DNA of 64,000 bases from Bryobacteraceae bacterium (GTDB lineage: Bacteria; Acidobacteriota; Terriglobia; Bryobacterales; Bryobacteraceae): positions 1 to 64,000 of the forward strand of contig JAHDVK010000018.1 in NCBI GenBank assembly GCA_023384675.1, in the 5' to 3' direction. A model generated the notes under the pieces. It did no database searches and had not been told where the DNA came from. It saw only the letters and a list, made by a program, of their open reading frames with translations. This document shows positions 1-64,000 of the stretch, piece after piece; the first letter of the stretch is position 1; each line of letters starts with the position of its first letter. The position numbers were made by a program, and so were the translations under genes.

Positions 1-34
1 TTCCACACGCCTGCGCATGGTATATGATGCGGCC

Positions 35-1141
35 ATGATTCGCCGCTCCTTCCTGACCGCCAGTGCCACCGCCCCGCTCGCCTTCGGCCTGCCCGCCGCC
101 GTTCAAACCGCCATCCCACGCTGGCGCGGCTTCAACCTGCTCGACTACTTTCAAGCTCTTCCGCGCCAGGGCGCGCGCCCCAACCCCGCCCCCGAAGAGT
201 ACTTTAAGTGGATGCGCGACTGGGGCTTCAACTTCGTTCGCATCCCCATGGATTACTGGCTCTGGATCGACAGCGACTGGCAAACCACCCGTACGCTCTC
301 GCCCGATGACACCTTCAGGATTAAGGAGTCGGCCTTAGAACCGATCGACCGCCTGGTCGAACTCGCTCGCAAGTACGGCCTCCACATCTCGCTCAACCTC
401 CACCGCGCTCCCGGCTATTGCATCAACAATTCCGAACGCGAACCCTTCGTCCTATGGTCCGACCCGCGCGCCGAAGAGGCCTTTTCGCTTCACTGGTTCA
501 CCATTGCCAAGCGTTACTGCGGCGTGTCGAACTTCGACCTCTCGCTCAACGTGCTCAACGAAGCCCCCGCGCCGAAGGAAGGCTACATGTCGCGCGAGGA
601 TTACCGCCGCGTGATGACCCGCGCACTCAACGCCATCCGCTCCATCACCCCCGCGCGCACCGTCATTATCGACGGTCTTTCGGTCGGCAACCAGGTGGTA
701 GACGAAATGATCGACACGGGCGTGGCGCAATCCGTCCACGCCTACTTTCCCGCGCAGGTGTCGCACTACCGCGCCTCCTGGGTGGACCGCAATATGGATT
801 TTCCCGAACCCGCCTGGCCCCTCCTCAACGAGGACGGCACGGTGCGCATCTCGCGGCAGACCCTCGAAGAGCGCTTCGCGCCCTGGGTGGAACTGGCGCG
901 CAAGGGCATCGGCGTCCATTGCGGCGAATGCGGCTGCTTCAACCGCACCCCGCACGCCGTGATGCTTGCCTGGATGGAAGACGTGCTTGAGATACACTCC
1001 GCCGCGAATATCGGCTACGCCCTGTGGAATTTGAATGGGCCGTTCGGGATCCTCGACACCGGCCGCACCGATGTTGAACTGGAAGAATGGTACGGCGCCA
1101 GGCTCGACCGGAAACTGCTCGCGCTCATGCAGAAGTATTGA
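35..1141 (+). CDS. Secreted GH5-like glycoside hydrolase (cellulase family)
   Basis: This 368-residue protein resembles family 5 glycoside hydrolases, which cleave beta-glucans and related polysaccharides by a retaining mechanism. The general acid/base is most likely Glu176 in VLNEAP, and the nucleophile Glu298 in HCGECG near the end of the barrel. The motif SVHAYFP lies between them, as the family's His-x-Tyr strand does. The N-terminus (MIRRSFLTASATAPLAFG) is an arginine-led hydrophobic signal, possibly Tat-dependent, so the protein is probably exported. I place the start at the ATG at 35 rather than the in-frame ATG at 17, because only that start puts the arginines at the front of the signal. 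The family is fairly sure; the substrate cannot be read from sequence. Confidence 0.8.
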   Translation: MIRRSFLTASATAPLAFGLPAAVQTAIPRWRGFNLLDYFQALPRQGARPNPAPEEYFKWMRDWGFNFVRIPMDYWLWIDSDWQTTRTLSPDDTFRIKESALEPIDRLVELARKYGLHISLNLHRAPGYCINNSEREPFVLWSDPRAEEAFSLHWFTIAKRYCGVSNFDLSLNVLNEAPAPKEGYMSREDYRRVMTRALNAIRSITPARTVIIDGLSVGNQVVDEMIDTGVAQSVHAYFPAQVSHYRASWVDRNMDFPEPAWPLLNEDGTVRISRQTLEERFAPWVELARKGIGVHCGECGCFNRTPHAVMLAWMEDVLEIHSAANIGYALWNLNGPFGILDTGRTDVELEEWYGARLDRKLLALMQKY

Positions 1142-1163
1142 GCGGCAGTAGCGGTCCGCCGCC

Positions 1164-2174
1164 TCAGCAGTTCGCCGCTTTCGCCCTGCCGCCCACCGGG
1201 AAATACCGCTTCACATTCTCGCCCAGTAACTGCCAGAACCCCTTGTCCAGGTTCGAGCGGATCGCCACGTAGCATTCGTCGCACTGGTTCATCATCGTGA
1301 ACTCTTCCACCAGGCGCTTTTGCTGTTCGAGCGGATAGCGCCGGAAGTGCATCGAGCAGGGCTGCAGCATCCCGTCGGCCGTCACGACCAGAAACCGCAG
1401 TCCCGCCTTGCAGCCCGGACGTCCATTGTTCTCGAAGAACTCCCGCGTATGCTGCAGCGTGGTGGGCGCGGAAACCAGCCAGTTCGTGCCGTCCCGCCGC
1501 TGCTCCACCTGGTCCAATTGGGTCCTCAACTGCACCAGGTCCGTGGGAAACAACTCACGGTCGCCCGTCCGGCGCGCCGAATAGGCCGAGTAGCAGAGAT
1601 TTACGCCCCATTTACGGGCCTGATCGGCGTTGTCGTTCACGTGCGGCAGGTTCGCCGAGGTGATGCACGTGTTCAGTACGATGTCGTCGTAGCCATACGC
1701 CGCGCACTTCGGCACCACATCGTTCAAATGGTCGTACAACCCGGGCACCAGGCGGAATTCATCGTGGCGCTTATCCGGAAAATCGAGCGACACGGAAAAC
1801 TGGTCCACGCCCGCCTCGCGCAGCCGCAGGTAACGCTCCGGCGTCATCAGCGACCAGCTTGATACCAGGATGATGTAGGGCAGCGTGTTCGGCTGCTTAA
1901 TGTGGCGGACCACCTCTTCCAGGTCGTCGCGCATCAGCGGTTCGCCGCCCGACACCTGCACCACACACGGTTTCAACGTTTGCATGTACCGCGCATACTC
2001 GGCCGGGCGCAGATTGCGGCTGTCATCCTTCGGCCCGCCGTGGTCGCAGTGCCGGCAATAGCACGTACAGGAATCGGTGACTTCGAACGAAACCACGATT
2101 GGCCGCCCGGCGACCCAATTCAACGAGCCTTGGCGGATGATTTCGAGAGACTGGCGGAGTGGCAGCTTCTGCAT
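1164..2174 (-). CDS. Radical SAM protein with partial SPASM/twitch-like C-terminus
   Basis: This 336-residue protein is a radical S-adenosylmethionine enzyme. Cys36, Cys40 and Cys43 form the CxxxCxxC motif for the 4Fe-4S cluster (DSCTCYCRHC), followed by a conserved SGGEPL segment. The C-terminal part has further cysteines (GCKAG, QPCSMH, QCDECY), as in SPASM or twitch auxiliary-cluster domains, but fewer than a full seven-cysteine SPASM set. The last residue is also a Cys. Relatives act in peptide or cofactor maturation, yet no precursor peptide or partner enzyme is visible nearby, so the substrate is unknown. The start at 2174 removes a 25-residue, non-family-like extension that an upstream start would add. 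Confidence 0.85.
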   Translation of the reverse strand: MQKLPLRQSLEIIRQGSLNWVAGRPIVVSFEVTDSCTCYCRHCDHGGPKDDSRNLRPAEYARYMQTLKPCVVQVSGGEPLMRDDLEEVVRHIKQPNTLPYIILVSSWSLMTPERYLRLREAGVDQFSVSLDFPDKRHDEFRLVPGLYDHLNDVVPKCAAYGYDDIVLNTCITSANLPHVNDNADQARKWGVNLCYSAYSARRTGDRELFPTDLVQLRTQLDQVEQRRDGTNWLVSAPTTLQHTREFFENNGRPGCKAGLRFLVVTADGMLQPCSMHFRRYPLEQQKRLVEEFTMMNQCDECYVAIRSNLDKGFWQLLGENVKRYFPVGGRAKAANC

Positions 2175-2256
2175 GGGCGTCCCAGACGCTTTAGCATACC
2201 AATAGATCCTGTTATCTGGCAAGAGGCGCGGACGCGCCTCGCCCTCCACCCCGCTG

Positions 2257-2772
2257 CTACTTCACCTTGGTCACTTTGAATTCGATGAACCGACGCCACT
2301 TGTCGCCGTCCATCGTCATCTCGCCTGTCTCGTGCCAGACCCCCTCCGGCGTCAATTTCATCTGGTAGCGGATCGTCGCCGGTCCTGTCTTCATCGCCCA
2401 TTCGAAACCATCGCCGTCCGGCTTGATCTCGAAATTCCCCCTCCGCGCCGGGTACGCCCAAGATGTCATCGTGTACTTGCCCCCCGCCGGCCCATAAGAA
2501 ATCACCGCAAAAGCATCGTGCGACAACTCACCCGTCGATTTGTCCCGCCCCTGCCCCACAATCGACAGGATCGTTCCTCGCTGGCGGAACTCCACGCGCT
2601 CGGTCTGTTCGAACGAGTGGCGCTGGCCCGGCATCATCTCCACCCACCCCTCGCCCTTCCATTCGCCCTCGAGAAACGCGAACTTCTTCATCGCTTCCAC
2701 ATGCGGCGCGGCATCGGGCATTTGCGCGAAAAGCCCTCCGGCAATAAGAGAAAACGTCAGTAGCAGTCTCAT
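2257..2772 (-). CDS. Exported DUF1579-like beta-barrel protein
   Basis: This is a 171-residue protein of unknown function. Residues 1-17 (MRLLLTFSLIAGGLFAQ) form a Sec signal peptide. The rest (FLEGEWKGEGW, then alternating strands such as YTMTSWAYPARRGNFEI) looks like the lipocalin-like DUF1579/heme-nitrobindin fold, in which a small barrel opens with a Gly-x-Trp motif. I chose the ATG at 2772 because it sits directly before the signal peptide; an upstream in-frame start adds a basic, unlikely extension. It precedes the radical SAM gene on the same strand with an 82-base gap, so co-transcription is possible. Family assignment is by pattern only. Confidence 0.65.
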   Translation of the reverse strand: MRLLLTFSLIAGGLFAQMPDAAPHVEAMKKFAFLEGEWKGEGWVEMMPGQRHSFEQTERVEFRQRGTILSIVGQGRDKSTGELSHDAFAVISYGPAGGKYTMTSWAYPARRGNFEIKPDGDGFEWAMKTGPATIRYQMKLTPEGVWHETGEMTMDGDKWRRFIEFKVTKVK

Positions 2773-2830
2773 GGAGATTGAGTATAAGGCCCGTCGCCGC
2801 TTGAGTCTTGAATTTTTCGGACTTCCGCCT

Positions 2831-3604
2831 TCAGCCTGCAAACCGCCGGTGCTCGATCCGCCGCAGGTAGTCCTCGATCATGGCTGGCGTCCACCCGAAA
2901 ATACGCCGAAACTCCCGGTTCAGATGCGCCTGGTCTGCAAACCCGCTCTCGCCCGCCACCTCCACCCAGTCCGCCTGGCCCAGAACCGCCTGCACACAAG
3001 CCCACCGCGCCCGGCGCAGCATCGCGAACTCCTTCGGCGCAAGCCCTACCGCCCTGCGAAAGCGCCGCAGCAGGTGCCTCGCACTCAAACCCGCCGCATC
3101 CGCCACCTCCCCCACCCGCGCGAAGCCGTTCGAGTCGATGAACGCCTCCACCGCGCGCAGCACCGCTTCGTCCGGAGCGTTCGCCTCTTCCAGGAGGCGG
3201 TCCACCTCAGCCTCCAGGCGCGCAAAGGCTTCACCATCGTCTCTCGGACTTTGCAGCTTCGCGCAGGTCCTCGCCCACACCCCGGGGAGAACCGCATCCA
3301 GCAATCCGTGCCGATCCACCAGCGCGCTGATATCTTGAAGCGGCGCTGAACCCGGCTTGAACCGGACACCCCGAAACCGTGACCCCCGGTGCACCGGGAC
3401 GCGCAGCGCCGTGCGCCGTGGCCCTGCGAAAAGCGCCATCGGCCGCCGGGCCGGCGCAATCCAGGCCAGCAGCAACGATACCGTGCCGTCGGGCACAATG
3501 GCGTGCTCGAACTCCGGCGGGTCGGTTTCCTCCACGACGAAGCGCCAATAACATACCACCCGTTCGCGGTGGCGCGCCGGCGGATCCAACTCCTCGTAAA
3601 CCAC
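2831..3604 (-). CDS. AraC-family transcriptional regulator
   Basis: This 257-residue regulator has a C-terminal AraC/XylS double helix-turn-helix: the first HTH is around VADAAGLSARHLLRRFRR, and the second is in the region AGESGFADQAHLNREFRR followed by FGWTP. The N-terminal 130 residues (CYWRFVVEE, VPDGTVSLLLAW) match the DUF6597-type effector domain found in many AraC proteins. The start codon is GTG. It probably controls neighbouring genes, either the DinB gene upstream or the DUF1579-like gene downstream, but no operator is evident. The ligand is unknown. Confidence 0.85.
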   Translation of the reverse strand: MVYEELDPPARHRERVVCYWRFVVEETDPPEFEHAIVPDGTVSLLLAWIAPARRPMALFAGPRRTALRVPVHRGSRFRGVRFKPGSAPLQDISALVDRHGLLDAVLPGVWARTCAKLQSPRDDGEAFARLEAEVDRLLEEANAPDEAVLRAVEAFIDSNGFARVGEVADAAGLSARHLLRRFRRAVGLAPKEFAMLRRARWACVQAVLGQADWVEVAGESGFADQAHLNREFRRIFGWTPAMIEDYLRRIEHRRFAG

Positions 3605-3611
3605 CCCGCCG

Positions 3612-4124
3612 TTAGCGCCCTTCGCTCGACGGCGGCACGATCCCCTTGATGCGCATGTACGTCACCAGGTTGCCGTAGTGCTCCATCGTGTGGAACGAAT
3701 TGAAGCCGAGCACCGTCGCCTTCGCCATCTCGCGCCGGAAGAACGTGATCATTTTCACCGCTTCGGCGTCGGTCATCCCCTCATATGCCTTGTCGCAATA
3801 CGCGAAAGCCGCCTTCACCGCCGGCACGAGCTGTTCTTTCGTGGACATGGTCTTTTCCACGCCCGGCGACGGCGATTTCTCGCCGAGCACCGCGGAACAG
3901 AACATGTAGTTGGCATCCGCTACGTGGCCCAGCATTTGCGCGAACGTCTTCACCTCGGGCGCCGGCTTGAAACTGTAGTGCTCTTCCGGCACCTTTTCGG
4001 CCGACTTGATGATGTTGCCTTTCACCATGTCGTAGAGGAAGCGCTCGCCATCGCTGATCGGGTTCTGCGCGGCGGCGGGCAGCACGGCGCACATGACATA
4101 CAAGGCCAGTCTGGTCATCGTCAT
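3612..4124 (-). CDS. Exported DinB-family four-helix protein
   Basis: The 170-residue product has a signal peptide (residues 1-20, ending PAAAQ) followed by a DinB/YfiT-like four-helix bundle. The pattern is typical: EEHYSFKPAPEVKTFAQMLGH with a metal-site histidine, and FNSFHTMEHYGNLVTYMRIKG with the C-terminal histidines. Members of this superfamily bind a divalent metal and often act as thiol-dependent S-transferases, but most are uncharacterised. A strong Shine-Dalgarno (GGAGGGG, six bases before the ATG at 4124) fixes the start, although the frame stays open far upstream. It ends seven bases before the AraC gene on the same strand, so the two may be co-transcribed. Confidence 0.8.
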   Translation of the reverse strand: MTMTRLALYVMCAVLPAAAQNPISDGERFLYDMVKGNIIKSAEKVPEEHYSFKPAPEVKTFAQMLGHVADANYMFCSAVLGEKSPSPGVEKTMSTKEQLVPAVKAAFAYCDKAYEGMTDAEAVKMITFFRREMAKATVLGFNSFHTMEHYGNLVTYMRIKGIVPPSSEGR

Positions 4125-4184
4125 CGAAATCCCCTCCACGGGATGGATGACAGGATAGCACGCGGGTGATATGTTCAAAGCGCC

Positions 4185-4577
4185 ATGCCTACCCGCTACG
4201 CTGCCGACGACCCCCGCGAGTGGCTGAACCGCGCGGGCTGCAATTTCTTCCTTGCAAAAACCAAAACGCCTCGAGTGTATAACGAGGAGCTTTGTTTCAA
4301 CCTCCACGAAACGGCGCAAAAAGCCCTGAAAGGCGTCCTGGTGGACAGGAAACAAGCCGTGCCCGCCACGCGCAACCTCGAGGCGCTCATTGCGCTCATT
4401 GGCGAGGACACAGCCTTGCTCGCCGCCCCGGCGAAGATCCTGGCGCCGTATGAAACCGGCGCCGAATACCCCTCCACGCTTCCTCCGGTCACCGACGAAG
4501 AGTACGAGACCGCGATGGAGGCCGCGCACCAGATCCTGGAATGGGCGAGAGAGACCGTGCAAGCGGTCAACGCTTAA
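4185..4577 (+). CDS. HEPN-domain protein (orphan)
   Basis: This 130-residue protein has the classic HEPN layout: DPREWLNRAGCNFFLAK at the front, the helix NLHETAQKALKGVLV (usually FHAQQAAEKALKALL), and a C-terminal PVTDEEYETAMEAAHQILEW helix. HEPN proteins usually pair with a minimal nucleotidyltransferase (MNT) in toxin-antitoxin modules or bind nucleotides. Here no MNT gene is adjacent. The RNase motif R-x4-6-H is absent, and the usual RYP triplet reads EYP. It is therefore probably not an active HEPN ribonuclease toxin. It is divergent from the DinB gene with about 60 bases between the starts. Confidence 0.75.
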   Translation: MPTRYAADDPREWLNRAGCNFFLAKTKTPRVYNEELCFNLHETAQKALKGVLVDRKQAVPATRNLEALIALIGEDTALLAAPAKILAPYETGAEYPSTLPPVTDEEYETAMEAAHQILEWARETVQAVNA

Positions 4578-4687
4578 TCCCCTCGCGCCGCTCCCGTCCG
4601 GCGGTCGGCGCCCATTTTAGAAACTGACTTCGCCCTATCCAAAGATAATGGTCTGTTCTGGGGCGGGATTGCGCTATCTTCCACCAT

Positions 4688-5668
4688 ATGCGTCTCCTTC
4701 GAGTACTCAGCCCCCTCAGCCTGGCCGCTGCCTGTTGCCTTACCGTAGCCGGGCTCGGCGCGTGGCAAGCATCTCTTTCGTTGCTCAAGCTCAACCAGGA
4801 GACTTTTGAGCGAATGATCACAACGTACGTCCAGCGCATCGGGCAGGACGGCCCCTTGCGCGTGCCCTCTGTCCCCACCGCGGTCGCGGCGTCGTTCCGC
4901 GCCCTCGGCGAAACCGAACGCGCCACCCTCGTCCGCGAACTCGGCCTCGCCGCCAAGACCTTGGTTATGTCCCCCACGTTCCTCACGGCTTACACCGCCT
5001 ATCTGAAGGACGCCCACAATGCGGTCGACCATGGCCTCAAAATCGAGGACCATGCAAAGACCCTGGAGGCCGCCCTCAAGTCCGGCAACACCGACGCCAT
5101 GGAAGCCGCTTCGAACAAGATGATGCGGGACAACTTCCGCCGGCAGGTCGAAGAGCGTCTCCCGGAAATCGCGAAGTTCACCCAGCAGCAGATTGAGATC
5201 ATGGCGGAAGTCGATGCCGGAATGGCTGACATGGCCATGCCCACCACTGCCGCCGAAAAAGCCAGCGTCGCCAAGGCAAAGGCCATGCTTGCGGAATCCA
5301 GAAAGCTCGCCTCCTCCGATCTCGCCAAGGCCCGCGAAACCTACGGCGCCGCCCTGAAGCTCGCCGCCGGCCTGAAGAGCGAAGCCGACGCCGCCGCGGG
5401 CCGGGACCTCGCCGCCCGCCAGGACCAGCAGCGTAACTACGACCGGCTTGCGCTCAAGCCAAACTTGAAACGGGGCCTTGAGGACTTCCTGACTCTCGCC
5501 CGCGGCGTAAACTTCAATGCGCCAACCACCCAGAAAGGTGGCAAGACCGTCTTCGTCAATAGCGCCGACGAACGGCGCAGTGAACTGTGGAAGATGCTCT
5601 ACCGCGTGGGGCCCGCAGGCTGTGCCGCCGCCGTTTCCGTAGCCCAGGGCTGGTTGAAGGAACTCTGA
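4688..5668 (+). CDS. Exported alpha-helical protein of unknown function
   Basis: I do not recognise a family for this 326-residue protein. Residues 1-25 are a hydrophobic signal or anchor segment (LSLAAACCLTVAGLGAW). The remainder is rich in Ala, Lys and Glu and predicted to be almost wholly helical, with long charged stretches (for example TTAAEKASVAKAKAMLAESRK) that could form a helical bundle or coiled coil. It contains a histidine- and methionine-bearing middle section (DAHNAVDHGLKIEDHAK; MAEVDAGMADMAMP). No catalytic motif is evident. The ATG lacks an obvious ribosome binding site, so the start is moderately certain. Confidence 0.55.
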   Translation: MRLLRVLSPLSLAAACCLTVAGLGAWQASLSLLKLNQETFERMITTYVQRIGQDGPLRVPSVPTAVAASFRALGETERATLVRELGLAAKTLVMSPTFLTAYTAYLKDAHNAVDHGLKIEDHAKTLEAALKSGNTDAMEAASNKMMRDNFRRQVEERLPEIAKFTQQQIEIMAEVDAGMADMAMPTTAAEKASVAKAKAMLAESRKLASSDLAKARETYGAALKLAAGLKSEADAAAGRDLAARQDQQRNYDRLALKPNLKRGLEDFLTLARGVNFNAPTTQKGGKTVFVNSADERRSELWKMLYRVGPAGCAAAVSVAQGWLKEL

Positions 5669-5745
5669 TCCCGCTAGCTCCGCGCCAGTGATGCCGCGAC
5701 CGCCGCCGCCGGGCAGCCGAAGCCCCGCCGCGGGCTGAAGCCTGC

Positions 5746-6378
5746 CTACTGCGCCAGACCCAGCGCCTTCCGGATCACCCGGGCCACTTCCCGGGCGAGC
5801 GCCCGCGAGCCTTCCTCGTGGAAATGGACATTCGCCGGAACCTGCCATTCGGCCAGTTTTTCGCGCGAAAATGCGTGCAAATCGTTCCATTCCACGCCGT
5901 TTTCACGCATCACTCGGGCCGCGATTCCGTTGAAGGTGATCTCGTCGCCCGGCACGCGCGGGGGGCTCAGCCGGCCCTGCGGTACCGGCGTGGTGGCGGC
6001 AAAGATCAGCTTCGCGCCCGTCTTGGAGAGCCGCGCCACGATGCGGCGCAGGTTGCCCTCATAGCCGTCCATGGGCACCTGCCACTGCCCGCCATCCATG
6101 CGGCGGATGTCGTGCAGGCCGAAGTTGAAATGGATCACGTCCCACGGGGCGGCGCCCAGCCATGCCTCTAGTTTCCCCACGCCATTAGACGTGGGTCCGC
6201 CGTTTTCCGGAATCCGGTGGACGTTCGCAACATCGTTGAGCATCTCGCGCACGAACAGCGTGTAGCCGATCGAGATCGAATCGCCGATCAGCAGCACGCG
6301 CGGCAGTCCGGGGCGGTCCTCCACCGGCGCGAACGCTTCTTTCCGGTTCCAGATCGGCTGTTGCTGCATGCTGCTCAT
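5746..6378 (-). CDS. SGNH/GDSL-type hydrolase
   Basis: This 210-residue protein is an SGNH-fold esterase or lipase-like enzyme. Block I is LLIGDSISIGY with the nucleophilic Ser. Block III corresponds to HFNFGLHD, where the Asn of the oxyanion hole is expected. The C-terminal NVHFHEEGSRALA carries the catalytic His of the block V position, although the usual Asp-x-x-His reads Asn-Val-His. No signal peptide is visible, so it may be cytoplasmic. Relatives cleave acyl esters from carbohydrates. An alternative start lies three codons downstream at 6369. Confidence 0.82.
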   Translation of the reverse strand: MSSMQQQPIWNRKEAFAPVEDRPGLPRVLLIGDSISIGYTLFVREMLNDVANVHRIPENGGPTSNGVGKLEAWLGAAPWDVIHFNFGLHDIRRMDGGQWQVPMDGYEGNLRRIVARLSKTGAKLIFAATTPVPQGRLSPPRVPGDEITFNGIAARVMRENGVEWNDLHAFSREKLAEWQVPANVHFHEEGSRALAREVARVIRKALGLAQ

Positions 6379-6414
6379 TCTCTCACCACCGCCGATGGCA
6401 TACGATAACGGTCA

Positions 6415-8598
6415 ATGCGATACCTGGCTTTGCTCCTGCCTCTCGCCGCGTTCGCGCAGGCGCCGTCGGACCTCGAACTGATCCTCAACAACCTGCCGCC
6501 CTCGCGCACCGAAATCACCGGGCGCATCAACCTGATGGACAAAAGCTGGGAAGAGTGGCAACGCCGCACCGGCGAAATGCCCCCAGACTGGAAACAGTTC
6601 CGCCCGCAGCCGTTTCCGCCCGACCCGCTCGCCGCGTTGGACACCGGCGCGGCCATCGCCACGCGCGACCAATGGGAAAGCCAGCGCCGGCGCATTCGCG
6701 AACTCTACCAGCAGTGGGTGTTCGGCCGCATGCCGCCCGCGCCCGCCGATGTCAACATGCAGGTGGTGCGCGAAACGAAGGACGGCGCGGTCACCGTCCG
6801 CGATGTGCTGCTCACGTTCGGCCCCAACGGGCGCGCGCGGCTGCGGCTGCAGCTTCTGATTCCGCCCGGCGCAGGCCCCTTTCCGGTGTTTCTGACGAAT
6901 CACCCGCGCACGCGCCCGTGGGTGGCGACGGCGGTCCGGCGGGGCTATATCGGGTGCATCTACTTCGCCGCCGATCCCGTCTACGGCAACACCGACGACA
7001 GCGAAACATTCCTGGAAGCCTATCCGGACTACGATTTCTCGGTGCTGGCCCGCTGGGCGTGGGCCGCTTCGCGCGCGGTGGATTATCTGGTCACGCTGCC
7101 CATCGTCCACAAGAACCAGATCGCCATTACCGGCCATTCGCGCAACGGAAAGCAGGCGCTGCTGGCTGCAGCTTTCGACGACCGCATCGGCGCCGTCTCG
7201 CTCTCCTCCGGCAATACGGGCGAGGGCAACCTGTGGCGCTACACCACCGACGCGTTCAACAACGAATCCATCGAGCAGATCACCACGAATTTCCCGCACT
7301 GGTTCCACCCGCGGTTCCGCTACTTCACCGGCCGCGAGCATCTGCTGCCGGTGGATCAGAACCTGCTGATGGCGCTGGTGGCGCCGCGCGGGTTGCTGCT
7401 GGCGTCGGCCTATGCCGAAGGCCAGGGCGCGCCGTTCGGGTTCGAGCATGCCTACCGCAGCGCGAAGAGCGTGTACAAGTGGATGAAGGCGCCGGGCCGG
7501 ATCGGCCTCTCGCTCCGCGAGGGCGAGCACTCCACGACGGCGGAGGACATCGAGCGCTACGTCGACTTCTTCGATTGGGTCTTTGAACGCGGCAAGACCG
7601 CGCCGCCCGAGGACATCATCCTCGGCTACCGGTATGAGGACTGGCGCGCGCGCCAGACCGCGGCGCCCGCGGCGCCGCCGCGCCGCGATCCGGCGGCCGC
7701 GCGGCTCGATTGGGTGTTGGGCGAGGAGCCCGCGGGCATCTCGTTCCCCAATGCGATGGAGGCGCCGAAGACAGTCCGCACATCCGCCGGGCCGCTGGAA
7801 TTGCTCTACAACCGGCCGCTCAACCTGCAAGGCGTAAGGCACGCCCCGCTTTCGTTCGGTGACGATCTGAAGGCCGACCTCTACATGCCCGAGGGCGGCG
7901 CAATGGCCACGCGGCCCGCGGTCGTCTGGCTGCACGGCTACTCGCACGCCACGGGCTATTCGCGCTACGGCCGCCCGATGATCCAGCAGTTTGTGAACGC
8001 GGGCTTCGCGGTGCTGGCGTTCGATCAACTCGGCTACGGTACGCGCATCCACTCGATGCGGCGGTTCTATGAACGCCACCCGCGCTGGAGCGTGATGGGC
8101 CGCATGGTGGCCGACACGCGCGCCGCCGTCGCCGCGCTGGCAGCACTCAAAGAGATCGACGCCAAACGGATTTACCTGGCGGGCAGTTCGCTGGGAGGAA
8201 CCGTCGCGCTGGTAACCGCGGCAAAGGAGCCGCGGGTGGCCGCAGTGGCCATGCTCGGGGGCTTCACCCCGCTGCGCCTGGCGCGTCCGGAGCAGGGCAC
8301 GGAAGGGGTGCGTATGTACTCGCACTTGCATGGACTGCTGCCCCGGCTGGGCGAATGGGCGGACCGTCCGGCGGAAGTCCCGATCGATTTCGACGAAATC
8401 CTCGGCCTGGCCGCGCCGCGGCCGGTGCTGCTCATCGCGCCCACGCATGACCGGTATGCGCCGATCGAAAACGTCCGCCGCGCCGTGGCCGGCCACGCGC
8501 ATCTCACCCTGGAATCGCCCGCCGATTTTCACCGGTTTCCGCCGGCCACGGTGCAAAAAGCGGTGGATTGGCTGCGCGCGCGCGCCGGGCTTCAGTAG
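6415..8598 (+). CDS. Tandem two-domain alpha/beta-hydrolase (CE15-like plus DLH-like)
   Basis: This 727-residue secreted protein carries two separate alpha/beta-hydrolase domains. The N-terminal domain (about 90-400) has the nucleophile Ser242 in GHSRNGK, a motif close to that of CE15 glucuronoyl esterases (GCSRxGK), and a likely catalytic His372 in REGEHSTT. The C-terminal domain (about 470-727) has Ser592 in AGSSLGG, Asp679 in PTHDRY and His706 in DFHRFP, as in dienelactone-hydrolase or acyl-peptidase-like proteins. A short signal peptide (MRYLALLLPLAAFAQA) implies export. A role in trimming ester links in plant polysaccharide is plausible, given the GH5-like gene near by. Both triads look complete. 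Confidence 0.85.
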   Translation: MRYLALLLPLAAFAQAPSDLELILNNLPPSRTEITGRINLMDKSWEEWQRRTGEMPPDWKQFRPQPFPPDPLAALDTGAAIATRDQWESQRRRIRELYQQWVFGRMPPAPADVNMQVVRETKDGAVTVRDVLLTFGPNGRARLRLQLLIPPGAGPFPVFLTNHPRTRPWVATAVRRGYIGCIYFAADPVYGNTDDSETFLEAYPDYDFSVLARWAWAASRAVDYLVTLPIVHKNQIAITGHSRNGKQALLAAAFDDRIGAVSLSSGNTGEGNLWRYTTDAFNNESIEQITTNFPHWFHPRFRYFTGREHLLPVDQNLLMALVAPRGLLLASAYAEGQGAPFGFEHAYRSAKSVYKWMKAPGRIGLSLREGEHSTTAEDIERYVDFFDWVFERGKTAPPEDIILGYRYEDWRARQTAAPAAPPRRDPAAARLDWVLGEEPAGISFPNAMEAPKTVRTSAGPLELLYNRPLNLQGVRHAPLSFGDDLKADLYMPEGGAMATRPAVVWLHGYSHATGYSRYGRPMIQQFVNAGFAVLAFDQLGYGTRIHSMRRFYERHPRWSVMGRMVADTRAAVAALAALKEIDAKRIYLAGSSLGGTVALVTAAKEPRVAAVAMLGGFTPLRLARPEQGTEGVRMYSHLHGLLPRLGEWADRPAEVPIDFDEILGLAAPRPVLLIAPTHDRYAPIENVRRAVAGHAHLTLESPADFHRFPPATVQKAVDWLRARAGLQ

Positions 8599-8607
8599 GA
8601 TGACAAT

Positions 8608-9426
8608 ATGACGCGTTCCACAAAGTCCCGTTCCGCCGCCGCCCGCGAATGGCAAAAACATTGGGAAGAAACCTGGCGCACTGCCGGCGCCATGGGCTTC
8701 GAAATGCCCGCGGCCACGCCGCCGAAAAAGATCAAAGGCGCGACGCGCGAGCGCAATTTCCTGACGCAGACCCGCGGGCTCGAGCGCGAGCTTGAGCGGC
8801 TCGCCCGCATCAACGACGAGTTCGCCCGCGGCTTCCGCACATTCTATAAACTGGGGCCGGCGGTGACCGTCTTCGGCTCCGCCCGTTTCAACGAGGGCCA
8901 CCCCTATTACGACCTGGGCGTGGCCACCGGCCGCGCGCTGGCCCGCCGCGGACTCACCATCATCACCGGCGGCGGTCCCGGCATGATGGAGGCCGCCAAT
9001 CGCGGCGCGCGCGAGGCCGGCGGGCCGTCCATCGGCGCCAACATCATCCTGCCTCATGAGCAGGCCGCAAACCCCTATGTGGACGAAGTGGTGACCTTCC
9101 ACTATTTCTTCGTTCGCAAGGTAATGCTGGTGAAATATTCCTGCGCTTTTCTGGCTTTGCCCGGCGGATTTGGCACACTGGACGAAGTATTTGAGGCCGC
9201 CACGTTGATTCAAACGGGGAAAATCGGCCCGTTTCCGATTATTCTGATCGGCGCAAAATTCTGGGACTGCATGCGGGCCTTTTTCGAGAAATTGCGCGAC
9301 GAAGGAGCGATTTCCGATTCGGATCTCGGCTTCGGCCGCATCACCGACGACCCCGAGGAGGCCGCCGATCTGGTGGTGAAAAGCCTGCCTCCGGAGCTCC
9401 GTTCGCGGCTCAAACCGTTACGCTGA
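8608..9426 (+). CDS. LOG-family (TIGR00730) Rossmann-fold protein
   Basis: The 272-residue product belongs to the LOG/lysine-decarboxylase-like family; characterised members are cytokinin riboside 5'-monophosphate phosphoribohydrolases or related nucleotide hydrolases. The diagnostic motifs are [14 protein letters not shown] and [12 protein letters not shown], the latter containing the catalytic Glu. An N-terminal extension of about 75 basic residues ([14 protein letters not shown]) precedes the core, as in longer members of the family. It starts nine bases after the tandem hydrolase with an AGGA ribosome site, so the two may be co-transcribed. Its end overlaps the convergent gluQRS by 17 bases. 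Confidence 0.88.
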
Positions 9427-10276
9427 ACACGGCGGGCACTCGGGCCGCGTTCCACTCGGCCACAGCCCAGCGGAGCAGTTCCCCGCCCCGCAGATCCGGA
9501 GGCGAGAATCCCAGAAACCGCAGCACCGCGGGCAGATCGTTCACGCCCGCCTCGGGCGCGCGGGTCTGTTTACTGAGCTTCTCACCGGCTGCGTTCGCAG
9601 CCACCGGCACATGGAGATAGCGCGGCGTCCGATACGCGAGCGCTTGCTGGAGCGCGATCTGTCGCGCGGTGGAGCCGAGCAGGTCCGCGCCGCGCACGAC
9701 ATCGGTGATGCCTTGTCCGGCGTCGTCCACCACCACAGCCAACTGGTAGGCGAAGATGCCATCGGCGCGCAGCAGGACAAAATCGCCGGTCTCCGTCTCC
9801 ACGTTGCTCAGTTGGGGGCCTTGGACGCGATCGTCGAAATCGACGGTGCCCGAAGGGACCAGGAAGCGCCAAGCGCGGGGCGCGCGCCCCGGCGGCAGGC
9901 CGTTGCGGCAGGCGCCGGGATAGGCGGTTTCGCCCGATTTAGTGCGGCCGGCGGCCGAATCGGCGAGTTCCTTACGCGTGCAGGCGCAGGGGTAGGCGCG
10001 CCCTTCGCCGCGCAGGCGGTCGAGCACCGCGCGATACAGATCCAATCGCTCGCTCTGCCAGCTCACTTCGCCATCCCATTCCAGGCCGCACGCTTCGAGA
10101 GTGCGCAGGATGGAGTCCGCCGCGCCGGGCACGCAGCGCGGCGTGTCGAGGTCCTCCATGCGCACCAGCCATTCGCCGCCTGCCGCGCGCGCATCCAGAA
10201 AGCTGGCCACGGCGGCGACGAGCGAGCCGAAGTGGAGCGGTCCGGTGGGCGATGGGGCGAAGCGGCCGCGGTACAT
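9410..10276 (-). CDS. gluQ: Glutamyl-Q tRNA(Asp) synthetase
   Basis: The 288-residue enzyme is a truncated glutamyl-tRNA synthetase paralogue that attaches glutamate to queuosine at position 34 of tRNA(Asp). It has the Rossmann catalytic core but no anticodon-binding domain, matching the usual length of about 290-300. The HIGH-like signature is [13 protein letters not shown] and the KMSKS-like signature is EKLSKQ. The zinc-site cysteines are seen in YPCACTRKE and YPGAC. It begins two bases after the end of the gdx gene on the same strand. The ATG at 10276 gives the family's N-terminus; the open frame upstream is just the other strand's gdx coding sequence read in another frame. Confidence 0.93.
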
Positions 10277-10278
10277 GG

Positions 10279-10599
10279 TTATTGCGGGGTTGTGGCCTTC
10301 AGGCCCGCGATGCCGGCCACGATCAAAGCAATGCAGAGAATGCGCGGCCAGGTTCTCGGCTCGGCGAACAGCGCCATGCCAAGAATGGCGACGCCCACCG
10401 CGCCAATGCCGGTCCAGACGGCGTAGGCCGTGCCGACCGGCAGCGTGCGGATCGAAAGGGCGAGGCAATAGAAGCTGCCCGCCATGGTCAGAAGGGTCCA
10501 GAGGGTGGGCCAGAGGCGCGTGAAGCCTTCGGTGTACTTCAGCCCGACGGCCCAGGCGACTTCGAGAAGGCCCGCGATGAGTAACAAAATCCAGGGCAT
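10279..10599 (-). CDS. gdx: SMR-family guanidinium exporter (SugE/Gdx-like)
   Basis: This 106-residue protein has four predicted membrane helices and the small multidrug resistance fold. Glu13 in [15 protein letters not shown] is the conserved proton/substrate-coupling residue. The sequence follows E. coli SugE (now Gdx) closely: [29 protein letters not shown], and [10 protein letters not shown] at the end. The Gdx branch exports guanidinium in exchange for protons, rather than broad drugs. I placed the start at 10599 to match the family N-terminus; an ATG at 10614 is a second option. No known guanidine riboswitch is recognisable upstream. It heads a two-gene operon with gluQ. Confidence 0.9.
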
Positions 10600-10651
10600 G
10601 AGCGAAAGTATCATTTTAGAACCGGAAGGGTGCAACGCCGGCGCGGGGTGA

Positions 10652-10676
10652 TACATCCAAGAGCCCACGGGATGTA
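10652..10676. repeat. 7-bp inverted repeat in the gdx/anchor-V intergenic region
   Basis: TACATCC (10652-10658) and GGATGTA (10670-10676) form a perfect 7-bp inverted repeat around an 11-base spacer. It lies between the divergently transcribed gdx gene and the anchor-V gene, so it could be an operator for either or a leader hairpin for gdx. Nothing links it to a known regulator. Confidence 0.4.
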
Positions 10677-10728
10677 ATCCTCGGAACGAGAATCAGCGTC
10701 CCGAATGGGGGTAAACGAGGTGATTTTC

Positions 10729-11943
10729 ATGAAGAATCTGCTGCTTATAGGGGTTTTGTGCGCCTTGCCGGCGTGGGCTAATCTCGGCGGGGCCGATTTT
10801 GGGTTGACCGGCGCGCCGGGCGAAGGCAACTGCACGGTCTGCCATATCGGCGCGCCGCTCAACGAGGGCGGCGGTTCCATGAAGATCGAGCTTCTGAACG
10901 CCGCCACATATACGCCCGGGCAGCAGCACCGGCTGCGCATCACGCTCGCCGATCCCGCTGCCCGGCGTTGGGGTTTTCAGCTCACCGCCCGGCGCACCGC
11001 CGCGCCCAACGAACGGGCCGGGACACTCGCCTCGGAAAACGTGCAGATCCTTCGCGTGGACCCGTTCAACAACGTCCAATACGCGAACCAAACAAGCCTG
11101 GGTACACAGTCTGGAACCGCCGATCAGGCCGTGTGGGAAATGCTTTGGACCGCGCCCGCCGCGGGTTTCGGTTCGGTCACTTTCTATGCGGCAGGCAACG
11201 CCGCGAATAACAATCTGACCACTTCCGGCGACAACATCTACACCACTTCGCTCACTGTGGCTGAATCCACCGGCGAAGCGCCGCCGCTCACCTCATTCGT
11301 GCTGCCTCAGTTCGTTTACGGCACACAGGCCGCGGGCAACCGTTGGACCACCCAGCTCTATTTCCACAACGCCACGCAGGCCGCGGCTCCCATGGAACTT
11401 CGCTTCCGCGGCGACGACGGAGCGGACCTCAACTTTCCCGGAGGCGCGCAGCAGACGCGCAATCTCGCGCCGGGCGAGACGCTGCTTGTCCAGACCCCCG
11501 AGGCCGCTTCGTTCTTCTCGGGCTGGGTGGAAGCGCGCCTCCCGGCAGGCGTGAGCGGCTACGCGGTCTTCCGCCAGTCGGTCACCGGACGGGACGACAA
11601 TGAGGCGGTGGTGCTGCTGAGCCCGGTGGACAAGAACGCCTGGACGCTGATCCACGACGATTCGGGCCTGATCACGGGCATAGCCGTGGTGAACCCCGGC
11701 GGCGCCGCGATCACGGTGGACTATACGGCGCGCGACGCGGCGGGCCAGGCGACGGCTTCCGGTTCGGTGAACCTGCCGGCCGGGTCGAAGCTGGTGAACG
11801 CGCTGAATGCGTTACAGGGCTTGAGCGGCATCGCCGGGCGGCGCGGAGCCATCGAATTCCGCGCCGCAAGTGGAACGCTCGCGGTGCTTGGACTGCGGTT
11901 CGGCGCTTCGGCGTTTACGTCGGTCCCGGCTTCGGTGCGTTGA
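10729..11943 (+). CDS. Choice-of-anchor-V domain protein with Solibacter-type C-terminal module
   Basis: The 404-residue exported protein begins with a signal peptide (MKNLLLIGVLCALPAWA). Residues about 20-170 are a Reeler-like choice-of-anchor-V domain, in which the sequence GAPGEGNCTVCHIGAP contains a CxxCH c-type heme attachment motif. Residues about 190-404 are a beta-rich module (TTQLYFHNAT, GYAVFRQSVTGR, GIAVVNPGG, GTLAVLGLRF) that recurs at the C-terminus of many secreted Bryobacterales proteins. GAGG upstream of the ATG at 10729 supports this start. Its role is unknown; surface exposure and possible heme binding are inferred. Confidence 0.75.
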   Translation: MKNLLLIGVLCALPAWANLGGADFGLTGAPGEGNCTVCHIGAPLNEGGGSMKIELLNAATYTPGQQHRLRITLADPAARRWGFQLTARRTAAPNERAGTLASENVQILRVDPFNNVQYANQTSLGTQSGTADQAVWEMLWTAPAAGFGSVTFYAAGNAANNNLTTSGDNIYTTSLTVAESTGEAPPLTSFVLPQFVYGTQAAGNRWTTQLYFHNATQAAAPMELRFRGDDGADLNFPGGAQQTRNLAPGETLLVQTPEAASFFSGWVEARLPAGVSGYAVFRQSVTGRDDNEAVVLLSPVDKNAWTLIHDDSGLITGIAVVNPGGAAITVDYTARDAAGQATASGSVNLPAGSKLVNALNALQGLSGIAGRRGAIEFRAASGTLAVLGLRFGASAFTSVPASVR

Positions 11944-11977
11944 CGATTCCGGGCCGCAAGCCCGAAACTGGACGCAT

Positions 11978-14077
11978 ATGCGCCTGATTCTGTCAGCCTT
12001 CCTGGCCCTCACCGCGTTCGGAGCAGACAATCCCCTGCTGACGATCGCCCGCCTGCAACCGGGGCAGACGATCCCCTTCGATCAGATCAAGCCCGAGCAC
12101 GTGAGCCCAGCAGTGAAACAACTGCTGGCGGAGGCAGAAAAAGAGCGCGAAGCGCTCAGGAAAGGCCCCCGTCCGCTCACCTGGGACAACACGATGGCGC
12201 CGCTCGAAAAGCTCGGCGAACCGCTGGAGCGTACGTTCCGGATGGTGGGGACGCTCGAATCGCTGGCCACGACGCCCGCGCTAAGGAAGGCTTATAACGA
12301 GGCGCTGCCCCTGGTGCGCGGATTCGACTCGGCCACCGGGCGCGACCCGGTGATCGCTGCGCGCGTAAAGGAATATTCCGGGACGGCCGAGGCGCGGGCG
12401 CTCACCGGCCCGCTCGCTCGGGCGCTGAGCCTCACGCTCGACCGTTTCCGCCGCAATGGCGCGTACCTGGAGGAAAGCAAAAGGGCGCGTCTGAAGGAGA
12501 TCGACGATCGCCTGGCCCGATTGAGTGCGCGCTTTGGACAGAACGTACTCGATTCCACGAATGCTTTCGAACTTCTGATCACCAGTGAGCGCCAACTGGC
12601 CGGTTTGCCGGATTCGGCGCGCCGCGGCGCGGCCGCGAGCGCGAAGTCGAAGGGGCAGACCGGCTGGCGTTTCACGTTGCAGGCGCCGAGCTTTCTGGCG
12701 GTGATGCGCTATCTGGATGACGCTTCGATCCGCGAAAAGCTCTACCGGGCGCGGATGAACGTTGCCGCCGCGCCGCCGCACGATAACCGCCCCGTGATGA
12801 AAGAGACGCTCGAACTGCGGCGCGAGAAGGCGGCCTTGCTCGGCTATGCCACGTTCGCCGATCTGCAGACCGAGCCGCGAATGGCGCAAAGCGGCGCGAA
12901 TGTTTTGAAATTCCTCAACAATCTCGACGATAAGGCGCGGCCTGCCTTCGAGAAGGAGGCGGCTGAACTGCAGGCATTCCGGCGCAGCCTGGAAGGCGAG
13001 TCCGCCGCGCCGCTGCAGGCTTGGGATCTGAGCTACTACGCCGAAAAAATGAGGCGAAGCCTCTACGACGTGGAAGAAGAAATGGTCCGGCCGTACCTTC
13101 CGATGGAGAAAGTGCTGGAAGGCATGTTCGCCCATTCAGGACGAATTTTCGGCATCACGGTGAAGCCGGTGGCGAATCAGGCGGTGTGGGATCCCGCCGT
13201 GAAGTATTTCGCCATCCACGACCGCGACGGCGCCCTGCTGGCCCACTTCTATCTCGACTTCTATCCCCGGGAAAACAAACGCGGCGGAGCGTGGATGAGC
13301 CCCATCTGGCCAGCCGGAGACCACGCCGGAGCCGGCTTCCAGCCCCATTTGGGCCTGATTGCCGGAAACGTCACCCCGCCGGTGGATGGCAAGCCCGCCC
13401 TGCTCACGCTGGGCGAGGTGCGGACGCTGTTTCACGAGTTCGGCCATCTGCTGCATCTGGCTCTGAGCAGGGCGCCGGTGCCGTCGCTGGCGGGGATCCG
13501 CGTCGCGTGGGACTTTGTCGAACTGCCCAGCCAGATCATGGAAAACTTCACCTGGGAACGCCCGGTGGTGGACCTGTTCGCGCGCCACTACGAGACTGGC
13601 GATGCGATGCCCGCCGACCTCTTCGCGAAGCTCGAAAAAGCGCGAAATTTCCGCTCCGCAAGCGATCTGATGGGCCTTTTAGGGGGCGGAATGGTCGATA
13701 TTCTGCTCCATACCGGGTACACAGCCAATGATCAGCAAGGCGACGTCGTCAGCTACACCCGCAAGATCTACGACCGGTATTCGCCCGCGCCGGCCCCGGA
13801 GGACTCTGCCCGGATTGCCGCCTTCATGCACATCTTCTCGGGCGGGTATGCGGCCGGCTACTACAGCTATCAGTGGGCACAGGTGTTGGATGCGGATGCC
13901 TTCACGCGCTTCAAGCGGGAGGGCGTGTTCTCGGAAACAGCGGGTCAGGCTTTCCGCCGGATCGTGCTCGAGAAGGGCAACACCGAGCCACCCGGCGATC
14001 TGTTCCGGCAGTTTCTGGGCCGGGATCCCGACGTGAAAGCCCTCCTGGAGCGCAACGGGCTCTCGGCCGGGCAGTGA
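11978..14077 (+). CDS. Secreted M3-family zinc oligopeptidase
   Basis: This 699-residue metallopeptidase belongs to family M3 (thimet oligopeptidase, dipeptidyl carboxypeptidase). The zinc motif is HEFGH with His486, Glu487 and His490, and the third ligand is the Glu of the FVELPSQIMENF helix downstream. The substrate-loop region YAAGYYSYQWA is also typical. Unlike most cytoplasmic M3 enzymes it starts with a signal peptide (MRLILSAFLALTAFGAD), so it probably degrades peptides in the periplasm. I took the ATG at 11978, directly before the signal. It follows the anchor-V gene by 34 bases on the same strand. Confidence 0.92.
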   Translation: MRLILSAFLALTAFGADNPLLTIARLQPGQTIPFDQIKPEHVSPAVKQLLAEAEKEREALRKGPRPLTWDNTMAPLEKLGEPLERTFRMVGTLESLATTPALRKAYNEALPLVRGFDSATGRDPVIAARVKEYSGTAEARALTGPLARALSLTLDRFRRNGAYLEESKRARLKEIDDRLARLSARFGQNVLDSTNAFELLITSERQLAGLPDSARRGAAASAKSKGQTGWRFTLQAPSFLAVMRYLDDASIREKLYRARMNVAAAPPHDNRPVMKETLELRREKAALLGYATFADLQTEPRMAQSGANVLKFLNNLDDKARPAFEKEAAELQAFRRSLEGESAAPLQAWDLSYYAEKMRRSLYDVEEEMVRPYLPMEKVLEGMFAHSGRIFGITVKPVANQAVWDPAVKYFAIHDRDGALLAHFYLDFYPRENKRGGAWMSPIWPAGDHAGAGFQPHLGLIAGNVTPPVDGKPALLTLGEVRTLFHEFGHLLHLALSRAPVPSLAGIRVAWDFVELPSQIMENFTWERPVVDLFARHYETGDAMPADLFAKLEKARNFRSASDLMGLLGGGMVDILLHTGYTANDQQGDVVSYTRKIYDRYSPAPAPEDSARIAAFMHIFSGGYAAGYYSYQWAQVLDADAFTRFKREGVFSETAGQAFRRIVLEKGNTEPPGDLFRQFLGRDPDVKALLERNGLSAGQ

Positions 14078-14082
14078 CGGAC

Positions 14083-15150
14083 CTAGATCGAGTAGTCTTC
14101 CAGGAAAACCCGCGCCTCGCGCGGCTTCACGAAGACTTCGTCGCCACGCTGGACCGGCGTTAGCTCGTAGGCGTCGTGCGAAAGATCCACGCGCAAGGTC
14201 TCGCCGGTTTCGCTGCGCACCTCGATGCGCACCACCGGCCCCGCCGACTGTACGCGGACTACTCGCGCCCGCAGTGCCGTCTGACCTTCCACCGCGCGCT
14301 CAATCTGCAACTGATGCGGGCGGACAAGAACGCGCGCCCGCGCACCCTCCGGCTGTCCCGGCGATTCGAGCGCCACGCCGCCGATCACCGTGCGGCCCGA
14401 TTCCACGCGTCCATGGAACAGGTTCACGTGGCCGAGGAAGTCCATCACGAATTCCGAAGCTGGGTTGTGAAAGACCTCGTCGGGCGTGCCCGTCTGTTCC
14501 ACGCGCGCCCGGTTCATCACCACAATCCGGTCGGCCACCTCAAGCGCTTCGTCCTGGTCGTGGGTCACCAGGATGCTGGTGACGTGCATCTCGTCGTGCA
14601 GGCGCCGCAGCCACCGGCGGAGGTCCTGACGGACGCGTGCATCCAGCGCTCCGAAAGGCTCATCGAGCAGCAGCACGCGCGGCTCGATCGCCAGCGCGCG
14701 CGCCAACGCCACCCGCTGGCGTTGCCCGCCCGAAAGCTGCGACGGCAGCCTTCGCGCGAGGTTTTCCATTTGGATCAGTTGAAGCAGGGCCGTGACGCGG
14801 TCGCGAATCCCGGTTTCGGACGGCCGCACCGCGCGCGGGCGCACACGCAGCCCGAAGGCCACGTTCTCGAAGACCGTCATATGCCGGAAGAGCGCGTAGT
14901 GTTGAAACACGAAGCCCACTTTACGTTCCGGCTCCGGCAGTTCGCTTAACGGCCGCCCCTCGAACAGGACATCGCCGCTGCCGGGGTCGGGCGTCTCGAG
15001 CCCGGCGATGGTGCGCAGCAGGGTCGTTTTGCCAGACCCGGAAGGGCCGAGCAGCGCCACCAGTTCGCCGGCCTTCACCTCGATAGACACATCGCGCAGA
15101 GCGGCGAAATCGCCGAACGTCTTGCTGACATTGCGAACCTCGATGCTCAT
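14083..15150 (-). CDS. cysA: Sulfate/thiosulfate ABC transporter ATP-binding protein
   Basis: The 355-residue ATPase energises sulfate or thiosulfate import. Visible motifs are Walker [10 protein letters not shown], the Q-loop FVFQHYALF, the ABC signature LSGGQRQR, Walker [13 protein letters not shown] and the switch His in VTHDQDEA. The C-terminal third is a regulatory TOBE-like domain ([10 protein letters not shown]). The ATG at 15150 overlaps the cysW stop codon by one base (TAATG), which indicates translational coupling. It is the last gene of the four-gene operon. Confidence 0.93.
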
Positions 15151-15944
15151 TAAACCGCCTCCCGCGTGCGCCATTCAAGCGCCGCGCGCGCCGCGAGCGT
15201 GCCCAGAGCGGTGAGCGCCAGTAGCGTCGCCACGGCGAAGGCGCCGGCGAAGTTGTATTCGTTGTAGAGAATCTCGATATGGAGCGGCGCCGTGTTGGTG
15301 CGGCCGCGGATGTGGCCGGACACCACCGAAACCGCGCCGAATTCGCCGAAGGCGCGCGCCACGGAGAGGATCACTCCATAGAGCAGCGCCCAGCGGACAT
15401 TGGGCAGCGTCACCCGCCGGAAGGTCTGCCACGCGCCCGCGCCCAGCAGCCGGGCCGCCTGTTCTTCCTCCTCGCCTTGTTCTTCGAGCAGCGGGATCAA
15501 CTCCCTTGCCACGAAAGGCAGTGTGACGAAAATCGTGGCGAGGATAATCCCTGGCACGGCAAACACGACTTCAATGCCCCGCTCCCACAGCCAGGGACCC
15601 AGCCAGCCCTGCAGCCCGAAGACGAGCATGTACATCAGCCCGGTGACCACGGGCGAAACCGCCAGCGGCAGGTCAATGAGCGTGACCAGCGCGCTGCGGC
15701 CCGGAAACCGGAACCGCGCCACCGCCCAGGCCGCGGCCAGCCCGAACACCAGATTGAGCGGCACAGCCACTGCCGCCGCGAACAGCGTCAGACGCACCGC
15801 GGCCAGCGCCGCCGGTTCCGTCACCGCCGCCCAATAGACGCCCCAGCCGCGCCGCAGCGCCTCGCCGAAGATCGCCGCCAGCGGCAGCGCCAGGAACAGG
15901 CCCAGGAACAAAGCCGTGACCGCCAGCAGCAGCGCGCGCATCAT
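15150..15944 (-). CDS. cysW: Sulfate ABC transporter permease CysW
   Basis: This 264-residue inner-membrane permease has about six transmembrane helices and the cytoplasmic EAA loop ([23 protein letters not shown]) that docks onto the ATPase. The ending [26 protein letters not shown] is typical of CysW. A GAGGAG ribosome site precedes the two consecutive ATGs at 15944 and 15941. The start overlaps the cysT stop (ATGA). An open frame extends much further upstream but is out of register with cysT and is not part of the gene. Confidence 0.92.
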
Positions 15945-16765
15945 CCCGCGTTTCTCCTCGCGCGCGCATCCAGCGCGTTGATCCCGAACAGCATCAGAAA
16001 GGAACCGCCCATCAGCACGACGCTCAGCGCCGTCGCGCCCGCGTAGTCGAACTGTTCGAGGCGCGACATGATCAGCAGCGGCGCGATTTCGGTCTTCAGC
16101 GGCAGGTTTCCGGATATAAAAACCACCGAGCCGTACTCGCCCAGCGCGCGCGCAAACGCCATCGCGAAGCCCGTCAGCAAGGCGGGGCGCAGCGCGGGCA
16201 GCAGCACGGAAACGAACGTGCGCGCGGGCGAGGCGCCCAACAGCCGCGCCGCCTCCTCGAGGCCCGGGTCCAGATCCTCGATCGCCGGCTGCACGGTCCG
16301 GATGACGAACGGCAGGCCGATGAACGTAAGCGCCACCACCACACCGGCCGGCGTAAACGCCAGTGGAAGGCCCAGCCCGCCGAGCCAGCCGCCGCTCGAG
16401 TAGATCGCCGTCAGCGCGATGCCCGATACGGCCGTCGGCAGCGCGAACGGCAGATCCACCAGCGCGTCCACCAGCCGCTTGCCCGGAAACGAATAGCGCG
16501 CCAGCGACCACGCGGCCACGAAGCCGAACACAGCGTTCAACGCCGCCGCCGCCAGCGACGCCAGCACCGTGAGCCGGTAGGCCGCCAGCGCCCGTTCGCT
16601 CAGCGCGGCTTCGGCGAACTCGCGCCATGTCAGCCCCGACGCTTTCGCCGCGAGCGCCGCCACCGGCAACAGGATGGCGAGGCCGAGCCAGGCGGCCGCG
16701 AAGCCCAGGCTCAACCCAAAGCCCGGCGCGCGGCCCGGATTGCTAACGCGGGCGGTAAATCTCAT
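15941..16765 (-). CDS. cysT: Sulfate ABC transporter permease CysT
   Basis: The 274-residue permease is the CysT (CysU) partner of CysW in the inner membrane. It shows six hydrophobic helices, the EAA loop ([22 protein letters not shown]) and the family segment [29 protein letters not shown] six bases before the ATG at 16765 fixes the start, and the gene begins 23 bases inside the end of sbp, another sign of tight coupling. Confidence 0.92.
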
Positions 16766-17714
16766 CAAAAACTCCGCCTTGCGCGAAATGCCGTCGATGG
16801 GCCTCGTTCCAGCCGCCGAACTCCTCGTCCACCGTGAACATGGCGATTTCCGGGAAAATGTCCGCGGTTTCCCGCAGTATTTCCGGCAAAACGGGCCGGA
16901 AATAATGACGGGCGCCAATCCGCTGCCCCTGGACAGTGAAATGGAAGTCCAGATAGGCCCGTGCGGCCGCGAGCGTGCCCCGGCGCTCCGCCATGCGGTC
17001 CACCACGGCCACCGGCGGTTCGGCCCGGATGCTCACCTCCGGCCAGACGATTTCCAGACCCTGGTCAGCAAATTCCCTGCGCGCCAGAAAGGCCTCGTTT
17101 TCCCAGCTCAGCAGCACGTCGCCCATGCCACGCTGAATGAAGGTAGCGGCCGAACCCCGCGCGCCCGCGTCCAGCACCGGCGCCCGCCGGTAGAGAGATT
17201 CGACGAACGCCCTCGGATCAAGCCCCGCGCGCCGCGCCCCGCCCCACGCCGCCAGATAGTTCCAACGGGCCCCGCCCGAGGTCTTGGGGTTCGCGGTCAG
17301 CACCACCACGTCCTCCCGCTCCAGATCCGCCCAGCCGCGCACGCCCTTGGGATTGCCGCGCCGCACCAGAAACACAATGGTGGACGTGAAAGGGACGCCC
17401 CCCTCCGGCAGCCGATCCCGCCATCCCGCCGCCAGCAGGCCCGAACGCTCCGCGATCATATCGATGTCATAGGCCAGCGCCAGCGTCACCACATCCGCCC
17501 CCAACCCCTCGATGACCGACCGGGCCTGTTTGCCCGAGCCCCCGTGCGACTGCTCGATCCGCACCGGCCCGTCCAAGGTGGCCGCAAACGCTTCATTTAA
17601 CTCCACATACATTTCGCGCGTCGTATCGTAGCTCACGTTGCGAAGGACCAACTGCTCGTCCCTCGCCCCACAACCCAGCGAGACCAGCCCCAAAATAATG
17701 GCGAACCACTTCAT
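16743..17714 (-). CDS. Sulfate-binding protein of the ABC transporter
   Basis: The 323-residue periplasmic binding protein (Sbp/CysP type) delivers sulfate or thiosulfate to CysTW. The hallmark [10 protein letters not shown] near the N-terminus and the later [16 protein letters not shown] and [17 protein letters not shown] are family signatures. The leader ends [14 protein letters not shown]: a Cys follows the hydrophobic stretch, but the -3 residue is Ser, so it is an imperfect lipobox. It may be a lipoprotein. As first gene of the operon it probably has the promoter in the 17715-17760 gap. No sulfate-reduction genes are near by. Confidence 0.92.
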
Positions 17715-17753
17715 TCACCATATACTCTATCATGTTTAGGATGAACGGAAGCT

Positions 17754-17785
17754 GAAAAAAGCGGAAGCCGCAGCTTCCGCCTTTT
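17754..17785. terminator. Bidirectional rho-independent terminator
   Basis: GCGGAAGC (17761-17768), a CGCA loop and GCTTCCGC (17773-17780) make a perfect 8-bp stem. It is followed by CTTTTC on the plus strand and by a run of six T on the minus strand (AAAAAA at 17755-17760). The minus-strand reading fits termination of the rhlE-like gene before the sulfate operon. Confidence 0.85.
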
Positions 17786-17808
17786 CTATCGCACTACTTT
17801 CTTAAGAC

Positions 17809-19044
17809 TTACGCCCAGCGCGCAGCGAATCTCCGGCCCTTGGGCGCAAAACTCCGCTTGGCGCCAAACGGCTTCGGCGCGGGCCGGTGCGCTTTCGCCG
17901 CCACGGGCAGCAGGACCACGCCTGGGGCCGCTTCGGGAGACGTCTGACGGGCGAGAGTGAGCGTCAGCGCCCGCTCGATTCGCCGGACTTCGCCCTGCTC
18001 TTCGCGCGTGGCGAACGTCGAGGCCACGCCCCGGCGTCCGGCCCGGCCTGTGCGGCCGACGCGATGGATAAAGTCTTCCGGCGCCTGCGGCAGGTCGAAG
18101 TTGACGACGTGCGCGATGTCGTCGACGTGAATCCCGCGCGCGGCCACATCGGTGGCCACCAGGACGCGGTAGGAGCCTTCCTGGAATCCGCGAAGCGCAC
18201 GGTTTCGCTGGTTCTGGGTGCGGTCTCCATGGATCGCGGCCGCCTTCACGCCTTCCAGGGCCAGCCGTTTGGCCAGCCGGTCCGCCCCGTGCTTTGTCCG
18301 GGCGAATACCAGGAATGAGCCGGCTTCGCGGTGCAAAAGCGCCCTCAGCAGTTCGTGTTTGCGCGTCTTTTCCACTTCGTAAACGTGCAGATCGACGTCC
18401 GCCGCGGGTTTTTCGGCCGAACCGATGGCCACGCGCACCGGCTCCCGCAGATGCTGCCCGATCAGGTGAGCGACGCTCTTCTCGATAGTGGCCGAGAAGA
18501 AAAGCGTCTGCCGCGCCGCCGGAGTAGCCTCGATAATCCGGGTGATTGTGGGCAGGAAGCCCATATCCAGCATGCGGTCCGCTTCGTCGAGGACCAGCAG
18601 ATGGACCTTGTTCAGCTTCACCAGGCGCCGTCCAAGAAAATCGTTCAGCCGCCCAGGCGTAGCAATCAGGACCTGGGCCCCGCGGCGGATGTTGAGAAGC
18701 TGAGAGTTCTCGTTCAGCCCGCCCACCACCACGGCGGCCCTGATGGGCGTCCCGGCGGCGAGTTTCACGAACACTTCGTGGATCTGGATCGCCAGTTCGC
18801 GCGTGGGGGTGAGAATCACCGCTTGCACGCCTTCAGCCACGGGCGGCTCCAGCAGTTGGGAAAGCATCGGCAGGACGAAGGCCAGCGTCTTGCCGCTGCC
18901 GGTTTGGGACGTCGCCACTACGTCGCGGCGATCGAGAGCAGGCGGAATGGCCGCGGTCTGCACAGGGGTTGGTTTTTCAAAGCCATGCGCCGCGAGATTC
19001 CGCTTCAGCACAGCAGACAGGGAAAGGTCAGAGAATTGGTTCAT
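17809..19044 (-). CDS. DEAD-box RNA helicase, RhlE type
   Basis: The 411-residue ATP-dependent RNA helicase has the full motif set: Q motif (FEKPTPVQTAAIP), motif I (TSQTGSGKT), Ia (TPTRELAIQ), Ib (TPGRL), DEAD (VLDEADRMLDMG), SAT (FFSATIEK), and in domain two ARGIHVDDIAHVVNFD and HRVGRTGRAG. A short basic tail (KRSFAPKGRRFAARWA) probably helps RNA binding. Such proteins remodel rRNA and mRNA structure, especially in the cold. It ends at a strong terminator; the 5' flank contains a good extended -10. Confidence 0.93.
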   Translation of the reverse strand: MNQFSDLSLSAVLKRNLAAHGFEKPTPVQTAAIPPALDRRDVVATSQTGSGKTLAFVLPMLSQLLEPPVAEGVQAVILTPTRELAIQIHEVFVKLAAGTPIRAAVVVGGLNENSQLLNIRRGAQVLIATPGRLNDFLGRRLVKLNKVHLLVLDEADRMLDMGFLPTITRIIEATPAARQTLFFSATIEKSVAHLIGQHLREPVRVAIGSAEKPAADVDLHVYEVEKTRKHELLRALLHREAGSFLVFARTKHGADRLAKRLALEGVKAAAIHGDRTQNQRNRALRGFQEGSYRVLVATDVAARGIHVDDIAHVVNFDLPQAPEDFIHRVGRTGRAGRRGVASTFATREEQGEVRRIERALTLTLARQTSPEAAPGVVLLPVAAKAHRPAPKPFGAKRSFAPKGRRFAARWA

Positions 19045-19122
19045 GCAAAGTTGTGTGGGAAGGGGAATCAGCGGACCGGCTTAACGAAAAGGTGGGTAGC
19101 GGACTTCTTCCAGTGCTTTCGT

Positions 19123-19128
19123 AGTATA
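19123..19128 (-). promoter_or_regulatory. Putative -10 element of the rhlE-like gene
   Basis: Read on the minus strand this is TATACT in the context GCTATACTAC, close to a sigma-70 -10 box. It would give a leader of roughly 70 bases before the helicase ATG. No good -35 is seen at 16-18 bases, so the call is tentative. Confidence 0.35.
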
Positions 19129-19132
19129 GCGC

Positions 19133-19159
19133 ACTTTCGCCGTTCGTGATACTTTCGCC
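19133..19159. repeat. Direct repeat ACTTTCGCC (two copies) in a divergent intergenic region
   Basis: ACTTTCGCC occurs at 19133-19141 and again at 19151-19159, an 18-base period, just upstream of the -10-like element of the helicase and upstream of the small membrane protein gene. The spacing of almost two helical turns would suit a dimeric regulator. No regulator is identified. Confidence 0.4.
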
Positions 19160-19176
19160 TCAGGGAGGTCCTGACC

Positions 19177-19350
19177 ATGGATATCGAGTCGCACGGCCCT
19201 TGGGTTTTCCTGGTTGCGATCCCCGTGTTTGTCATCTTCAGCTTCCGCGCGTTCTTCGTGTTCAGCCGCCGGCGCAACCTCAAAAATAAACTGCCGGCGA
19301 AACCACGCCCAACCGGTACTCCGCCGCCAGGTGGGGAGCGGCCCGAGTAA
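19177..19350 (+). CDS. 57-residue single-pass membrane protein
   Basis: This short gene encodes MDIESHGPWVFLVAIPVF and continues as a hydrophobic helix (about residues 9-29, rich in Phe and Val), followed by a basic segment (FSRRRNLKNK) and a proline-rich tail ending GGERPE. The layout predicts one transmembrane helix with the basic end in the cytoplasm. GGGAGG lies eight bases before the ATG, which strongly supports translation. It sits divergently from the helicase gene and 43 bases before the dienelactone hydrolase gene. I do not recognise a family. Confidence 0.7.
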   Translation: MDIESHGPWVFLVAIPVFVIFSFRAFFVFSRRRNLKNKLPAKPRPTGTPPPGGERPE

Positions 19351-19393
19351 CCCCGCCTGTGTTATTCTCGCCTCTACCCGGAAGGGGCTATTC

Positions 19394-20290
19394 ATGGACA
19401 GAAAGAAAGCATCTGATTACCCGCAAGAGGTCTTGCGCTTGTTCGACCGCTACGCCCACGGCGAAATCGACCGCCGCGGGTTTCTAGAAGGCGCGCAGAG
19501 GTACGCTGCCGCCGGCGTCACGGCCGCGGCGATGTTCGAAAGCCTGCGGCCCAACTACGCCCTGGCGCAGCAGGTGCCCAAAGACGACAGCCGGATCCGG
19601 ACCGAGATCGTCACGGTAGAGTCCCCCAAGGGCAATGGCAGCATCAAAGGGCCGCTCGTGCGGCCGGCGCAGGCTTCCGGAAAACTCCCGGGCGTGCTGG
19701 TGATCCATGAGAACCGCGGCCTCACGCCCTACATCGAGGACGTGGCGCGCCGCCTCGGAGTGGCGGGCTTTCTGGCCTTCGCGCCCGATGGCCTCACCAG
19801 CCTTGGCGGCTATCCCCCCGGCGACGAGGACCAGGCTCGCGCCATGTTCCCCAAGGTGGACCGAGCCAAGATGACCGAGGATTTCGAAGCCGCCGCGCGC
19901 TGGCTCAAGTCGCACGCGGAGTGCAACGGCAGGATCGGCGTCGTGGGCTTCTGCTTTGGCGGGGCGATGACGAACGCCATGGCCGTCCGCCTAGGGGCGG
20001 ACCTGGCGGCCGGCGTCCCCTACTATGGCGGTCAGGCGCCCGCCGCCGATGTCCCCAAAATCAAGGCCGCGCTTCAATTGCACTACGCCAGCCTCGACAC
20101 GCGCGTCAACGCCGGGTGGCCCGCCTATGAGGAAGCGCTGAAGGCCAACGGCGTCAACTACACGATGTATATGTATGAGGGCGCCAACCACGCCTTCCAT
20201 AACGACTCGACGCCAAGATACGATGAAGCGGCCGCAAAACTCGCCTGGCAGCGCACGCTTGAGTTTCTGAACCAGCATTTGCGCCCGTGA
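19394..20290 (+). CDS. Exported dienelactone hydrolase family protein
   Basis: This 298-residue alpha/beta-hydrolase resembles dienelactone hydrolase. The nucleophile is the Cys of GVVGFCFGGAM, with Asp in YASLDTRVNAG and His in EGANHAFHND. The modulating Glu is in LVIHENRGLTPY. An N-terminal segment (IDRRGFLEGAQRYAAAGVTAAAMF) looks like a Tat-type signal, so it may act in the periplasm. GGAAGGGG six bases before the ATG at 19394 fixes the start. The natural substrate is not evident; relatives cleave lactones or small esters. Confidence 0.88.
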   Translation: MDRKKASDYPQEVLRLFDRYAHGEIDRRGFLEGAQRYAAAGVTAAAMFESLRPNYALAQQVPKDDSRIRTEIVTVESPKGNGSIKGPLVRPAQASGKLPGVLVIHENRGLTPYIEDVARRLGVAGFLAFAPDGLTSLGGYPPGDEDQARAMFPKVDRAKMTEDFEAAARWLKSHAECNGRIGVVGFCFGGAMTNAMAVRLGADLAAGVPYYGGQAPAADVPKIKAALQLHYASLDTRVNAGWPAYEEALKANGVNYTMYMYEGANHAFHNDSTPRYDEAAAKLAWQRTLEFLNQHLRP

Positions 20291-20295
20291 GTTGC

Positions 20296-20312
20296 AGGCC
20301 GGGAAGCCCGGT
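20296..20312. terminator. Possible shared hairpin terminator between convergent genes
   Basis: GGCCGGG, AAG, CCCGGTC form a 7-bp stem (one G-T pair) exactly between the dienelactone hydrolase gene and the DUF1326 gene. There is no T tract, so termination is only suggested. Confidence 0.3.
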
Positions 20313-20996
20313 CTAGGACGGGCGCACGGGCGCGGCTCCTTCAGCGGCTATCCGGAATGAGCCGAAATAGCCCCGGACGCCCGGCTCCTGCTTGTTCCAG
20401 CGCTGTTCGAGTTCGCTGCCCTCGTATGCGGTGTGTAGTGTCGTGCTCAGGGTGGCCTCGGCCAGGGGGATGAACGGGTCGTACCATGTGGTCGAGCCGG
20501 GCAACGAATCTTCGCTGGGATTCGCCTTGCGAACTTCCATCCGGATCAGTCCCGGCACGCGAAGCGATGCGCGGTTCGATTCCCGGGTGAATTCGATTTG
20601 TTCCGTTCGCCGGTCCACCACCTCGCCGAGCAGTTCGGGGAAATGGCGCTTCAGCCAGCGGGCCGAGGCCTCCTGCTGAGCCGCGGTGGCGCCCTTGTCG
20701 AGCACCAGCACGCTCCGCCGGGGCGGCTGCCCCTGGCTCAGTGTGGCTTGCGAACGGATGACCAGTGCCAGGCGGGTCCCGGAGAGATCCACTCCTTCGA
20801 AGGAACCCTTGGTGAACCGCCACCCGAGAGTCGCCTCGGTGCCGCCCGTGACGCTTTCGCCGGACCACTCGCAATAGCACCCGTAAACATGATTCGAGCG
20901 GTCCTCGAGGTAATCGCCTTCCACAGCCGCCTCTTGCGCCATGCCGGGCGGCATGACGAGGGGCAGGCAGAACCAGATGCACAGGAACCGCGGCAT
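20313..20996 (-). CDS. Exported DUF1326-domain protein
   Basis: This 227-residue protein has a signal peptide (MPRFLCIWFCLPLVMPPGMAQ) and then the DUF1326 signature GDYLEDRSNHVYGCYCEWSG, in which a Cys-x-Cys pair may bind metal or be redox active. The family has no known function and is common in soil bacteria. AGGAGG five bases before the ATG at 20996 settles the start. The C-terminal half is beta-rich. Confidence 0.82.
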   Translation of the reverse strand: MPRFLCIWFCLPLVMPPGMAQEAAVEGDYLEDRSNHVYGCYCEWSGESVTGGTEATLGWRFTKGSFEGVDLSGTRLALVIRSQATLSQGQPPRRSVLVLDKGATAAQQEASARWLKRHFPELLGEVVDRRTEQIEFTRESNRASLRVPGLIRMEVRKANPSEDSLPGSTTWYDPFIPLAEATLSTTLHTAYEGSELEQRWNKQEPGVRGYFGSFRIAAEGAAPVRPS

Positions 20997-21140
20997 AATC
21001 GCCTCCTGCTTTCTGGGGCCATTATACCTGGAAAATCGGATGTCCATCTCTGATTTCGTGGCCCCTCTGAGGATTACCTGCCAGTTGACAGCGGTGGCTG
21101 GTGAATGGTGGTCTGGTACAAACCTGCCTTCACGCGGCGA

Positions 21141-21160
21141 CCCCCACCTGACGGGTGTGT
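21141..21160. repeat. Degenerate REP-like palindrome (third copy)
   Basis: CCCCCACC-TGAC-GGGTGTGT matches the left arm and TGAC loop of the palindrome at 21193-21212, in the same orientation, with a decayed right arm. It is probably a relic of the same repeat family. Confidence 0.6.
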
Positions 21161-21192
21161 GAAAGAATGTCCGATGCGCTCTCCGGCGTCTA

Positions 21193-21265
21193 CCCCCACC
21201 TGACGGTGGGGGCTCATAAGCACCTTTTTTTCAATAACTTGTGAGCCTCCACCGTCAGGTGGAGG
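21193..21265. repeat. REPIN-like inverted pair of REP palindromes
   Basis: Two palindromes face each other. The left one (21193-21212) is CCCCCACC-TGAC-GGTGGGGG and the right one (21246-21265) is CCTCCACC-GTCA-GGTGGAGG, each with a perfect 8-bp stem and 4-base loop; the loops are reverse complements. The inner flanks also pair: CTCATAAG (21213-21220) against CTTGTGAG (21238-21245), one mismatch. The 17-base centre contains seven consecutive T. This is the architecture of REPINs, which RAYT transposases mobilise. The whole 336-base gap between the DUF1326 gene and galT holds nothing else that I can see. Confidence 0.75.
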
Positions 21266-21332
21266 TCGAAGCGGTGGGCGCCTGGCCCGCAGCGTTCGAT
21301 TCTTCCACACACGCGTCAGCCGGCAGGCACGC

Positions 21333-22346
21333 CTACAGACCGTTGCGCTCAGGCGCGATCTCGCGGAGAAACCGCGCCGCCTCTTCGGGCGGGGTGGGAT
21401 TGATGTAGAAGCCGCTGCCCCATTCGAAGCCCGCCACCTTGGTCAGCTTGGGCATGATTTCAACGTGCCAGTGGTAGTGTTCGAGCGGGCTGTCCTGAAC
21501 CGGAGCGCTGTGGAGGATGATGTTGTAGGGCGGGTTTTCGAGCGCCTGATCGATCTTCCTGAGGGTGTGATTCAGCGCCCAGCCGAGGTTGTGAATCGCT
21601 TCGGTTCCCAGGCTTTCGTAGTGGGATTCGTGGCGGCGCGGGACGATCCAGGTTTCGAACGGGAAGCGGGAGGCGTACGGACAGAGGACCACGAAATGGC
21701 CGGTTTCCAGCACCACGCGGGTTTTTGAATCCACTTCCTGCGCCAGAATGTCGCAAAAAACGCAGCGGTCGCGGAACTCGAAATAGCGGAGGGCGCCATC
21801 GAGTTCCTCCTGGACGCGTTTGGGCACCACGGGCAGGGCGATGAGTTGCGAGTGCGGATGCTCGAGCGAGGCGCCGGCGAGTTCGCCGTGGTTCTTGAAG
21901 ACGAGGATGTAGCGCAGGCGGTGGTCTTTGCGCAGGTCGAGGATGCGGTCGCGGACGGCGAACATGACATCGGCCACCTGCTTTTCCGGCAGGGTTGCCA
22001 GCGAGGCCAGATGATCGGTGGATTCGAGGATCACCTCGTGCGCGCCGACGCCGTTCATGCGGTCGTAGAGGCCCTCGCCTTTGCGGTCGAGGTCGCCTTC
22101 GACGCGCAGCGCGGGGAACTTGCTGGGGATCACGCGCAGGGTCCAACCGGGTTCGTTGGGGTTGCCGGAGGTGCGGTAGGCCAGCACTTCGGGCGGGGTT
22201 TTGGATTCGTTTCCGGGGCAAAAGGGGCAGAAGCGCGAGGCGGAGGGGATCACGCGCTCGCGAGTGAAATCGGTTGGGCGGCGGGCGCGATCGGTGGCGA
22301 TGATCACCCACCGGCCGGTGATCGGGTCTTTTCGAAGGTCAGGCAA
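21333..22346 (-). CDS. galT: Galactose-1-phosphate uridylyltransferase
   Basis: This 337-residue Leloir-pathway enzyme swaps UDP between UDP-glucose and galactose-1-phosphate. The active-site signature is GASLEHPHSQLIALP, whose His is uridylylated. Zinc-site cysteines appear in FCPFCPG and CVFCDI, and the second HIT-like site in EHYHWHVEI. Homologues start with a PDLRKDP-like sequence, which matches a TTG start at 22346, four bases after the yraN stop. The ATG further upstream would overlap yraN. galT is last in an operon of four. Confidence 0.9.
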   Translation of the reverse strand: MPDLRKDPITGRWVIIATDRARRPTDFTRERVIPSASRFCPFCPGNESKTPPEVLAYRTSGNPNEPGWTLRVIPSKFPALRVEGDLDRKGEGLYDRMNGVGAHEVILESTDHLASLATLPEKQVADVMFAVRDRILDLRKDHRLRYILVFKNHGELAGASLEHPHSQLIALPVVPKRVQEELDGALRYFEFRDRCVFCDILAQEVDSKTRVVLETGHFVVLCPYASRFPFETWIVPRRHESHYESLGTEAIHNLGWALNHTLRKIDQALENPPYNIILHSAPVQDSPLEHYHWHVEIMPKLTKVAGFEWGSGFYINPTPPEEAARFLREIAPERNGL

Positions 22347-22350
22347 GAAA

Positions 22351-22806
22351 TCACAGTATATAGGATCGGCGCCTCGGCTGCGCCGCCCGCAGGGGTTCAT
22401 CGGCGTGCAGCGAAATGCGGGGAGGATTGCTCATCACCACCGTGACGACATCGAAGCGCAACTGCTCCGGCGCGGCGTTCAGCTTCCAGGCGTAGGCCTG
22501 GATTCCCCTCAGCAGCGCCGCCCGTTTGACGCCGTGGAGCGCCTGTTCAGGCGCGGCCAGTTCGTCCGAGGTGCGGGCCTTTACTTCGACGAAGACCAGC
22601 CGCCCCTGGTGGCGGGCGACGATGTCGATCTCGGATAAGTGTTTACGGTCGAACCAGTTGCGGTCGATGATCACATAGCCGCGGGCTTCGAGGTAGCGGC
22701 AGGCGATGTCTTCGGCGATGCGCCCGAGCGCGTGCGCGGGGGTCAGCCGGCGGCGGTAAGCGCGGGCGCGAAGCGCGTCAATCACACGCCAAAATGCGCG
22801 AAACAT
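22351..22806 (-). CDS. yraN: YraN/UPF0102-family nuclease-like protein
   Basis: This 151-residue protein has the restriction-endonuclease-like fold of the YraN (UPF0102) family. The catalytic-type residues are visible in order: AEDIACRYLEARGY, the Glu-Asp of LSEIDIVAR, and the Glu-x-Lys of VFVEVKART. The family has been linked to DNA processing but its role is not settled. It starts three bases after the methyltransferase stop. Confidence 0.88.
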   Translation of the reverse strand: MFRAFWRVIDALRARAYRRRLTPAHALGRIAEDIACRYLEARGYVIIDRNWFDRKHLSEIDIVARHQGRLVFVEVKARTSDELAAPEQALHGVKRAALLRGIQAYAWKLNAAPEQLRFDVVTVVMSNPPRISLHADEPLRAAQPRRRSYIL

Positions 22807-22809
22807 CGC

Positions 22810-23346
22810 TTATTTGAGCACTTCGAACTCGAATTCCATCACTTTTCCGCGCACGACGTAGCACAGGTAGTGTTCCCAGAAGCGGCGGAAGCGCGGGAAG
22901 GCGTTGACGAGCAGTTCGAAGCCCATGTACCTCCACAATGCTAGTAGGCGGAGGCGCACTTTTTTCTCACGCAAACGCACGGGCGAGTAATAGTCGTAGC
23001 CGGCGTGGTCCTCGCCGAAGTAGCGGAAAGAGAACGAATTCAGGTGCCAGCGGTGGGTGGGGTCGCAGAAAGAGCTGAAGTCGGTGTAGTGGGGCGTGGC
23101 CAGATGAATGCGGCCGCCGGGGCGCACGAGGCGGTGGAATTCCTCCATGGCGCGGACGACGTCGGCGACGTGCTCAATCACGTGGATGGCGTAGAGTTCG
23201 TCGAAACTGTTGTCCCGAAAAGGGTAGGGAAAGCGGTCGAGGTCGCAGAGGACGTCGGCGCGGGTGCGCGGATTGCGGTCCACGCCGATGGCGCCGGCCC
23301 GCTTGTTGCGGCCGCAGCCGACATCCAGGATCCGGGGTTGGCTCAC
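22810..23346 (-). CDS. Class I SAM-dependent methyltransferase
   Basis: This 178-residue protein has the Rossmann methyltransferase core: motif I ILDVGCGRNK, an acidic residue at GVDRNP, motif II-like FDELYAIHVIEHV and the post-motif LVRPGGRIHLATPHY. It resembles the small-molecule methyltransferases found in glycan or lipid gene clusters, but the acceptor is unknown. The start codon is GTG, nine bases after the aminotransferase stop. Confidence 0.85.
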   Translation of the reverse strand: MSQPRILDVGCGRNKRAGAIGVDRNPRTRADVLCDLDRFPYPFRDNSFDELYAIHVIEHVADVVRAMEEFHRLVRPGGRIHLATPHYTDFSSFCDPTHRWHLNSFSFRYFGEDHAGYDYYSPVRLREKKVRLRLLALWRYMGFELLVNAFPRFRRFWEHYLCYVVRGKVMEFEFEVLK

Positions 23347-23355
23347 GGCTCCAGT

Positions 23356-24702
23356 TTAGCGGCAGAGCGAGCCGAGGATGTCCTCGATGGTATCGAGGGC
23401 GAACGAGGCCTGCTCGTGCGTGAGGACCAGCGGGGGCGCGAGGCGCACGGAGTTCTGGCCCGCGCCCAGAATGAGGATGCCGCGATGGAAGGCGCGTTGG
23501 ACGATTTCGTTGCGCAGTTCCGGGGCGCGCTCGCGGCTTTCGCGGTCCTTGACGATTTCGAAGCCCAGCATGAGGCCGAGCCCGCGCACGTCGCCGACGA
23601 TGGGGAAGCGCTCCGGCCATGTCAGCATACGCTCTTTCATGGCGCCGCCGACCTGGGCCGCGTTTTCGACGAGTTCCTCTTCGAGCAGTTCGAGTGTCGC
23701 CAGCGAGGCGGCGACGGCGACGGGGTTGCCTCCAAAGGTGGAGGCGTGGGCGCCCGGCTTCCACTGCATGAACTGAGCTTTCGCCACCGTGGCGCCGAGC
23801 GGCAGGCCCGAGGCGATGCCCTTGGCGAGCGCGATGATATCCGGATCGGCGCCGAAGTGCTCGTGCGCGAACATCTTCCCCGTGCGGCCCATGCCGGACT
23901 GCACTTCGTCCATCACCAGCAGAATGCCGTGGCGGCGGGCGACGGCCTGGAGTTCGTCGAAAAACTTCCGCGGCGGGACAACGTAGCCGCCTTCGCCCTG
24001 GACGGGTTCGACAAAGATCGCGGCCACTTCGTTGGCGGGCAGGATCGTCTTGAAGAGCGTGTCCTCCAGCACCTTCACACATTCCACGTGGCAGGTGTCT
24101 GGCTGCTTGCCGTAGGCGCAACGGTAGCAGTAGGCATAGGGAATGTGGGTTACGCCGCCGGGCAGCGGGGCGAAGCCTTGCTTCTGGACGGCTTTCGACC
24201 CGGTGAGCGACAAGGCGCCCATGGTGCGGCCGTGGAATCCGCCGAGGAAGCTGATGAATTTGTCCCGTCCGGTGCTGTAGCGCGCCATCTTGAGGGCCGC
24301 TTCGATGGCCTCCGCTCCGGAATTGCTGAAAAAGACCCGGCGGGGTTCGGGGGTGGAGCACCGGGCAACGAGTTTCTCGGCCAGTTCCACCATGTTCTCG
24401 TAATAGAAGTCCGTGCCGGACATGTGGAGGAACTTTTCGGCCTGGGCGCGAATGGCCGCTACGACCCTGGGGTGCGAGTGGCCCGTGGCGACGACGGCGA
24501 TGCCGGCATTCATGTCGAGGAAGCGATTGCCGTCCACGTCTTCGACCACGGCGCCTTCGCCCCGGGCGATCACCAGCGGGTAGTCGCGAGTATAGGATGG
24601 CGACATCACGGCATGGTCGCGGGCGACAATTGCGGCGGCCCGCGGACCGGGCAGAGGCGTCACCAGATGCGGCAACGACGGGGAAACAGAGACTTTGATC
24701 AT
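23356..24702 (-). CDS. Class III aminotransferase (GABA/acetylornithine type)
   Basis: This 448-residue PLP enzyme belongs to the class III aminotransferases. The cofactor lysine is in IIALAKGIASGLPLGA, with VMDEVQSGMGRTGK carrying the PLP-ring Asp, and FFSNSGAEAIEAALKMAR binding the phosphate. An insertion rich in Cys (AYCYRCAYGKQPDTC) is seen in the broad 4-aminobutyrate/ornithine subgroup. The donor cannot be decided from sequence. GGGAGG upstream of the ATG marks this as the first gene of the operon, with its promoter in the 24703-24906 gap. Confidence 0.88.
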   Translation of the reverse strand: MIKVSVSPSLPHLVTPLPGPRAAAIVARDHAVMSPSYTRDYPLVIARGEGAVVEDVDGNRFLDMNAGIAVVATGHSHPRVVAAIRAQAEKFLHMSGTDFYYENMVELAEKLVARCSTPEPRRVFFSNSGAEAIEAALKMARYSTGRDKFISFLGGFHGRTMGALSLTGSKAVQKQGFAPLPGGVTHIPYAYCYRCAYGKQPDTCHVECVKVLEDTLFKTILPANEVAAIFVEPVQGEGGYVVPPRKFFDELQAVARRHGILLVMDEVQSGMGRTGKMFAHEHFGADPDIIALAKGIASGLPLGATVAKAQFMQWKPGAHASTFGGNPVAVAASLATLELLEEELVENAAQVGGAMKERMLTWPERFPIVGDVRGLGLMLGFEIVKDRESRERAPELRNEIVQRAFHRGILILGAGQNSVRLAPPLVLTHEQASFALDTIEDILGSLCR

Positions 24703-24906
24703 GGAATACCTCCCTGACTCTTTGATCTTGCGATTGAGGGGAAACCGGCCGCAGAGGGGCGCTTCGGCTAGTCGCAGCCGAACAGGGAGGGACGTGCATG
24801 GGCGGGCGTCGCCAGCATCCTTCTCATTTTAAGGGTTTGCGGAGAACTGGACAATCCCGTGAAGGCCGTACGGGTGGGAATGATACGATTTTGCATGGAG
24901 GCTTGA

Positions 24907-25242
24907 TTGTCACAACTTCCTTTTGAAATCTCGCCCGCCGAGGCCCAGCAGCAGGTGGCCGCCGGCAAGGCGGTCTTGATTGATGTGCGCGAAGAACTGG
25001 AGTTTCAGATGGCGCGCATTGACGGCGCGGAGTTGATCCCGATGAACACGATTCCGCAACACCTGCAGCGGCTCGATGGCCTGGCGGATGAGAAACTACT
25101 GGTGGTTTACTGCCATCACGGGATGCGCAGCCTCAATGTTGTCAACTGGTTGCGGCAGCAGGGGGTGGCGAATTGCGTGTCGATGGCGGGCGGAATCGAG
25201 TTGTGGAGCGCGCAGGTGGATCCCCAGGTGCCGCGATATTGA
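24907..25242 (+). CDS. Rhodanese-like sulfurtransferase, single domain
   Basis: The 111-residue protein is a single rhodanese domain: LIDVREELEFQMARIDGA is the CH2A-type motif, and VVYCHHGMRS contains the catalytic loop with the persulfide-forming Cys, followed by AGGIELWS. Such proteins move sulfane sulfur or act as thiol redox partners. The start is TTG at 24907, with GGAGG five bases upstream. It leads the operon containing the putative selenoprotein, and the 9-base gap to that gene implies a linked role. Confidence 0.9.
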   Translation: MSQLPFEISPAEAQQQVAAGKAVLIDVREELEFQMARIDGAELIPMNTIPQHLQRLDGLADEKLLVVYCHHGMRSLNVVNWLRQQGVANCVSMAGGIELWSAQVDPQVPRY

Positions 25243-25251
25243 GGTAACTCG

Positions 25252-25590
25252 ATGAAAACACAGTTCTATACGAAGCCCACTTGAACCACCTGCCGCAAGG
25301 CCGGGAGTTTCCTGGCCGAAAAGGGGGTGGAGGTGGAGCGGATCGACCTCAACCGGGGGTTGAGCGTCGAGGAGCTCGACAAACTGATCGGAAAACGCGA
25401 TTATTTGCCCTTCTTGAACGCAAAGAACGCCATTTTTCGCGAAAAAAACATGCAGCGGAACCCGCCTTCGCGCGAGGAGGCGCTCCGGCTGATGAGCGAG
25501 CATCCCAACCTGATCAAGCGGCCTCTGGCGGTGCGGGGAGCGAAGATCTGGTTTGGATTCAAGCCCGAAGAATGGGAGGAACTGGCATGA
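25252..25590 (+). CDS. Putative selenoprotein: ArsC/Spx-family thiol oxidoreductase with in-frame UGA
   Basis: Reading from the ATG at 25252 gives MKTQFYTKPT, then TGA at 25282-25284, then TTCRKAGSFLAEKGVEV and on to a second TGA at 25588-25590. The product is 112 residues if the first TGA is decoded as selenocysteine. ArsC/Spx-family proteins have YxxPxCxxCRKA at this place, so the TGA falls on the first redox Cys, giving U11-T-T-C14. The rest is intact: SREEALRLMSEHPNLIKRPL contains the conserved Arg-Pro loop. GAGG seven bases before the ATG supports this start. The alternative GTG start at 25327 would lose the active site. The gene overlaps the next one by ATGA. Recoding is inferred; sequencing error or a nonsense mutation is the alternative. 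Confidence 0.8.
25285..25317 (+). promoter_or_regulatory. Putative bacterial SECIS element
   Basis: Directly after the in-frame TGA, GGCCGGG (25299-25305) and CCTGGCC (25311-25317) pair to a 7-bp stem with one G-U pair, around the loop AGTTT. The loop starts 21 bases after the TGA and has G in its second position, both within what is known of SelB-binding hairpins. The hairpin overlaps coding sequence, as bacterial SECIS elements do. Confidence 0.6.
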
Positions 25591-26738
25591 AACTCACTCG
25601 CCGGGCCGCGCTTCTTTCGCCGGCCGCGCTGGCCGCCGCGCAGCAGGAAAAGACGGCGCCCAAGTACACTGGAGCGCTGGACAAGTTCGCCGCCGAAGTG
25701 GACGCGGCGAAGATGGACCCTGTCCGCTGGAGCCAGATGCGCTACGACGAGATGCCGCGGCGGCTGCGCTTTCAGGCGGCGAACCGGAGCGAAGCGGAGG
25801 CGTGGCAGCGGCGGCTGCGGATGAAGGTGACGGAGTTGGTCGGCGGTTTTCCGGCAAAAAAGGCGCCGCTGGCCCCGAAAACGCTCGAAAAACGCGAATT
25901 TCCCGGCTATTGGCGGGAGGCGGTGGTGTTCGATTCCCGGCCCGGGTTGAGCGTGTTCGCTTACATTCTGACGCCGAAACAGGCCGCGGGCCCGTTTCCG
26001 GCGGCGATCTGCATACCGGGGCACGGGCGCGGCGTGGACGACATCGTGGGTGTGGACGCCGAGGGCCGCGACCGGACGGACAAGGACGGCTACCAGCACG
26101 ATTTCGCCATTCAGGTGGTGGAACAGGGCATGGCGGCGGTGGCGATCGAGCCGATCGGGTTCGGCTGCCGGCGCGGCGACCAGGCAAAAAGCCGGGGGCT
26201 GAGCGCCAATTCCTGCCAGCCGGCGGCCGGGGCGGCGCTGCTGTTCGGCGAAACGATGGTGGCGTGGCGCACCTGGGACGTGATCCGGACGATCGACTTC
26301 ATCGAGACGCGCCCCGAACTGGATGCGAGCCGGGTAGGCTGCCTGGGCATCTCGGGCGGCGGCACGATTACGCTGTTCGCCTCGGCGCTGGAAACGCGCA
26401 TCAAGGCGGCGCTGATCAGCGGGTATCTGAACACGTTCCGCGACTCGATTCTGAGCCTGGCGCACTGTATGGATAATTACGTTCCGGGGATTTTGAATTG
26501 GGCCGAGATGAGCGACGTGGCGGGGCTGATCGCGCCGCGGGCGCTGTGGGCCGAATCGGGCGAGAAGGACAATATCTTCCCCATCGAGGCGTCGAAGCAG
26601 GCGTTCGCGGAGGTCCGCAAGATCTACGAGGTGTTTGGAGAAGAGGGGCGCTGCGGGCTTGAGGTGTTCGACGACGGGCATTCGTTCTCCGGCGTGCGCG
26701 GGCTGCCGTTTCTGCGCGCACAATTAAGGGAGGGATGA
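25587..26738 (+). CDS. Exported alpha/beta-hydrolase family esterase
   Basis: This 383-residue protein starts with a twin-arginine-like leader (MKLTRRAALLSPAALAAAQQ). The hydrolase core shows AAICIPGHGRGVDD as the oxyanion region, the nucleophile Ser in GCLGISGGGTITL and a late His in VFDDGHSFSG. It resembles the acetyl-xylan-esterase-like or DUF1100-like hydrolases that Acidobacteria carry in numbers. The start overlaps the stop of the selenoprotein gene and the end overlaps the archease start. Whether it shares a function with these neighbours or only their transcript is unknown. Confidence 0.85.
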   Translation: MKLTRRAALLSPAALAAAQQEKTAPKYTGALDKFAAEVDAAKMDPVRWSQMRYDEMPRRLRFQAANRSEAEAWQRRLRMKVTELVGGFPAKKAPLAPKTLEKREFPGYWREAVVFDSRPGLSVFAYILTPKQAAGPFPAAICIPGHGRGVDDIVGVDAEGRDRTDKDGYQHDFAIQVVEQGMAAVAIEPIGFGCRRGDQAKSRGLSANSCQPAAGAALLFGETMVAWRTWDVIRTIDFIETRPELDASRVGCLGISGGGTITLFASALETRIKAALISGYLNTFRDSILSLAHCMDNYVPGILNWAEMSDVAGLIAPRALWAESGEKDNIFPIEASKQAFAEVRKIYEVFGEEGRCGLEVFDDGHSFSGVRGLPFLRAQLREG

Positions 26739-27124
26739 GCAGATTCGAGATCCTTGAGCACACCGCGGACATGGGATTTCGCGTGCGGGGCGCGAATGAG
26801 GAGGAACTGTTCGCGAACGCGGCGGCGGCGCTGGCGGCGGTGGTGATGGATACCTCGCGAGCGCAAGGGCTTGAGCGGCATGAGATCGCCAGCGAGGGCG
26901 AGGGCGTTGAAGAGCGGCTGGTTCACTGGCTCAATGAAGTGCTGTGGCTGATGGACGGGCGCGGCGTGGCGCCGGCGCGGTTTGACCCCGGGGTGGTGTG
27001 GGGCGAGACGCGCGACGGGGCGAAGCATCCGCCGAGGCTGGTGGTGAAGGCGGTGACGTTTCATCAGTTGCGGGTGTGGCAGGACGCGGAGGGCTGGGGG
27101 GCGGAGGTGTTCCTTGACGTTTGA
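26735..27124 (+). CDS. Archease
   Basis: This 129-residue protein matches archease, the cofactor that lets RtcB ligase turn over many times by promoting its guanylylation. The opening FEILEHTADMGFRVRG with the conserved Asp, the later WLNEVLWLMDG and the end KAVTFHQLRV with EVFLDV are diagnostic. It overlaps the rtcB start by 11 bases, matching the usual genomic pairing of the two. Confidence 0.93.
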   Translation: MSRFEILEHTADMGFRVRGANEEELFANAAAALAAVVMDTSRAQGLERHEIASEGEGVEERLVHWLNEVLWLMDGRGVAPARFDPGVVWGETRDGAKHPPRLVVKAVTFHQLRVWQDAEGWGAEVFLDV

Positions 27125-28544
27125 ACGCATCGACGAAGTGCGCAACCGCATCCCGCGGACGGCGCGGGCGAACATGCGGACGGATGTCATGTTTTACGCC
27201 AGCGACGCGCTGCGAGGGCCGATTCTAAAGGACCGCGCACTGGAACAGGCCATGAACGTGGCGTGCCTGCCGGGGATCGTGGGGCCGTCGCTGGCGATGC
27301 CGGATATCCATCAGGGCTATGGGTTTCCGATTGGGGGCGTGGCGGCAATGGACTGGCGGCATGGCGTGGTGAGTCCCGGAGGCGTGGGCTACGACATCAA
27401 CTGCGGGGTGCGGCTGGTGAAAACGAACCTGGATCTCGCCGAGGTCCGCGGGCGGCTGCGGGAACTGGTGGACCGGGTGTTCGCCGATGTGCCGTGCGGG
27501 GTGGGCGGCAAGGGGCGGGTTCCGCTGACGGAGAAGCAGTTGAATCAAGTGCTGACCCGAGGCGCGGGGTGGGCGGTGGAGGAAGGCTACGGCGAGGCTG
27601 GCGACATCGAGAAGGCGGAAGAGCGGGGCTGTTTGCGGGAGGCGGACCCGGAGTGCGTTTCGGCGCGGGCGAAGGAACGGGGCCGGCCGCAGCTGGGCAC
27701 GCTGGGCAGCGGCAATCATTTCCTGGAGATCCAATGGGTGGAGCGGGTGGAAGACGCGGAGGCGGCGCGGGCGTTCGGGCTGAGCGAAGGGCAAGTGGTG
27801 GTGCTGATTCACAGCGGCTCGCGGGGCCTGGGTCATCAGGTTTGCACGGATTTCCTGCAGCAGATGGGCGCGGCGATGAAGCGCTACGGGATCACGCTGC
27901 CGGACCGGCAATTGGCGTGCGTGCCGGTGCAGTCCGAGGAGGGGCAGCGGTATTTGAAGGCGATGCGGGCGGCGGCGAATTTCGCGTGGGCGAACCGGCA
28001 GGTGATGATGCACATGCTGCGGGGGAGTTTTGCGGGTATCTTCGGGAAAACGGCCCGGCTTTCGCTGCTGTATGACGTGTGCCACAACATCGCGAAGCGC
28101 GAGCGGCACGACTGGGAGGGGCGCGAGGTGGACGTGCTGGTGCACCGGAAGGGCGCGACAAGGGCGTTTCCTGCGCGCCATCCGGAAATTCCGGCTGAGT
28201 ACCGCGCGGCGGGGCAGCCGGTGCTGGTGCCGGGGAGCATGGGGACGGCATCGTGGGTGCTGGCGGGGCTTGAGGGCGCGATGCGGGAGAGTTTCGGCAG
28301 CGTGTGCCATGGGGCGGGGCGGCGGTTGAGCCGGGCGGCGGCGAAAGCGGGCCGGAACGCGGCGGCGGTGCGCGAGGAGCTCGAGCGGCGCGGCATCATT
28401 GTGCGCTGCGAAACGCGCGACGGGCTTCTGGAGGAGGTTCCGGAAGCCTACAAGGATGTGGACGAGGTGATCGAGACGGTGGCTTTGGCGGGATTGGCGG
28501 GGAAGGTGGCGCGGCTGCGGCCGCTGGGGGTCGTAAAAGGCTGA
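27114..28544 (+). CDS. rtcB: RNA-splicing ligase RtcB
   Basis: This 476-residue GTP-dependent ligase joins 2',3'-cyclic-phosphate or 3'-phosphate RNA ends to 5'-OH ends in RNA repair or tRNA splicing. Metal and active-site residues are visible: Cys97 in VGYDINCGV, histidines in GSGNHFLEIQ and SRGLGHQV, and His399 in VCHGAGRRLSR, the likely guanylylated residue. MPDIHQGYGFPIGG near the start is also typical. The start is TTG at 27114 with GGAGG six bases upstream, inside the archease gene. Confidence 0.95.
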   Translation: MTFERIDEVRNRIPRTARANMRTDVMFYASDALRGPILKDRALEQAMNVACLPGIVGPSLAMPDIHQGYGFPIGGVAAMDWRHGVVSPGGVGYDINCGVRLVKTNLDLAEVRGRLRELVDRVFADVPCGVGGKGRVPLTEKQLNQVLTRGAGWAVEEGYGEAGDIEKAEERGCLREADPECVSARAKERGRPQLGTLGSGNHFLEIQWVERVEDAEAARAFGLSEGQVVVLIHSGSRGLGHQVCTDFLQQMGAAMKRYGITLPDRQLACVPVQSEEGQRYLKAMRAAANFAWANRQVMMHMLRGSFAGIFGKTARLSLLYDVCHNIAKRERHDWEGREVDVLVHRKGATRAFPARHPEIPAEYRAAGQPVLVPGSMGTASWVLAGLEGAMRESFGSVCHGAGRRLSRAAAKAGRNAAAVREELERRGIIVRCETRDGLLEEVPEAYKDVDEVIETVALAGLAGKVARLRPLGVVKG

Positions 28545-28561
28545 TACGCTGGATTTTTGCC

Positions 28562-29926
28562 ATGATGAAAATCGCGATTTTGGGAACGGGTTACGTGGGG
28601 CTGACCACGGGGGTATGCCTGGCATATCTCGGACATGAAGTGACTTGCATCGACCCCGTGCAAGCCAAAATCGACGCGCTGAAGGCGGGTAAAGTGCCGA
28701 TTTACGAGCCGGGGCTGGCGGAATTAATGGGGGAAGCGAGCGAACAGCTGCGGTTCACGACGGACATTGCCGAAGGGGTGCCCGAGGCGGAAGTGATTTT
28801 CATTGCCGTGGGCACGCCGCCGCAGCCCGACGGCAGTCCGGACCTGCGCTACCTGAAGACGGCGAGCGAGGACATCGGGCGGTATCTGAGCGGCGGTTTC
28901 ACGGTGGTGGTGAACAAGAGCACGGTGCCGATCGGCAGCGGCAACTGGGTGGAGTCGTTGATTCGGAACTTCTACGAGAAGCACCATGAAGGGAAGGCGG
29001 ATGGCCGGTTCGCGGTGGCGTCGAACCCCGAGTTCTTGAGGGAGGGTTCGGCGATCGGCGACACGTTGTATCCCGACCGGATCGTGGTGGGCGCGGACAA
29101 CGAGCAGACACGCGGGGTGCTGTACCGGCTGTACCGGCCGCTGATCGACCAGACTTTTCCGGCGCCCTCCTTTCTTCCGCGGCCCGAGGACATGGGCGCG
29201 GTGCCGCTGGTGGCGACCGACCTGGCCTCCGCGGAATTGATCAAATATGCGGCGAACGGTTTTCTGGCGTTAAAGATCAGCTTCATCAACGAAATCGGCA
29301 ATCTGGCTGAGCGGGTGGGCGCGGACATCCGTGAGGTGGCACGGGGGATTGGTCTGGACCAGAGGATCGGGGCACGATTTCTGCAGGCGGGGCTGGGCTG
29401 GGGAGGGTCGTGTTTCGGGAAGGACACAGCGGCGCTGGTCAGCACGGCGGCGGAATACGGCCTGGCGATGCCGATTGTGAGCGCGGCGCGGGACGTGAAT
29501 AAGCGGCAGCGTCTGCGGGTGGTGGAGAAGCTGCTGGGGGAGCTGAAGATTCTGAAGGGCCGGACGATCGGCCTGCTGGGGTTGGCCTTCAAGCCCAACA
29601 CGGACGACTTGCGGGAAGCGCCTTCGCTCGACATCGCGCGGCGGCTGATCCAGCATGGCGCGCAGGTGCGCGCACACGATCCGGTGGCGATGGACCGCTT
29701 CCGCGAGGAGCAGCCGGATTTGGAGATCACGCTGACGGAATCGGCCGAGGCGCTGTTCGAAGACGCGGACGCGGTGATCCTGGTGACGGACTGGCATGAG
29801 TATCTCGAACTGGATTGGGCGGGGCTCCGGGCGGGCATGCGAAATCCGGTGGTGGTGGATGGCCGGAGCTTTCTGGACCGGGAAGATCTGGCACGCGAGG
29901 GTTACCGGGTGTTGACGGTTCCGTAG
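28562..29926 (+). CDS. UDP-glucose/UDP-sugar 6-dehydrogenase
   Basis: The 454-residue enzyme oxidises a UDP-hexose to the uronic acid, most likely UDP-glucose to UDP-glucuronate, for surface polysaccharide. The NAD motif GTGYVGLTTG opens the protein. The catalytic Cys284 lies in GWGGSCFGKD, and the hinge segment AELIKYAANGFLALKISFINE and GLAFKPNTDDLREAPS complete the family pattern. Two adjacent ATGs (28562, 28565) can serve as start. It follows rtcB by 17 bases. The sugar could also be UDP-N-acetylhexosamine, but the GSCFGKD context favours UDP-glucose. Confidence 0.9.
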   Translation: MMKIAILGTGYVGLTTGVCLAYLGHEVTCIDPVQAKIDALKAGKVPIYEPGLAELMGEASEQLRFTTDIAEGVPEAEVIFIAVGTPPQPDGSPDLRYLKTASEDIGRYLSGGFTVVVNKSTVPIGSGNWVESLIRNFYEKHHEGKADGRFAVASNPEFLREGSAIGDTLYPDRIVVGADNEQTRGVLYRLYRPLIDQTFPAPSFLPRPEDMGAVPLVATDLASAELIKYAANGFLALKISFINEIGNLAERVGADIREVARGIGLDQRIGARFLQAGLGWGGSCFGKDTAALVSTAAEYGLAMPIVSAARDVNKRQRLRVVEKLLGELKILKGRTIGLLGLAFKPNTDDLREAPSLDIARRLIQHGAQVRAHDPVAMDRFREEQPDLEITLTESAEALFEDADAVILVTDWHEYLELDWAGLRAGMRNPVVVDGRSFLDREDLAREGYRVLTVP

Positions 29927-29929
29927 GCC

Positions 29930-30418
29930 ATGGCGCGCATTGAAGTAAGGCGGGCCCGCCCGGACGAGGCGGAGACGCTGCTGGAGCTGATTCGAGGACT
30001 AGCGGAGTATGAAAAGCTGGCTCCGCCGGACGAGGACGCGCAGGCGCGGCTGATCCGGGACATCTTCGGCGAACGGCCGCGACTGGAGGCGTTTCTGGTC
30101 ATAGTGGACGGCCGAGCCGGCGGCTACGCGCTGACACTGGAGACGTACTCAAGCTTCCTGGCGCTGCCCACGCTGTACCTGGAGGATATCTTCGTCCTGC
30201 CGGAACTGCGCGGATGCGGCGCGGGCAAGGCGCTGTTCCGCGCCCTGGTTCGCGAAGCCCGCGACCGCGGTTGCGGGCGGATGGAGTGGGTGGTGCTGGA
30301 CTGGAACCAGCCGGCCATCGATTTCTACGCGCGCCACGGCGCCCGTCCGCTGAAGGATTGGATCACGATGCGTTTGACGCGCGAACAACTCGAATCGATG
30401 GAGGGGCTGGACGGATGA
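29930..30418 (+). CDS. GNAT-family N-acetyltransferase
   Basis: This 162-residue protein is a GCN5-related acetyltransferase. The acetyl-CoA site is seen in LYLEDIFVLPELRGCGAGKALFRALV (the R-x-x-G-x-G/A motif). DWNQPAIDFYARHGARPL is motif B. It resembles the diamine or aminoglycoside-like single-domain group that includes spermidine/thialysine acetyltransferases, but the substrate is unknown. It starts four bases after the dehydrogenase stop. Confidence 0.88.
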   Translation: MARIEVRRARPDEAETLLELIRGLAEYEKLAPPDEDAQARLIRDIFGERPRLEAFLVIVDGRAGGYALTLETYSSFLALPTLYLEDIFVLPELRGCGAGKALFRALVREARDRGCGRMEWVVLDWNQPAIDFYARHGARPLKDWITMRLTREQLESMEGLDG

Positions 30419-31200
30419 AGCCTTGGATGTTGTGGACGCTGGCGGTAGCGGTCACACTGGCGTCGGCCGTGTATCAGCGGCTGACCGGCCCGACGCATCC
30501 GCTCCGCGGGGAACGAGAGGTTGGCGGCGAGACGGTGAAGTTCCGGCTGGTGCGCAGCCATGGCGGCGCGGGCGGCGCGGAGGTGAGCGTGCCTGCGGGC
30601 GCGGGGATTGACGGCACGCTGGTGTGGCGGCGGTTCAAGACGCGGGACGAGTGGACACGGACGCCGATGGAGCGGCGCGGGGAGCGGTTGGCGGGTGTGC
30701 TGCCGCATCAGCCGCCGGCGGGCAAGCTGGAGTATCGCGTGGTGCTGGAGAAGGGAGCGGAGCGGGTGTGGCTGACGGGCGCGCCGGTTGTGATTCGCTT
30801 TCGGGGCCATGTTCCGGACGCGGTGCTGGTGGTGCACGTGATTCTGATGTTCGCGGCGATGCTGTGGTCGAACCGGGCGGGGCTAGGGGCGCTGGTGGGG
30901 CAGCAGGCGCTATGGGGGGTGTCGTTGGCGGCACTGGTTCTGATGACGCTGGGCGGCATGGTGATGGGACCGGTGGTGCAGAAATACGCGTTTGGGGAAT
31001 ACTGGACGGGCTGGCCGTGGGGGACGGACCTGACGGACAACAAGACGGCGGTGGCGTGGATCGCCTGGATTCTCGCCGTGGCGGCGCAGTGGCGCGGCTG
31101 GCGCAGGCCGGCGGTGTGGGTTGCGGTAGCGGCGGTGGTGACGCTGCTGATCTACCTGATTCCGCACAGCCTGTTCGGTTCGGAACTGAAGTACGAATAG
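30415..31200 (+). CDS. Multi-pass membrane protein of unknown function
   Basis: The 261-residue product has an N-terminal hydrophobic segment, an exterior-like beta-rich domain (about 25-130, DGTLVWRRFKTRDEWTR), then four predicted membrane helices. The last part contains VQKYAFGEYWTGWPWGTDLTDNKTAVAW, which is conserved-looking, and ends with a helix and IPHSLFGSELKY. I do not recognise a named family. The start overlaps the GNAT stop (ATGA), and it is the last gene of the plus-strand operon. Confidence 0.65.
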   Translation: MKPWMLWTLAVAVTLASAVYQRLTGPTHPLRGEREVGGETVKFRLVRSHGGAGGAEVSVPAGAGIDGTLVWRRFKTRDEWTRTPMERRGERLAGVLPHQPPAGKLEYRVVLEKGAERVWLTGAPVVIRFRGHVPDAVLVVHVILMFAAMLWSNRAGLGALVGQQALWGVSLAALVLMTLGGMVMGPVVQKYAFGEYWTGWPWGTDLTDNKTAVAWIAWILAVAAQWRGWRRPAVWVAVAAVVTLLIYLIPHSLFGSELKYE

Positions 31201-31204
31201 CGGC

Positions 31205-32011
31205 TCAGAACTCGCGAATCAATCGCCAGGACGCTACGGCATTCGTCCCGCGCCCCGGAGGCCGCTCTGCCCCCACGCCCGCCTGCAGAATCAGCCGCGC
31301 ACCCAGATGCACGTGTATCTGCGGCATAAACAGCGCGTACGACCCCCGCCGTCGCGAAAGCTCCAGGTTCGTTTCGAAGCCCAGGACCGGCCATTTCGGC
31401 GCCTGATAGAACACGGTGTTGTTCGCCACCATCGACCATTCTCCCGGTGCGCCGCGCGGCCGGAAATACCGCGGCCCATGCAGCGACATCACGCTCCAGC
31501 GCCGGTGAAAGCGTATGCCGGTCAGGTACATCTGCGTCGTATCCCAGGCAAAGCCGCGCCGCCCTTTCTCGACGAGGCCTTGCCAGCCATGCGTGAAATA
31601 ATGCGATTTCCGAGCCGGAAACTTCGATTGCAGCCCGAGTTTGTAGCTCTCCAGCTCAACCCCCTCCACCGGCAACTCGAACTCGATCGCGTGACCTTCG
31701 GCGTAAGCCATTTCCACTTCTGGCGCCCATTGCAGGGTCCGTTGGCGTCCGCTCAACGGTTGCAGGAACAGCGTATTCACCTCGATTTCGCCCTTTTCCG
31801 CGCCTAGCGGCCGCACCAGGTCGAACACCATCGGCTCGGGAATCTGCAAGCGGACAGACCCCAGTCCGCCTTCATCAGGGTCGGGGCGGGGATCGGCGGG
31901 CGGGGGAACGGGCTGGGCCATGGTCAGCGCAAGCACACTGCGCGCCACGATTTCGGGCAACAAGGGTTCGCATACCTCCAGGTGGGAAACACAATCTTCA
32001 GCTACATTCAT
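31205..32011 (-). CDS. Predicted outer-membrane beta-barrel protein
   Basis: This 268-residue protein has no recognised family. The later two-thirds alternates polar and aromatic residues in strand-like blocks (ILQAGVGAE, YALFMPQIHVHLG) and ends with Phe (SWRLIREF), the usual C-terminal signal of outer-membrane barrels. The N-terminus is uncertain: the ATG at 32011 gives a poor leader, and an internal start near 31923 is possible. It is divergent from the 2Fe-2S subunit gene, with only three bases between the annotated starts, so one of the two starts may be misplaced. Confidence 0.55.
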   Translation of the reverse strand: MNVAEDCVSHLEVCEPLLPEIVARSVLALTMAQPVPPPADPRPDPDEGGLGSVRLQIPEPMVFDLVRPLGAEKGEIEVNTLFLQPLSGRQRTLQWAPEVEMAYAEGHAIEFELPVEGVELESYKLGLQSKFPARKSHYFTHGWQGLVEKGRRGFAWDTTQMYLTGIRFHRRWSVMSLHGPRYFRPRGAPGEWSMVANNTVFYQAPKWPVLGFETNLELSRRRGSYALFMPQIHVHLGARLILQAGVGAERPPGRGTNAVASWRLIREF

Positions 32012-32014
32012 TGT

Positions 32015-32485
32015 ATGGCGGCGATCGATTGGACAGTCAACGGACAACGCCGGCGCACGGATGTCGCCGCGGGTGCAATGCTGCTCGACGTATTGCGCGA
32101 TGAGTTGAAACTGACCGGCGCAAAGCCCGGTTGCGGCGAGGGCGCCTGCGGCGCTTGCACGGTTCTTCTCGACGGGCGCGCGGTGAAAGCCTGCGTCACC
32201 CCCGCGCTTTCGGCCCGCAACAAGACTGTGGTGACCATCGAAGGGCTGGCGCGGGGCGAAGAGTTGCACCCCCTCCAGCAGGCCTTCCTCGACGTGGAGG
32301 CCTACCAGTGCGGCTACTGCACGCCCGGCATGATTCTGGGCGCGGCGGCGCTGCTGGAACGCGAACCCGCGCCGGGCGAAGCCCGCGTCCGCCAGGCGCT
32401 TGAGGGCCATATCTGCCGTTGCGGCACGTATCCGCGCATCGTCGAAGCCGTACGCCGGGCCGCTTTGGAGATGCGCCGTGGCTGA
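32015..32485 (+). CDS. 2Fe-2S subunit of a molybdenum hydroxylase
   Basis: The 156-residue protein is the small, iron-sulfur subunit of a xanthine-dehydrogenase-family hydroxylase, of the isoquinoline 1-oxidoreductase alpha type. Residues PGCGEGACGACTVLLDG bind the ferredoxin-type cluster. CGYCTPGM and the later HICRCGTY bind the second cluster. It passes electrons from the molybdenum subunit to an external acceptor, often a cytochrome. I used the ATG at 32015 because the longer frame runs into the divergent gene. Confidence 0.9.
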   Translation: MAAIDWTVNGQRRRTDVAAGAMLLDVLRDELKLTGAKPGCGEGACGACTVLLDGRAVKACVTPALSARNKTVVTIEGLARGEELHPLQQAFLDVEAYQCGYCTPGMILGAAALLEREPAPGEARVRQALEGHICRCGTYPRIVEAVRRAALEMRRG

Positions 32486-34340
32486 CGCCGGCCTGCTCCG
32501 CGAATACAAGCGCCGAGAGTTCCTGCACCTGCTCAACGCCGGCGCCACCTTGACCCTTGCCCTGCCCGTGCAAGGAGCGCAAACCTCGACGCGCATCGCC
32601 CGCGTGGGCGAAGTGTACGAGCTCTACACCGGCAAAATCGACATGGGCCAGGGCCTGCGCACGCTTCTCGCGCAAGCCGCCGCCGAAGAACTCGGCGTCG
32701 CCGTCAGCGCCATTCGCGTCATCATGGGCGACACCGCGCGCACCCCCGACGATGGCGGCACATGGGCCAGCCTGACGACCCCGCAGACCGTGCCCGCCGT
32801 GCGCGAAGCCGCCGCGCGCGAACGCGGCGGGCCGCCGCGGCCGCCGGCCGAATGGAACGTGCTGGGACAATCCACGCCCAACACGCTGGGCCGCGATATC
32901 GTCACGGGGGCGCAGATCTACGCGGGCGACTTGCGCCGCGAAGACGCTCTCGCTGGCGTAATTTTGCGGCCGGCCGCGCTGAAAGCCCGGTTTGAAAGCG
33001 TGAATGACGAAGCCGCCAGGAAGCGGCCCAATGTCACCGTCGTGCGCCAGGGCGACTTTCTCGGCGTGGCCGCGCCCACGCTGCGCGAAGCGCGCGCCGC
33101 CGCGCGCCTGATCCAGGCCGAATGGCGGCCCGAACCCGATCCGCCCATCGATCAACTCGCTGCGGAATGGGAAAAGAGCGGGGTTGCGCCGGTGGAGGAC
33201 CTCCAGACTCGCTACCCGCCACTGGTCCGCCGCGGCGATGCGGAAAACGCGCTAAAAAGCGCCAAAAACGTGCAGAAAACATCGTTTTGGCTGCCTTTTG
33301 TCGCACATACGGCGCTGGAAACCCGTTCCGCGATCGCCGAATGGCAAGGCGACCGGCTCACGGTCCATTGCGGCAAACAGGCTCCGTTTCTGGTGCGCGC
33401 CGAAGTGGCGAAGGCGCTTGGCATCGCCGAAGAGCAGGTCCATATCGTCAGCCATATGCCCGGCGGCGGTTTCGGCGGCAAGCAGCGGGCCGATGTTGAA
33501 ATCGAAGCCGCGCGCCTCGCGCGCGCCGCGGGCAGGGCGGTGCGCGTGCATTGGTCGCGCGAGGAGGAATTCCGCTGGGCCTATGCACGCCCGGCGGGCC
33601 TGATGGTGGTCGAAAGCGGCGCGGATGAGAAGGGACGCATCACCGCGTGGCGGCATCGTGTGTATAACGCGGGCGCGCCCGGTCTGCCGCCGCCGTATGC
33701 CATCGAGCATCAGTCGAACGAAGCCTGGCGCACGCGCGCGCCCTACCGCCAGGGCTCGTACCGTTCGCTTGCATCGGTCGCGAACAACTTCGCGCGGGAA
33801 TGTCACATGGACGAGCGCGCCGCCGAATTCAAGCGCGATCCGCTCGAGTACCGTCTGGCGCACATCGAGGACACGCGCCTGCGCGAAGTGCTCGAACGCG
33901 GCGCCGCCCGCTTCAAATGGCCCGGCCCCGGCAAGGCCTGCGGCGTGGCCTGCACCATCGAAAAAGACGGCCGCCTGGCCATCTTCGCCGAAGCCGCGCG
34001 CGACGGCGCGCGCTTCCGCGTCAAGCGCCTGTTGATGGTGGCCGATTTCGGCGCGGCGCTGAACCCAGGCAACCTGAAAAACCAAATGATGGGCGGAATG
34101 ATTCAGGGCCTGGGCGGGGCGCTGTTCGAGGAATGGACTCCGGCCACACGCAGCCTGCGCCAGTACCGCGTGCCGCGCTTCTCCGACGTGCCGCCCATCG
34201 ACCTCGAGTTGATCGACCGGCGCGAAATCGCGTCCGCGGGCGCGGGCGAAGCGCCCATCGTTCTGGTGGCGCCCGCCATTGCCAATGCTCTCTTCGCGCT
34301 CACCGGCGAACGCAAGCGCGCGCTGCCGCTCACTCGTTGA
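32478..34340 (+). CDS. Molybdopterin-binding subunit of an isoquinoline-oxidoreductase-like hydroxylase
   Basis: This 620-residue subunit hydroxylates N-heterocycles or aldehydes with water at a molybdenum-cytosine-dinucleotide centre. LYTGKIDMGQGLRTLLAQ, GGGFGGKQ and the end AGEAPIVLVAPAIANA with the catalytic Glu are IorB-type motifs. It starts at a GTG that overlaps the small-subunit stop. The protein lacks roughly 70-100 residues found after the first GDTARTPDDGG segment in usual relatives, so one substrate or cofactor loop is shortened. No Mo-cofactor genes are near by. Its end overlaps the convergent mutase gene by 11 bases. Confidence 0.88.
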   Translation: MADAGLLREYKRREFLHLLNAGATLTLALPVQGAQTSTRIARVGEVYELYTGKIDMGQGLRTLLAQAAAEELGVAVSAIRVIMGDTARTPDDGGTWASLTTPQTVPAVREAAARERGGPPRPPAEWNVLGQSTPNTLGRDIVTGAQIYAGDLRREDALAGVILRPAALKARFESVNDEAARKRPNVTVVRQGDFLGVAAPTLREARAAARLIQAEWRPEPDPPIDQLAAEWEKSGVAPVEDLQTRYPPLVRRGDAENALKSAKNVQKTSFWLPFVAHTALETRSAIAEWQGDRLTVHCGKQAPFLVRAEVAKALGIAEEQVHIVSHMPGGGFGGKQRADVEIEAARLARAAGRAVRVHWSREEEFRWAYARPAGLMVVESGADEKGRITAWRHRVYNAGAPGLPPPYAIEHQSNEAWRTRAPYRQGSYRSLASVANNFARECHMDERAAEFKRDPLEYRLAHIEDTRLREVLERGAARFKWPGPGKACGVACTIEKDGRLAIFAEAARDGARFRVKRLLMVADFGAALNPGNLKNQMMGGMIQGLGGALFEEWTPATRSLRQYRVPRFSDVPPIDLELIDRREIASAGAGEAPIVLVAPAIANALFALTGERKRALPLTR

Positions 34341-35682
34341 GCATTTTTTGGACGACGGCCTCCACTTCGCGCCGGTACTGCTCGAGCTTTTCCTGTGTTG
34401 CCGCCTCGAATCGCAGCACCAGAACCGGCTGCGTATTGGAGGCCCGCACCAGCCCCCAGCCGTGTTTGAACAGCACCCGCACGCCATCGATTCCGATGGT
34501 TTCGTAGCGCTCCTCGAAATGCCTTTTGATGCGCGCGACCAGGCCGAATTTGCGCTCGTCGGGGCAATCCACGCGTAATTCGGGCGTGCAGATCATCGGC
34601 GGCAGATCTTCGGTCTGGGCCGACAGGGGCCGTCCGCTCGCGGCCACAATCTCGAGCAGACGGCAGGCGGCGTAGAGCGCGTCGTCGTAGCCCAGATAGC
34701 GGTCGGCGAAGAACATATGGCCCGACATCTCGCCCGCCAGTTCGGCCTTGGTCTCCTTCATTTTGGCCTTGATCAGCGAATGCCCGGTCTTGAACATGAT
34801 GGGGTTGCCGCCCAGCCGCTTCAGCTCGTCATACATGAGCTGCGAGCATTTCACTTCGCCGATAAAGGTCGCACCCGGCTTGCGTTGCAGGATTTCCCGG
34901 CCGAAGATGAGCGTGAGGATGTCGCCCCACACGACGCGGCCCTGCTCGTCCACCGCGCCGATGCGGTCGCCGTCGCCGTCGAAGGCGATGCCCAACTCCG
35001 CCCCCGTTTCGCGCACCTTGGCTTTCAGCGGCGCGAGGTTTTCCTCGACAGTTGGATCGGGATGGTGATTCGGGAAACTGCCATCGGGCTCGAAGTACAT
35101 CGGGATGGCATCCACATTCAGGCGGTCGAGCAGCGCGGAAAGCGTGGGCCCCGAGGCGCCGTTGCCCGCGTCGAACACCACCTTCACGCGCCGGTCGAAC
35201 TGAAACTGGCCGGACACCTCATCGACGTACGCCGGAACGGCGTCGGCCTGCGAGGCTCGGCCCGCGCCCTCGGTGAAGTCCTGCTCGCTGAGCAGCCGGT
35301 ACACTTCCTGAATCGCATGGCCGTGCAGCATGCCGCCGCCCAGCATAGTCTTGAACCCGTTATATTCCGGCGGATTGTGCGAGCCGGTGATCATCACACC
35401 CGCGCCAAAGCCGGAGCGCGTGACGTAATGATAGAGCACCGGGGTTGGGACCATGCCCAAGTCCACGGTGTCGCAGCCGCTGGCCAGGACTCCGTCGCGC
35501 AGCGCATCGCGCAGGCGCGGTCCACTCAGGCGCGCATCGTGGCCCAGGATGACGACGCGCGCGCCCGCGCGCTGCAAGTGTGTGCCCAGCGCCTGGCCGA
35601 GTCCGCGGACGCCTTCATCGGTCAATTCGGTATCCGCGATTGCGCGGATGTCGTATTCGCGAAAGATTGATTGCTTCAGCAT
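34330..35682 (-). CDS. Phosphomannomutase/phosphoglucomutase
   Basis: This 450-residue alpha-D-phosphohexomutase interconverts hexose 6- and 1-phosphates. The phosphoserine loop is ITGSHNPPEYNG, the Mg loop FDGDGDRIG, the sugar-binding loop GEMSGHMFF and the phosphate-binding loop RASNTQPVLVLRFE. It is AlgC/ManB-like and would feed nucleotide-sugar synthesis. The ATG at 35682 has AGGGG eight bases upstream; a TTG two codons earlier is less likely. Confidence 0.92.
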   Translation of the reverse strand: MLKQSIFREYDIRAIADTELTDEGVRGLGQALGTHLQRAGARVVILGHDARLSGPRLRDALRDGVLASGCDTVDLGMVPTPVLYHYVTRSGFGAGVMITGSHNPPEYNGFKTMLGGGMLHGHAIQEVYRLLSEQDFTEGAGRASQADAVPAYVDEVSGQFQFDRRVKVVFDAGNGASGPTLSALLDRLNVDAIPMYFEPDGSFPNHHPDPTVEENLAPLKAKVRETGAELGIAFDGDGDRIGAVDEQGRVVWGDILTLIFGREILQRKPGATFIGEVKCSQLMYDELKRLGGNPIMFKTGHSLIKAKMKETKAELAGEMSGHMFFADRYLGYDDALYAACRLLEIVAASGRPLSAQTEDLPPMICTPELRVDCPDERKFGLVARIKRHFEERYETIGIDGVRVLFKHGWGLVRASNTQPVLVLRFEAATQEKLEQYRREVEAVVQKMLNE

Positions 35683-35712
35683 GACCAAACCCCTATCATC
35701 GCCGATCCTCGC

Positions 35713-37686
35713 TCACTTGAGCACGGTGAGCAGGCTCGAGTAGTCGTCGGTCCAAAGTAGCCTGGGATCGCGCGGAGGCGCCTGCTCGTCTTCGTGCTTG
35801 CGGTCCATGAGGACCCAGACGGCGCCGACCGAATCGAGTTCCGCCTGCGGGGGCGTGGAGAGCGCCGCGGCGCGCCAGCCGAGGTCGCGGCCCAGCGCCA
35901 GCGCCACCCTGGTGAGATCGAGATGCAGGTTGGACAGGTGCAGCGCCAGCACGCCATTGGGCTTCACGTGGCGGGCGTAAATCTGCATGGCTTCGCGAGT
36001 CAGCAGGTGAACCGGCACGGAATCGCCCGTGAAAGCGTCCACCACGAGCGCGTCGAACTGCTGATCCGGCTCGCGCGCCAGCACCAGGCGCGCGTCGCCC
36101 AGCACGAGTTCCGAACGCGCTGGCGAATCGGCCAGATAGGTGAAGTTCGTGGTAGCCATGCGCACCACCAGCGGGTTGATTTCGTAGAACCGGAAGACGT
36201 CGCCCTCGCGCGCATAGGCCGCCAGCGCGCCCGCGCCCAGCCCCACCAGACCGATGCGCCGCGGCCCCGTGCCTTCGCGGCTGAGCAGCATGCCGACGCC
36301 GGTGCCCGGCGTGTAATAGGTGAGCGGCGTGCGCCGGCGCTCCTCATCCATGTACTGCGAGCCGTGGTTCACCGAACCGTGGACAATCGTCCGCAGACGG
36401 CCGCCAGCCTGCGCGGGCTTCTCCACCACCCGCAGCGCGCCATAGAAATTCCGGTCCGCCGATACCAGGTTGGATTCCAGCACCAGCCACTGCGCGCCGG
36501 AAGCGGCCACCACGAGCACCGCCGCGGCGGCCGCTGGGGCATCGCCCCAGCGCGTGCGGCGGTAGACGAGGAACAGCGCGGTCATCGCCGCGAGGGTCAG
36601 AAACAGCGGCAACTCCAGCGTGTGCCGGAACAAAACCGGAGCGATCAGCGCCACAAACACCGACCCGAGCGCCCCGCCCGCCGCCATCAGAATGTAGAAT
36701 CCGGTCAAATGACGTTCGGGCGGACGCCGTTCGGCCAGCTCTCCGTGTACCATCACACACACCGCAAAGAGCCCGGCCGAGAACAGCGCCACCCCCACGC
36801 CCATCATGCGCGTGGGTTCGAGATAGGACATCCCCCAGGCCATCGCCAGCAGCCCCGCGAATCCCACGGGCACGCCCCACGCCCTGCGGTAGCGGTCCGA
36901 TTCGAAAACCACCACGAACGACAACAGATAGATCAGCAGCGGAACCACCCACAGCAGCGGGAAGGGCGCCACGATCAGGCAAAGATGATCGGTAACCGAC
37001 ACCAGCAGGCCCGACCCCAAGAACGCCAGATAGAGCCACATCGCCGGTTGCTGACGGGCGCCTTCCTCTTCCGCTTCCGGTTCGCCCGCCCGCTCGATGC
37101 GCGGCGGGTTCGCCCGCCACACCAGCGCCGCCGCCAGCAAATGCACGGCCGCGGCTCCGGCAAACAGCCACTTCCACAGCAGCGCGATCGCACTCCATCC
37201 ATAGCGCGGCTCCAGCCAGAAGGGAAACGCCAGCAGCGCCACCACGCAACTCAGGTTCGACCACGCAAACAGGCGGTACGCGCCTTTGTTGGGAAACAGC
37301 CGCGCGTGCCAGTGCTGCATCAGCGGGCTGGTGGACGACAGCAGCAGATACGGAAGGCCGATCGCCGCCACAAGCTGCAGCACAATGCCCGCCGCCGGCG
37401 AATCCAAAGCGCCCGCCGAAGGGGCCGCGCTCACGCCCGGCAGCGCCGCCAGCGCCAGCACGCACAGCAGCGCATGAACCGCCGCCTGCCCGCGCGAGGG
37501 CAGCCGCCGCGCCAGGCCGTGCGAATAGAGATAGCCCGCCAGCAGCATCGCCTGGTAAAACACCAGACACACGGCCCACACCGAAGCCGAGCCGCCAAAC
37601 ACCGGCAGCAACCGCTTCGCCATCATCGGCTGCACAAGAAACAGGCAGAACGCGCTGCCCACGACGCCCGCGGCGAGTAGATACAA
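35713..37686 (-). CDS. Membrane-fused spermidine-synthase-like protein
   Basis: This 657-residue protein joins about ten transmembrane helices (residues 1-390) to a C-terminal spermidine-synthase-like methyltransferase-fold domain (about 450-640). The latter has the dinucleotide-like GLVGLGAGALAAYA, an acidic FYEINPLVVRMA and FDALVVDAFTGDSVP, the equivalent of the catalytic Asp strand. Such fusions are widespread in soil bacteria, and their activity is unproven. The start is TTG at 37686, with GAGGA eight bases before it. It is 30 bases downstream of the mutase start, on the same strand. Confidence 0.85.
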   Translation of the reverse strand: MYLLAAGVVGSAFCLFLVQPMMAKRLLPVFGGSASVWAVCLVFYQAMLLAGYLYSHGLARRLPSRGQAAVHALLCVLALAALPGVSAAPSAGALDSPAAGIVLQLVAAIGLPYLLLSSTSPLMQHWHARLFPNKGAYRLFAWSNLSCVVALLAFPFWLEPRYGWSAIALLWKWLFAGAAAVHLLAAALVWRANPPRIERAGEPEAEEEGARQQPAMWLYLAFLGSGLLVSVTDHLCLIVAPFPLLWVVPLLIYLLSFVVVFESDRYRRAWGVPVGFAGLLAMAWGMSYLEPTRMMGVGVALFSAGLFAVCVMVHGELAERRPPERHLTGFYILMAAGGALGSVFVALIAPVLFRHTLELPLFLTLAAMTALFLVYRRTRWGDAPAAAAAVLVVAASGAQWLVLESNLVSADRNFYGALRVVEKPAQAGGRLRTIVHGSVNHGSQYMDEERRRTPLTYYTPGTGVGMLLSREGTGPRRIGLVGLGAGALAAYAREGDVFRFYEINPLVVRMATTNFTYLADSPARSELVLGDARLVLAREPDQQFDALVVDAFTGDSVPVHLLTREAMQIYARHVKPNGVLALHLSNLHLDLTRVALALGRDLGWRAAALSTPPQAELDSVGAVWVLMDRKHEDEQAPPRDPRLLWTDDYSSLLTVLK

Positions 37687-37737
37687 GTCGCTTGTCCTCA
37701 GCCCCTGTATCGTCGCACAGGCGCCGCCGCCCGCGCC

Positions 37738-38094
37738 CTACTCCGCGGCAGCGGGCTCTTCCCGCTTCAGCCGGTTGATCTGCTTCACCACGATAAAGAT
37801 CGCGAAAGCCACCAGCAGGAACTGCATAATGTTGTTCAGCAGATTCCCGTAGGCCAGCACGGCGGCGCCGGCCTCTTTCGCCTTCGCGAGGCTCTCATAG
37901 TCCTTACCGTCGAGAGCGACGTATAGATTCGTCAGATCCACCCCGCCGGTCAATAAGCCAACGACTGGGTTGATGATGTCCTCCACGATTGAATTGACGA
38001 TCTTGCCGAAAGCGGCGCCGATCACCACGCCTACGGCAAGGTCAATCGCATTGCCTTTCACGGCAAACTCTTTGAATTCGGATAGCATGCCCAT
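37738..38094 (-). CDS. mscL: Large-conductance mechanosensitive channel
   Basis: This 118-residue protein is MscL, a homopentameric pore that opens under membrane tension to release solutes. The N-terminal [35 protein letters not shown] contains the amphipathic helix and the first pore-lining helix with its Gly/Ala pattern. The second helix and a short charged tail ([12 protein letters not shown]) follow. The ATG at 38094 matches the family start. Confidence 0.95.
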
Positions 38095-38441
38095 GGCGCA
38101 AGACTCTATCACATCCCGAAGCCACGCGTTTCAGTTCTTTCTCACGTGTGTTCTTTCTCACGTTCTTTCTCAAGCCCGAGGTCCCGATCCGCCGCGGTTG
38201 GATTCGACGCGGCATCGCTGGAGGCGGAAGAGGGGGAAGGAGACGCGATCAAAATAACTCAGCGGTCAGGCGCACGCGAGAGGGCGCGCACCGCGCCGGC
38301 AGCGAGCGCGGCCACATGACGTGGGGCGGAAGGAAGTCCGGCGTGGCGCGGATTCTGAAAATGGTCGAGCAGTTGGGCGCTGTACAATGGAGCCATGGGG
38401 TCGCCACGCGCGTGTGAAGACCCCATTTTGCCCGAAGCCAT
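38095..38441. other. 347-base intergenic region, divergent mscL and NUDIX genes
   Basis: The gap holds a triple repeat of TTCTTTCTCACG on the mscL side and a TACAAT (38387-38392) that could serve as a -10 for the NUDIX gene. The rest is GC-rich and purine-heavy, with no coding signal or palindrome I could support. Confidence 0.4.
38135..38172. repeat. Near-tandem TTCTTTCTCACG repeat
   Basis: The 12-base unit TTCTTTCTCACG stands at 38135-38146 and 38151-38162, separated by TGTG, and is followed directly by TTCTTTCTCA at 38163-38172. It lies about 40 bases upstream of mscL, a position suited to a regulatory site, although slippage is a simple explanation. Confidence 0.55.
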
Positions 38442-38852
38442 ATGAGCCGGACAACAATCGTTGTGGCGGGAGTCCTTCAGCGCGAAGGTATGCTATTGAT
38501 CGGCCAGCGGATGGCCAACGACCGCCACGCCCTGAAATGGGAATTCCCCGGCGGTAAGGTGGAGCCAGGCGAAACACCCCGGCAGGCGTTGATGCGCGAG
38601 TTGCACGAGGAGTTGGGCATCGAGGCGCGCATTGGGGCGGAGATCGCGCGGTATGAACACTCACGCAACGGGCGGGATCCGCTGATCCTGCTCTTTCACA
38701 AGGTTGAAGAGTTCACCGGCGAGCCCCAGAGCGAGGCATTCGAGCAGATCCGCTGGGAGTCCCCGGCGGCGCTGCCGGACTACGACTTCCTCGACGGCGA
38801 TCTGGATTTCGTGAGACGCCTAGCCAAGGGGCGGGTACGGGGTCTCAGATAA
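38442..38852 (+). CDS. NUDIX hydrolase, MutT-like
   Basis: This 136-residue protein carries the full Nudix box, GGKVEPGETPRQALMRELHEELGI, which binds Mg and cleaves nucleoside diphosphate linkages. The short length and KWEFPGGKVE match MutT-type enzymes that clean 8-oxo-dGTP from the nucleotide pool. Other NDP-X substrates cannot be ruled out. Confidence 0.9.
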   Translation: MSRTTIVVAGVLQREGMLLIGQRMANDRHALKWEFPGGKVEPGETPRQALMRELHEELGIEARIGAEIARYEHSRNGRDPLILLFHKVEEFTGEPQSEAFEQIRWESPAALPDYDFLDGDLDFVRRLAKGRVRGLR

Positions 38853-38872
38853 GAACGTAAGCGAACAAGGAG

Positions 38873-38902
38873 AAAGGGCCGCCCGGGGTGGGGCGGCCCT
38901 TT
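38873..38902. terminator. Bidirectional terminator hairpin
   Basis: AAAGGGCCGCCC (38873-38884) and GGGCGGCCCTTT (38891-38902) form a perfect 12-bp stem with a 6-base loop between the convergent NUDIX and TonB-receptor genes. The A/T ends of the stem give short T runs on both strands. Confidence 0.8.
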
Positions 38903-38927
38903 CGGGTTTGGGTCACGATTGCCGCAA

Positions 38928-41900
38928 CTACCAGTTCAGCACGAGGCCGAGTTTGAGCCAGCGGGGCAGGTTGCGCATCACCGGGTCGAGGCGGCCGAAG
39001 TTGGCGTTCTGGACGTCGAGCGACTGGACGCGGGGGAACCACGGGGTATTCGTCGCGTTGATCATCTCGAAGCGGAACTGGGCGCGGATGGTCTCCGTGA
39101 TGGGGAAGTACTTCGATAGCGAGGCGTCGAGGTTGCGGTAGCCGGGGGTCCGGACGTCGCCGAAGCGCGAGGGGAACTGCCGGAGGGTGAAGGGCTCGAT
39201 GGCCTGGAAAGGGCGCCATAATGCGGTATCAAAGGCCATCATGGACGCGGTCTGGTTGTCGATGACGGCGCTGCCGACGGTGTTCTGGTTTGCGTTGGGG
39301 TAGTCAACTGCCCAGCCTTTGGAGAGGGTGGCGTTGGCGTTGACGGTCCAGCCGCCGAGGATGAAGTTCAGCGGGCCGTTCCAGTCCGAGCCCACCACCT
39401 TGCCGCGGCCGAATGGCATTTCCCAGGTGCCGGTGAGGACCAGGCGCTGGGGAATGTCGATCTGGTTGGCCGAGCGCTTCTCGAGGCGGCTGGCGGAAGG
39501 CATGGCGAGTTCGAAGTCCTGATCGTTCAGCAGGGAGCGCTGTTCGATGGTCTTGCCGATGCCGTAGTTGGCGATGAAGGCGGTCCCGTGCGAGAAGCGT
39601 TTGGTGAGCTTCATCTGCATGCCGTTGTGGAACTGCTTGCCGATGGGCACGTTCTGGAGTTGCACGGTGTTGAAGTGCGGGAAGGGCATCAGCAGGCGCT
39701 GGCGGGCGATGTTGGCGCCATTGAGGGCGGCGTTGGCGGGGATCAGCCCGCGCATCGGGTTGGGCACCAAACCGGTGTAGTAGGCGGTGTCGATTGCGCC
39801 GGTCGCGGTGCGGCGTCCGAGTTCGGAGGCCGGCAGGGCGTTGATGTTGCCGACTGTGACAGGAACATTGCGGGTCTGGTTGCCGGTGTAGCCGATTTCA
39901 AAGAGCAAATCAGCGGGCAGTTCCTGCTGGATGTCGAACGAGTACTGGTGGGAGTACGGCAGGGAGCGGTCGAGGTAATTGATCTGGATGGCCTGGCCGA
40001 GGAAACTGGCCGCGCCGTCCGAAGCCCCGACGGGCTGCAGCAGGCGGCCGCCGGGCTGGTTGGCGAACGGGTTGGTGATCGAGATGGCGGGCGTCAGGTT
40101 GCCGTCCACCGAGGACACCAGATTGGTGCGCTGGCTGAAGCCGAGAGCCGATCCGCGTTCGTTCTGGCCGAGGTAATAGAGGCCGTAGCCACCGCGGAGG
40201 ACGGTCTTGTCGAAGATGCGGTAGGCAACGCCAATGCGTGGCTGGAAATTGTTCCTATCGGGGTTGAAGGCCGTCCTGGGATTGCCGCCGAGACCCGCGA
40301 ATTCCACCGCACCGCGGAGGTTCAGCCCTACCGCCTGGGCGTCGATGGGACTGGGGGTATCGAAGTTGAAGCCGCGGAACTGGCGGTCATAGCGCTCGAC
40401 GACGGGGGTTTCATAGTCCCACCGGACGCCGAGGTTGAGGGTCAGCCGCGGGGTAACCTTCCAGTCGTCGTTGAAGAACAGGGCGTAGTAGTGGTGCCGG
40501 TAGGCGGGGTTCATGTTGAGGTCGACGAAGCCGCTGGCCGGGTAGCCGAGGAGCAGGGAGGCGAGTTCATTACCCGAAACGGCGTCGGATTGCAGAGCGC
40601 GCTGCTGGGTCCACTGGCGGTTAAAGGTGTAGTTGCCAGCGGCGGCGCCGGGGCTGTTGGTGTTCGAGTTGTACCGGCGGAGGTCGGCGCCGAACTTGAA
40701 GAAGTGGTTCCGGACCACCATATTCATGTTGGGCTGCAGCGAGTAGGTGTCGTCGGGCGAGGTGGAGAACACGCGGTCCGATCCGATCGCCTGGTACGTG
40801 CCCAGGTTAAACCGGGGGAACTGCTGCGCGACGAACTGGCTGACGAGATCCCGCGAGAAGCCCAACTGGGCGGGGTCGAATCCGAAGCCGAAGATGTTCC
40901 CCGAGGAGGTTTCCCAGCGCGACAGGCCGGCGCGGATGTTCAAGGTGGTGGTGGGCGACAGGGTCGAGGTCCAGTCGGCGGCCCAGTTGCGGCCATTGCG
41001 GAGCAGCGGCGCGTTGCCGGAGGGTTCGGCCGGGTTGGAACCGCCCCAGACCAGCGAGCGGATTTCGCTGAACGGGTTCTGGGCATAGCGGAAATACACG
41101 CGGTTGCGGTCGTTGAGGGAGTAGTCCGCGCGGCCGCTCCACTGGTCCATGTCGGCAATCCAACGGGAAGGATAGATGTAGTTGTTCACTTGGGCCGGGC
41201 CGGTGCCGGGGCTGTTGGGCAGAGGATAGTAGCCCAGCAGGTTGGTGGCGATGGAGTTGATCCGGTTCTGGGGGATCACATTGCCGGCGAAGGGGGTCCG
41301 GATGCCGTTGGCGGCGGTGGTGAGGGGGTCATAGATGGTGATCGGCGCGCCCTGGGCGTTCAGCAGCGAGCCGAAATTGCCCTGGCGCCACTCCTGCAGG
41401 GGCAGTGTGGCGGTGCCGGGGTCAGCGGAGCGCTGACGCAGTCCTTCGTAAGACAGTGTCCAGAACAGCTTGTTGCGGCCGTCCACCACTTTGGGAATCC
41501 AGATCGGTCCGCTGGCCTGAAAGCCGAAGACGTTGATGGTCATCGGAGGCTTGGCCACGCCGCCGCGGTTCAGTTCCGACTGATTGGCGTTCATTTCCTC
41601 GGCCTGAAAATAGTGGAAGAGCGTGCCCCTGAACTGGTTACCCCCGCCCTTGGTGACGATCGACACGGTGCCGCCGCCGGTGCGGCCGTACTGGGCGTCG
41701 TAGGTGTTGGTGAGAACCTTGAATTCCTGGATGGTCTCCATCGTGGGGACATGCACGACATCGCGGGAGGGACGGACGTTCGAGATGCCGTCCACCAGGA
41801 TTTCATTCTCTTTATTCAGGCCGCCGTTGACGGAGAAGTTCGATGTGCCGCCGGTATCGAACGAGCGCAGGAAGCGCCAGTCACCGGTCTTGATGACGCC

Positions 41901-42404
41901 CGCCGCCGCCCAGGCCAACTGGAACGGGTTGCGGCCCTGAGTAGGGACTTCCTCGATGAGTTTATTGGCGATGACCTGGGAACGCGATGCGGTTTCGGTC
42001 TCAAGCATCGAGACCGATTCGGAGACCGTGACGCTCTCGCTGACTTCGCCGACGGTTAGGGGCACGTCCACGCGGGCGCGGTCCTGGGTTTGCAGCACGA
42101 TGTTCTCGCGCACGTACTGCTTGAAGCCGGCAAACTGCACGGTGAGCCGGTAACGGCCGGGGTTGAGAAATGGTGTGGTGTAGTTGCCGGAAGCGTTCGT
42201 GCGGGTTTCCACCGCGACGTTGCTCTCGGCGCTTGTGATGGTGACCGTGGCGCCGGCTACCGCCGCGCCCGTGGAATCGGTGACAATGCCCGTGATACTG
42301 GCGCGCACTTCCTGCGCGGACATGGGAACAACCCCCGTCAGAACGAAGAACAGGGCCAGAGCGAGCACAGGAGTCTTCATGGACATCTTGTTTTTGGAAA
42401 GCAT
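38928..42404 (-). CDS. Oar-like TonB-dependent outer-membrane receptor
   Basis: The 1158-residue outer-membrane protein is a typical acidobacterial TonB-dependent transporter. After a signal peptide come residues about 35-115 with a carboxypeptidase-regulatory-like beta-sandwich (GIVTDSTGAAVAGATVTI, NASGNYTTPFLNPGRY). The plug follows (TQGRNPFQLAWAAAG, VSIVTKGGGNQFRG), then a long barrel with repeated strand motifs (LNLGVRWDYETP, NFQPRIGVAYRIFD), ending in LGLVLNW with a terminal aromatic. It probably imports large oligosaccharides, though no polysaccharide utilisation locus surrounds it. GAGGG lies upstream of the first ATG. Confidence 0.93.
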   Translation of the reverse strand: MLSKNKMSMKTPVLALALFFVLTGVVPMSAQEVRASITGIVTDSTGAAVAGATVTITSAESNVAVETRTNASGNYTTPFLNPGRYRLTVQFAGFKQYVRENIVLQTQDRARVDVPLTVGEVSESVTVSESVSMLETETASRSQVIANKLIEEVPTQGRNPFQLAWAAAGVIKTGDWRFLRSFDTGGTSNFSVNGGLNKENEILVDGISNVRPSRDVVHVPTMETIQEFKVLTNTYDAQYGRTGGGTVSIVTKGGGNQFRGTLFHYFQAEEMNANQSELNRGGVAKPPMTINVFGFQASGPIWIPKVVDGRNKLFWTLSYEGLRQRSADPGTATLPLQEWRQGNFGSLLNAQGAPITIYDPLTTAANGIRTPFAGNVIPQNRINSIATNLLGYYPLPNSPGTGPAQVNNYIYPSRWIADMDQWSGRADYSLNDRNRVYFRYAQNPFSEIRSLVWGGSNPAEPSGNAPLLRNGRNWAADWTSTLSPTTTLNIRAGLSRWETSSGNIFGFGFDPAQLGFSRDLVSQFVAQQFPRFNLGTYQAIGSDRVFSTSPDDTYSLQPNMNMVVRNHFFKFGADLRRYNSNTNSPGAAAGNYTFNRQWTQQRALQSDAVSGNELASLLLGYPASGFVDLNMNPAYRHHYYALFFNDDWKVTPRLTLNLGVRWDYETPVVERYDRQFRGFNFDTPSPIDAQAVGLNLRGAVEFAGLGGNPRTAFNPDRNNFQPRIGVAYRIFDKTVLRGGYGLYYLGQNERGSALGFSQRTNLVSSVDGNLTPAISITNPFANQPGGRLLQPVGASDGAASFLGQAIQINYLDRSLPYSHQYSFDIQQELPADLLFEIGYTGNQTRNVPVTVGNINALPASELGRRTATGAIDTAYYTGLVPNPMRGLIPANAALNGANIARQRLLMPFPHFNTVQLQNVPIGKQFHNGMQMKLTKRFSHGTAFIANYGIGKTIEQRSLLNDQDFELAMPSASRLEKRSANQIDIPQRLVLTGTWEMPFGRGKVVGSDWNGPLNFILGGWTVNANATLSKGWAVDYPNANQNTVGSAVIDNQTASMMAFDTALWRPFQAIEPFTLRQFPSRFGDVRTPGYRNLDASLSKYFPITETIRAQFRFEMINATNTPWFPRVQSLDVQNANFGRLDPVMRNLPRWLKLGLVLNW

Positions 42405-42521
42405 TTCAGAAATTCCCTCGTATGCTGAGTTTAGGGAAATCGTGAAGCTGGGTCAAGGCCTTTTTTCGCATCTTTTTTCGCATCCTGGTTTCGTCCCACG
42501 CTGGTCCGCCACTGCTAGGAT

Positions 42522-43886
42522 ATGGGGGTGCCAGGGCTCCTGCCGCGGTTGATCAACACGGGCCGTGTCGCCTGCTGGGCGAGCCGCGAGGCGGAGATTG
42601 CCTTCCGCGACGCCGAGACCTTGGAGCGGCTGCAGGCGCGGCGTTTAGGCCGCCTGTTGTGGCATGCCTGGGAGAACGTCCCCCACTATCGCGAGTGGAT
42701 GCGCGCAGCGGCGGCCGAGCCGGGCGACATTCGCCGCGCGGGCGATCTCGGGCTATTGCCGCCGGTCCCGAAGCTCGAGCTGACACTCCATCCCGAACGC
42801 TTCGTCGCGCCGGGCCACCATGCAGGCGATGGGCTTACTCTCGTTTCCAGCGGAACATCCGGCTACCGGCGGGCGCTGCGTCAGGATACGCGCGCCGTTT
42901 TGGAGGCACTGGCCGCGGGGCGGCGCCAGCGTTTGGCGCTGGCCGAGTTCACGGGCCGTGAAAGCGGCTACCGCGAAGCCGTGCTGAACCGGCATGGTTC
43001 CGCCGGGGCGCAGATCCGCGCGTTCATTGAAAGCAGGATCGTGAACCCGCCCGGCGCCGACCTGCGCCGGCGGCTTTTTCCCCCGGATCAGCCGTTTGAA
43101 ATCCTGCGGGAAGGCATCAACGAATTCAAGCCCGATGTCGTGCGGGGGATTGGCTCGCATGTGGGGGCATTGTTCCGCTGGCTGCGCGATTGCGGCAAGC
43201 CGTTCCACCGTCCACGGGCCATCACCTTCGGCGCGGACTCGATGCCGCCAGCGGACCGGCGGTTGATCGAGGAGGATCTTGGCATTCCCGTGGTGAGCAC
43301 TTATCAGGCCGTTGAAGCGCTGCGCATCGGTTTCGAGTGCCCGGTCCGGCGGGGGCTTCATCTTTCGATCGACCAGGTGGCCGTGCGCGTGGTGGACGAG
43401 GCGGGCCGCGATGTGCCGCCGGGCGAACCCGGCGAGTTGGTGCTCACCAACCTCACCAACTATGCCACGCCCGTGATCAACTACCGCCTGGGCGACATCG
43501 TCACGATGGGAGGCGGCATCTGCCCCTGCGGCCGGACACTCCCGCTGCTGCTGTCGATCGATGGCCGCGCGGACGACCTGGTGGTCCGGCCCGATGGGTC
43601 GCGCTTTCATGCCTTCACTTTGCTGCCGCGCCTGCAGGCGGTCGCCGGCGTGGCGCGGGTCCAGATCGAACAGACGGCCGTCGACGATTTCCTGCTGCGA
43701 GTGGTGCGCTCTGCGGGCGAAGCGCCTCGGCACGCGGACCTGGAAGAGCAAATGAAGAAGGTGCTGGGCCGTCAGATTCGCGTGCGGGTGGAAGAAGTGG
43801 ACGCCATCCCGCCCGCCGCTTCCGGCAAGGTGAAGAGCCTGATTTCCCGAGTGCCGAATGAGATCGTGGATGCCAATCCGCCATAA
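42522..43886 (+). CDS. PaaK-like adenylate-forming ligase
   Basis: This 454-residue protein resembles phenylacetate-CoA ligase and the CapK branch of the ANL superfamily. The P-loop equivalent is LVSSGTSGYRRAL. The acyl-adenylate region VVSTYQAVEALRIGFEC and the hinge-side INYRLGDIVTMGGGICPCGRTLPLL with IDGRADD are visible. The C-terminal lid includes the family-type PPAASGKVKSLI lysine. It would activate a carboxylic acid as AMP ester, perhaps handing it to the neighbouring carrier protein. The gene end overlaps the next gene by 29 bases if the ATG start there is right. Confidence 0.85.
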   Translation: MGVPGLLPRLINTGRVACWASREAEIAFRDAETLERLQARRLGRLLWHAWENVPHYREWMRAAAAEPGDIRRAGDLGLLPPVPKLELTLHPERFVAPGHHAGDGLTLVSSGTSGYRRALRQDTRAVLEALAAGRRQRLALAEFTGRESGYREAVLNRHGSAGAQIRAFIESRIVNPPGADLRRRLFPPDQPFEILREGINEFKPDVVRGIGSHVGALFRWLRDCGKPFHRPRAITFGADSMPPADRRLIEEDLGIPVVSTYQAVEALRIGFECPVRRGLHLSIDQVAVRVVDEAGRDVPPGEPGELVLTNLTNYATPVINYRLGDIVTMGGGICPCGRTLPLLLSIDGRADDLVVRPDGSRFHAFTLLPRLQAVAGVARVQIEQTAVDDFLLRVVRSAGEAPRHADLEEQMKKVLGRQIRVRVEEVDAIPPAASGKVKSLISRVPNEIVDANPP

Positions 43887-46458
43887 TGTCGTGAAGGTGA
43901 GACTTTCGGAGGTTCAGACCGAAACCATTTGGGCGCTTCTCAGCCGGGCCGCCGGGCGGGATGGCGCCGCGCTGGCATTGCTCGCCCCGGGCCGCGAAGG
44001 CTTGCCGTACGAGGCGCTCGCCGCGCAGACGCTGCGGTTCGCGCTCTGGCTGCGAAGCTTGGGTATTCAACGGCAGGACCGCGTGGCGGTGGTGCTGCCC
44101 AACGGTCCCGAGATGGCGGCGGCGTTTCTCGGAACGGCATCCGCAGCCGCTTGTGCGCCTCTGAATCCAGGGTTTACGCGCAGCGACTTCGAGTATTACC
44201 TGAAGGACCTGACTGCGCGGGCGCTGCTCGTCCATCCGGATTCACCCGCCGCGGCAGTGGAGGCGGCACGGGCATTAGGGGTGCCGGTTCATGCGTTGCA
44301 ACCCGGTCCCCGCGCGGGCGAATTCGTGTTGCCAGAGACCGACCAGGGCGAACCGGAGTGGCTGGAGCCCGGCGATACTGCGCTGCTGCTGCACACCTCG
44401 GGCACCACCGCGAAACCCAAGCTCGTGCCGCTTTCCCCGGCAAACCTGACGGCTTCGGCGAGCCACATCGCCGCCACCCTGGCCCTCACGCCCGAGGACC
44501 GCTGCCTGAATATCATGCCGCTGTTCCATATCCACGGACTGGTGGCGGCGCTGCTGGCCAGCCTGCGGGCGGGGGCTTCGGTGGTCTGCACGGACGGCGT
44601 GTACGCGAATGCGTTTTTCGGCTGGATGGCCGAATGCCGACCAACCTGGTACACGGCCGTCCCCACCATGCATCAGGGGATTCTCACCCGTGCCGGTGAA
44701 GCGCGCGCTGCAATTGAACGGACGCCCCTGCGCTTTGTGCGCTCCTCGTCGTCGGCTCTGCCGCCCGCGGTGCTCGCGGAACTCGAGGCCGCCTTCCGGG
44801 TGCCCGCCGTCGAAGCGTACGGCATGACCGAAGCGGCGCACCAGATGGCCAGCAACCCGGTGTCCCCCGGCGAGCGGGTGCCTGGCTCTGTGGGTCTGGC
44901 CGCCGGGCCGGAGGTCGCCATCATGGACGAAACGGGCGCGCTGCTTGAACCCGGGCGGACCGGCGAAGTGGTCATCCGCGGCCCGAATGTCACTTCCGGT
45001 TATCTGGACAATCCCGAGGCCAATCAGAAGGCGTTCACGAACGGCTGGTTCCGGACGGGCGATCAGGGCTATTTCGATCGCAACGGGTCTTTGTTCCTCA
45101 CGGGCAGGTTGAAGGAGTTGATCAACCGGGGCGGCGAGAAGATCTCACCGCGCGAGATCGATGAGGTTCTGCTGGCGCATCCGGGCGTGCGTCAATCGCT
45201 CGCGTTTGCGGTGCCGCACCGGCAGTTGGGCGAGGATGTGGGCGCGGCCGTCGAACTGCGAGAGGAGGGGGCCGCCACTCCCCAAGACCTGCGCGACTGG
45301 GCCGCGGCGCGGCTGCCCGCGTTCAAGGTTCCCCGCGTGATTCGCGTCGTGGAGGCGATTCCCAAAGGCCCGACCGGCAAGCTTCAGCGCAACGGGCTGG
45401 CCGCGAAACTGGGCATCGAGCCGCTGGACGATACGGTTCTGGGCGAATACACCGCCCCGCGGACGCCGCTGGAAGAGCGCATCGCCGCCTTGTGGCGCGA
45501 GATGCTGCCGGGTGCGCGCGCGGGGGTCGAGGACCGGTTCGAAGCGCTTGGCGGCGATTCGCTGCTCGCTGTGCGGATGCTGGCGGCCGTGTCCGCCGCC
45601 GAGGGTGTGGACGTCTCGCCCGCCCGTTTCGTCGCGCAGGGGACCATCGCCGCGCTGGCGGCGAGTGTGGAAGAGGCGCGCGCGGCCGGCCCAGGGGCGC
45701 TGCGGGTGCTGCAACCCATCGGCTCACAACTGCCGCTGATTCTGCTGCCCGGCCATGACAACGCGCTGCTGGGCGCGGCAAGGCTGGCCGAATTGCTCGC
45801 GCCGGAACAGCCGGTGTTCGCCGTGGACCTCGACCGCCTCGAGGCGGGCGCATCGCTGGAGGCGATGGCGGAAGAATGCGCCGCGCTGCTGGCGGAGCGC
45901 TTCGCCGGCCGCGAAGTGCAACTGGCGGGCGTGTGTTTGGGAGGATGCCTGGCGGTGGAGGTCGCGCGGCGTCTGCTGCAACAGGGAACGCCGCCGGCGA
46001 AGCTGTTCTTAATCGACTGCCTGAAGCCCGCCTGGCGCGCCCAGGCGGGCTTTTTCGCAAGCCTCGCCGCCGGTTTCCGGCAATGGGGCCACAAGTGGAG
46101 ATTCCATTCGGCGGAGTTGGCCCGGATGCCCCTGCCGAGGCTGCTGCCCTATCTGGGCGGGAGGTTTGCGGACTTCTTCAAGTACCACGGCGAACAGGCG
46201 GTGGCGCGGTCCGGTTTGCGTGGTGGGCCCGCCATCGAACGCCGGCGGCTGATGCTGGCCTATCGCCCGCGGCCGGTCGAGATGGGGGCGACGATCCTTC
46301 GCATGCCCGGGCGAAGGCTGGATGCGCACGCTCTTGGCTGGGATGATGTGTTCACCCGGGGCGTGGATCTGATCGGCCTGCCCTTTCACCCGAATGGAGC
46401 GCTGGCGGGCGAAAGCCCGGCGCGGGTGGCGGCGATTCTTCGAGATCGCAGACCCTGA
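43858..46458 (+). CDS. NRPS-like acyl/aryl-AMP ligase - carrier - thioesterase (A-T-TE)
   Basis: This 866-residue protein has three domains. Residues about 20-530 form an acyl-CoA-synthetase-like adenylation domain (LLHTSGTTAKPK, VEAYGMTEAAH, FRTGDQGYFD, INRGGEKISPREID, KGPTGKLQRNGLA). Residues about 545-620 are a phosphopantetheine carrier, with Ser568 in LGGDSLL as the attachment site. Residues about 640-866 are a thioesterase whose nucleophile motif is GVCLGG, with Cys693 instead of Ser. No condensation or ketosynthase domain is present. It should load one acid, hold it as a thioester and release it, probably with the PaaK-like partner. The start could also be GTG at 43891. Confidence 0.88.
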   Translation: MRSWMPIRHNVVKVRLSEVQTETIWALLSRAAGRDGAALALLAPGREGLPYEALAAQTLRFALWLRSLGIQRQDRVAVVLPNGPEMAAAFLGTASAAACAPLNPGFTRSDFEYYLKDLTARALLVHPDSPAAAVEAARALGVPVHALQPGPRAGEFVLPETDQGEPEWLEPGDTALLLHTSGTTAKPKLVPLSPANLTASASHIAATLALTPEDRCLNIMPLFHIHGLVAALLASLRAGASVVCTDGVYANAFFGWMAECRPTWYTAVPTMHQGILTRAGEARAAIERTPLRFVRSSSSALPPAVLAELEAAFRVPAVEAYGMTEAAHQMASNPVSPGERVPGSVGLAAGPEVAIMDETGALLEPGRTGEVVIRGPNVTSGYLDNPEANQKAFTNGWFRTGDQGYFDRNGSLFLTGRLKELINRGGEKISPREIDEVLLAHPGVRQSLAFAVPHRQLGEDVGAAVELREEGAATPQDLRDWAAARLPAFKVPRVIRVVEAIPKGPTGKLQRNGLAAKLGIEPLDDTVLGEYTAPRTPLEERIAALWREMLPGARAGVEDRFEALGGDSLLAVRMLAAVSAAEGVDVSPARFVAQGTIAALAASVEEARAAGPGALRVLQPIGSQLPLILLPGHDNALLGAARLAELLAPEQPVFAVDLDRLEAGASLEAMAEECAALLAERFAGREVQLAGVCLGGCLAVEVARRLLQQGTPPAKLFLIDCLKPAWRAQAGFFASLAAGFRQWGHKWRFHSAELARMPLPRLLPYLGGRFADFFKYHGEQAVARSGLRGGPAIERRRLMLAYRPRPVEMGATILRMPGRRLDAHALGWDDVFTRGVDLIGLPFHPNGALAGESPARVAAILRDRRP

Positions 46459-46471
46459 TCGCCCGCGGCCC

Positions 46472-47446
46472 TTACCCCAAACGGTCCCAACACGGCTGCG
46501 CTCCCCGCAATGCCGCGTTGATCTTCTCGATGTTGGCGACCCCGGCGGTGCCCAGCCACTCACGCAACGCGCCCACGCCTCTTCCGGCGTACACGGGAAT
46601 TCCTTCTTTCCACGTCGCCCGCCCGCAGAGTACCCCCGAAAACGCCGAGCCCGCTTCCGCCGCCAGTTCCAGTTGCTCGATGAAGACGTCGTTGTCCACG
46701 CCCGCGCTGAGATAGATGAACGGCAGCGAAGCCGCATCGGAAGCGTGCTTGAAGTGCCGTAGCGCTTCGGCGCGCGTATAGGCCGATTCGCCCTTCGACG
46801 CGCCGCTGCCTTCCAGATACTGAGGATTCACGGGGAATTCCACCTTCAGCACATCCACGCGGTATTGCGGCCTGGAGAATTCCGCCATGCTTGCCGCCAC
46901 GATTTCCGGTTTCAAGCGGGCGTACTCGATGGATTTTTCGCCTCGCCCGGAGACGTCGTAGCCGACGAACTCGAGAAAGAAGGCGAGGTCCTCGGCCGCG
47001 CATTCGGCGCCCACCCGCTCGACGAACGCGTGCTTGATTTCGTTGATCTTCGCATCTTCGAAGGGCGTGTAATACACCAGCAGCTTCACCGCATTCGCGC
47101 CCCACCCGCGCAGGCGGCGGGCCGACACGGCATCGAGCAAATCGGGCAGCCGCCCGGGCCGGGTGTTGTCGTAGCCGGAGGCTTCATAGGCCAGCAAAAG
47201 GCCGCACTTGGGGTCGCGCACAGAGGCCGCGGGCAGGCCGTATTCGGGGTCCAGCAGCAACGCCGTGGCATGCGGGCTGAGGAGTTCGGCGACGGCCGAC
47301 TTGAACTCCTCCAGCATGGCTGGGGTTGTGTTCGGGCCCAGCGCCTGGGCGAGGCTGCCGCGCTGGTCCATCGCGGCCGCCGCGATGATGCCCGCGTCGT
47401 TCGCGAGCGCTTGAATCTGCTGTTTTTTACCGGGAGTCAGGGTCAC
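46472..47446 (-). CDS. Tagatose 1,6-diphosphate aldolase-like (LacD family)
   Basis: This 324-residue class I aldolase is close to LacD. It cleaves tagatose- or fructose-1,6-bisphosphate to triose phosphates through a lysine Schiff base; likely residues lie in NAVKLLVYYTPFED and DVLKVEFPVNP. The N-terminus (AAAMDQRGSL) and LLDPEYGLPAA are also family traits. A GTG serves as start. Neighbouring genes do not form a galactose or tagatose pathway, so the exact sugar is open. Confidence 0.88.
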   Translation of the reverse strand: MTLTPGKKQQIQALANDAGIIAAAAMDQRGSLAQALGPNTTPAMLEEFKSAVAELLSPHATALLLDPEYGLPAASVRDPKCGLLLAYEASGYDNTRPGRLPDLLDAVSARRLRGWGANAVKLLVYYTPFEDAKINEIKHAFVERVGAECAAEDLAFFLEFVGYDVSGRGEKSIEYARLKPEIVAASMAEFSRPQYRVDVLKVEFPVNPQYLEGSGASKGESAYTRAEALRHFKHASDAASLPFIYLSAGVDNDVFIEQLELAAEAGSAFSGVLCGRATWKEGIPVYAGRGVGALREWLGTAGVANIEKINAALRGAQPCWDRLG

Positions 47447-47472
47447 TTCCTTAGTCTACAATCAGACCAGCG

Positions 47473-48711
47473 ATGGAGATCCCCGCGCAGGCATGGATCG
47501 CAATGGCCGAGGCCGTCCTGATCGGCCTGCTTGTGGGTATCGAGCGCGAAAGCGACCGCGAAGAGCGTCACGCGGGCCTGCGCGACTTCGTCACCATCGG
47601 CCTCGCCGGCGGGCTGTGCGGCCTGCTGCAGCAACCTTTGCTGACCATGGCCGTGCTGCTGGCGATCGCCGGCCTGCTGGGCCTCTTCCACTGGCAGACG
47701 CCCGGCCGCACGGGCATCACCACGGAGATTGCCGCCGTGGCGACCTTCCTGCTCTGCGTGCTGACCACGACGCCCGGCCTGGAATGGGGGTCGCCGCTCG
47801 CCATCGCGCTGACCGTCGTGCTGGTGTTGTTCCTGGACGCCCGTGATGCGCTAATCCGTTTCTTCCGCGAGACGGTTACAGAACGCGAGTTCCACGACAC
47901 GCTTCGCTTCCTGGCGGTTGTCTTTGTGATTCTGCCGGTCCTGCCGGATGCATCCTATGGCCCTTACGAATTCTTCAGCCCGCGCCGGGTGTGGATGTTC
48001 GTCATCCTGGTCTGCTCGATCTCCTGGCTGGGCTATTTTTTTCAGAAGTTTTTGGGAAAGGACCGGGGGCTGGCGCTGACCGGCGTGCTGGGCGGCATCG
48101 CTTCCACCACAGCGGCGACCCTCGCGCTGGCGCGCCAATCGCGCGAACCCGGCGTGGCCGTGGCGGGCTACGCGCGCGCGGCACTGCTGGCCAACGCGGT
48201 GCAGTGCCCGCGCATCTGGGCGATTCTGCTGGTGCTTTCGCCGGCTTTGGCGTGGGCCTGTGCGCCCGTGTTGGGCGCGATGATGGCGGCGGGTCTGGCC
48301 GCGGCCTGGGTTCTCGGACGGGCGCACACCGGAGAAGGTGGTGGACTGGCGCTGGAGAACCCGTTCCGCCTGGCGCCGGCGTTGAAATTTGGCGCGTTGT
48401 TCGCGCTGGTTCGCCTGCTGACGCGGGCCTTGACCGTTCAATATGGCGACGCCGGCGTATTCACCGCCAGCGCCATTGGCGGCTCGCTCGACGTGGACGC
48501 CATTGTCTTCTCCATGGCCGGTCTCGCGCGCGATGGCCAGGTCGCGATGAACGCGGCTGTGGGCGCGGTGCTGCTGGCGTGGGGTGCCAATGCGGTGCTG
48601 AAAACGGGCGTCGCCTACTACGCCGGAGCGCGCGGCTTCGCGCATCGCGCCGCCGGGGGCTTCGCCATCATGCTGACGGCGGCGCTGCTGGTGTGGGCCT
48701 GGTGGGGCTGA
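47473..48711 (+). CDS. MgtC/DUF4010-family membrane protein
   Basis: This 412-residue integral membrane protein begins with an MgtC/SapB-like helix bundle (AVLIGLLVGIERESDREERHAGLRDF) and continues with the DUF4010 domain, in all about ten to eleven helices. The motif GVLGGIASTTAATLALARQS and the later TASAIGGSLDVDAIVFSMAGLA are repeated Gly-Gly-Ser/Thr features that look like a transport path. Function is unknown; a role in ion homeostasis is guessed from MgtC. Its end overlaps the convergent ribF by 44 bases. Confidence 0.85.
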   Translation: MEIPAQAWIAMAEAVLIGLLVGIERESDREERHAGLRDFVTIGLAGGLCGLLQQPLLTMAVLLAIAGLLGLFHWQTPGRTGITTEIAAVATFLLCVLTTTPGLEWGSPLAIALTVVLVLFLDARDALIRFFRETVTEREFHDTLRFLAVVFVILPVLPDASYGPYEFFSPRRVWMFVILVCSISWLGYFFQKFLGKDRGLALTGVLGGIASTTAATLALARQSREPGVAVAGYARAALLANAVQCPRIWAILLVLSPALAWACAPVLGAMMAAGLAAAWVLGRAHTGEGGGLALENPFRLAPALKFGALFALVRLLTRALTVQYGDAGVFTASAIGGSLDVDAIVFSMAGLARDGQVAMNAAVGAVLLAWGANAVLKTGVAYYAGARGFAHRAAGGFAIMLTAALLVWAWWG

Positions 48712-49669
48712 TCCAACGCCGCGCCCGCCGGAACCAGGCCCGCGCCCGCTCCACGTCACGGAGGATCTGCGCGCGCAAGTCCTCCGGCGAAGGAAAGCGT
48801 TGCTCGGCCCGCAAACGGTGCAGGAAATCGACCGAAATCCGCGCTGGCGCCTCGCCCTCGAGTGGTTCGAGCAGGAAAGTCTCGATAGTGAGATGCGCGC
48901 CATCGTACGTGGGCCGGTAGCCGATGTTGGTGACCGACGGCCAGGAGCGCGGCGCCTCCACGTCGTGCGTCCGTGAAACGTACACCCCGTCCAGCGGCAG
49001 CGCGCGTGCGGCGTCATCGAGCGACGGCAGTAAGAGATTCAGTGTCGGCACGGTCTCCCGCGCCCCGCGGCCCGCGCCTTTCACCACCGCGCCCGTCAGC
49101 GCGTACGGCCTTCCCAGCAGGCGCGACGCCGCGCCTACGCGCCCGGCGGCCAGCAGCGCGCGGATCTGCGACGACGACACCGTCAGGCCGCGCCGGTGAA
49201 TGGCGGGCACCACTTCGATCAGAACGCCAAGGCCGAAACCCAATTCGCGCAGCGTTGTGACATCGCCCGATTGCCGCCGCCCGAAATGGAAATTGTCGCC
49301 GACGATGATCGCTTCTGCTCCCAGTTCATGCCGCAAAACACGTTGAAAGAAGGCCGCCGGCTCCATCTCGGCCAACTGCGGGTTGAAGGGCAAAACCAGC
49401 AACTGCTCGATGCCCGCCTCAGCCAGCAGCGCCGCCCGCGCTTCGATCGTGGTCAACAGCCGCGGCGTGCGGTGCGGCGCGACGATCGCGGTGGGATGGG
49501 GGTGAAACGTGAGGGCCGAGGCCTTCAACCCGCGCGCCCGGGCGATTTCGATGGTCTTCCGCAGCAGCGCGCGATGGCCCGCGTGAACCCCATCGAAGTT
49601 GCCGATGGTGATCGCGGAAGGGCCGAAACCCGACGCGGCGGCGTCGCTCAATTGGCGGAACAGGCGCAT
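48668..49669 (-). CDS. ribF: Bifunctional riboflavin kinase/FAD synthetase
   Basis: This 333-residue enzyme phosphorylates riboflavin to FMN and adenylylates it to FAD. The N-terminal nucleotidyltransferase motif is TIGNFDGVHAGHRALL. The kinase domain begins around GRPYALTGAVVKGAGRG, with the family PTLNLL and VYVSR segments. The ATG at 49669 gives the usual N-terminus, five bases after the end of the PhnP-like gene, so the two form an operon. A proline-rich tail extends over the end of the opposite gene. Confidence 0.93.
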   Translation of the reverse strand: MRLFRQLSDAAASGFGPSAITIGNFDGVHAGHRALLRKTIEIARARGLKASALTFHPHPTAIVAPHRTPRLLTTIEARAALLAEAGIEQLLVLPFNPQLAEMEPAAFFQRVLRHELGAEAIIVGDNFHFGRRQSGDVTTLRELGFGLGVLIEVVPAIHRRGLTVSSSQIRALLAAGRVGAASRLLGRPYALTGAVVKGAGRGARETVPTLNLLLPSLDDAARALPLDGVYVSRTHDVEAPRSWPSVTNIGYRPTYDGAHLTIETFLLEPLEGEAPARISVDFLHRLRAEQRFPSPEDLRAQILRDVERARAWFRRARRWISPTRPTPAAPPSA

Positions 49670-49673
49670 GCGC

Positions 49674-50477
49674 TTAAGCGGCGTCTTCCACTTCGATATC
49701 GACTTCCAGTTCCAGCGTGTCGTATGCCAGCCGGACGTTGGGCGGAAGCTGGCTCTGCGTCGATTCATGCCGCAGATCGTGGGAAATATGCGTGAAGAAG
49801 GCGCGCTCCGGGCGGATGCGCTCCACCGCCTTCAGGCTTGCTTCCACCGTCGAATGGGTCGGATGCGGCTTGTGGCGCAGGGCGTCGAGAAACAGCACAT
49901 CGAGACCCTCCAGCAGCGCGTAGCTCTCTTCCGGGATCTCGCTGTGGTCCGTCAGGTAGGCCGTGCGCCCGAAGCGGAATCCGTGGCAGGGCCCGCTGCC
50001 GTGCTTCAGCGGAATGGGCGTGAACGTCAGCCCGCCGATGGTGAACGGACTGCTGTCGAAGATCTGGGGATCGAGCTTCGGCCGCGAAGATTCGCTGGGC
50101 CCATTGTGAAAAACGTAGCTGAACACCCGCTGGATCACATCCAGCGTCTCCTGCGTGGACCAGGTCGTGATGGGCTTGCTCTGGTGGAAATTGAACGGGC
50201 GCAGGTCGTCCAGCCCCAGAATGTGATCGGCGTGCGCGTGCGTGAACAGCACCGCATCCAGCTTGTACAGCCCCGCGCGAATGGATTGTTGCCGCAGGTC
50301 CGGACCCGCGTCGATAATCGCGCAATGATCCTCCCAGCGCAGCGCCACTGAAGGCCGCAGCCGCTGATCGCGCGGATCGGAAGACCGGCAGACCTTGCAC
50401 GTACACCCGATCGTCGGCACACCGACGCTGGTGCCCGATCCGAGCACCGTCAGCGTGAGGTAGGAAGGGCGCTTCAT
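49674..50477 (-). CDS. PhnP-like metallo-beta-lactamase-fold phosphodiesterase
   Basis: This 267-residue MBL-fold hydrolase has the metal motif His80-x-His82-x-Asp84-His85 (THAHADH) and the extra Cys25, Cys27 and Cys30 structural-zinc site (GCTCKVC) of the PhnP group. PhnP opens 1,2-cyclic phosphoribosyl phosphates; here no phosphonate genes are near, so it may act on other cyclic nucleotides. The start overlaps the DUF1844 gene stop (ATGA). Confidence 0.9.
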   Translation of the reverse strand: MKRPSYLTLTVLGSGTSVGVPTIGCTCKVCRSSDPRDQRLRPSVALRWEDHCAIIDAGPDLRQQSIRAGLYKLDAVLFTHAHADHILGLDDLRPFNFHQSKPITTWSTQETLDVIQRVFSYVFHNGPSESSRPKLDPQIFDSSPFTIGGLTFTPIPLKHGSGPCHGFRFGRTAYLTDHSEIPEESYALLEGLDVLFLDALRHKPHPTHSTVEASLKAVERIRPERAFFTHISHDLRHESTQSQLPPNVRLAYDTLELEVDIEVEDAA

Positions 50478-50803
50478 TCCGGTTCCGCCTGCTGCTCGGA
50501 TTCAGCGGCGGGCGGAGGTTCGGCGGCCTTCTTCTTCTGCTCCTCGAAGACGTGCATGTAGCGGAAGCGCAGTTCGGTCAGCGAATTGTCGAGCAGGCGC
50601 TGCTCCTCCATCGACAGATTCCCCTTCGTCTTTTCCTGAAGCATGGCCATCATATCGATCGTGTGCCGCGCCAGCTTTAAGTCGGGCTCCGCCGGCTGCT
50701 CGCTGTACGGGTTCAAGCCCAGCTGCATTTCGGCCTGCATCCGGAACGACAACACCAGGAACTCAAAGCTGGCGGGTGGCAGTGGAATGTCCGTTTCGCT
50801 CAT
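50474..50803 (-). CDS. DUF1844-domain protein
   Basis: This 109-residue acidic, mainly helical protein matches DUF1844: FLVLSFRMQAEMQLGLNPY followed by DLKLARHTIDMMAMLQEKTKGNLS. The tail is rich in Glu, Ala and Pro. No function is known. It leads the small operon with the PhnP-like gene and ribF. Confidence 0.85.
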   Translation of the reverse strand: MSETDIPLPPASFEFLVLSFRMQAEMQLGLNPYSEQPAEPDLKLARHTIDMMAMLQEKTKGNLSMEEQRLLDNSLTELRFRYMHVFEEQKKKAAEPPPAAESEQQAEPE

Positions 50804-51067
50804 CAGTTCTCTATTCTAGCCGGGCCGCGCCCGGCAAGTCAGTTAACACACCCTGGCCCCATGGACCGACAGCAAGAGGCAGCCTCTATTCGGCGATATC
50901 CATTCGCGCCAAAATCCCAAACAGCAATTGTATTGCATTCCAGGATTTTTCCGGCTTTTGCCTGATGCGAATCCTCAGGTGTATTCTCCCCCCATTCCTA
51001 CGTGAAATGCTTAGCTTAGAACGCCGGTCCATATGGTACTATCGAGAAGAATCGGTGGTATCCCTGC
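50804..51067. other. 264-base AT-richer intergenic region
   Basis: The stretch between DUF1844 and the PEP-CTERM gene is visibly richer in A and T than its neighbours, especially from about 50870 to 51060. TACTAT (51037-51042) could act as a -10 for the downstream gene. I see no palindrome, terminator or sigma-54 site. Confidence 0.35.
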
Positions 51068-51751
51068 ATGGTCAAGTTCGTGTGGATCTTTCTTTTCCTA
51101 TTCCTGGCGGCCGCGACGCCAGCGTCCCCCTACACCATCGAGGTGATAAACACTGACTCCACGCGCGGCGGCGGCGTCAATTTCGTGGTGGACGGAGCGA
51201 ACTACAACGGATACGCGGGCGCCATTTTCGGCCGATTCGACGGCGGTTCCGAGACCCTGACCTTTTTCTGCGTGGACTTGTTCACGGGCATTAGTCTCGG
51301 CACCTACGGCACCACCCCAGTCACTCCCATTTCCGCTACCGCCCAGGCTCGCGTCGCCTGGCTTTACGAAAATCAACTCAGCACTGTCACCTCCGCCAAT
51401 CTGGGACGTGGTTTCCAGCTCGCCATTTGGGACATCATCCACGACGGCGGCGACGGGGTTAGCGCAGGGCGCATTCGACAACGCACCGGCTCCAACGGCA
51501 CCCCAGCCGCGGTCGTTACGGCCTGGAACAATTACCTCAATGTCAGCTTGGGCCAAAGCTCCACAAACGCCAGCATCTACCGGAACTTCGATCTCAGCAG
51601 CGGGATTCCCGTCCAGGATTTCATCGGCCCCTATCAGTTCATCGAAGGCGAGATCCCCGAGCCTTCGCAGTGGGTGCTGATGGCCACCGGCGCCGGAGTC
51701 CTGGCCTTCCGCCGCTTCCGCAGACGCCGGGCTCCTCCGCCGGCAGCTTAA
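51068..51751 (+). CDS. PEP-CTERM sorted secreted protein
   Basis: The 227-residue protein has a signal peptide (MVKFVWIFLFLFLAAATPAS) and a C-terminal sorting signal: EIPEPSQWVLMATGAGVLAF followed by an Arg-rich end (RRFRRRR). This is the PEP-CTERM type read by exosortase, which anchors or releases surface proteins in species that make extracellular polysaccharide. The body is beta-rich and Gly/Asn/Ser-rich, with a pair of conserved-looking Trp/Asp segments (LAIWDIIHDGGDG). No exosortase gene is in the window. Confidence 0.85.
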   Translation: MVKFVWIFLFLFLAAATPASPYTIEVINTDSTRGGGVNFVVDGANYNGYAGAIFGRFDGGSETLTFFCVDLFTGISLGTYGTTPVTPISATAQARVAWLYENQLSTVTSANLGRGFQLAIWDIIHDGGDGVSAGRIRQRTGSNGTPAAVVTAWNNYLNVSLGQSSTNASIYRNFDLSSGIPVQDFIGPYQFIEGEIPEPSQWVLMATGAGVLAFRRFRRRRAPPPAA

Positions 51752-51763
51752 GCGGCGCGCGCC

Positions 51764-54199
51764 CTACCGCACCACAATATTCACCATCTTGCCCGGCACC
51801 ACGATCAGCTTGACGATCGCCTTGCCCTCCGTGTGCGTTTGCACGTTCGGCTCAGCCTGCGCGGCCGCCTCGATCTCGGCCTGAGCCGCGCCATGCGGCA
51901 CGGCGATCTTCCCGCGCAGCTTCCCATTCACCTGCACCGGGATCTCGAGCATCTCCTCGCGCGCCAGTTCCTCGTCGCACTCCGGCCACGGCTGCTTGAA
52001 CACCGGCCCCGCATGCCCGAGTCCCGCCCAGAGATCCTCGGCCGCGAACGGCGCAAACGGCGCCAGCAGCAGCACCAGCTTCTCGCAGCACTCGCGCCGT
52101 GCGCCCGCGCTCAGCCCGCTCTCGGAGGCCTGCAATTCATTCATGAGCTCCATCAAGGCCGCGATTGATGTATTAAAATGCCAGCGGTTGTCGAAGTCGG
52201 CCGTCACTTTGCGGATCGTCTGATGCAGCTTGCGCAGCGCACGCGCATCCGTCGAGCCGTCGCCCCCCCCGGCATCCTGGTTCCGCGACACCCACCGGAA
52301 CAGCCGCGAAAGAAACCGGTACTGGCCCTCCACACTCGACTCGTTCCAGTCCATGTTCTTCTCAGGCGGCGCCGCGAACAGGGTAAACAGCCGGCACGTG
52401 TCCGCGCCGTATTTCACCACCATCTCGTCCGGGTCCACGATGTTGCCCTTCGACTTCGACATCGTCTGCCCGTGCAATTGCACCATGCCCTGCGTGAACA
52501 GATTCCCGAACGGCTCATCCACCGAAACCAGCCCGATGTCGCGCATCACCTTGCACCAGAAGCGCGAATAGAGCAGGTGCATGATCGCGTGTGTCACGCC
52601 GCCGATATACTGATCCACCGGGAACCACGGATTCACCACCGCCGGCTCAAAGGGCTTCTCCGCATTCCGCGGATCCACGTAGCGGAAAAAATACCACGAC
52701 GAATCCACGAAAGTGTCCATCGTGTCGGTTTCCCGGCGCGCCGCGCCGCCGCACTTCGGACACGCGCATTTCACAAACGATTCCAACTTCGCCAGCGGCG
52801 ATTGCCCCCGCCCCGTAAACTCGACATCACGAGGCAGCACCACTGGCAATTGATCGTCCGGCACCGGCTGAATCCCGCATGCCGCACAGTGGATCATCGG
52901 AATCGGCGTTCCCCAATAGCGCTGCCGCGACACGCCCCAGTCCTTCAACCGGTACGTAATGGCCGCTTTGCCGAAGCCCTGCGCTTCGGCGCGTTCGGCC
53001 ATCCGGCGGCGGCCTTCCTCGCTCGTCAGGCCGCTCCACTCCCCCGAATTCTCCATCACGCCATCCCCGGTGAACGCTTCCGCGGGCGACTCCGGCAGCG
53101 CTCCGTCCGCCGGACGGATCACGGGCGCAATCGGAATCCCATATTTCGTGCAGAACTCGAAATCGCGCTCGTCATGCGCGGGCACTGCCATAATCGCGCC
53201 CGTGCCGTAGCCCCACAGTACGAAATTGCCCACCCAGATCGGAACCTGTGCCCCGTTAAAAGGATTCGCGGCGTGATGGCCGGTGAAGAACCCTTCCTTC
53301 ACCAGTTGTTCAGGGTCCTTGCGGGCCTGGTCGTCGACCATTGCCTTCAACCTCGGAGCCAGTTCGCCCGCGCAAAGCTGCCTGGAAAGCGGATGCTCCG
53401 GCGCCAGAATCACGCACGTCGCGCCATAGATCGTATCGATGCGAGTGGTAAAAACGCGAATCTTTTGCTCTGTGCCCGCCAGAGTGAAGTCCACCTCCGC
53501 GCCTTCACTGCGGCCGATCCAGTTGCGCTGCATCGTCAGCACCTGCGCGGGCCAGCCCGCTTCCAACTGCTCCATGTCTTCCAGCAACTGATCGGCGTAG
53601 GCGGTGATCCGCAGGAACCACTGATCCAGTTCGCGCTGTTCTACCGGCGTCGTCTCGTGCCGCCAGCAGCACCCATCCACCACCTGCTCGTTCGCCAGCA
53701 CCGTCGAACACTCCGGGCACCAGTTCACCAGCGAAGACTTCCGGTAGGCCAGCCCCTTTTCGTACATCCGCAGAAAAAGCCACTGGTTCCAGCGGTAATA
53801 GTCCGGCTCGCACGTCGAGATCTCGCGATCCCAATCGTATGCGAAGCCCAGCCGCATCAACTGCTTCTTCATGTGGGCGATATTTGAAACCGTCCACTCG
53901 CCCGGATGCATTTTGTTCTTGATCGCCGCGTTTTCCGCCGGCAGCCCGAAGGCGTCCCAGCCCATCGGGTGCAGCACGTCGTAGCCCTTCATCCACATGT
54001 AGCGCGCCAGCGTGTCGCCTATCGAATAGTTGCGCACATGCCCCATGTGCAGCCGCCCCGACGGATACGGCAGCATCTCCAGCACGTAATAGCGCGGCTT
54101 CGATCCATCGTCCGCGGCCCGGTAAAGCATGGGGTTCGCCGCCCATTCGGCGCTCAGCTTCAGCTCGATTTCTTCGTGGTTGTACGGCTTTTCCGGCAT
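51764..54199 (-). CDS. leuS: Leucyl-tRNA synthetase
   Basis: The 811-residue class I enzyme charges tRNA(Leu). HIGH is HMGH at residues 51-54 ([20 protein letters not shown]), and KMSKS is TMSKSKGN at about 575. The CP1 editing domain (about 225-420) is present, as are zinc-type cysteines ([13 protein letters not shown] and CPKCGG). The C-terminal anticodon and extension domains end with [16 protein letters not shown]. The start overlaps the end of nfo by 40 bases. Confidence 0.96.
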
Positions 54200-55041
54200 A
54201 GAGACTTAAGTGTGTTCACGTTCCTGAGGTCGTCGCCCGGCTCATCGATGGGCGTCTCGAGGACAAAGGCCTTCGCGCGCAGCTTCGGGTGGTTCAGAAT
54301 CCGCCGGAAGCCGTCGAGACCAATCTGCCCTTCTCCAATGTTCGCATGGCGGTCGAGCTTCGAGGCAAGCGCGCCCTTCGAATCGTTCGCGTGAATCACA
54401 GGCACCCGGTCCAGGCCCAGCACCGCCCCAGTCCGCTTCACAATGTCGCGCAACCCGGCTTCGGTCGCCACGTCAAACCCCGATGCGTAAAGATGGCACG
54501 TGTCCAGACAATACCCGATCGGATACGGCACCCGGGGCGCAGCCAGATCGTGGATCTGCTTCAGTTCCTCCAGCGTCCGCCCGATCGTGTTCCCCGCCCC
54601 GGCCGTGTTTTCCAGCAGCAGCGTGAAGTTCTTTGGCGGCTTCAGCCCCACGGAAGCCTCTTGCAGCGCATCCGCAATCGCCAGAATGCCCTCTTCCAGC
54701 GTCCGGTCCCTGTGCGAGCCCGGGTGGATCACCAGATACTCCGCTCCGATGAGAAAAGCCCGTTCCAGTTCTCCACGAAACGCTCCAACCGACTTCGCCC
54801 GGATCGCCTCATCCCCCGAAGCCAGATTGATCAGATACGAATCGTGGATCACCAGCGGCCGCAGATCGTGCTGGGCGCGCAGACGCCGCATCTCGGCCAC
54901 CTCGCCGGCCGGCGGCGGCGAGGCGCGCCACATCCGCGGGCTGGCAGAAAAAATCTGAAAACAGTTCGCGCCGAGTTCGAGAGCCTTCGCCGCCGCGTTC
55001 GGCAAGCGCGGCGACGACGATGTATGAATGCCGATGCGCAA
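54160..55041 (-). CDS. nfo: Deoxyribonuclease IV (AP endonuclease)
   Basis: The 293-residue Nfo-type TIM-barrel nuclease incises DNA at abasic sites in base-excision repair. The trinuclear zinc ligands lie in the typical places: [50 protein letters not shown] with [11 protein letters not shown], and FVLETP. The start codon is TTG, as needed to give MRIGIHTS. The last 13 codons run over the leuS start. Confidence 0.95.
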
Positions 55042-55050
55042 ACCGCCAGT

Positions 55051-55419
55051 TTAGCGCGGCGGCGGTATCGCAATGGGAATCGTGGTCTCCAGCGGCGGCC
55101 CGCCCCGGTGCGTGAACCACACCCTCAGCTTGTACTCGCCTGGCTCGATCACGGGCGGCAGCACCCAGCGCTCCCGCAGATCCCACACGCCGGAACCGAT
55201 GGCCCGCCGCGCCAAAGCGCTTGAAAACACCCGGTCGTCGCTCCAGCGCAGCCCGCCGGGCTGCAGTTCAAGATCGTACATCTGGACGCTCGGGAAATGC
55301 AGGTAAAAAGGCGCGCCCTCATTCACCAGCCGGATCTTCAGATCCACCACGCGGCCGCGTACCTTGGCTTCCGCCTCGACGTACACGCCGGTCAGCAACA
55401 ATGTCATCGCCAGGAGCAT
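55051..55419 (-). CDS. BsuPI-like secreted beta-sandwich protein
   Basis: This 122-residue protein has a short signal peptide (MLLAMTLLLTGVYVEA) and a beta-sandwich resembling the BsuPI intracellular proteinase inhibitor domain: VDLKIRLVNEGAPFYLHFPSVQMYDLEL and PGEYKLRVWF. GGGAGG five bases before the ATG at 55419 makes this start clear, although the open frame continues upstream. Function as an inhibitor or adhesin-like module is unproven. It ends nine bases before nfo, on the same strand. Confidence 0.7.
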   Translation of the reverse strand: MLLAMTLLLTGVYVEAEAKVRGRVVDLKIRLVNEGAPFYLHFPSVQMYDLELQPGGLRWSDDRVFSSALARRAIGSGVWDLRERWVLPPVIEPGEYKLRVWFTHRGGPPLETTIPIAIPPPR

Positions 55420-55465
55420 AGCGCCTCCCACGTCCATCGTACCAGCCATTTGTAACGATCCAGGG

Positions 55466-55612
55466 ATGATGAACGCCGCCCCTGGCCCGGCCGGACTCGA
55501 CGAGATTCGCATCGGACCGTTGTCGAGGACGCTGGCCGGAAAGGGAACTGTGCCGGTGACCGTGTCTTCGCGGACTCGAACGGCGAACACGCTCACAGTG
55601 ACAATCGAGTGA
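55466..55612 (+). pseudogene. Remnant of a TIGR03437-type C-terminal domain
   Basis: Between the BsuPI-like gene and gph, the plus strand encodes GPAGLDEIRIGPLSRTLAGKG and then VTVSSRTRTANTLTVTIE before a stop. This matches the end of the TIGR03437 domain seen at the C-termini of many Solibacter proteins, where a GLDxIxxxLPRSLAGxGxV core leads to a final strand ANTVTVxI. Only about 45 residues remain and no upstream part of the parent gene is present. It is therefore best read as a decayed fragment. Confidence 0.6.
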
Positions 55613-55625
55613 TGCGGCGCACGCT

Positions 55626-56254
55626 TCAGCCGGCAAGTTCCCGCGGGTGGCTGATCCAGTAATCCGGCGTGAAAGCCGCCATCGCGTCCTGATTGCCGTA
55701 GCCCCAGCGCACCGCGCACGTCTTCACGCCCGCGCGCCGGCCCGCTTCCATGTCCGGAGCCGCATCGCCCACCAGCAAACACTCCTCGGGACGCACGCCG
55801 AAGTGCTCAATCGACCGCAGAATCACGTCCGGCTGCGGCTTCGACGGAAACCCGTCGGTCCCCTGCACGTGATCGAAATAGGCGATCAGGCCGAATTGCG
55901 TCAAAACATTTCTGGTGGTTTCCGTGCCTTTGGTGGTGGCCGTGGATTTGCGCCCGCCCAGACGTTCGAGCATCGGCTGGATGCCATCGAACACACGCGT
56001 CGTGACGTGCTCGCGGGCCAGATAGATCGACCGGTAATTCGCCAGCACGCGCTCGTGTTCCTCGCGCGAGTAGTGCGGCAGCACCTGCTCGAACAGCTCA
56101 AATAGGTGGAAACCGATGAAGCTCTGCAGGTAGCTCTGCTCGAGGCCGGTAACGCCCTCTTGCTCGAGAGCCTGCCGGACGGCGCCGGTGATGTCGGGCG
56201 CCGAGTCCATCAGCGTCCCGTCCACGTCGAACAGGTAAACCGGAAACTCTGGGA

Positions 56255-56258
<4 letters not shown>
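55626..56258 (-). CDS. HAD phosphatase, phosphoglycolate-phosphatase-like
   Basis: The 210-residue protein is a class I HAD hydrolase: [12 protein letters not shown] carries the nucleophilic Asp, TTKGTE the Thr/Ser of motif II, and [17 protein letters not shown] motif III/IV. A helical cap follows residue 20. It resembles Gph but its substrate is not fixed. The GTG start overlaps the ftsH stop (GTGA). Confidence 0.85.
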
Positions 56259-58171
<1,913 letters not shown>

Positions 58172-58325
58172 TCCCTCTCCCGCGCGATCCGGCCTTCACG
58201 CCATCGCCGGTGGCACGCTATAGATACAGACGCCGCAGCGGCGATTTTTGATTCACTGCGCCCCTGCTCCAAGTGGACGTCCAGTGCGCCTGCGCCGGCG
58301 CATTCCTGTATTCACACTGCCTTCA

Positions 58326-59558
58326 TTATATAGAGACATCGGCAATTTCGCTGAGAAGTTTACGGATGCCGTCAGGCAAACTCCGCCCCGCCCCCGACAG
58401 ACCAAACCCGTCCGCCCACAGCAGTTCCCCGCCCCGCGCCGCCACCAGCCACCTCGCGCGCCGCCAGCGCGGCACATTCCTGGCGCGCAGACGCTCCCGA
58501 AAGGGCCGCCCGTCATACAAATCCCCCGGCCGCCACGCCCGCACAACCACCTCTCCCGCTTCTCCCCTCAACCCCTTCGCCCGTACCCCTTCCACCGGAC
58601 CTGCGCCCAGCCGCAGCCACCCGCAGCTGCGCTCCGCCACCACGCCCGGCAGGTCCATCCGCCCCTCGCCGCGCTCGCGTTCCGCCATCGCCAGAACCCG
58701 TTCCACATGGTCGTGATCGATCGCCCGCAGCCCGCCGCGCAGTCTCCCCATCGCCCGCCGGACAAGCCGCCGCGCCAGCGCCCGTCCTCCCCCCATCAGT
58801 TCTTCGACTCGCGCCACCAGCGCGCCATCCTCCTCGCGCCATACGCGGCCCTCGGCCTCGCCCGTCAGCCGCGCCCAGTAGGCCTCCTCCTCCAGCGCGA
58901 TGTCCGCCAGCCGCGCCAGCGCGCGGCGGGCCTCCGGGTTCACCAGCCGTGACAGTTCCGGCAGCACCGCGCGCAAAGCGTTCCGGCGGAACCGGACGTC
59001 CGCATTGGTCGCGTCCTCGCGCCATTCCAGTCCTCTTTCCCGCAGATACTCCCCCACCGCCGCGCGGTCCACCTCCAGCAGCGGGCGGACGATTCCCTCG
59101 GCCGTTACCGGGAGAATCCCCGCAAGCCCGCCCGGCCCGGCTCCTCGCAGAGCCCGGAACAGCACCGTCTCGGCCTGATCATCCAAAGTATGGCCCGTGG
59201 CGACGCGGTCCAGCGGCAGCGCCGCCATCTGGGCGGCAAAGAAACGCCGCCGCGCCTCCCGCCCCCGCGCCTCCAGGTTCGACTCCGGAACCGCTCCCTC
59301 CATCCGCTCCACCACGCACCTGAAGCCGTAGCGCGCCGCCAATTGCTCGACGAACCGCGCGTCGCCATCTGAAGAATCCCCCCGCCAGCCGTGGTTCAAA
59401 TGCAGCACCGTCAACGCCCACCCATGGGCCGGCGCCAGCGCCGCCAGCACGTCCAGCAAACACACCGAGTCCGCCCCGCCCGACACCGCCACGCCCACGC
59501 GCGCGCCCCCAGGCAGCATATGATAACGTTTGAGGATTCCGGCGACTGCTTTCAGCAC
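58326..59558 (-). CDS. tilS: tRNA(Ile)-lysidine synthase
   Basis: This 410-residue ATP-dependent enzyme attaches lysine to C34 of tRNA(Ile2), which lets it read AUA. The PP-loop SGGADSVCLLD, the follow-on ATGHTLDDQAETVLFRALRG and the C-terminal TilS domain are all visible. The start is GTG. It diverges from the KdsC-like gene with 27 bases between starts, so the promoters must overlap or lie within coding sequence. Confidence 0.93.
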   Translation of the reverse strand: MLKAVAGILKRYHMLPGGARVGVAVSGGADSVCLLDVLAALAPAHGWALTVLHLNHGWRGDSSDGDARFVEQLAARYGFRCVVERMEGAVPESNLEARGREARRRFFAAQMAALPLDRVATGHTLDDQAETVLFRALRGAGPGGLAGILPVTAEGIVRPLLEVDRAAVGEYLRERGLEWREDATNADVRFRRNALRAVLPELSRLVNPEARRALARLADIALEEEAYWARLTGEAEGRVWREEDGALVARVEELMGGGRALARRLVRRAMGRLRGGLRAIDHDHVERVLAMAERERGEGRMDLPGVVAERSCGWLRLGAGPVEGVRAKGLRGEAGEVVVRAWRPGDLYDGRPFRERLRARNVPRWRRARWLVAARGGELLWADGFGLSGAGRSLPDGIRKLLSEIADVSI

Positions 59559-59585
59559 CCTACGTCAGCTCGCGCCTCTCATTCT

Positions 59586-60140
59586 ATGCAATCCAATCTC
59601 TCGCCCGATCTCGCCGCCCGCGCCGCCCGCATCGAGCTTGTCCTGATGGACGTGGATGGCGTCCTCACCGACGGCCGCTACTTCCATGTTCCAAACCCCG
59701 CCGGCGGCCTCTTTGAAGTGAAATTGTTCGAGGCGCAGGACGGCATCGCCCTGCAGTGGTTCCACCGCTACGGCATCCAGACCGGACTCATCAGCGGCCG
59801 CCACTCCGAAGCCACCGCCGAGCGCGCCCGCTCCAGCCACATGAAGTACTGCTACATGGGCAATACCGAAAAACTGCCCCTGTTCAACGAAATCCTCGCC
59901 GATAGCAAGCTCAGCCCCGACCAGGTCTGCTTCGTTGGCGACGACCTCACCGACGCCATCCTCATGCGGCGCGTGGGGCTGGCCGTGGCCGTGGCCAACG
60001 CCCGCCCCGAGGTGATGAAGGTGGCCCATTTCGTCACCCCGCGGCCCGGCGGCAGCGGCGCCATCCGCGACACCGCCGAACTCATCTTCCAGGCCAAAGG
60101 CATCTGGCCGAAGATCCTCGCCCATTACGAACTGGAGTAG
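59586..60140 (+). CDS. KdsC-like HAD phosphatase
   Basis: The 184-residue protein is a capless HAD phosphatase of the KdsC type, which removes phosphate from 3-deoxy-D-manno-octulosonate 8-phosphate in lipid A-core synthesis. LVLMDVDGVLTDGRYF carries the two aspartates, TGLISGRHSEATAERARSS follows as motif II, and VCFVGDDLTDAILMRRVG is motif III-IV. A GPGG-type tail is replaced by PRPGGSGAIRDTAELI, usual for the group. No other Kdo genes are nearby, so a related sugar phosphate is possible. Confidence 0.87.
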   Translation: MQSNLSPDLAARAARIELVLMDVDGVLTDGRYFHVPNPAGGLFEVKLFEAQDGIALQWFHRYGIQTGLISGRHSEATAERARSSHMKYCYMGNTEKLPLFNEILADSKLSPDQVCFVGDDLTDAILMRRVGLAVAVANARPEVMKVAHFVTPRPGGSGAIRDTAELIFQAKGIWPKILAHYELE

Positions 60141-60144
60141 CCCC

Positions 60145-60807
60145 ATGAAAACGGAGCGCATCGGCGTCGTCGTCCAGACGCGCAACGAACGCGGCGTTCT
60201 GCACCGGCTCACCGGCGTCATCGCTGCCCATGAAGGCGACATCGCCTCGGTCGAGATGCTCGAAAGCCGCGTGGAGGGCGAGTCGCGCATCTACTTCGAA
60301 ATCGATCTCACGCGTCCGCCCGAGCCGCTGCTCGCTGAAATGGAGGCCCTGCCCGCCGTCCGCGAACTCACCGCCGAGAAAAGCCTCCAGAAGATCTACG
60401 GCAAGCGCATCATCATCATGGGCGGCGGCGCGCAGGTGGGCCAGGTGGCTATCGGCGCCATCAGCGAGGCCGACCGCCACAATATCCGCGGCGAGCACAT
60501 CTCGGTGGACACCATCCCTCTGGTCGGCGAACAGCCGCTGGCCGACGCCGTCCGCGCTGTCGCACGCCTGCCGCGCGCCCGCGCCCTCGTCCTCGCCGGC
60601 TCGCTCATGGGGGGAGACATCGAGAAGGCCGTGCGCGAAGTTCGCGCCCAGGGGCTTCTTGTGGTGAGCCTCAACATGGCCGGCAGCGTCCCCGATGCCG
60701 CCGACCTCGTCGTCACCGACCCCGTTCAGGCCGGCGTGATGACCGTCATGGCCGTCGCTGAAACCGCCAAATTCCGCATCGACCGGCTGAAGCGGCGCGA
60801 ATTCTGA
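60145..60807 (+). CDS. ACT-domain plus DUF5612-like protein
   Basis: The 220-residue protein starts with an ACT domain (IGVVVQTRNERGVLHRLTGVIAAHEGDI), a fold that senses small ligands such as amino acids. Residues about 85-220 (RIIIMGGGAQVGQVAIGAISEADRHNIRGEHIS, LVLAGSLMGGDIEKAV) resemble DUF5612, a domain mostly known from methanogenic archaea with an ACT domain in front. The second half looks like a Rossmann-type nucleotide or sugar-binding unit. It begins four bases after the KdsC-like gene, so the two are probably co-translated. Function is unknown. Confidence 0.75.
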   Translation: MKTERIGVVVQTRNERGVLHRLTGVIAAHEGDIASVEMLESRVEGESRIYFEIDLTRPPEPLLAEMEALPAVRELTAEKSLQKIYGKRIIIMGGGAQVGQVAIGAISEADRHNIRGEHISVDTIPLVGEQPLADAVRAVARLPRARALVLAGSLMGGDIEKAVREVRAQGLLVVSLNMAGSVPDAADLVVTDPVQAGVMTVMAVAETAKFRIDRLKRREF

Positions 60808-60812
60808 CTTCC

Positions 60813-61409
60813 TTACTCGACTCTCAAACCGTACTCGCGCAGCAGTTCCCCGCCCCCGCGGAGCCGCACCCAATACCGCCCCGGGCGAAGCGCCCCCACG
60901 GCCGCCTCTAATTCGCCGTTTTCGCGCGACACCGCCTTCCGCAGCAGCACTTGCCCCTCGCCGCTCGCCAACTCCACCTCGTACGCGTCCAGGCGCGGCA
61001 GATGATCGAGATCCAGCTTCAACGTCGCGGACTGCCCTGCCGGAATGGACGCTGCCTGCTCTCCCGCCGGGCTCCGGCTGACGCTCAGCGCCACGAGCAC
61101 CGGCGCGGCGCCCTCGTTCCCACCCGTACCTGCGGGCAGCGTCAGCCACACGCCCAGCGCCAGCGATGCCGCCACCCCGGAAAACACCGCCCAGCGTCCT
61201 GCCGATGGCCGCCTCGGCACAGCCGGACGCCCCGCCGCTTCGCGGAAATCCTTGACGAATTGCTCTTCCCGCTTCACCCGCTCCTGGCAGGCTTCGCAGA
61301 ACAGCAGATGCTCCTCGGCCCGCGCTTGTCCCGCCTCGGACAACCGGCCAAACACAAAATCTTCCGCTTCCTGATCGCTCAGGCAACGATCGGCCATTCT
61401 TTCATCCAT
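60813..61409 (-). CDS. zf-HC2 transmembrane anti-sigma factor candidate
   Basis: This 198-residue protein has the zinc-finger anti-sigma (ZAS) motif His34-x3-Cys38-x2-Cys41 in EEHLLFCEACQERV, one transmembrane helix (about 72-92) and an exterior beta-rich domain. It is probably an inner-membrane regulator that sequesters the neighbouring sigma factor. GGGAGGT seven bases before the ATG at 61409 settles the start. It is 120 bases downstream of the sigma gene and on the same strand. Confidence 0.82.
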   Translation of the reverse strand: MDERMADRCLSDQEAEDFVFGRLSEAGQARAEEHLLFCEACQERVKREEQFVKDFREAAGRPAVPRRPSAGRWAVFSGVAASLALGVWLTLPAGTGGNEGAAPVLVALSVSRSPAGEQAASIPAGQSATLKLDLDHLPRLDAYEVELASGEGQVLLRKAVSRENGELEAAVGALRPGRYWVRLRGGGELLREYGLRVE

Positions 61410-61529
61410 CGCGACACCTCCCACAACCGGGATAGGCGTCCATCTACGCTTCTGCGAGCGTTTCCACGGCACCAGCCTCGTGACAGGGTGCTGGGTGACG
61501 GGCTCCGCGCCCCCTCATTGTATTAAGTG

Positions 61530-62153
61530 TCACGCACCCGCTGTTTTTCTCACGAAATTTTGCCCTGTGCCACGATTTTGTATCGCCCGGCGCTCCGATT
61601 CCCCAAACCGGGCCTTCGCCCTCGACTTCAACAGCCGGAATTGCGTCTCGTTCAACCCCATCTCTTCGCAGATCTGCCCCGGCTTCTGCTCGTACAGATA
61701 GAAGCGCGTCAGGATTTCACGGTCCCGCGAACTCATTTCGGACAGTGTCCGCCGGACCAGTTGCACCCGCTCCGTCTGCAGCAAGCTCTGCTCCGGATCC
61801 CGCCCGCCAGCCGCCAGGCCGCTGTGCTCTCCAATGTCCAGCAGGTTGCGGCGTTCCCCCGCCGAGTCGGCAATCATGGAAGCCGTCTGACGGCGGACCA
61901 CCGTCCGGATGAATCCCGGCAGCCGCTCCGGCTCCCGCAGTCGCCCCTCGCGAATCGCCTCCAGGACCATCAGGAATACATCATGCACCCGGTCGTCCAG
62001 ATGCTCCGTTCCAAGTTGCCGCGAAATCAAAAGACGCACGCCGCGCGCGAAATAGCGGTACAACTCCTCCACGCTGGCGGCGTCCCCTCCACGGATTCTC
62101 CCCACCAGTTCCGCCCAATGATCGAATGTTTCCCCGGAGATGGTCAGCAGCAT
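61530..62153 (-). CDS. ECF-type RNA polymerase sigma factor
   Basis: The 207-residue protein has sigma region 2 (residues about 20-90, VEELYRYFARGVRLLI and HDVFLMVLEAIREG) and region 4 (about 130-185, LSEMSSRDREILTRFYLYEQKPGQICEEMGLNETQFRLLKSRAKAR), with no region 1 or 3. It would direct polymerase to a special set of promoters. It starts four bases after the stop of the CHAT gene, so CHAT, sigma and anti-sigma are read as one transcript. The short spacing suggests translational coupling. Confidence 0.88.
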   Translation of the reverse strand: MLLTISGETFDHWAELVGRIRGGDAASVEELYRYFARGVRLLISRQLGTEHLDDRVHDVFLMVLEAIREGRLREPERLPGFIRTVVRRQTASMIADSAGERRNLLDIGEHSGLAAGGRDPEQSLLQTERVQLVRRTLSEMSSRDREILTRFYLYEQKPGQICEEMGLNETQFRLLKSRAKARFGESERRAIQNRGTGQNFVRKTAGA

Positions 62154-62156
62154 CGG

Positions 62157-64000
62157 TTATTCCTTCCCCATGGAGAATTGGCCGGCCCACGCCTGAGGCC
62201 GTGCCCGCCAGGCTCCTGCTTGCAGGCTCGCGGTCCGCGCTTGCGCCAACGCCTCGTCCGCCGCCGCCCCCCGGGTCAAGGCCTCATAGAAGTCCTCAAA
62301 GAACTCGCCTGGATCATCCGCCACGCGCCACAACGACGCCACCACCCCGCGCGCCCCGGCCGCGAGCCAGGCTTGCGTAAATCCCTGCAAACCCGCGCCC
62401 GGCAAATGATCGCCCATCCCCGAACCACACCCGCTCAACACAACCAGCGCGCCTGTGGCGTCCAGCGCCCCCGCAACCCCGCTCGCCGTCAACAACTGCG
62501 GACGCCCATCAGCATGCATCGATAGCGCCAGAAACATCTCCCGGGGACGCGCCGCCCTCCGGCCCGAGTTCGGGGCCTGCGGCAGATCGTAAGCGTCCGC
62601 CGGAGGACGCCCCTCCACAAAATGCGCCGCCACATGGACCACCGCCGGACGCCGCTCCAGCGCAGCCTCCAACCCTTCCAGTCCCGCCTCCGGCCCCGTG
62701 TGCTCGTCCGCCTCCATCCCAACCCTGCGCGCCACCGCCGCTACTCTCCGGACCTCCACTCCGCTACCGGCCAGTCGCGGCATCTCCCAGACCGCAAGGC
62801 CTGCGCCGCCACGCCCCCCGCCGGCCCGCGCTCCCGCGGCGGTCTTCATCGCCCCGCGCCGCGGATCCGCCCGGTTGTAAACCGCATCGCCAAATGCCGC
62901 CAGCCCGCCCCGCTCCCACCCTTCGGGCCGGGGTTCCCGGAAGCTGAGTACCGGCACCAGCCCCACCGGCCGCCCCGGATCCAACACCGCCCATGGGAAG
63001 GTGAACATCACATCGTCGGCCGAAACCAACCACCGTCGCGCCCCCGCCGCCGCTTGCCCGGCCCACCCCACCCACTCGCGCGCCACCAGTGCCGCCTCCC
63101 CCCGCCAACCCTCGCCATCCCGGCTCACGGCCGCTCGCATACCAGCCACTTGTTCCGCCAGCCGGGCGCGCGCCGGAAGTCTGCCACAATAGAACTCCTC
63201 GCGCGTCAGCACCCACCCCCAGGACTCCTCCTCGCCCGCCAGGAAACTCAGGTACGCTTCCCCCGGGGCCAGGCTTGATTGAAGCTGTTCAACCGACGGA
63301 ACCTTACGGTAGCTCCAGTCCGTCCCCACACCGGCTTCCTGCTCGATCCGCGCCAGCCGCGCGCGCAACTCCGCGGCCTCCCACGCCGTGGGCGCCGCGC
63401 CGGCCGCGCGCCGGGCCTCTTGGTCGCGCAGCCTTGCCAGCGCTTCGCTGTGTTCCGGAGCAATCCTCCCCTTCCGCCAGCGTCCGCGCCAGGCCGCGTT
63501 CCGCAGCCCTGTCGCACGCGTCGCCTCCACCGCCAGAAACGCCTCGCGCGCCGAAGCCCCTTCCCCGCGCGCCATCAGCAGACCCACCAGCAATTCCACC
63601 GCCGCGGCCTCCGTCACATCCGCCGCCGACTGCATCCACTGCGACGATGGCAATAGCGTCCGCCATCCCTGCGCGTTTGCTGCCGCCTTCCGCGCCTCCG
63701 CGAGCGCCTCTTCCGGCCTGCCCGCCGCTCTCAAAACCAAGGCCCGTTCGTAGTTGCCCCACCAGCCCGTGCCTCCCGCCGGCGAATGCCTCGCCGCTTC
63801 CGCCGCCGCTTCGCTCAGCCGGACCGCCTCATCCACCCGGCCTTGCGCCAGGCGTAAACGCGCCAATGCCCTGCAGGACGACTCCAGGTGCGGCAGCTTT
63901 CCGAGCCGGCGAATCCGGTAGGAGGCCGTCAAATACTCCTCGGCTTCCTCCAACTCCCCTTCCCTCAGCGCCAGCCCGCCTTGCTTGTCCAAAACCTGCG
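62157..64000 (-). CDS. TPR-CHAT caspase-like protease, 5' end beyond the window
   Basis: At least 614 codons are visible and the reading frame stays open to the window edge, so the N-terminus is missing. The visible N-terminal part is made of tetratricopeptide-like helix pairs (GELEEAEEYLTASYRIRRLG, QGRVDEAVRLSEAAAE). The C-terminal 300 residues are a CHAT peptidase with the His of VHVAAHF (codon at 62622-62624) and the Cys of LSGCGSG (codon at 62427-62429) as catalytic dyad. CHAT proteins are caspase relatives that cleave target proteins after a TPR-sensed signal. The gene is first in a CHAT-sigma-anti-sigma operon. Confidence 0.9.
   Translation of the reverse strand, partial: QVLDKQGGLALREGELEEAEEYLTASYRIRRLGKLPHLESSCRALARLRLAQGRVDEAVRLSEAAAEAARHSPAGGTGWWGNYERALVLRAAGRPEEALAEARKAAANAQGWRTLLPSSQWMQSAADVTEAAAVELLVGLLMARGEGASAREAFLAVEATRATGLRNAAWRGRWRKGRIAPEHSEALARLRDQEARRAAGAAPTAWEAAELRARLARIEQEAGVGTDWSYRKVPSVEQLQSSLAPGEAYLSFLAGEEESWGWVLTREEFYCGRLPARARLAEQVAGMRAAVSRDGEGWRGEAALVAREWVGWAGQAAAGARRWLVSADDVMFTFPWAVLDPGRPVGLVPVLSFREPRPEGWERGGLAAFGDAVYNRADPRRGAMKTAAGARAGGGRGGAGLAVWEMPRLAGSGVEVRRVAAVARRVGMEADEHTGPEAGLEGLEAALERRPAVVHVAAHFVEGRPPADAYDLPQAPNSGRRAARPREMFLALSMHADGRPQLLTASGVAGALDATGALVVLSGCGSGMGDHLPGAGLQGFTQAWLAAGARGVVASLWRVADDPGEFFEDFYEALTRGAAADEALAQARTASLQAGAWRARPQAWAGQFSMGKE

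Follow-up and report, generated by a model that had tools for sequence, protein, structure and literature searches.

A predicted UxxC selenoprotein of the ArsC/Spx type with a SECIS-type hairpin in Bryobacteraceae

Introduction

ArsC-like proteins containing selenocysteine (Sec) have been described from several sequence collections. The Sargasso Sea survey reports 14 such sequences with a UxxS motif (PMC1088965). A survey of sequenced bacteria mentions two ArsC-like Sec proteins and assigns to the Acidobacteria three selenoprotein families with four selenoproteins (PMC1794560). The family "Arsenate reductase 2" of the Global Ocean Sampling (GOS) set is listed with cd03032, a UxxC motif and 42 Sec sequences in PMC2398784. 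The curated model NF041106 (ArsC_rel_Se_1) corresponds to the "Arsenate reductase-like protein, UxxC" in PMC13188914, and an entry with the same motif stands under COG1393 in PMC9312934.

Here, a gene for an ArsC/Spx-like protein with an in-frame TGA was analyzed, located in a 64-kb stretch of DNA from a Bryobacteraceae bacterium (hereafter the window, meaning the whole stretch of 64,000 nucleotides). Its product resembles GOS Arsenate reductase 2 in belonging to the ArsC superfamily and in having the first Cys of CxxC replaced by Sec (U11-T-T-C14); that family, however, derives from marine reads. The clade of the window protein may well be identical with it. Spx/MgsR (TIGR01617) and the structures 3gkx, 1z3e and 1rw1 share with the window protein the fold, the N-terminal CxxC and an Arg-Pro near the active site, but the window protein has Sec where Spx/MgsR has the first Cys. 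A preliminary description, made from the letters of the window, had cautioned that the class might not be wholly new, and rightly so, as UxxC ArsC-like selenoproteins are described in PMC2398784, PMC9312934 and PMC13188914. The Sec-containing UxxC kind of ArsC-like protein is thus already known. Within it the clade of the window protein forms a branch of its own, whether or not this branch equals the GOS family.

Results

The features of the locus are compiled in Table 1. The TGA is codon 11 of the ArsC/Spx-like frame and the active-site motif of the product reads P-T-U-T-T-C-R-K-A. It had been claimed that a single TGA replaces the first Cys of CxxC in an otherwise intact frame, and indeed no other stop occurs before 25588-25590. 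The good ribosome site reported earlier corresponds to a GAGG that overlaps the stop of the rhodanese gene, seven nucleotides upstream of the ATG; the ATGA overlap with the next gene is seen at 25587-25590, and the conserved Arg-Pro loop was recovered as R90-P91, which, together with the Sec/Cys column, is among the invariant columns of an alignment of 60 homologues. Annotation had been expected to start at the GTG at 25327, and a mechanical TGA-avoiding ORF of 87 aa does begin there. This GTG was rejected as the true start, the conserved N-terminus and the active site lying upstream of it. Compared with its nearest relative (L024 in genome G116), the gene differs at 21, 10 and 40 first, second and third codon positions, respectively, over 110 ungapped codons, and this bias towards the third position is the pattern of a protein under selection.

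Table 1. Features of the ArsC/Spx-like locus, in window coordinates.
Feature	Position	Strand	Evidence
Rhodanese-domain gene directly upstream (9 nt from the ATG), putative operon partner	24907..25242	+	PF00581, E 1.3e-17
GAGG, ribosome-binding-site-like	25241..25244	+	read in the sequence
ArsC/Spx-like gene, predicted selenoprotein of 112 aa with Sec at position 11, start ATG	25252..25590	+	reading, PF03960, column alignment
TGA, predicted to be read as Sec, first position of UxxC	25282..25284	+	codon column of 60 homologues
SECIS-type hairpin, 8-bp stem of 25299-25306 with 25310-25317 (one G-U), loop GUU 25307-25309	25299..25317	+	folding, pair counts, loop conservation
AGT codon (Ser19) carrying the conserved loop GU	25306..25308	+	codon counts in TGA and Cys genes
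Alpha/beta-hydrolase-like gene, overlapping the stop by ATGA	25587..26738	+	PF12715; downstream in some relatives only

A search of 200 genomes of the same family returned matches in 75 at E 1e-3. Sixty of these reached E 4e-33 or better and are taken as strong, and the other 15, remote or partial (E above 1e-7), were not counted; two rows were dropped from the family count, namely L084 (a duplicate of L042) and L083 (a 31-residue fragment from G001 lacking a tblastn match). The codon aligned with the TGA was TGA in 50 and TGT or TGC in 10 of the 60 strong homologues, and nothing else, so that an in-frame TGA is aligned with a conserved redox Cys, and the second Cys of the motif was kept in all 50 TGA genes and in nine of the ten Cys genes. 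This column bears out the earlier argument that a TGA at the catalytic Cys is no coincidence. Across the phylum, 54 of 297 Acidobacteriota genomes had a match at E 1e-15 to a profile built from the 60 proteins. Forty-two non-family loci were read and, after removal of L106 (N-terminus missing), 41 were scored, with TGA in 20 and Cys in 21; ten matches out of the 54, each listed as free of stops, lie outside these 41. Over family and phylum together (101 rows), all 31 non-TGA rows have Cys. A quick tree of these rows (70 Sec, 31 Cys), limited by few columns and some long branches, requires at least nine state changes, three of them forced by well-supported branches. A scan of named genomes with the single protein gave 11 loci, comprising eight strong acidobacterial relatives and three remote ones.

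These counts bear on the possibility that the gene is a pseudogene, or an ordinary CxxC ArsC-like gene with a miscalled TGC or TGT, whose product, if any, starts at GTG 25327. The truncated annotation expected from that ORF would fit, as would the single base separating TGA from TGC or TGT. However, the same TGA recurs in 50 of 60 family and 20 of 41 phylum homologues, divergence is biased to the third codon position, the TGA is followed by a hairpin and an invariant AGT codon (see below), and, judged by the predicted structure, a product from the GTG would be without both strand 1 and the active site. A base-call error is excluded in practice by the same TGA in 49 other family genomes, and instead of stops at other places the four same-genus genomes among the 200 (G000, G011, G082 and G116) all have TGA at this column. 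Pseudogene and assembly error are hence refuted in practice by the homologues, and we regard this explanation as exceedingly improbable.

Two TGA forms contain an extra in-frame TAG, L114 (G475) inside the frame and L078 (G105) near the C-terminus; these are taken to be decaying copies or errors. In G158, the TGA form is directly adjoined by another, remote match of the ArsC-like type (C459:6678-7321), which has 24% identity and no stop.

A conserved G/U is expected in the loop of bacterial SECIS elements. In figure legends of PMC1088965 and PMC2398784, this conserved G/U is named as a criterion. A SECIS-type hairpin with a conserved loop G/U was found shortly after the TGA, its stem starting 14 nt downstream, with mixed results when a single common register is imposed. 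The 49 nt from the TGA fold with -26.8 kcal/mol, a value equalled by 1 of 200 shuffles (z -3.34), and the 28 nt around the hairpin gave a z of -2.79 (equalled by 2 of 200), whereas a 41-nt stretch reached a z of only -1.33 (equalled by 22 of 200). The hairpin could be drawn after the TGA in all 50 TGA loci, and in some of them (e.g., L026, L050 and L072) the minimum-energy fold of the 45-nt stretch differs from it. A single stem register for the 50 loci left 78.5% of positions paired (0 of 500 shuffles as high), but two of five measures did not stand out from the shuffles (477 and 470 of 500); this common register mixes two registers, and the loci were hence split by best fit into 21 with i+j=54, 22 with i+j=55 and seven with a bulged mixture. 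With loci sorted in this way, which leans towards structure, 94.6% of 168 cells were paired in the first register (slid versions at most 62.5%) and 90.0% of 140 cells in the second (slid versions at most 52.1%), neither value being reached in 500 shuffles. Two-sided changes occur in two pairs per register, as many as in 76 and 29 of 500 shuffles, respectively. Pairing in the best register covered 71-100% of positions in the TGA loci as compared to 38-71% in the ten Cys loci, where the choice of the best of three registers per locus favours structure equally in both groups.

With the T of the TGA as position 1, nucleotides 24-28 read GAGUU in all 50 TGA loci, which are related and hence do not represent 50 independent events. 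As a consequence, the eighth codon after the TGA is fixed as AGT (Ser), while the ten Cys genes have Lys (6), Ala (1), Arg (1), Thr (1) or Asn (1) there and never Ser. AGT is otherwise rare: eight neighbouring genes use it for 5 of their 107 Ser codons, and the 50 TGA genes for 13 of 189 at other positions. Since AGT is present in all 50 Sec genes and Ser in none of the ten Cys genes, Ser19 seems to serve the RNA loop and not the protein. The base after the TGA is likewise A in 50 of 50 TGA genes as compared to 5 of 10 Cys genes. By eye, six TGA loci of f18 (L098-L103) have the loop AGGTCT for GAGTTT, with Gly-Leu for Ser-Phe, and L110, L126 and L131 have a GGTC loop; in these variants the loop GU is kept and its neighbours change.

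The genome of the window (5.73 Mb in 60 contigs, 97.4% complete) was searched for selA, selB, selC (tRNA-Sec) and selD, a check proposed in the preliminary description, and all four were present, each over its cut-off. The tRNA-Sec on C41 scored 74.7 bits (cut-off 47) with the anticodon TCA assigned by ARAGORN, and it is the only match over the cut-off among the 14 matches listed in the genome; selA (C34), selB (C13) and selD (C42) reached 493, 358 and 350.9 bits, respectively, each over the family cut-off. No tRNA genes were found in the 64-kb window. Among 14 known genomes used as controls, tRNA-Sec was over the cut-off in five, selA in one, selB in two and selD in two. The machinery is frequent in the family, 167 of the 200 genomes having selB and 159 having tRNA-Sec over the cut-off, and its presence is therefore necessary, though not specific, for reading the TGA as Sec. 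Among the 50 genomes with the TGA form, selB was strong in 44 (E 1e-81 or better), weak in three (1e-45 to 1e-58) and missing at 1e-40 in three, and tRNA-Sec was over the cut-off in 42; all those without strong selB have tRNA-Sec and all those without tRNA-Sec have strong selB. Seven of the ten Cys genomes have both selB and tRNA-Sec and three have neither. The latter belong to one genus (g24), other members of which (G138, G150 and G197) combine the TGA form with strong selB; the association of the Cys form with absent machinery (Fisher p 0.0035, ignoring kinship) thus rests on a single genus. The selD gene of the window genome itself (L019:1471-2460, contig 42) contains one in-frame TGA, in the context AG-U-ASKL, and is probably a second selenoprotein gene, as judged from its sequence.

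UGA read-through exists in bacteria, and the codon might be read in this way as another residue, such as Trp or one inserted by a near-cognate tRNA. Contrary to this, Cys alone replaces the TGA in homologues (31 of 31 non-TGA rows), the tRNA-Sec/SelB machinery and a SECIS-type hairpin are present, and TGA serves elsewhere in the genome as a normal terminator, for instance at the end of this gene and of its rhodanese neighbour. On these grounds another residue was rejected, only a very slim chance being left to it. The earlier proposal that Sec stands in place of the attacking Cys is supported by the same machinery and hairpin and by the Sec/Cys column, and the gene almost certainly encodes a small redox protein with Sec at its predicted active site.

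The window protein matches PF03960 (ArsC superfamily) with 58.2 bits and E 1e-15, above the gathering score of 24. A model obtained with AlphaFold2 from the 60-row alignment has a pLDDT of 94.4, and Foldseek placed the ArsC-related 3gkx (E 4.6e-10) and Spx (3gfk, 1z3e) as its best PDB matches, followed lower down by YffB (1rw1) and E. coli ArsC (1i9d, E 9.1e-5). The nearest curated NCBI model, TIGR01617 (Spx/MgsR), was just missed with 73.1 bits against a cut-off of 75.05; the best clade member has an E-value of 1.1e-23 with this model and the window protein one of 2.4e-20, and part of the clade probably lies above the cut-off. This near-match and the Spx structures among the top fold matches would suit a regulator of the Spx/MgsR type, binding to RNA polymerase and responding to oxidants via a UxxC switch. 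The protein, however, scores far under the model of the transcriptional regulator Spx (NF002459, 42.1 bits against 123) and comprises 112 aa as compared to 131-132 residues in Spx chains, and we consider a regulatory role unlikely.

Membership in PF03960 and the naming of the published Sec-ArsC proteins, called arsenate reductases in PMC1088965 and PMC2398784, could also point to a glutaredoxin-dependent arsenate reductase with Sec for the catalytic Cys. Against this, the score with the arsenate reductase model TIGR00014 is 39.5 bits (cut-off 106.05), E. coli ArsC is a distant fold match only, and a Pfam scan of eight neighbouring genes detected no ars gene. Arsenate reduction is in our view decidedly unlikely.

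In 30 of the 60 family loci (27 of 50 Sec and 3 of 10 Cys loci), the 700 nt upstream of the gene contain a same-strand tblastn match to the rhodanese; this number is a lower bound, as divergent rhodaneses could be missed. Different genes precede the ArsC/Spx-like gene in other loci. The link with rhodanese is common, not general. The upstream gene in L045, L047, L057 and L063 resembles, by eye in translation, an ABC transporter ATP-binding protein. Further downstream in the window (26735-28544), archease (PF01951) and RtcB RNA ligase (PF01139) follow each other in overlapping frames as an RNA-repair pair.

Discussion

The reading that we consider highly probable is that of a selenoprotein gene, in which UGA would be translated as Sec via SelB, tRNA-Sec and the hairpin to yield a 112-residue UxxC protein of the ArsC/Spx fold. 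We propose that the UGA is decoded by SelB and tRNA-Sec, with the hairpin 14 nt downstream directing the recoding. In the protein, the selenolate of U11 would attack an oxidised sulfur (or oxyanion) substrate, C14 would resolve the intermediate as a selenenylsulfide, and a cellular thiol reductant would regenerate the protein, in line with a putative role in selenol/thiol redox chemistry. With a rhodanese gene directly ahead of it in half of the family loci, the simplest candidate substrate would be a sulfur species, oxidised or persulfidated, on which that rhodanese acts; we put this pairing forward as a tentative possibility.

Among the known Sec-containing relatives, NF041106 is similar to the window clade in having Sec in the UxxC of a short ArsC-like protein and in occurring in Acidobacteriota. 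The window protein nevertheless scores only 25.9 bits with this curated Sec-ArsC model, as compared to a cut-off of 85, and the best E-value among the 60 family members is 3.9e-10. Of the 297 phylum genomes, 26 contain NF041106, every match having a single TGA, and these are separate from the 54 genomes with the window clade, the overlap being 0 (p 0.004, ignoring kinship). Several NF041106 genes of Acidobacteriota (L140-L145 and others) contain GGAGTTTC or GGGGTTCC in the loop region. Open-licence literature on selenoproteins of Acidobacteriota, Bryobacter or Spx yielded only unrelated-looking work, and the clade may still be published. The complete picture, namely a clade of UxxC selenoproteins uncaptured by curated Sec models, a selenol reductase paired with rhodanese and a hairpin dictating Ser19, has in our estimation somewhat less than an even chance of being right as a whole.

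Genes of this kind are easily mis-annotated as truncated, and the ORF from GTG 25327 loses the active site. For Acidobacteriota, the clade would represent a second ArsC-like Sec family beside NF041106. One bacterial family with both Sec and Cys forms and a clean RNA signature offers a natural set for studying Sec/Cys interchange, and the same set shows how a recoding signal constrains the sequence of a protein, the most unusual feature being the residue that appears to be imposed by the RNA.
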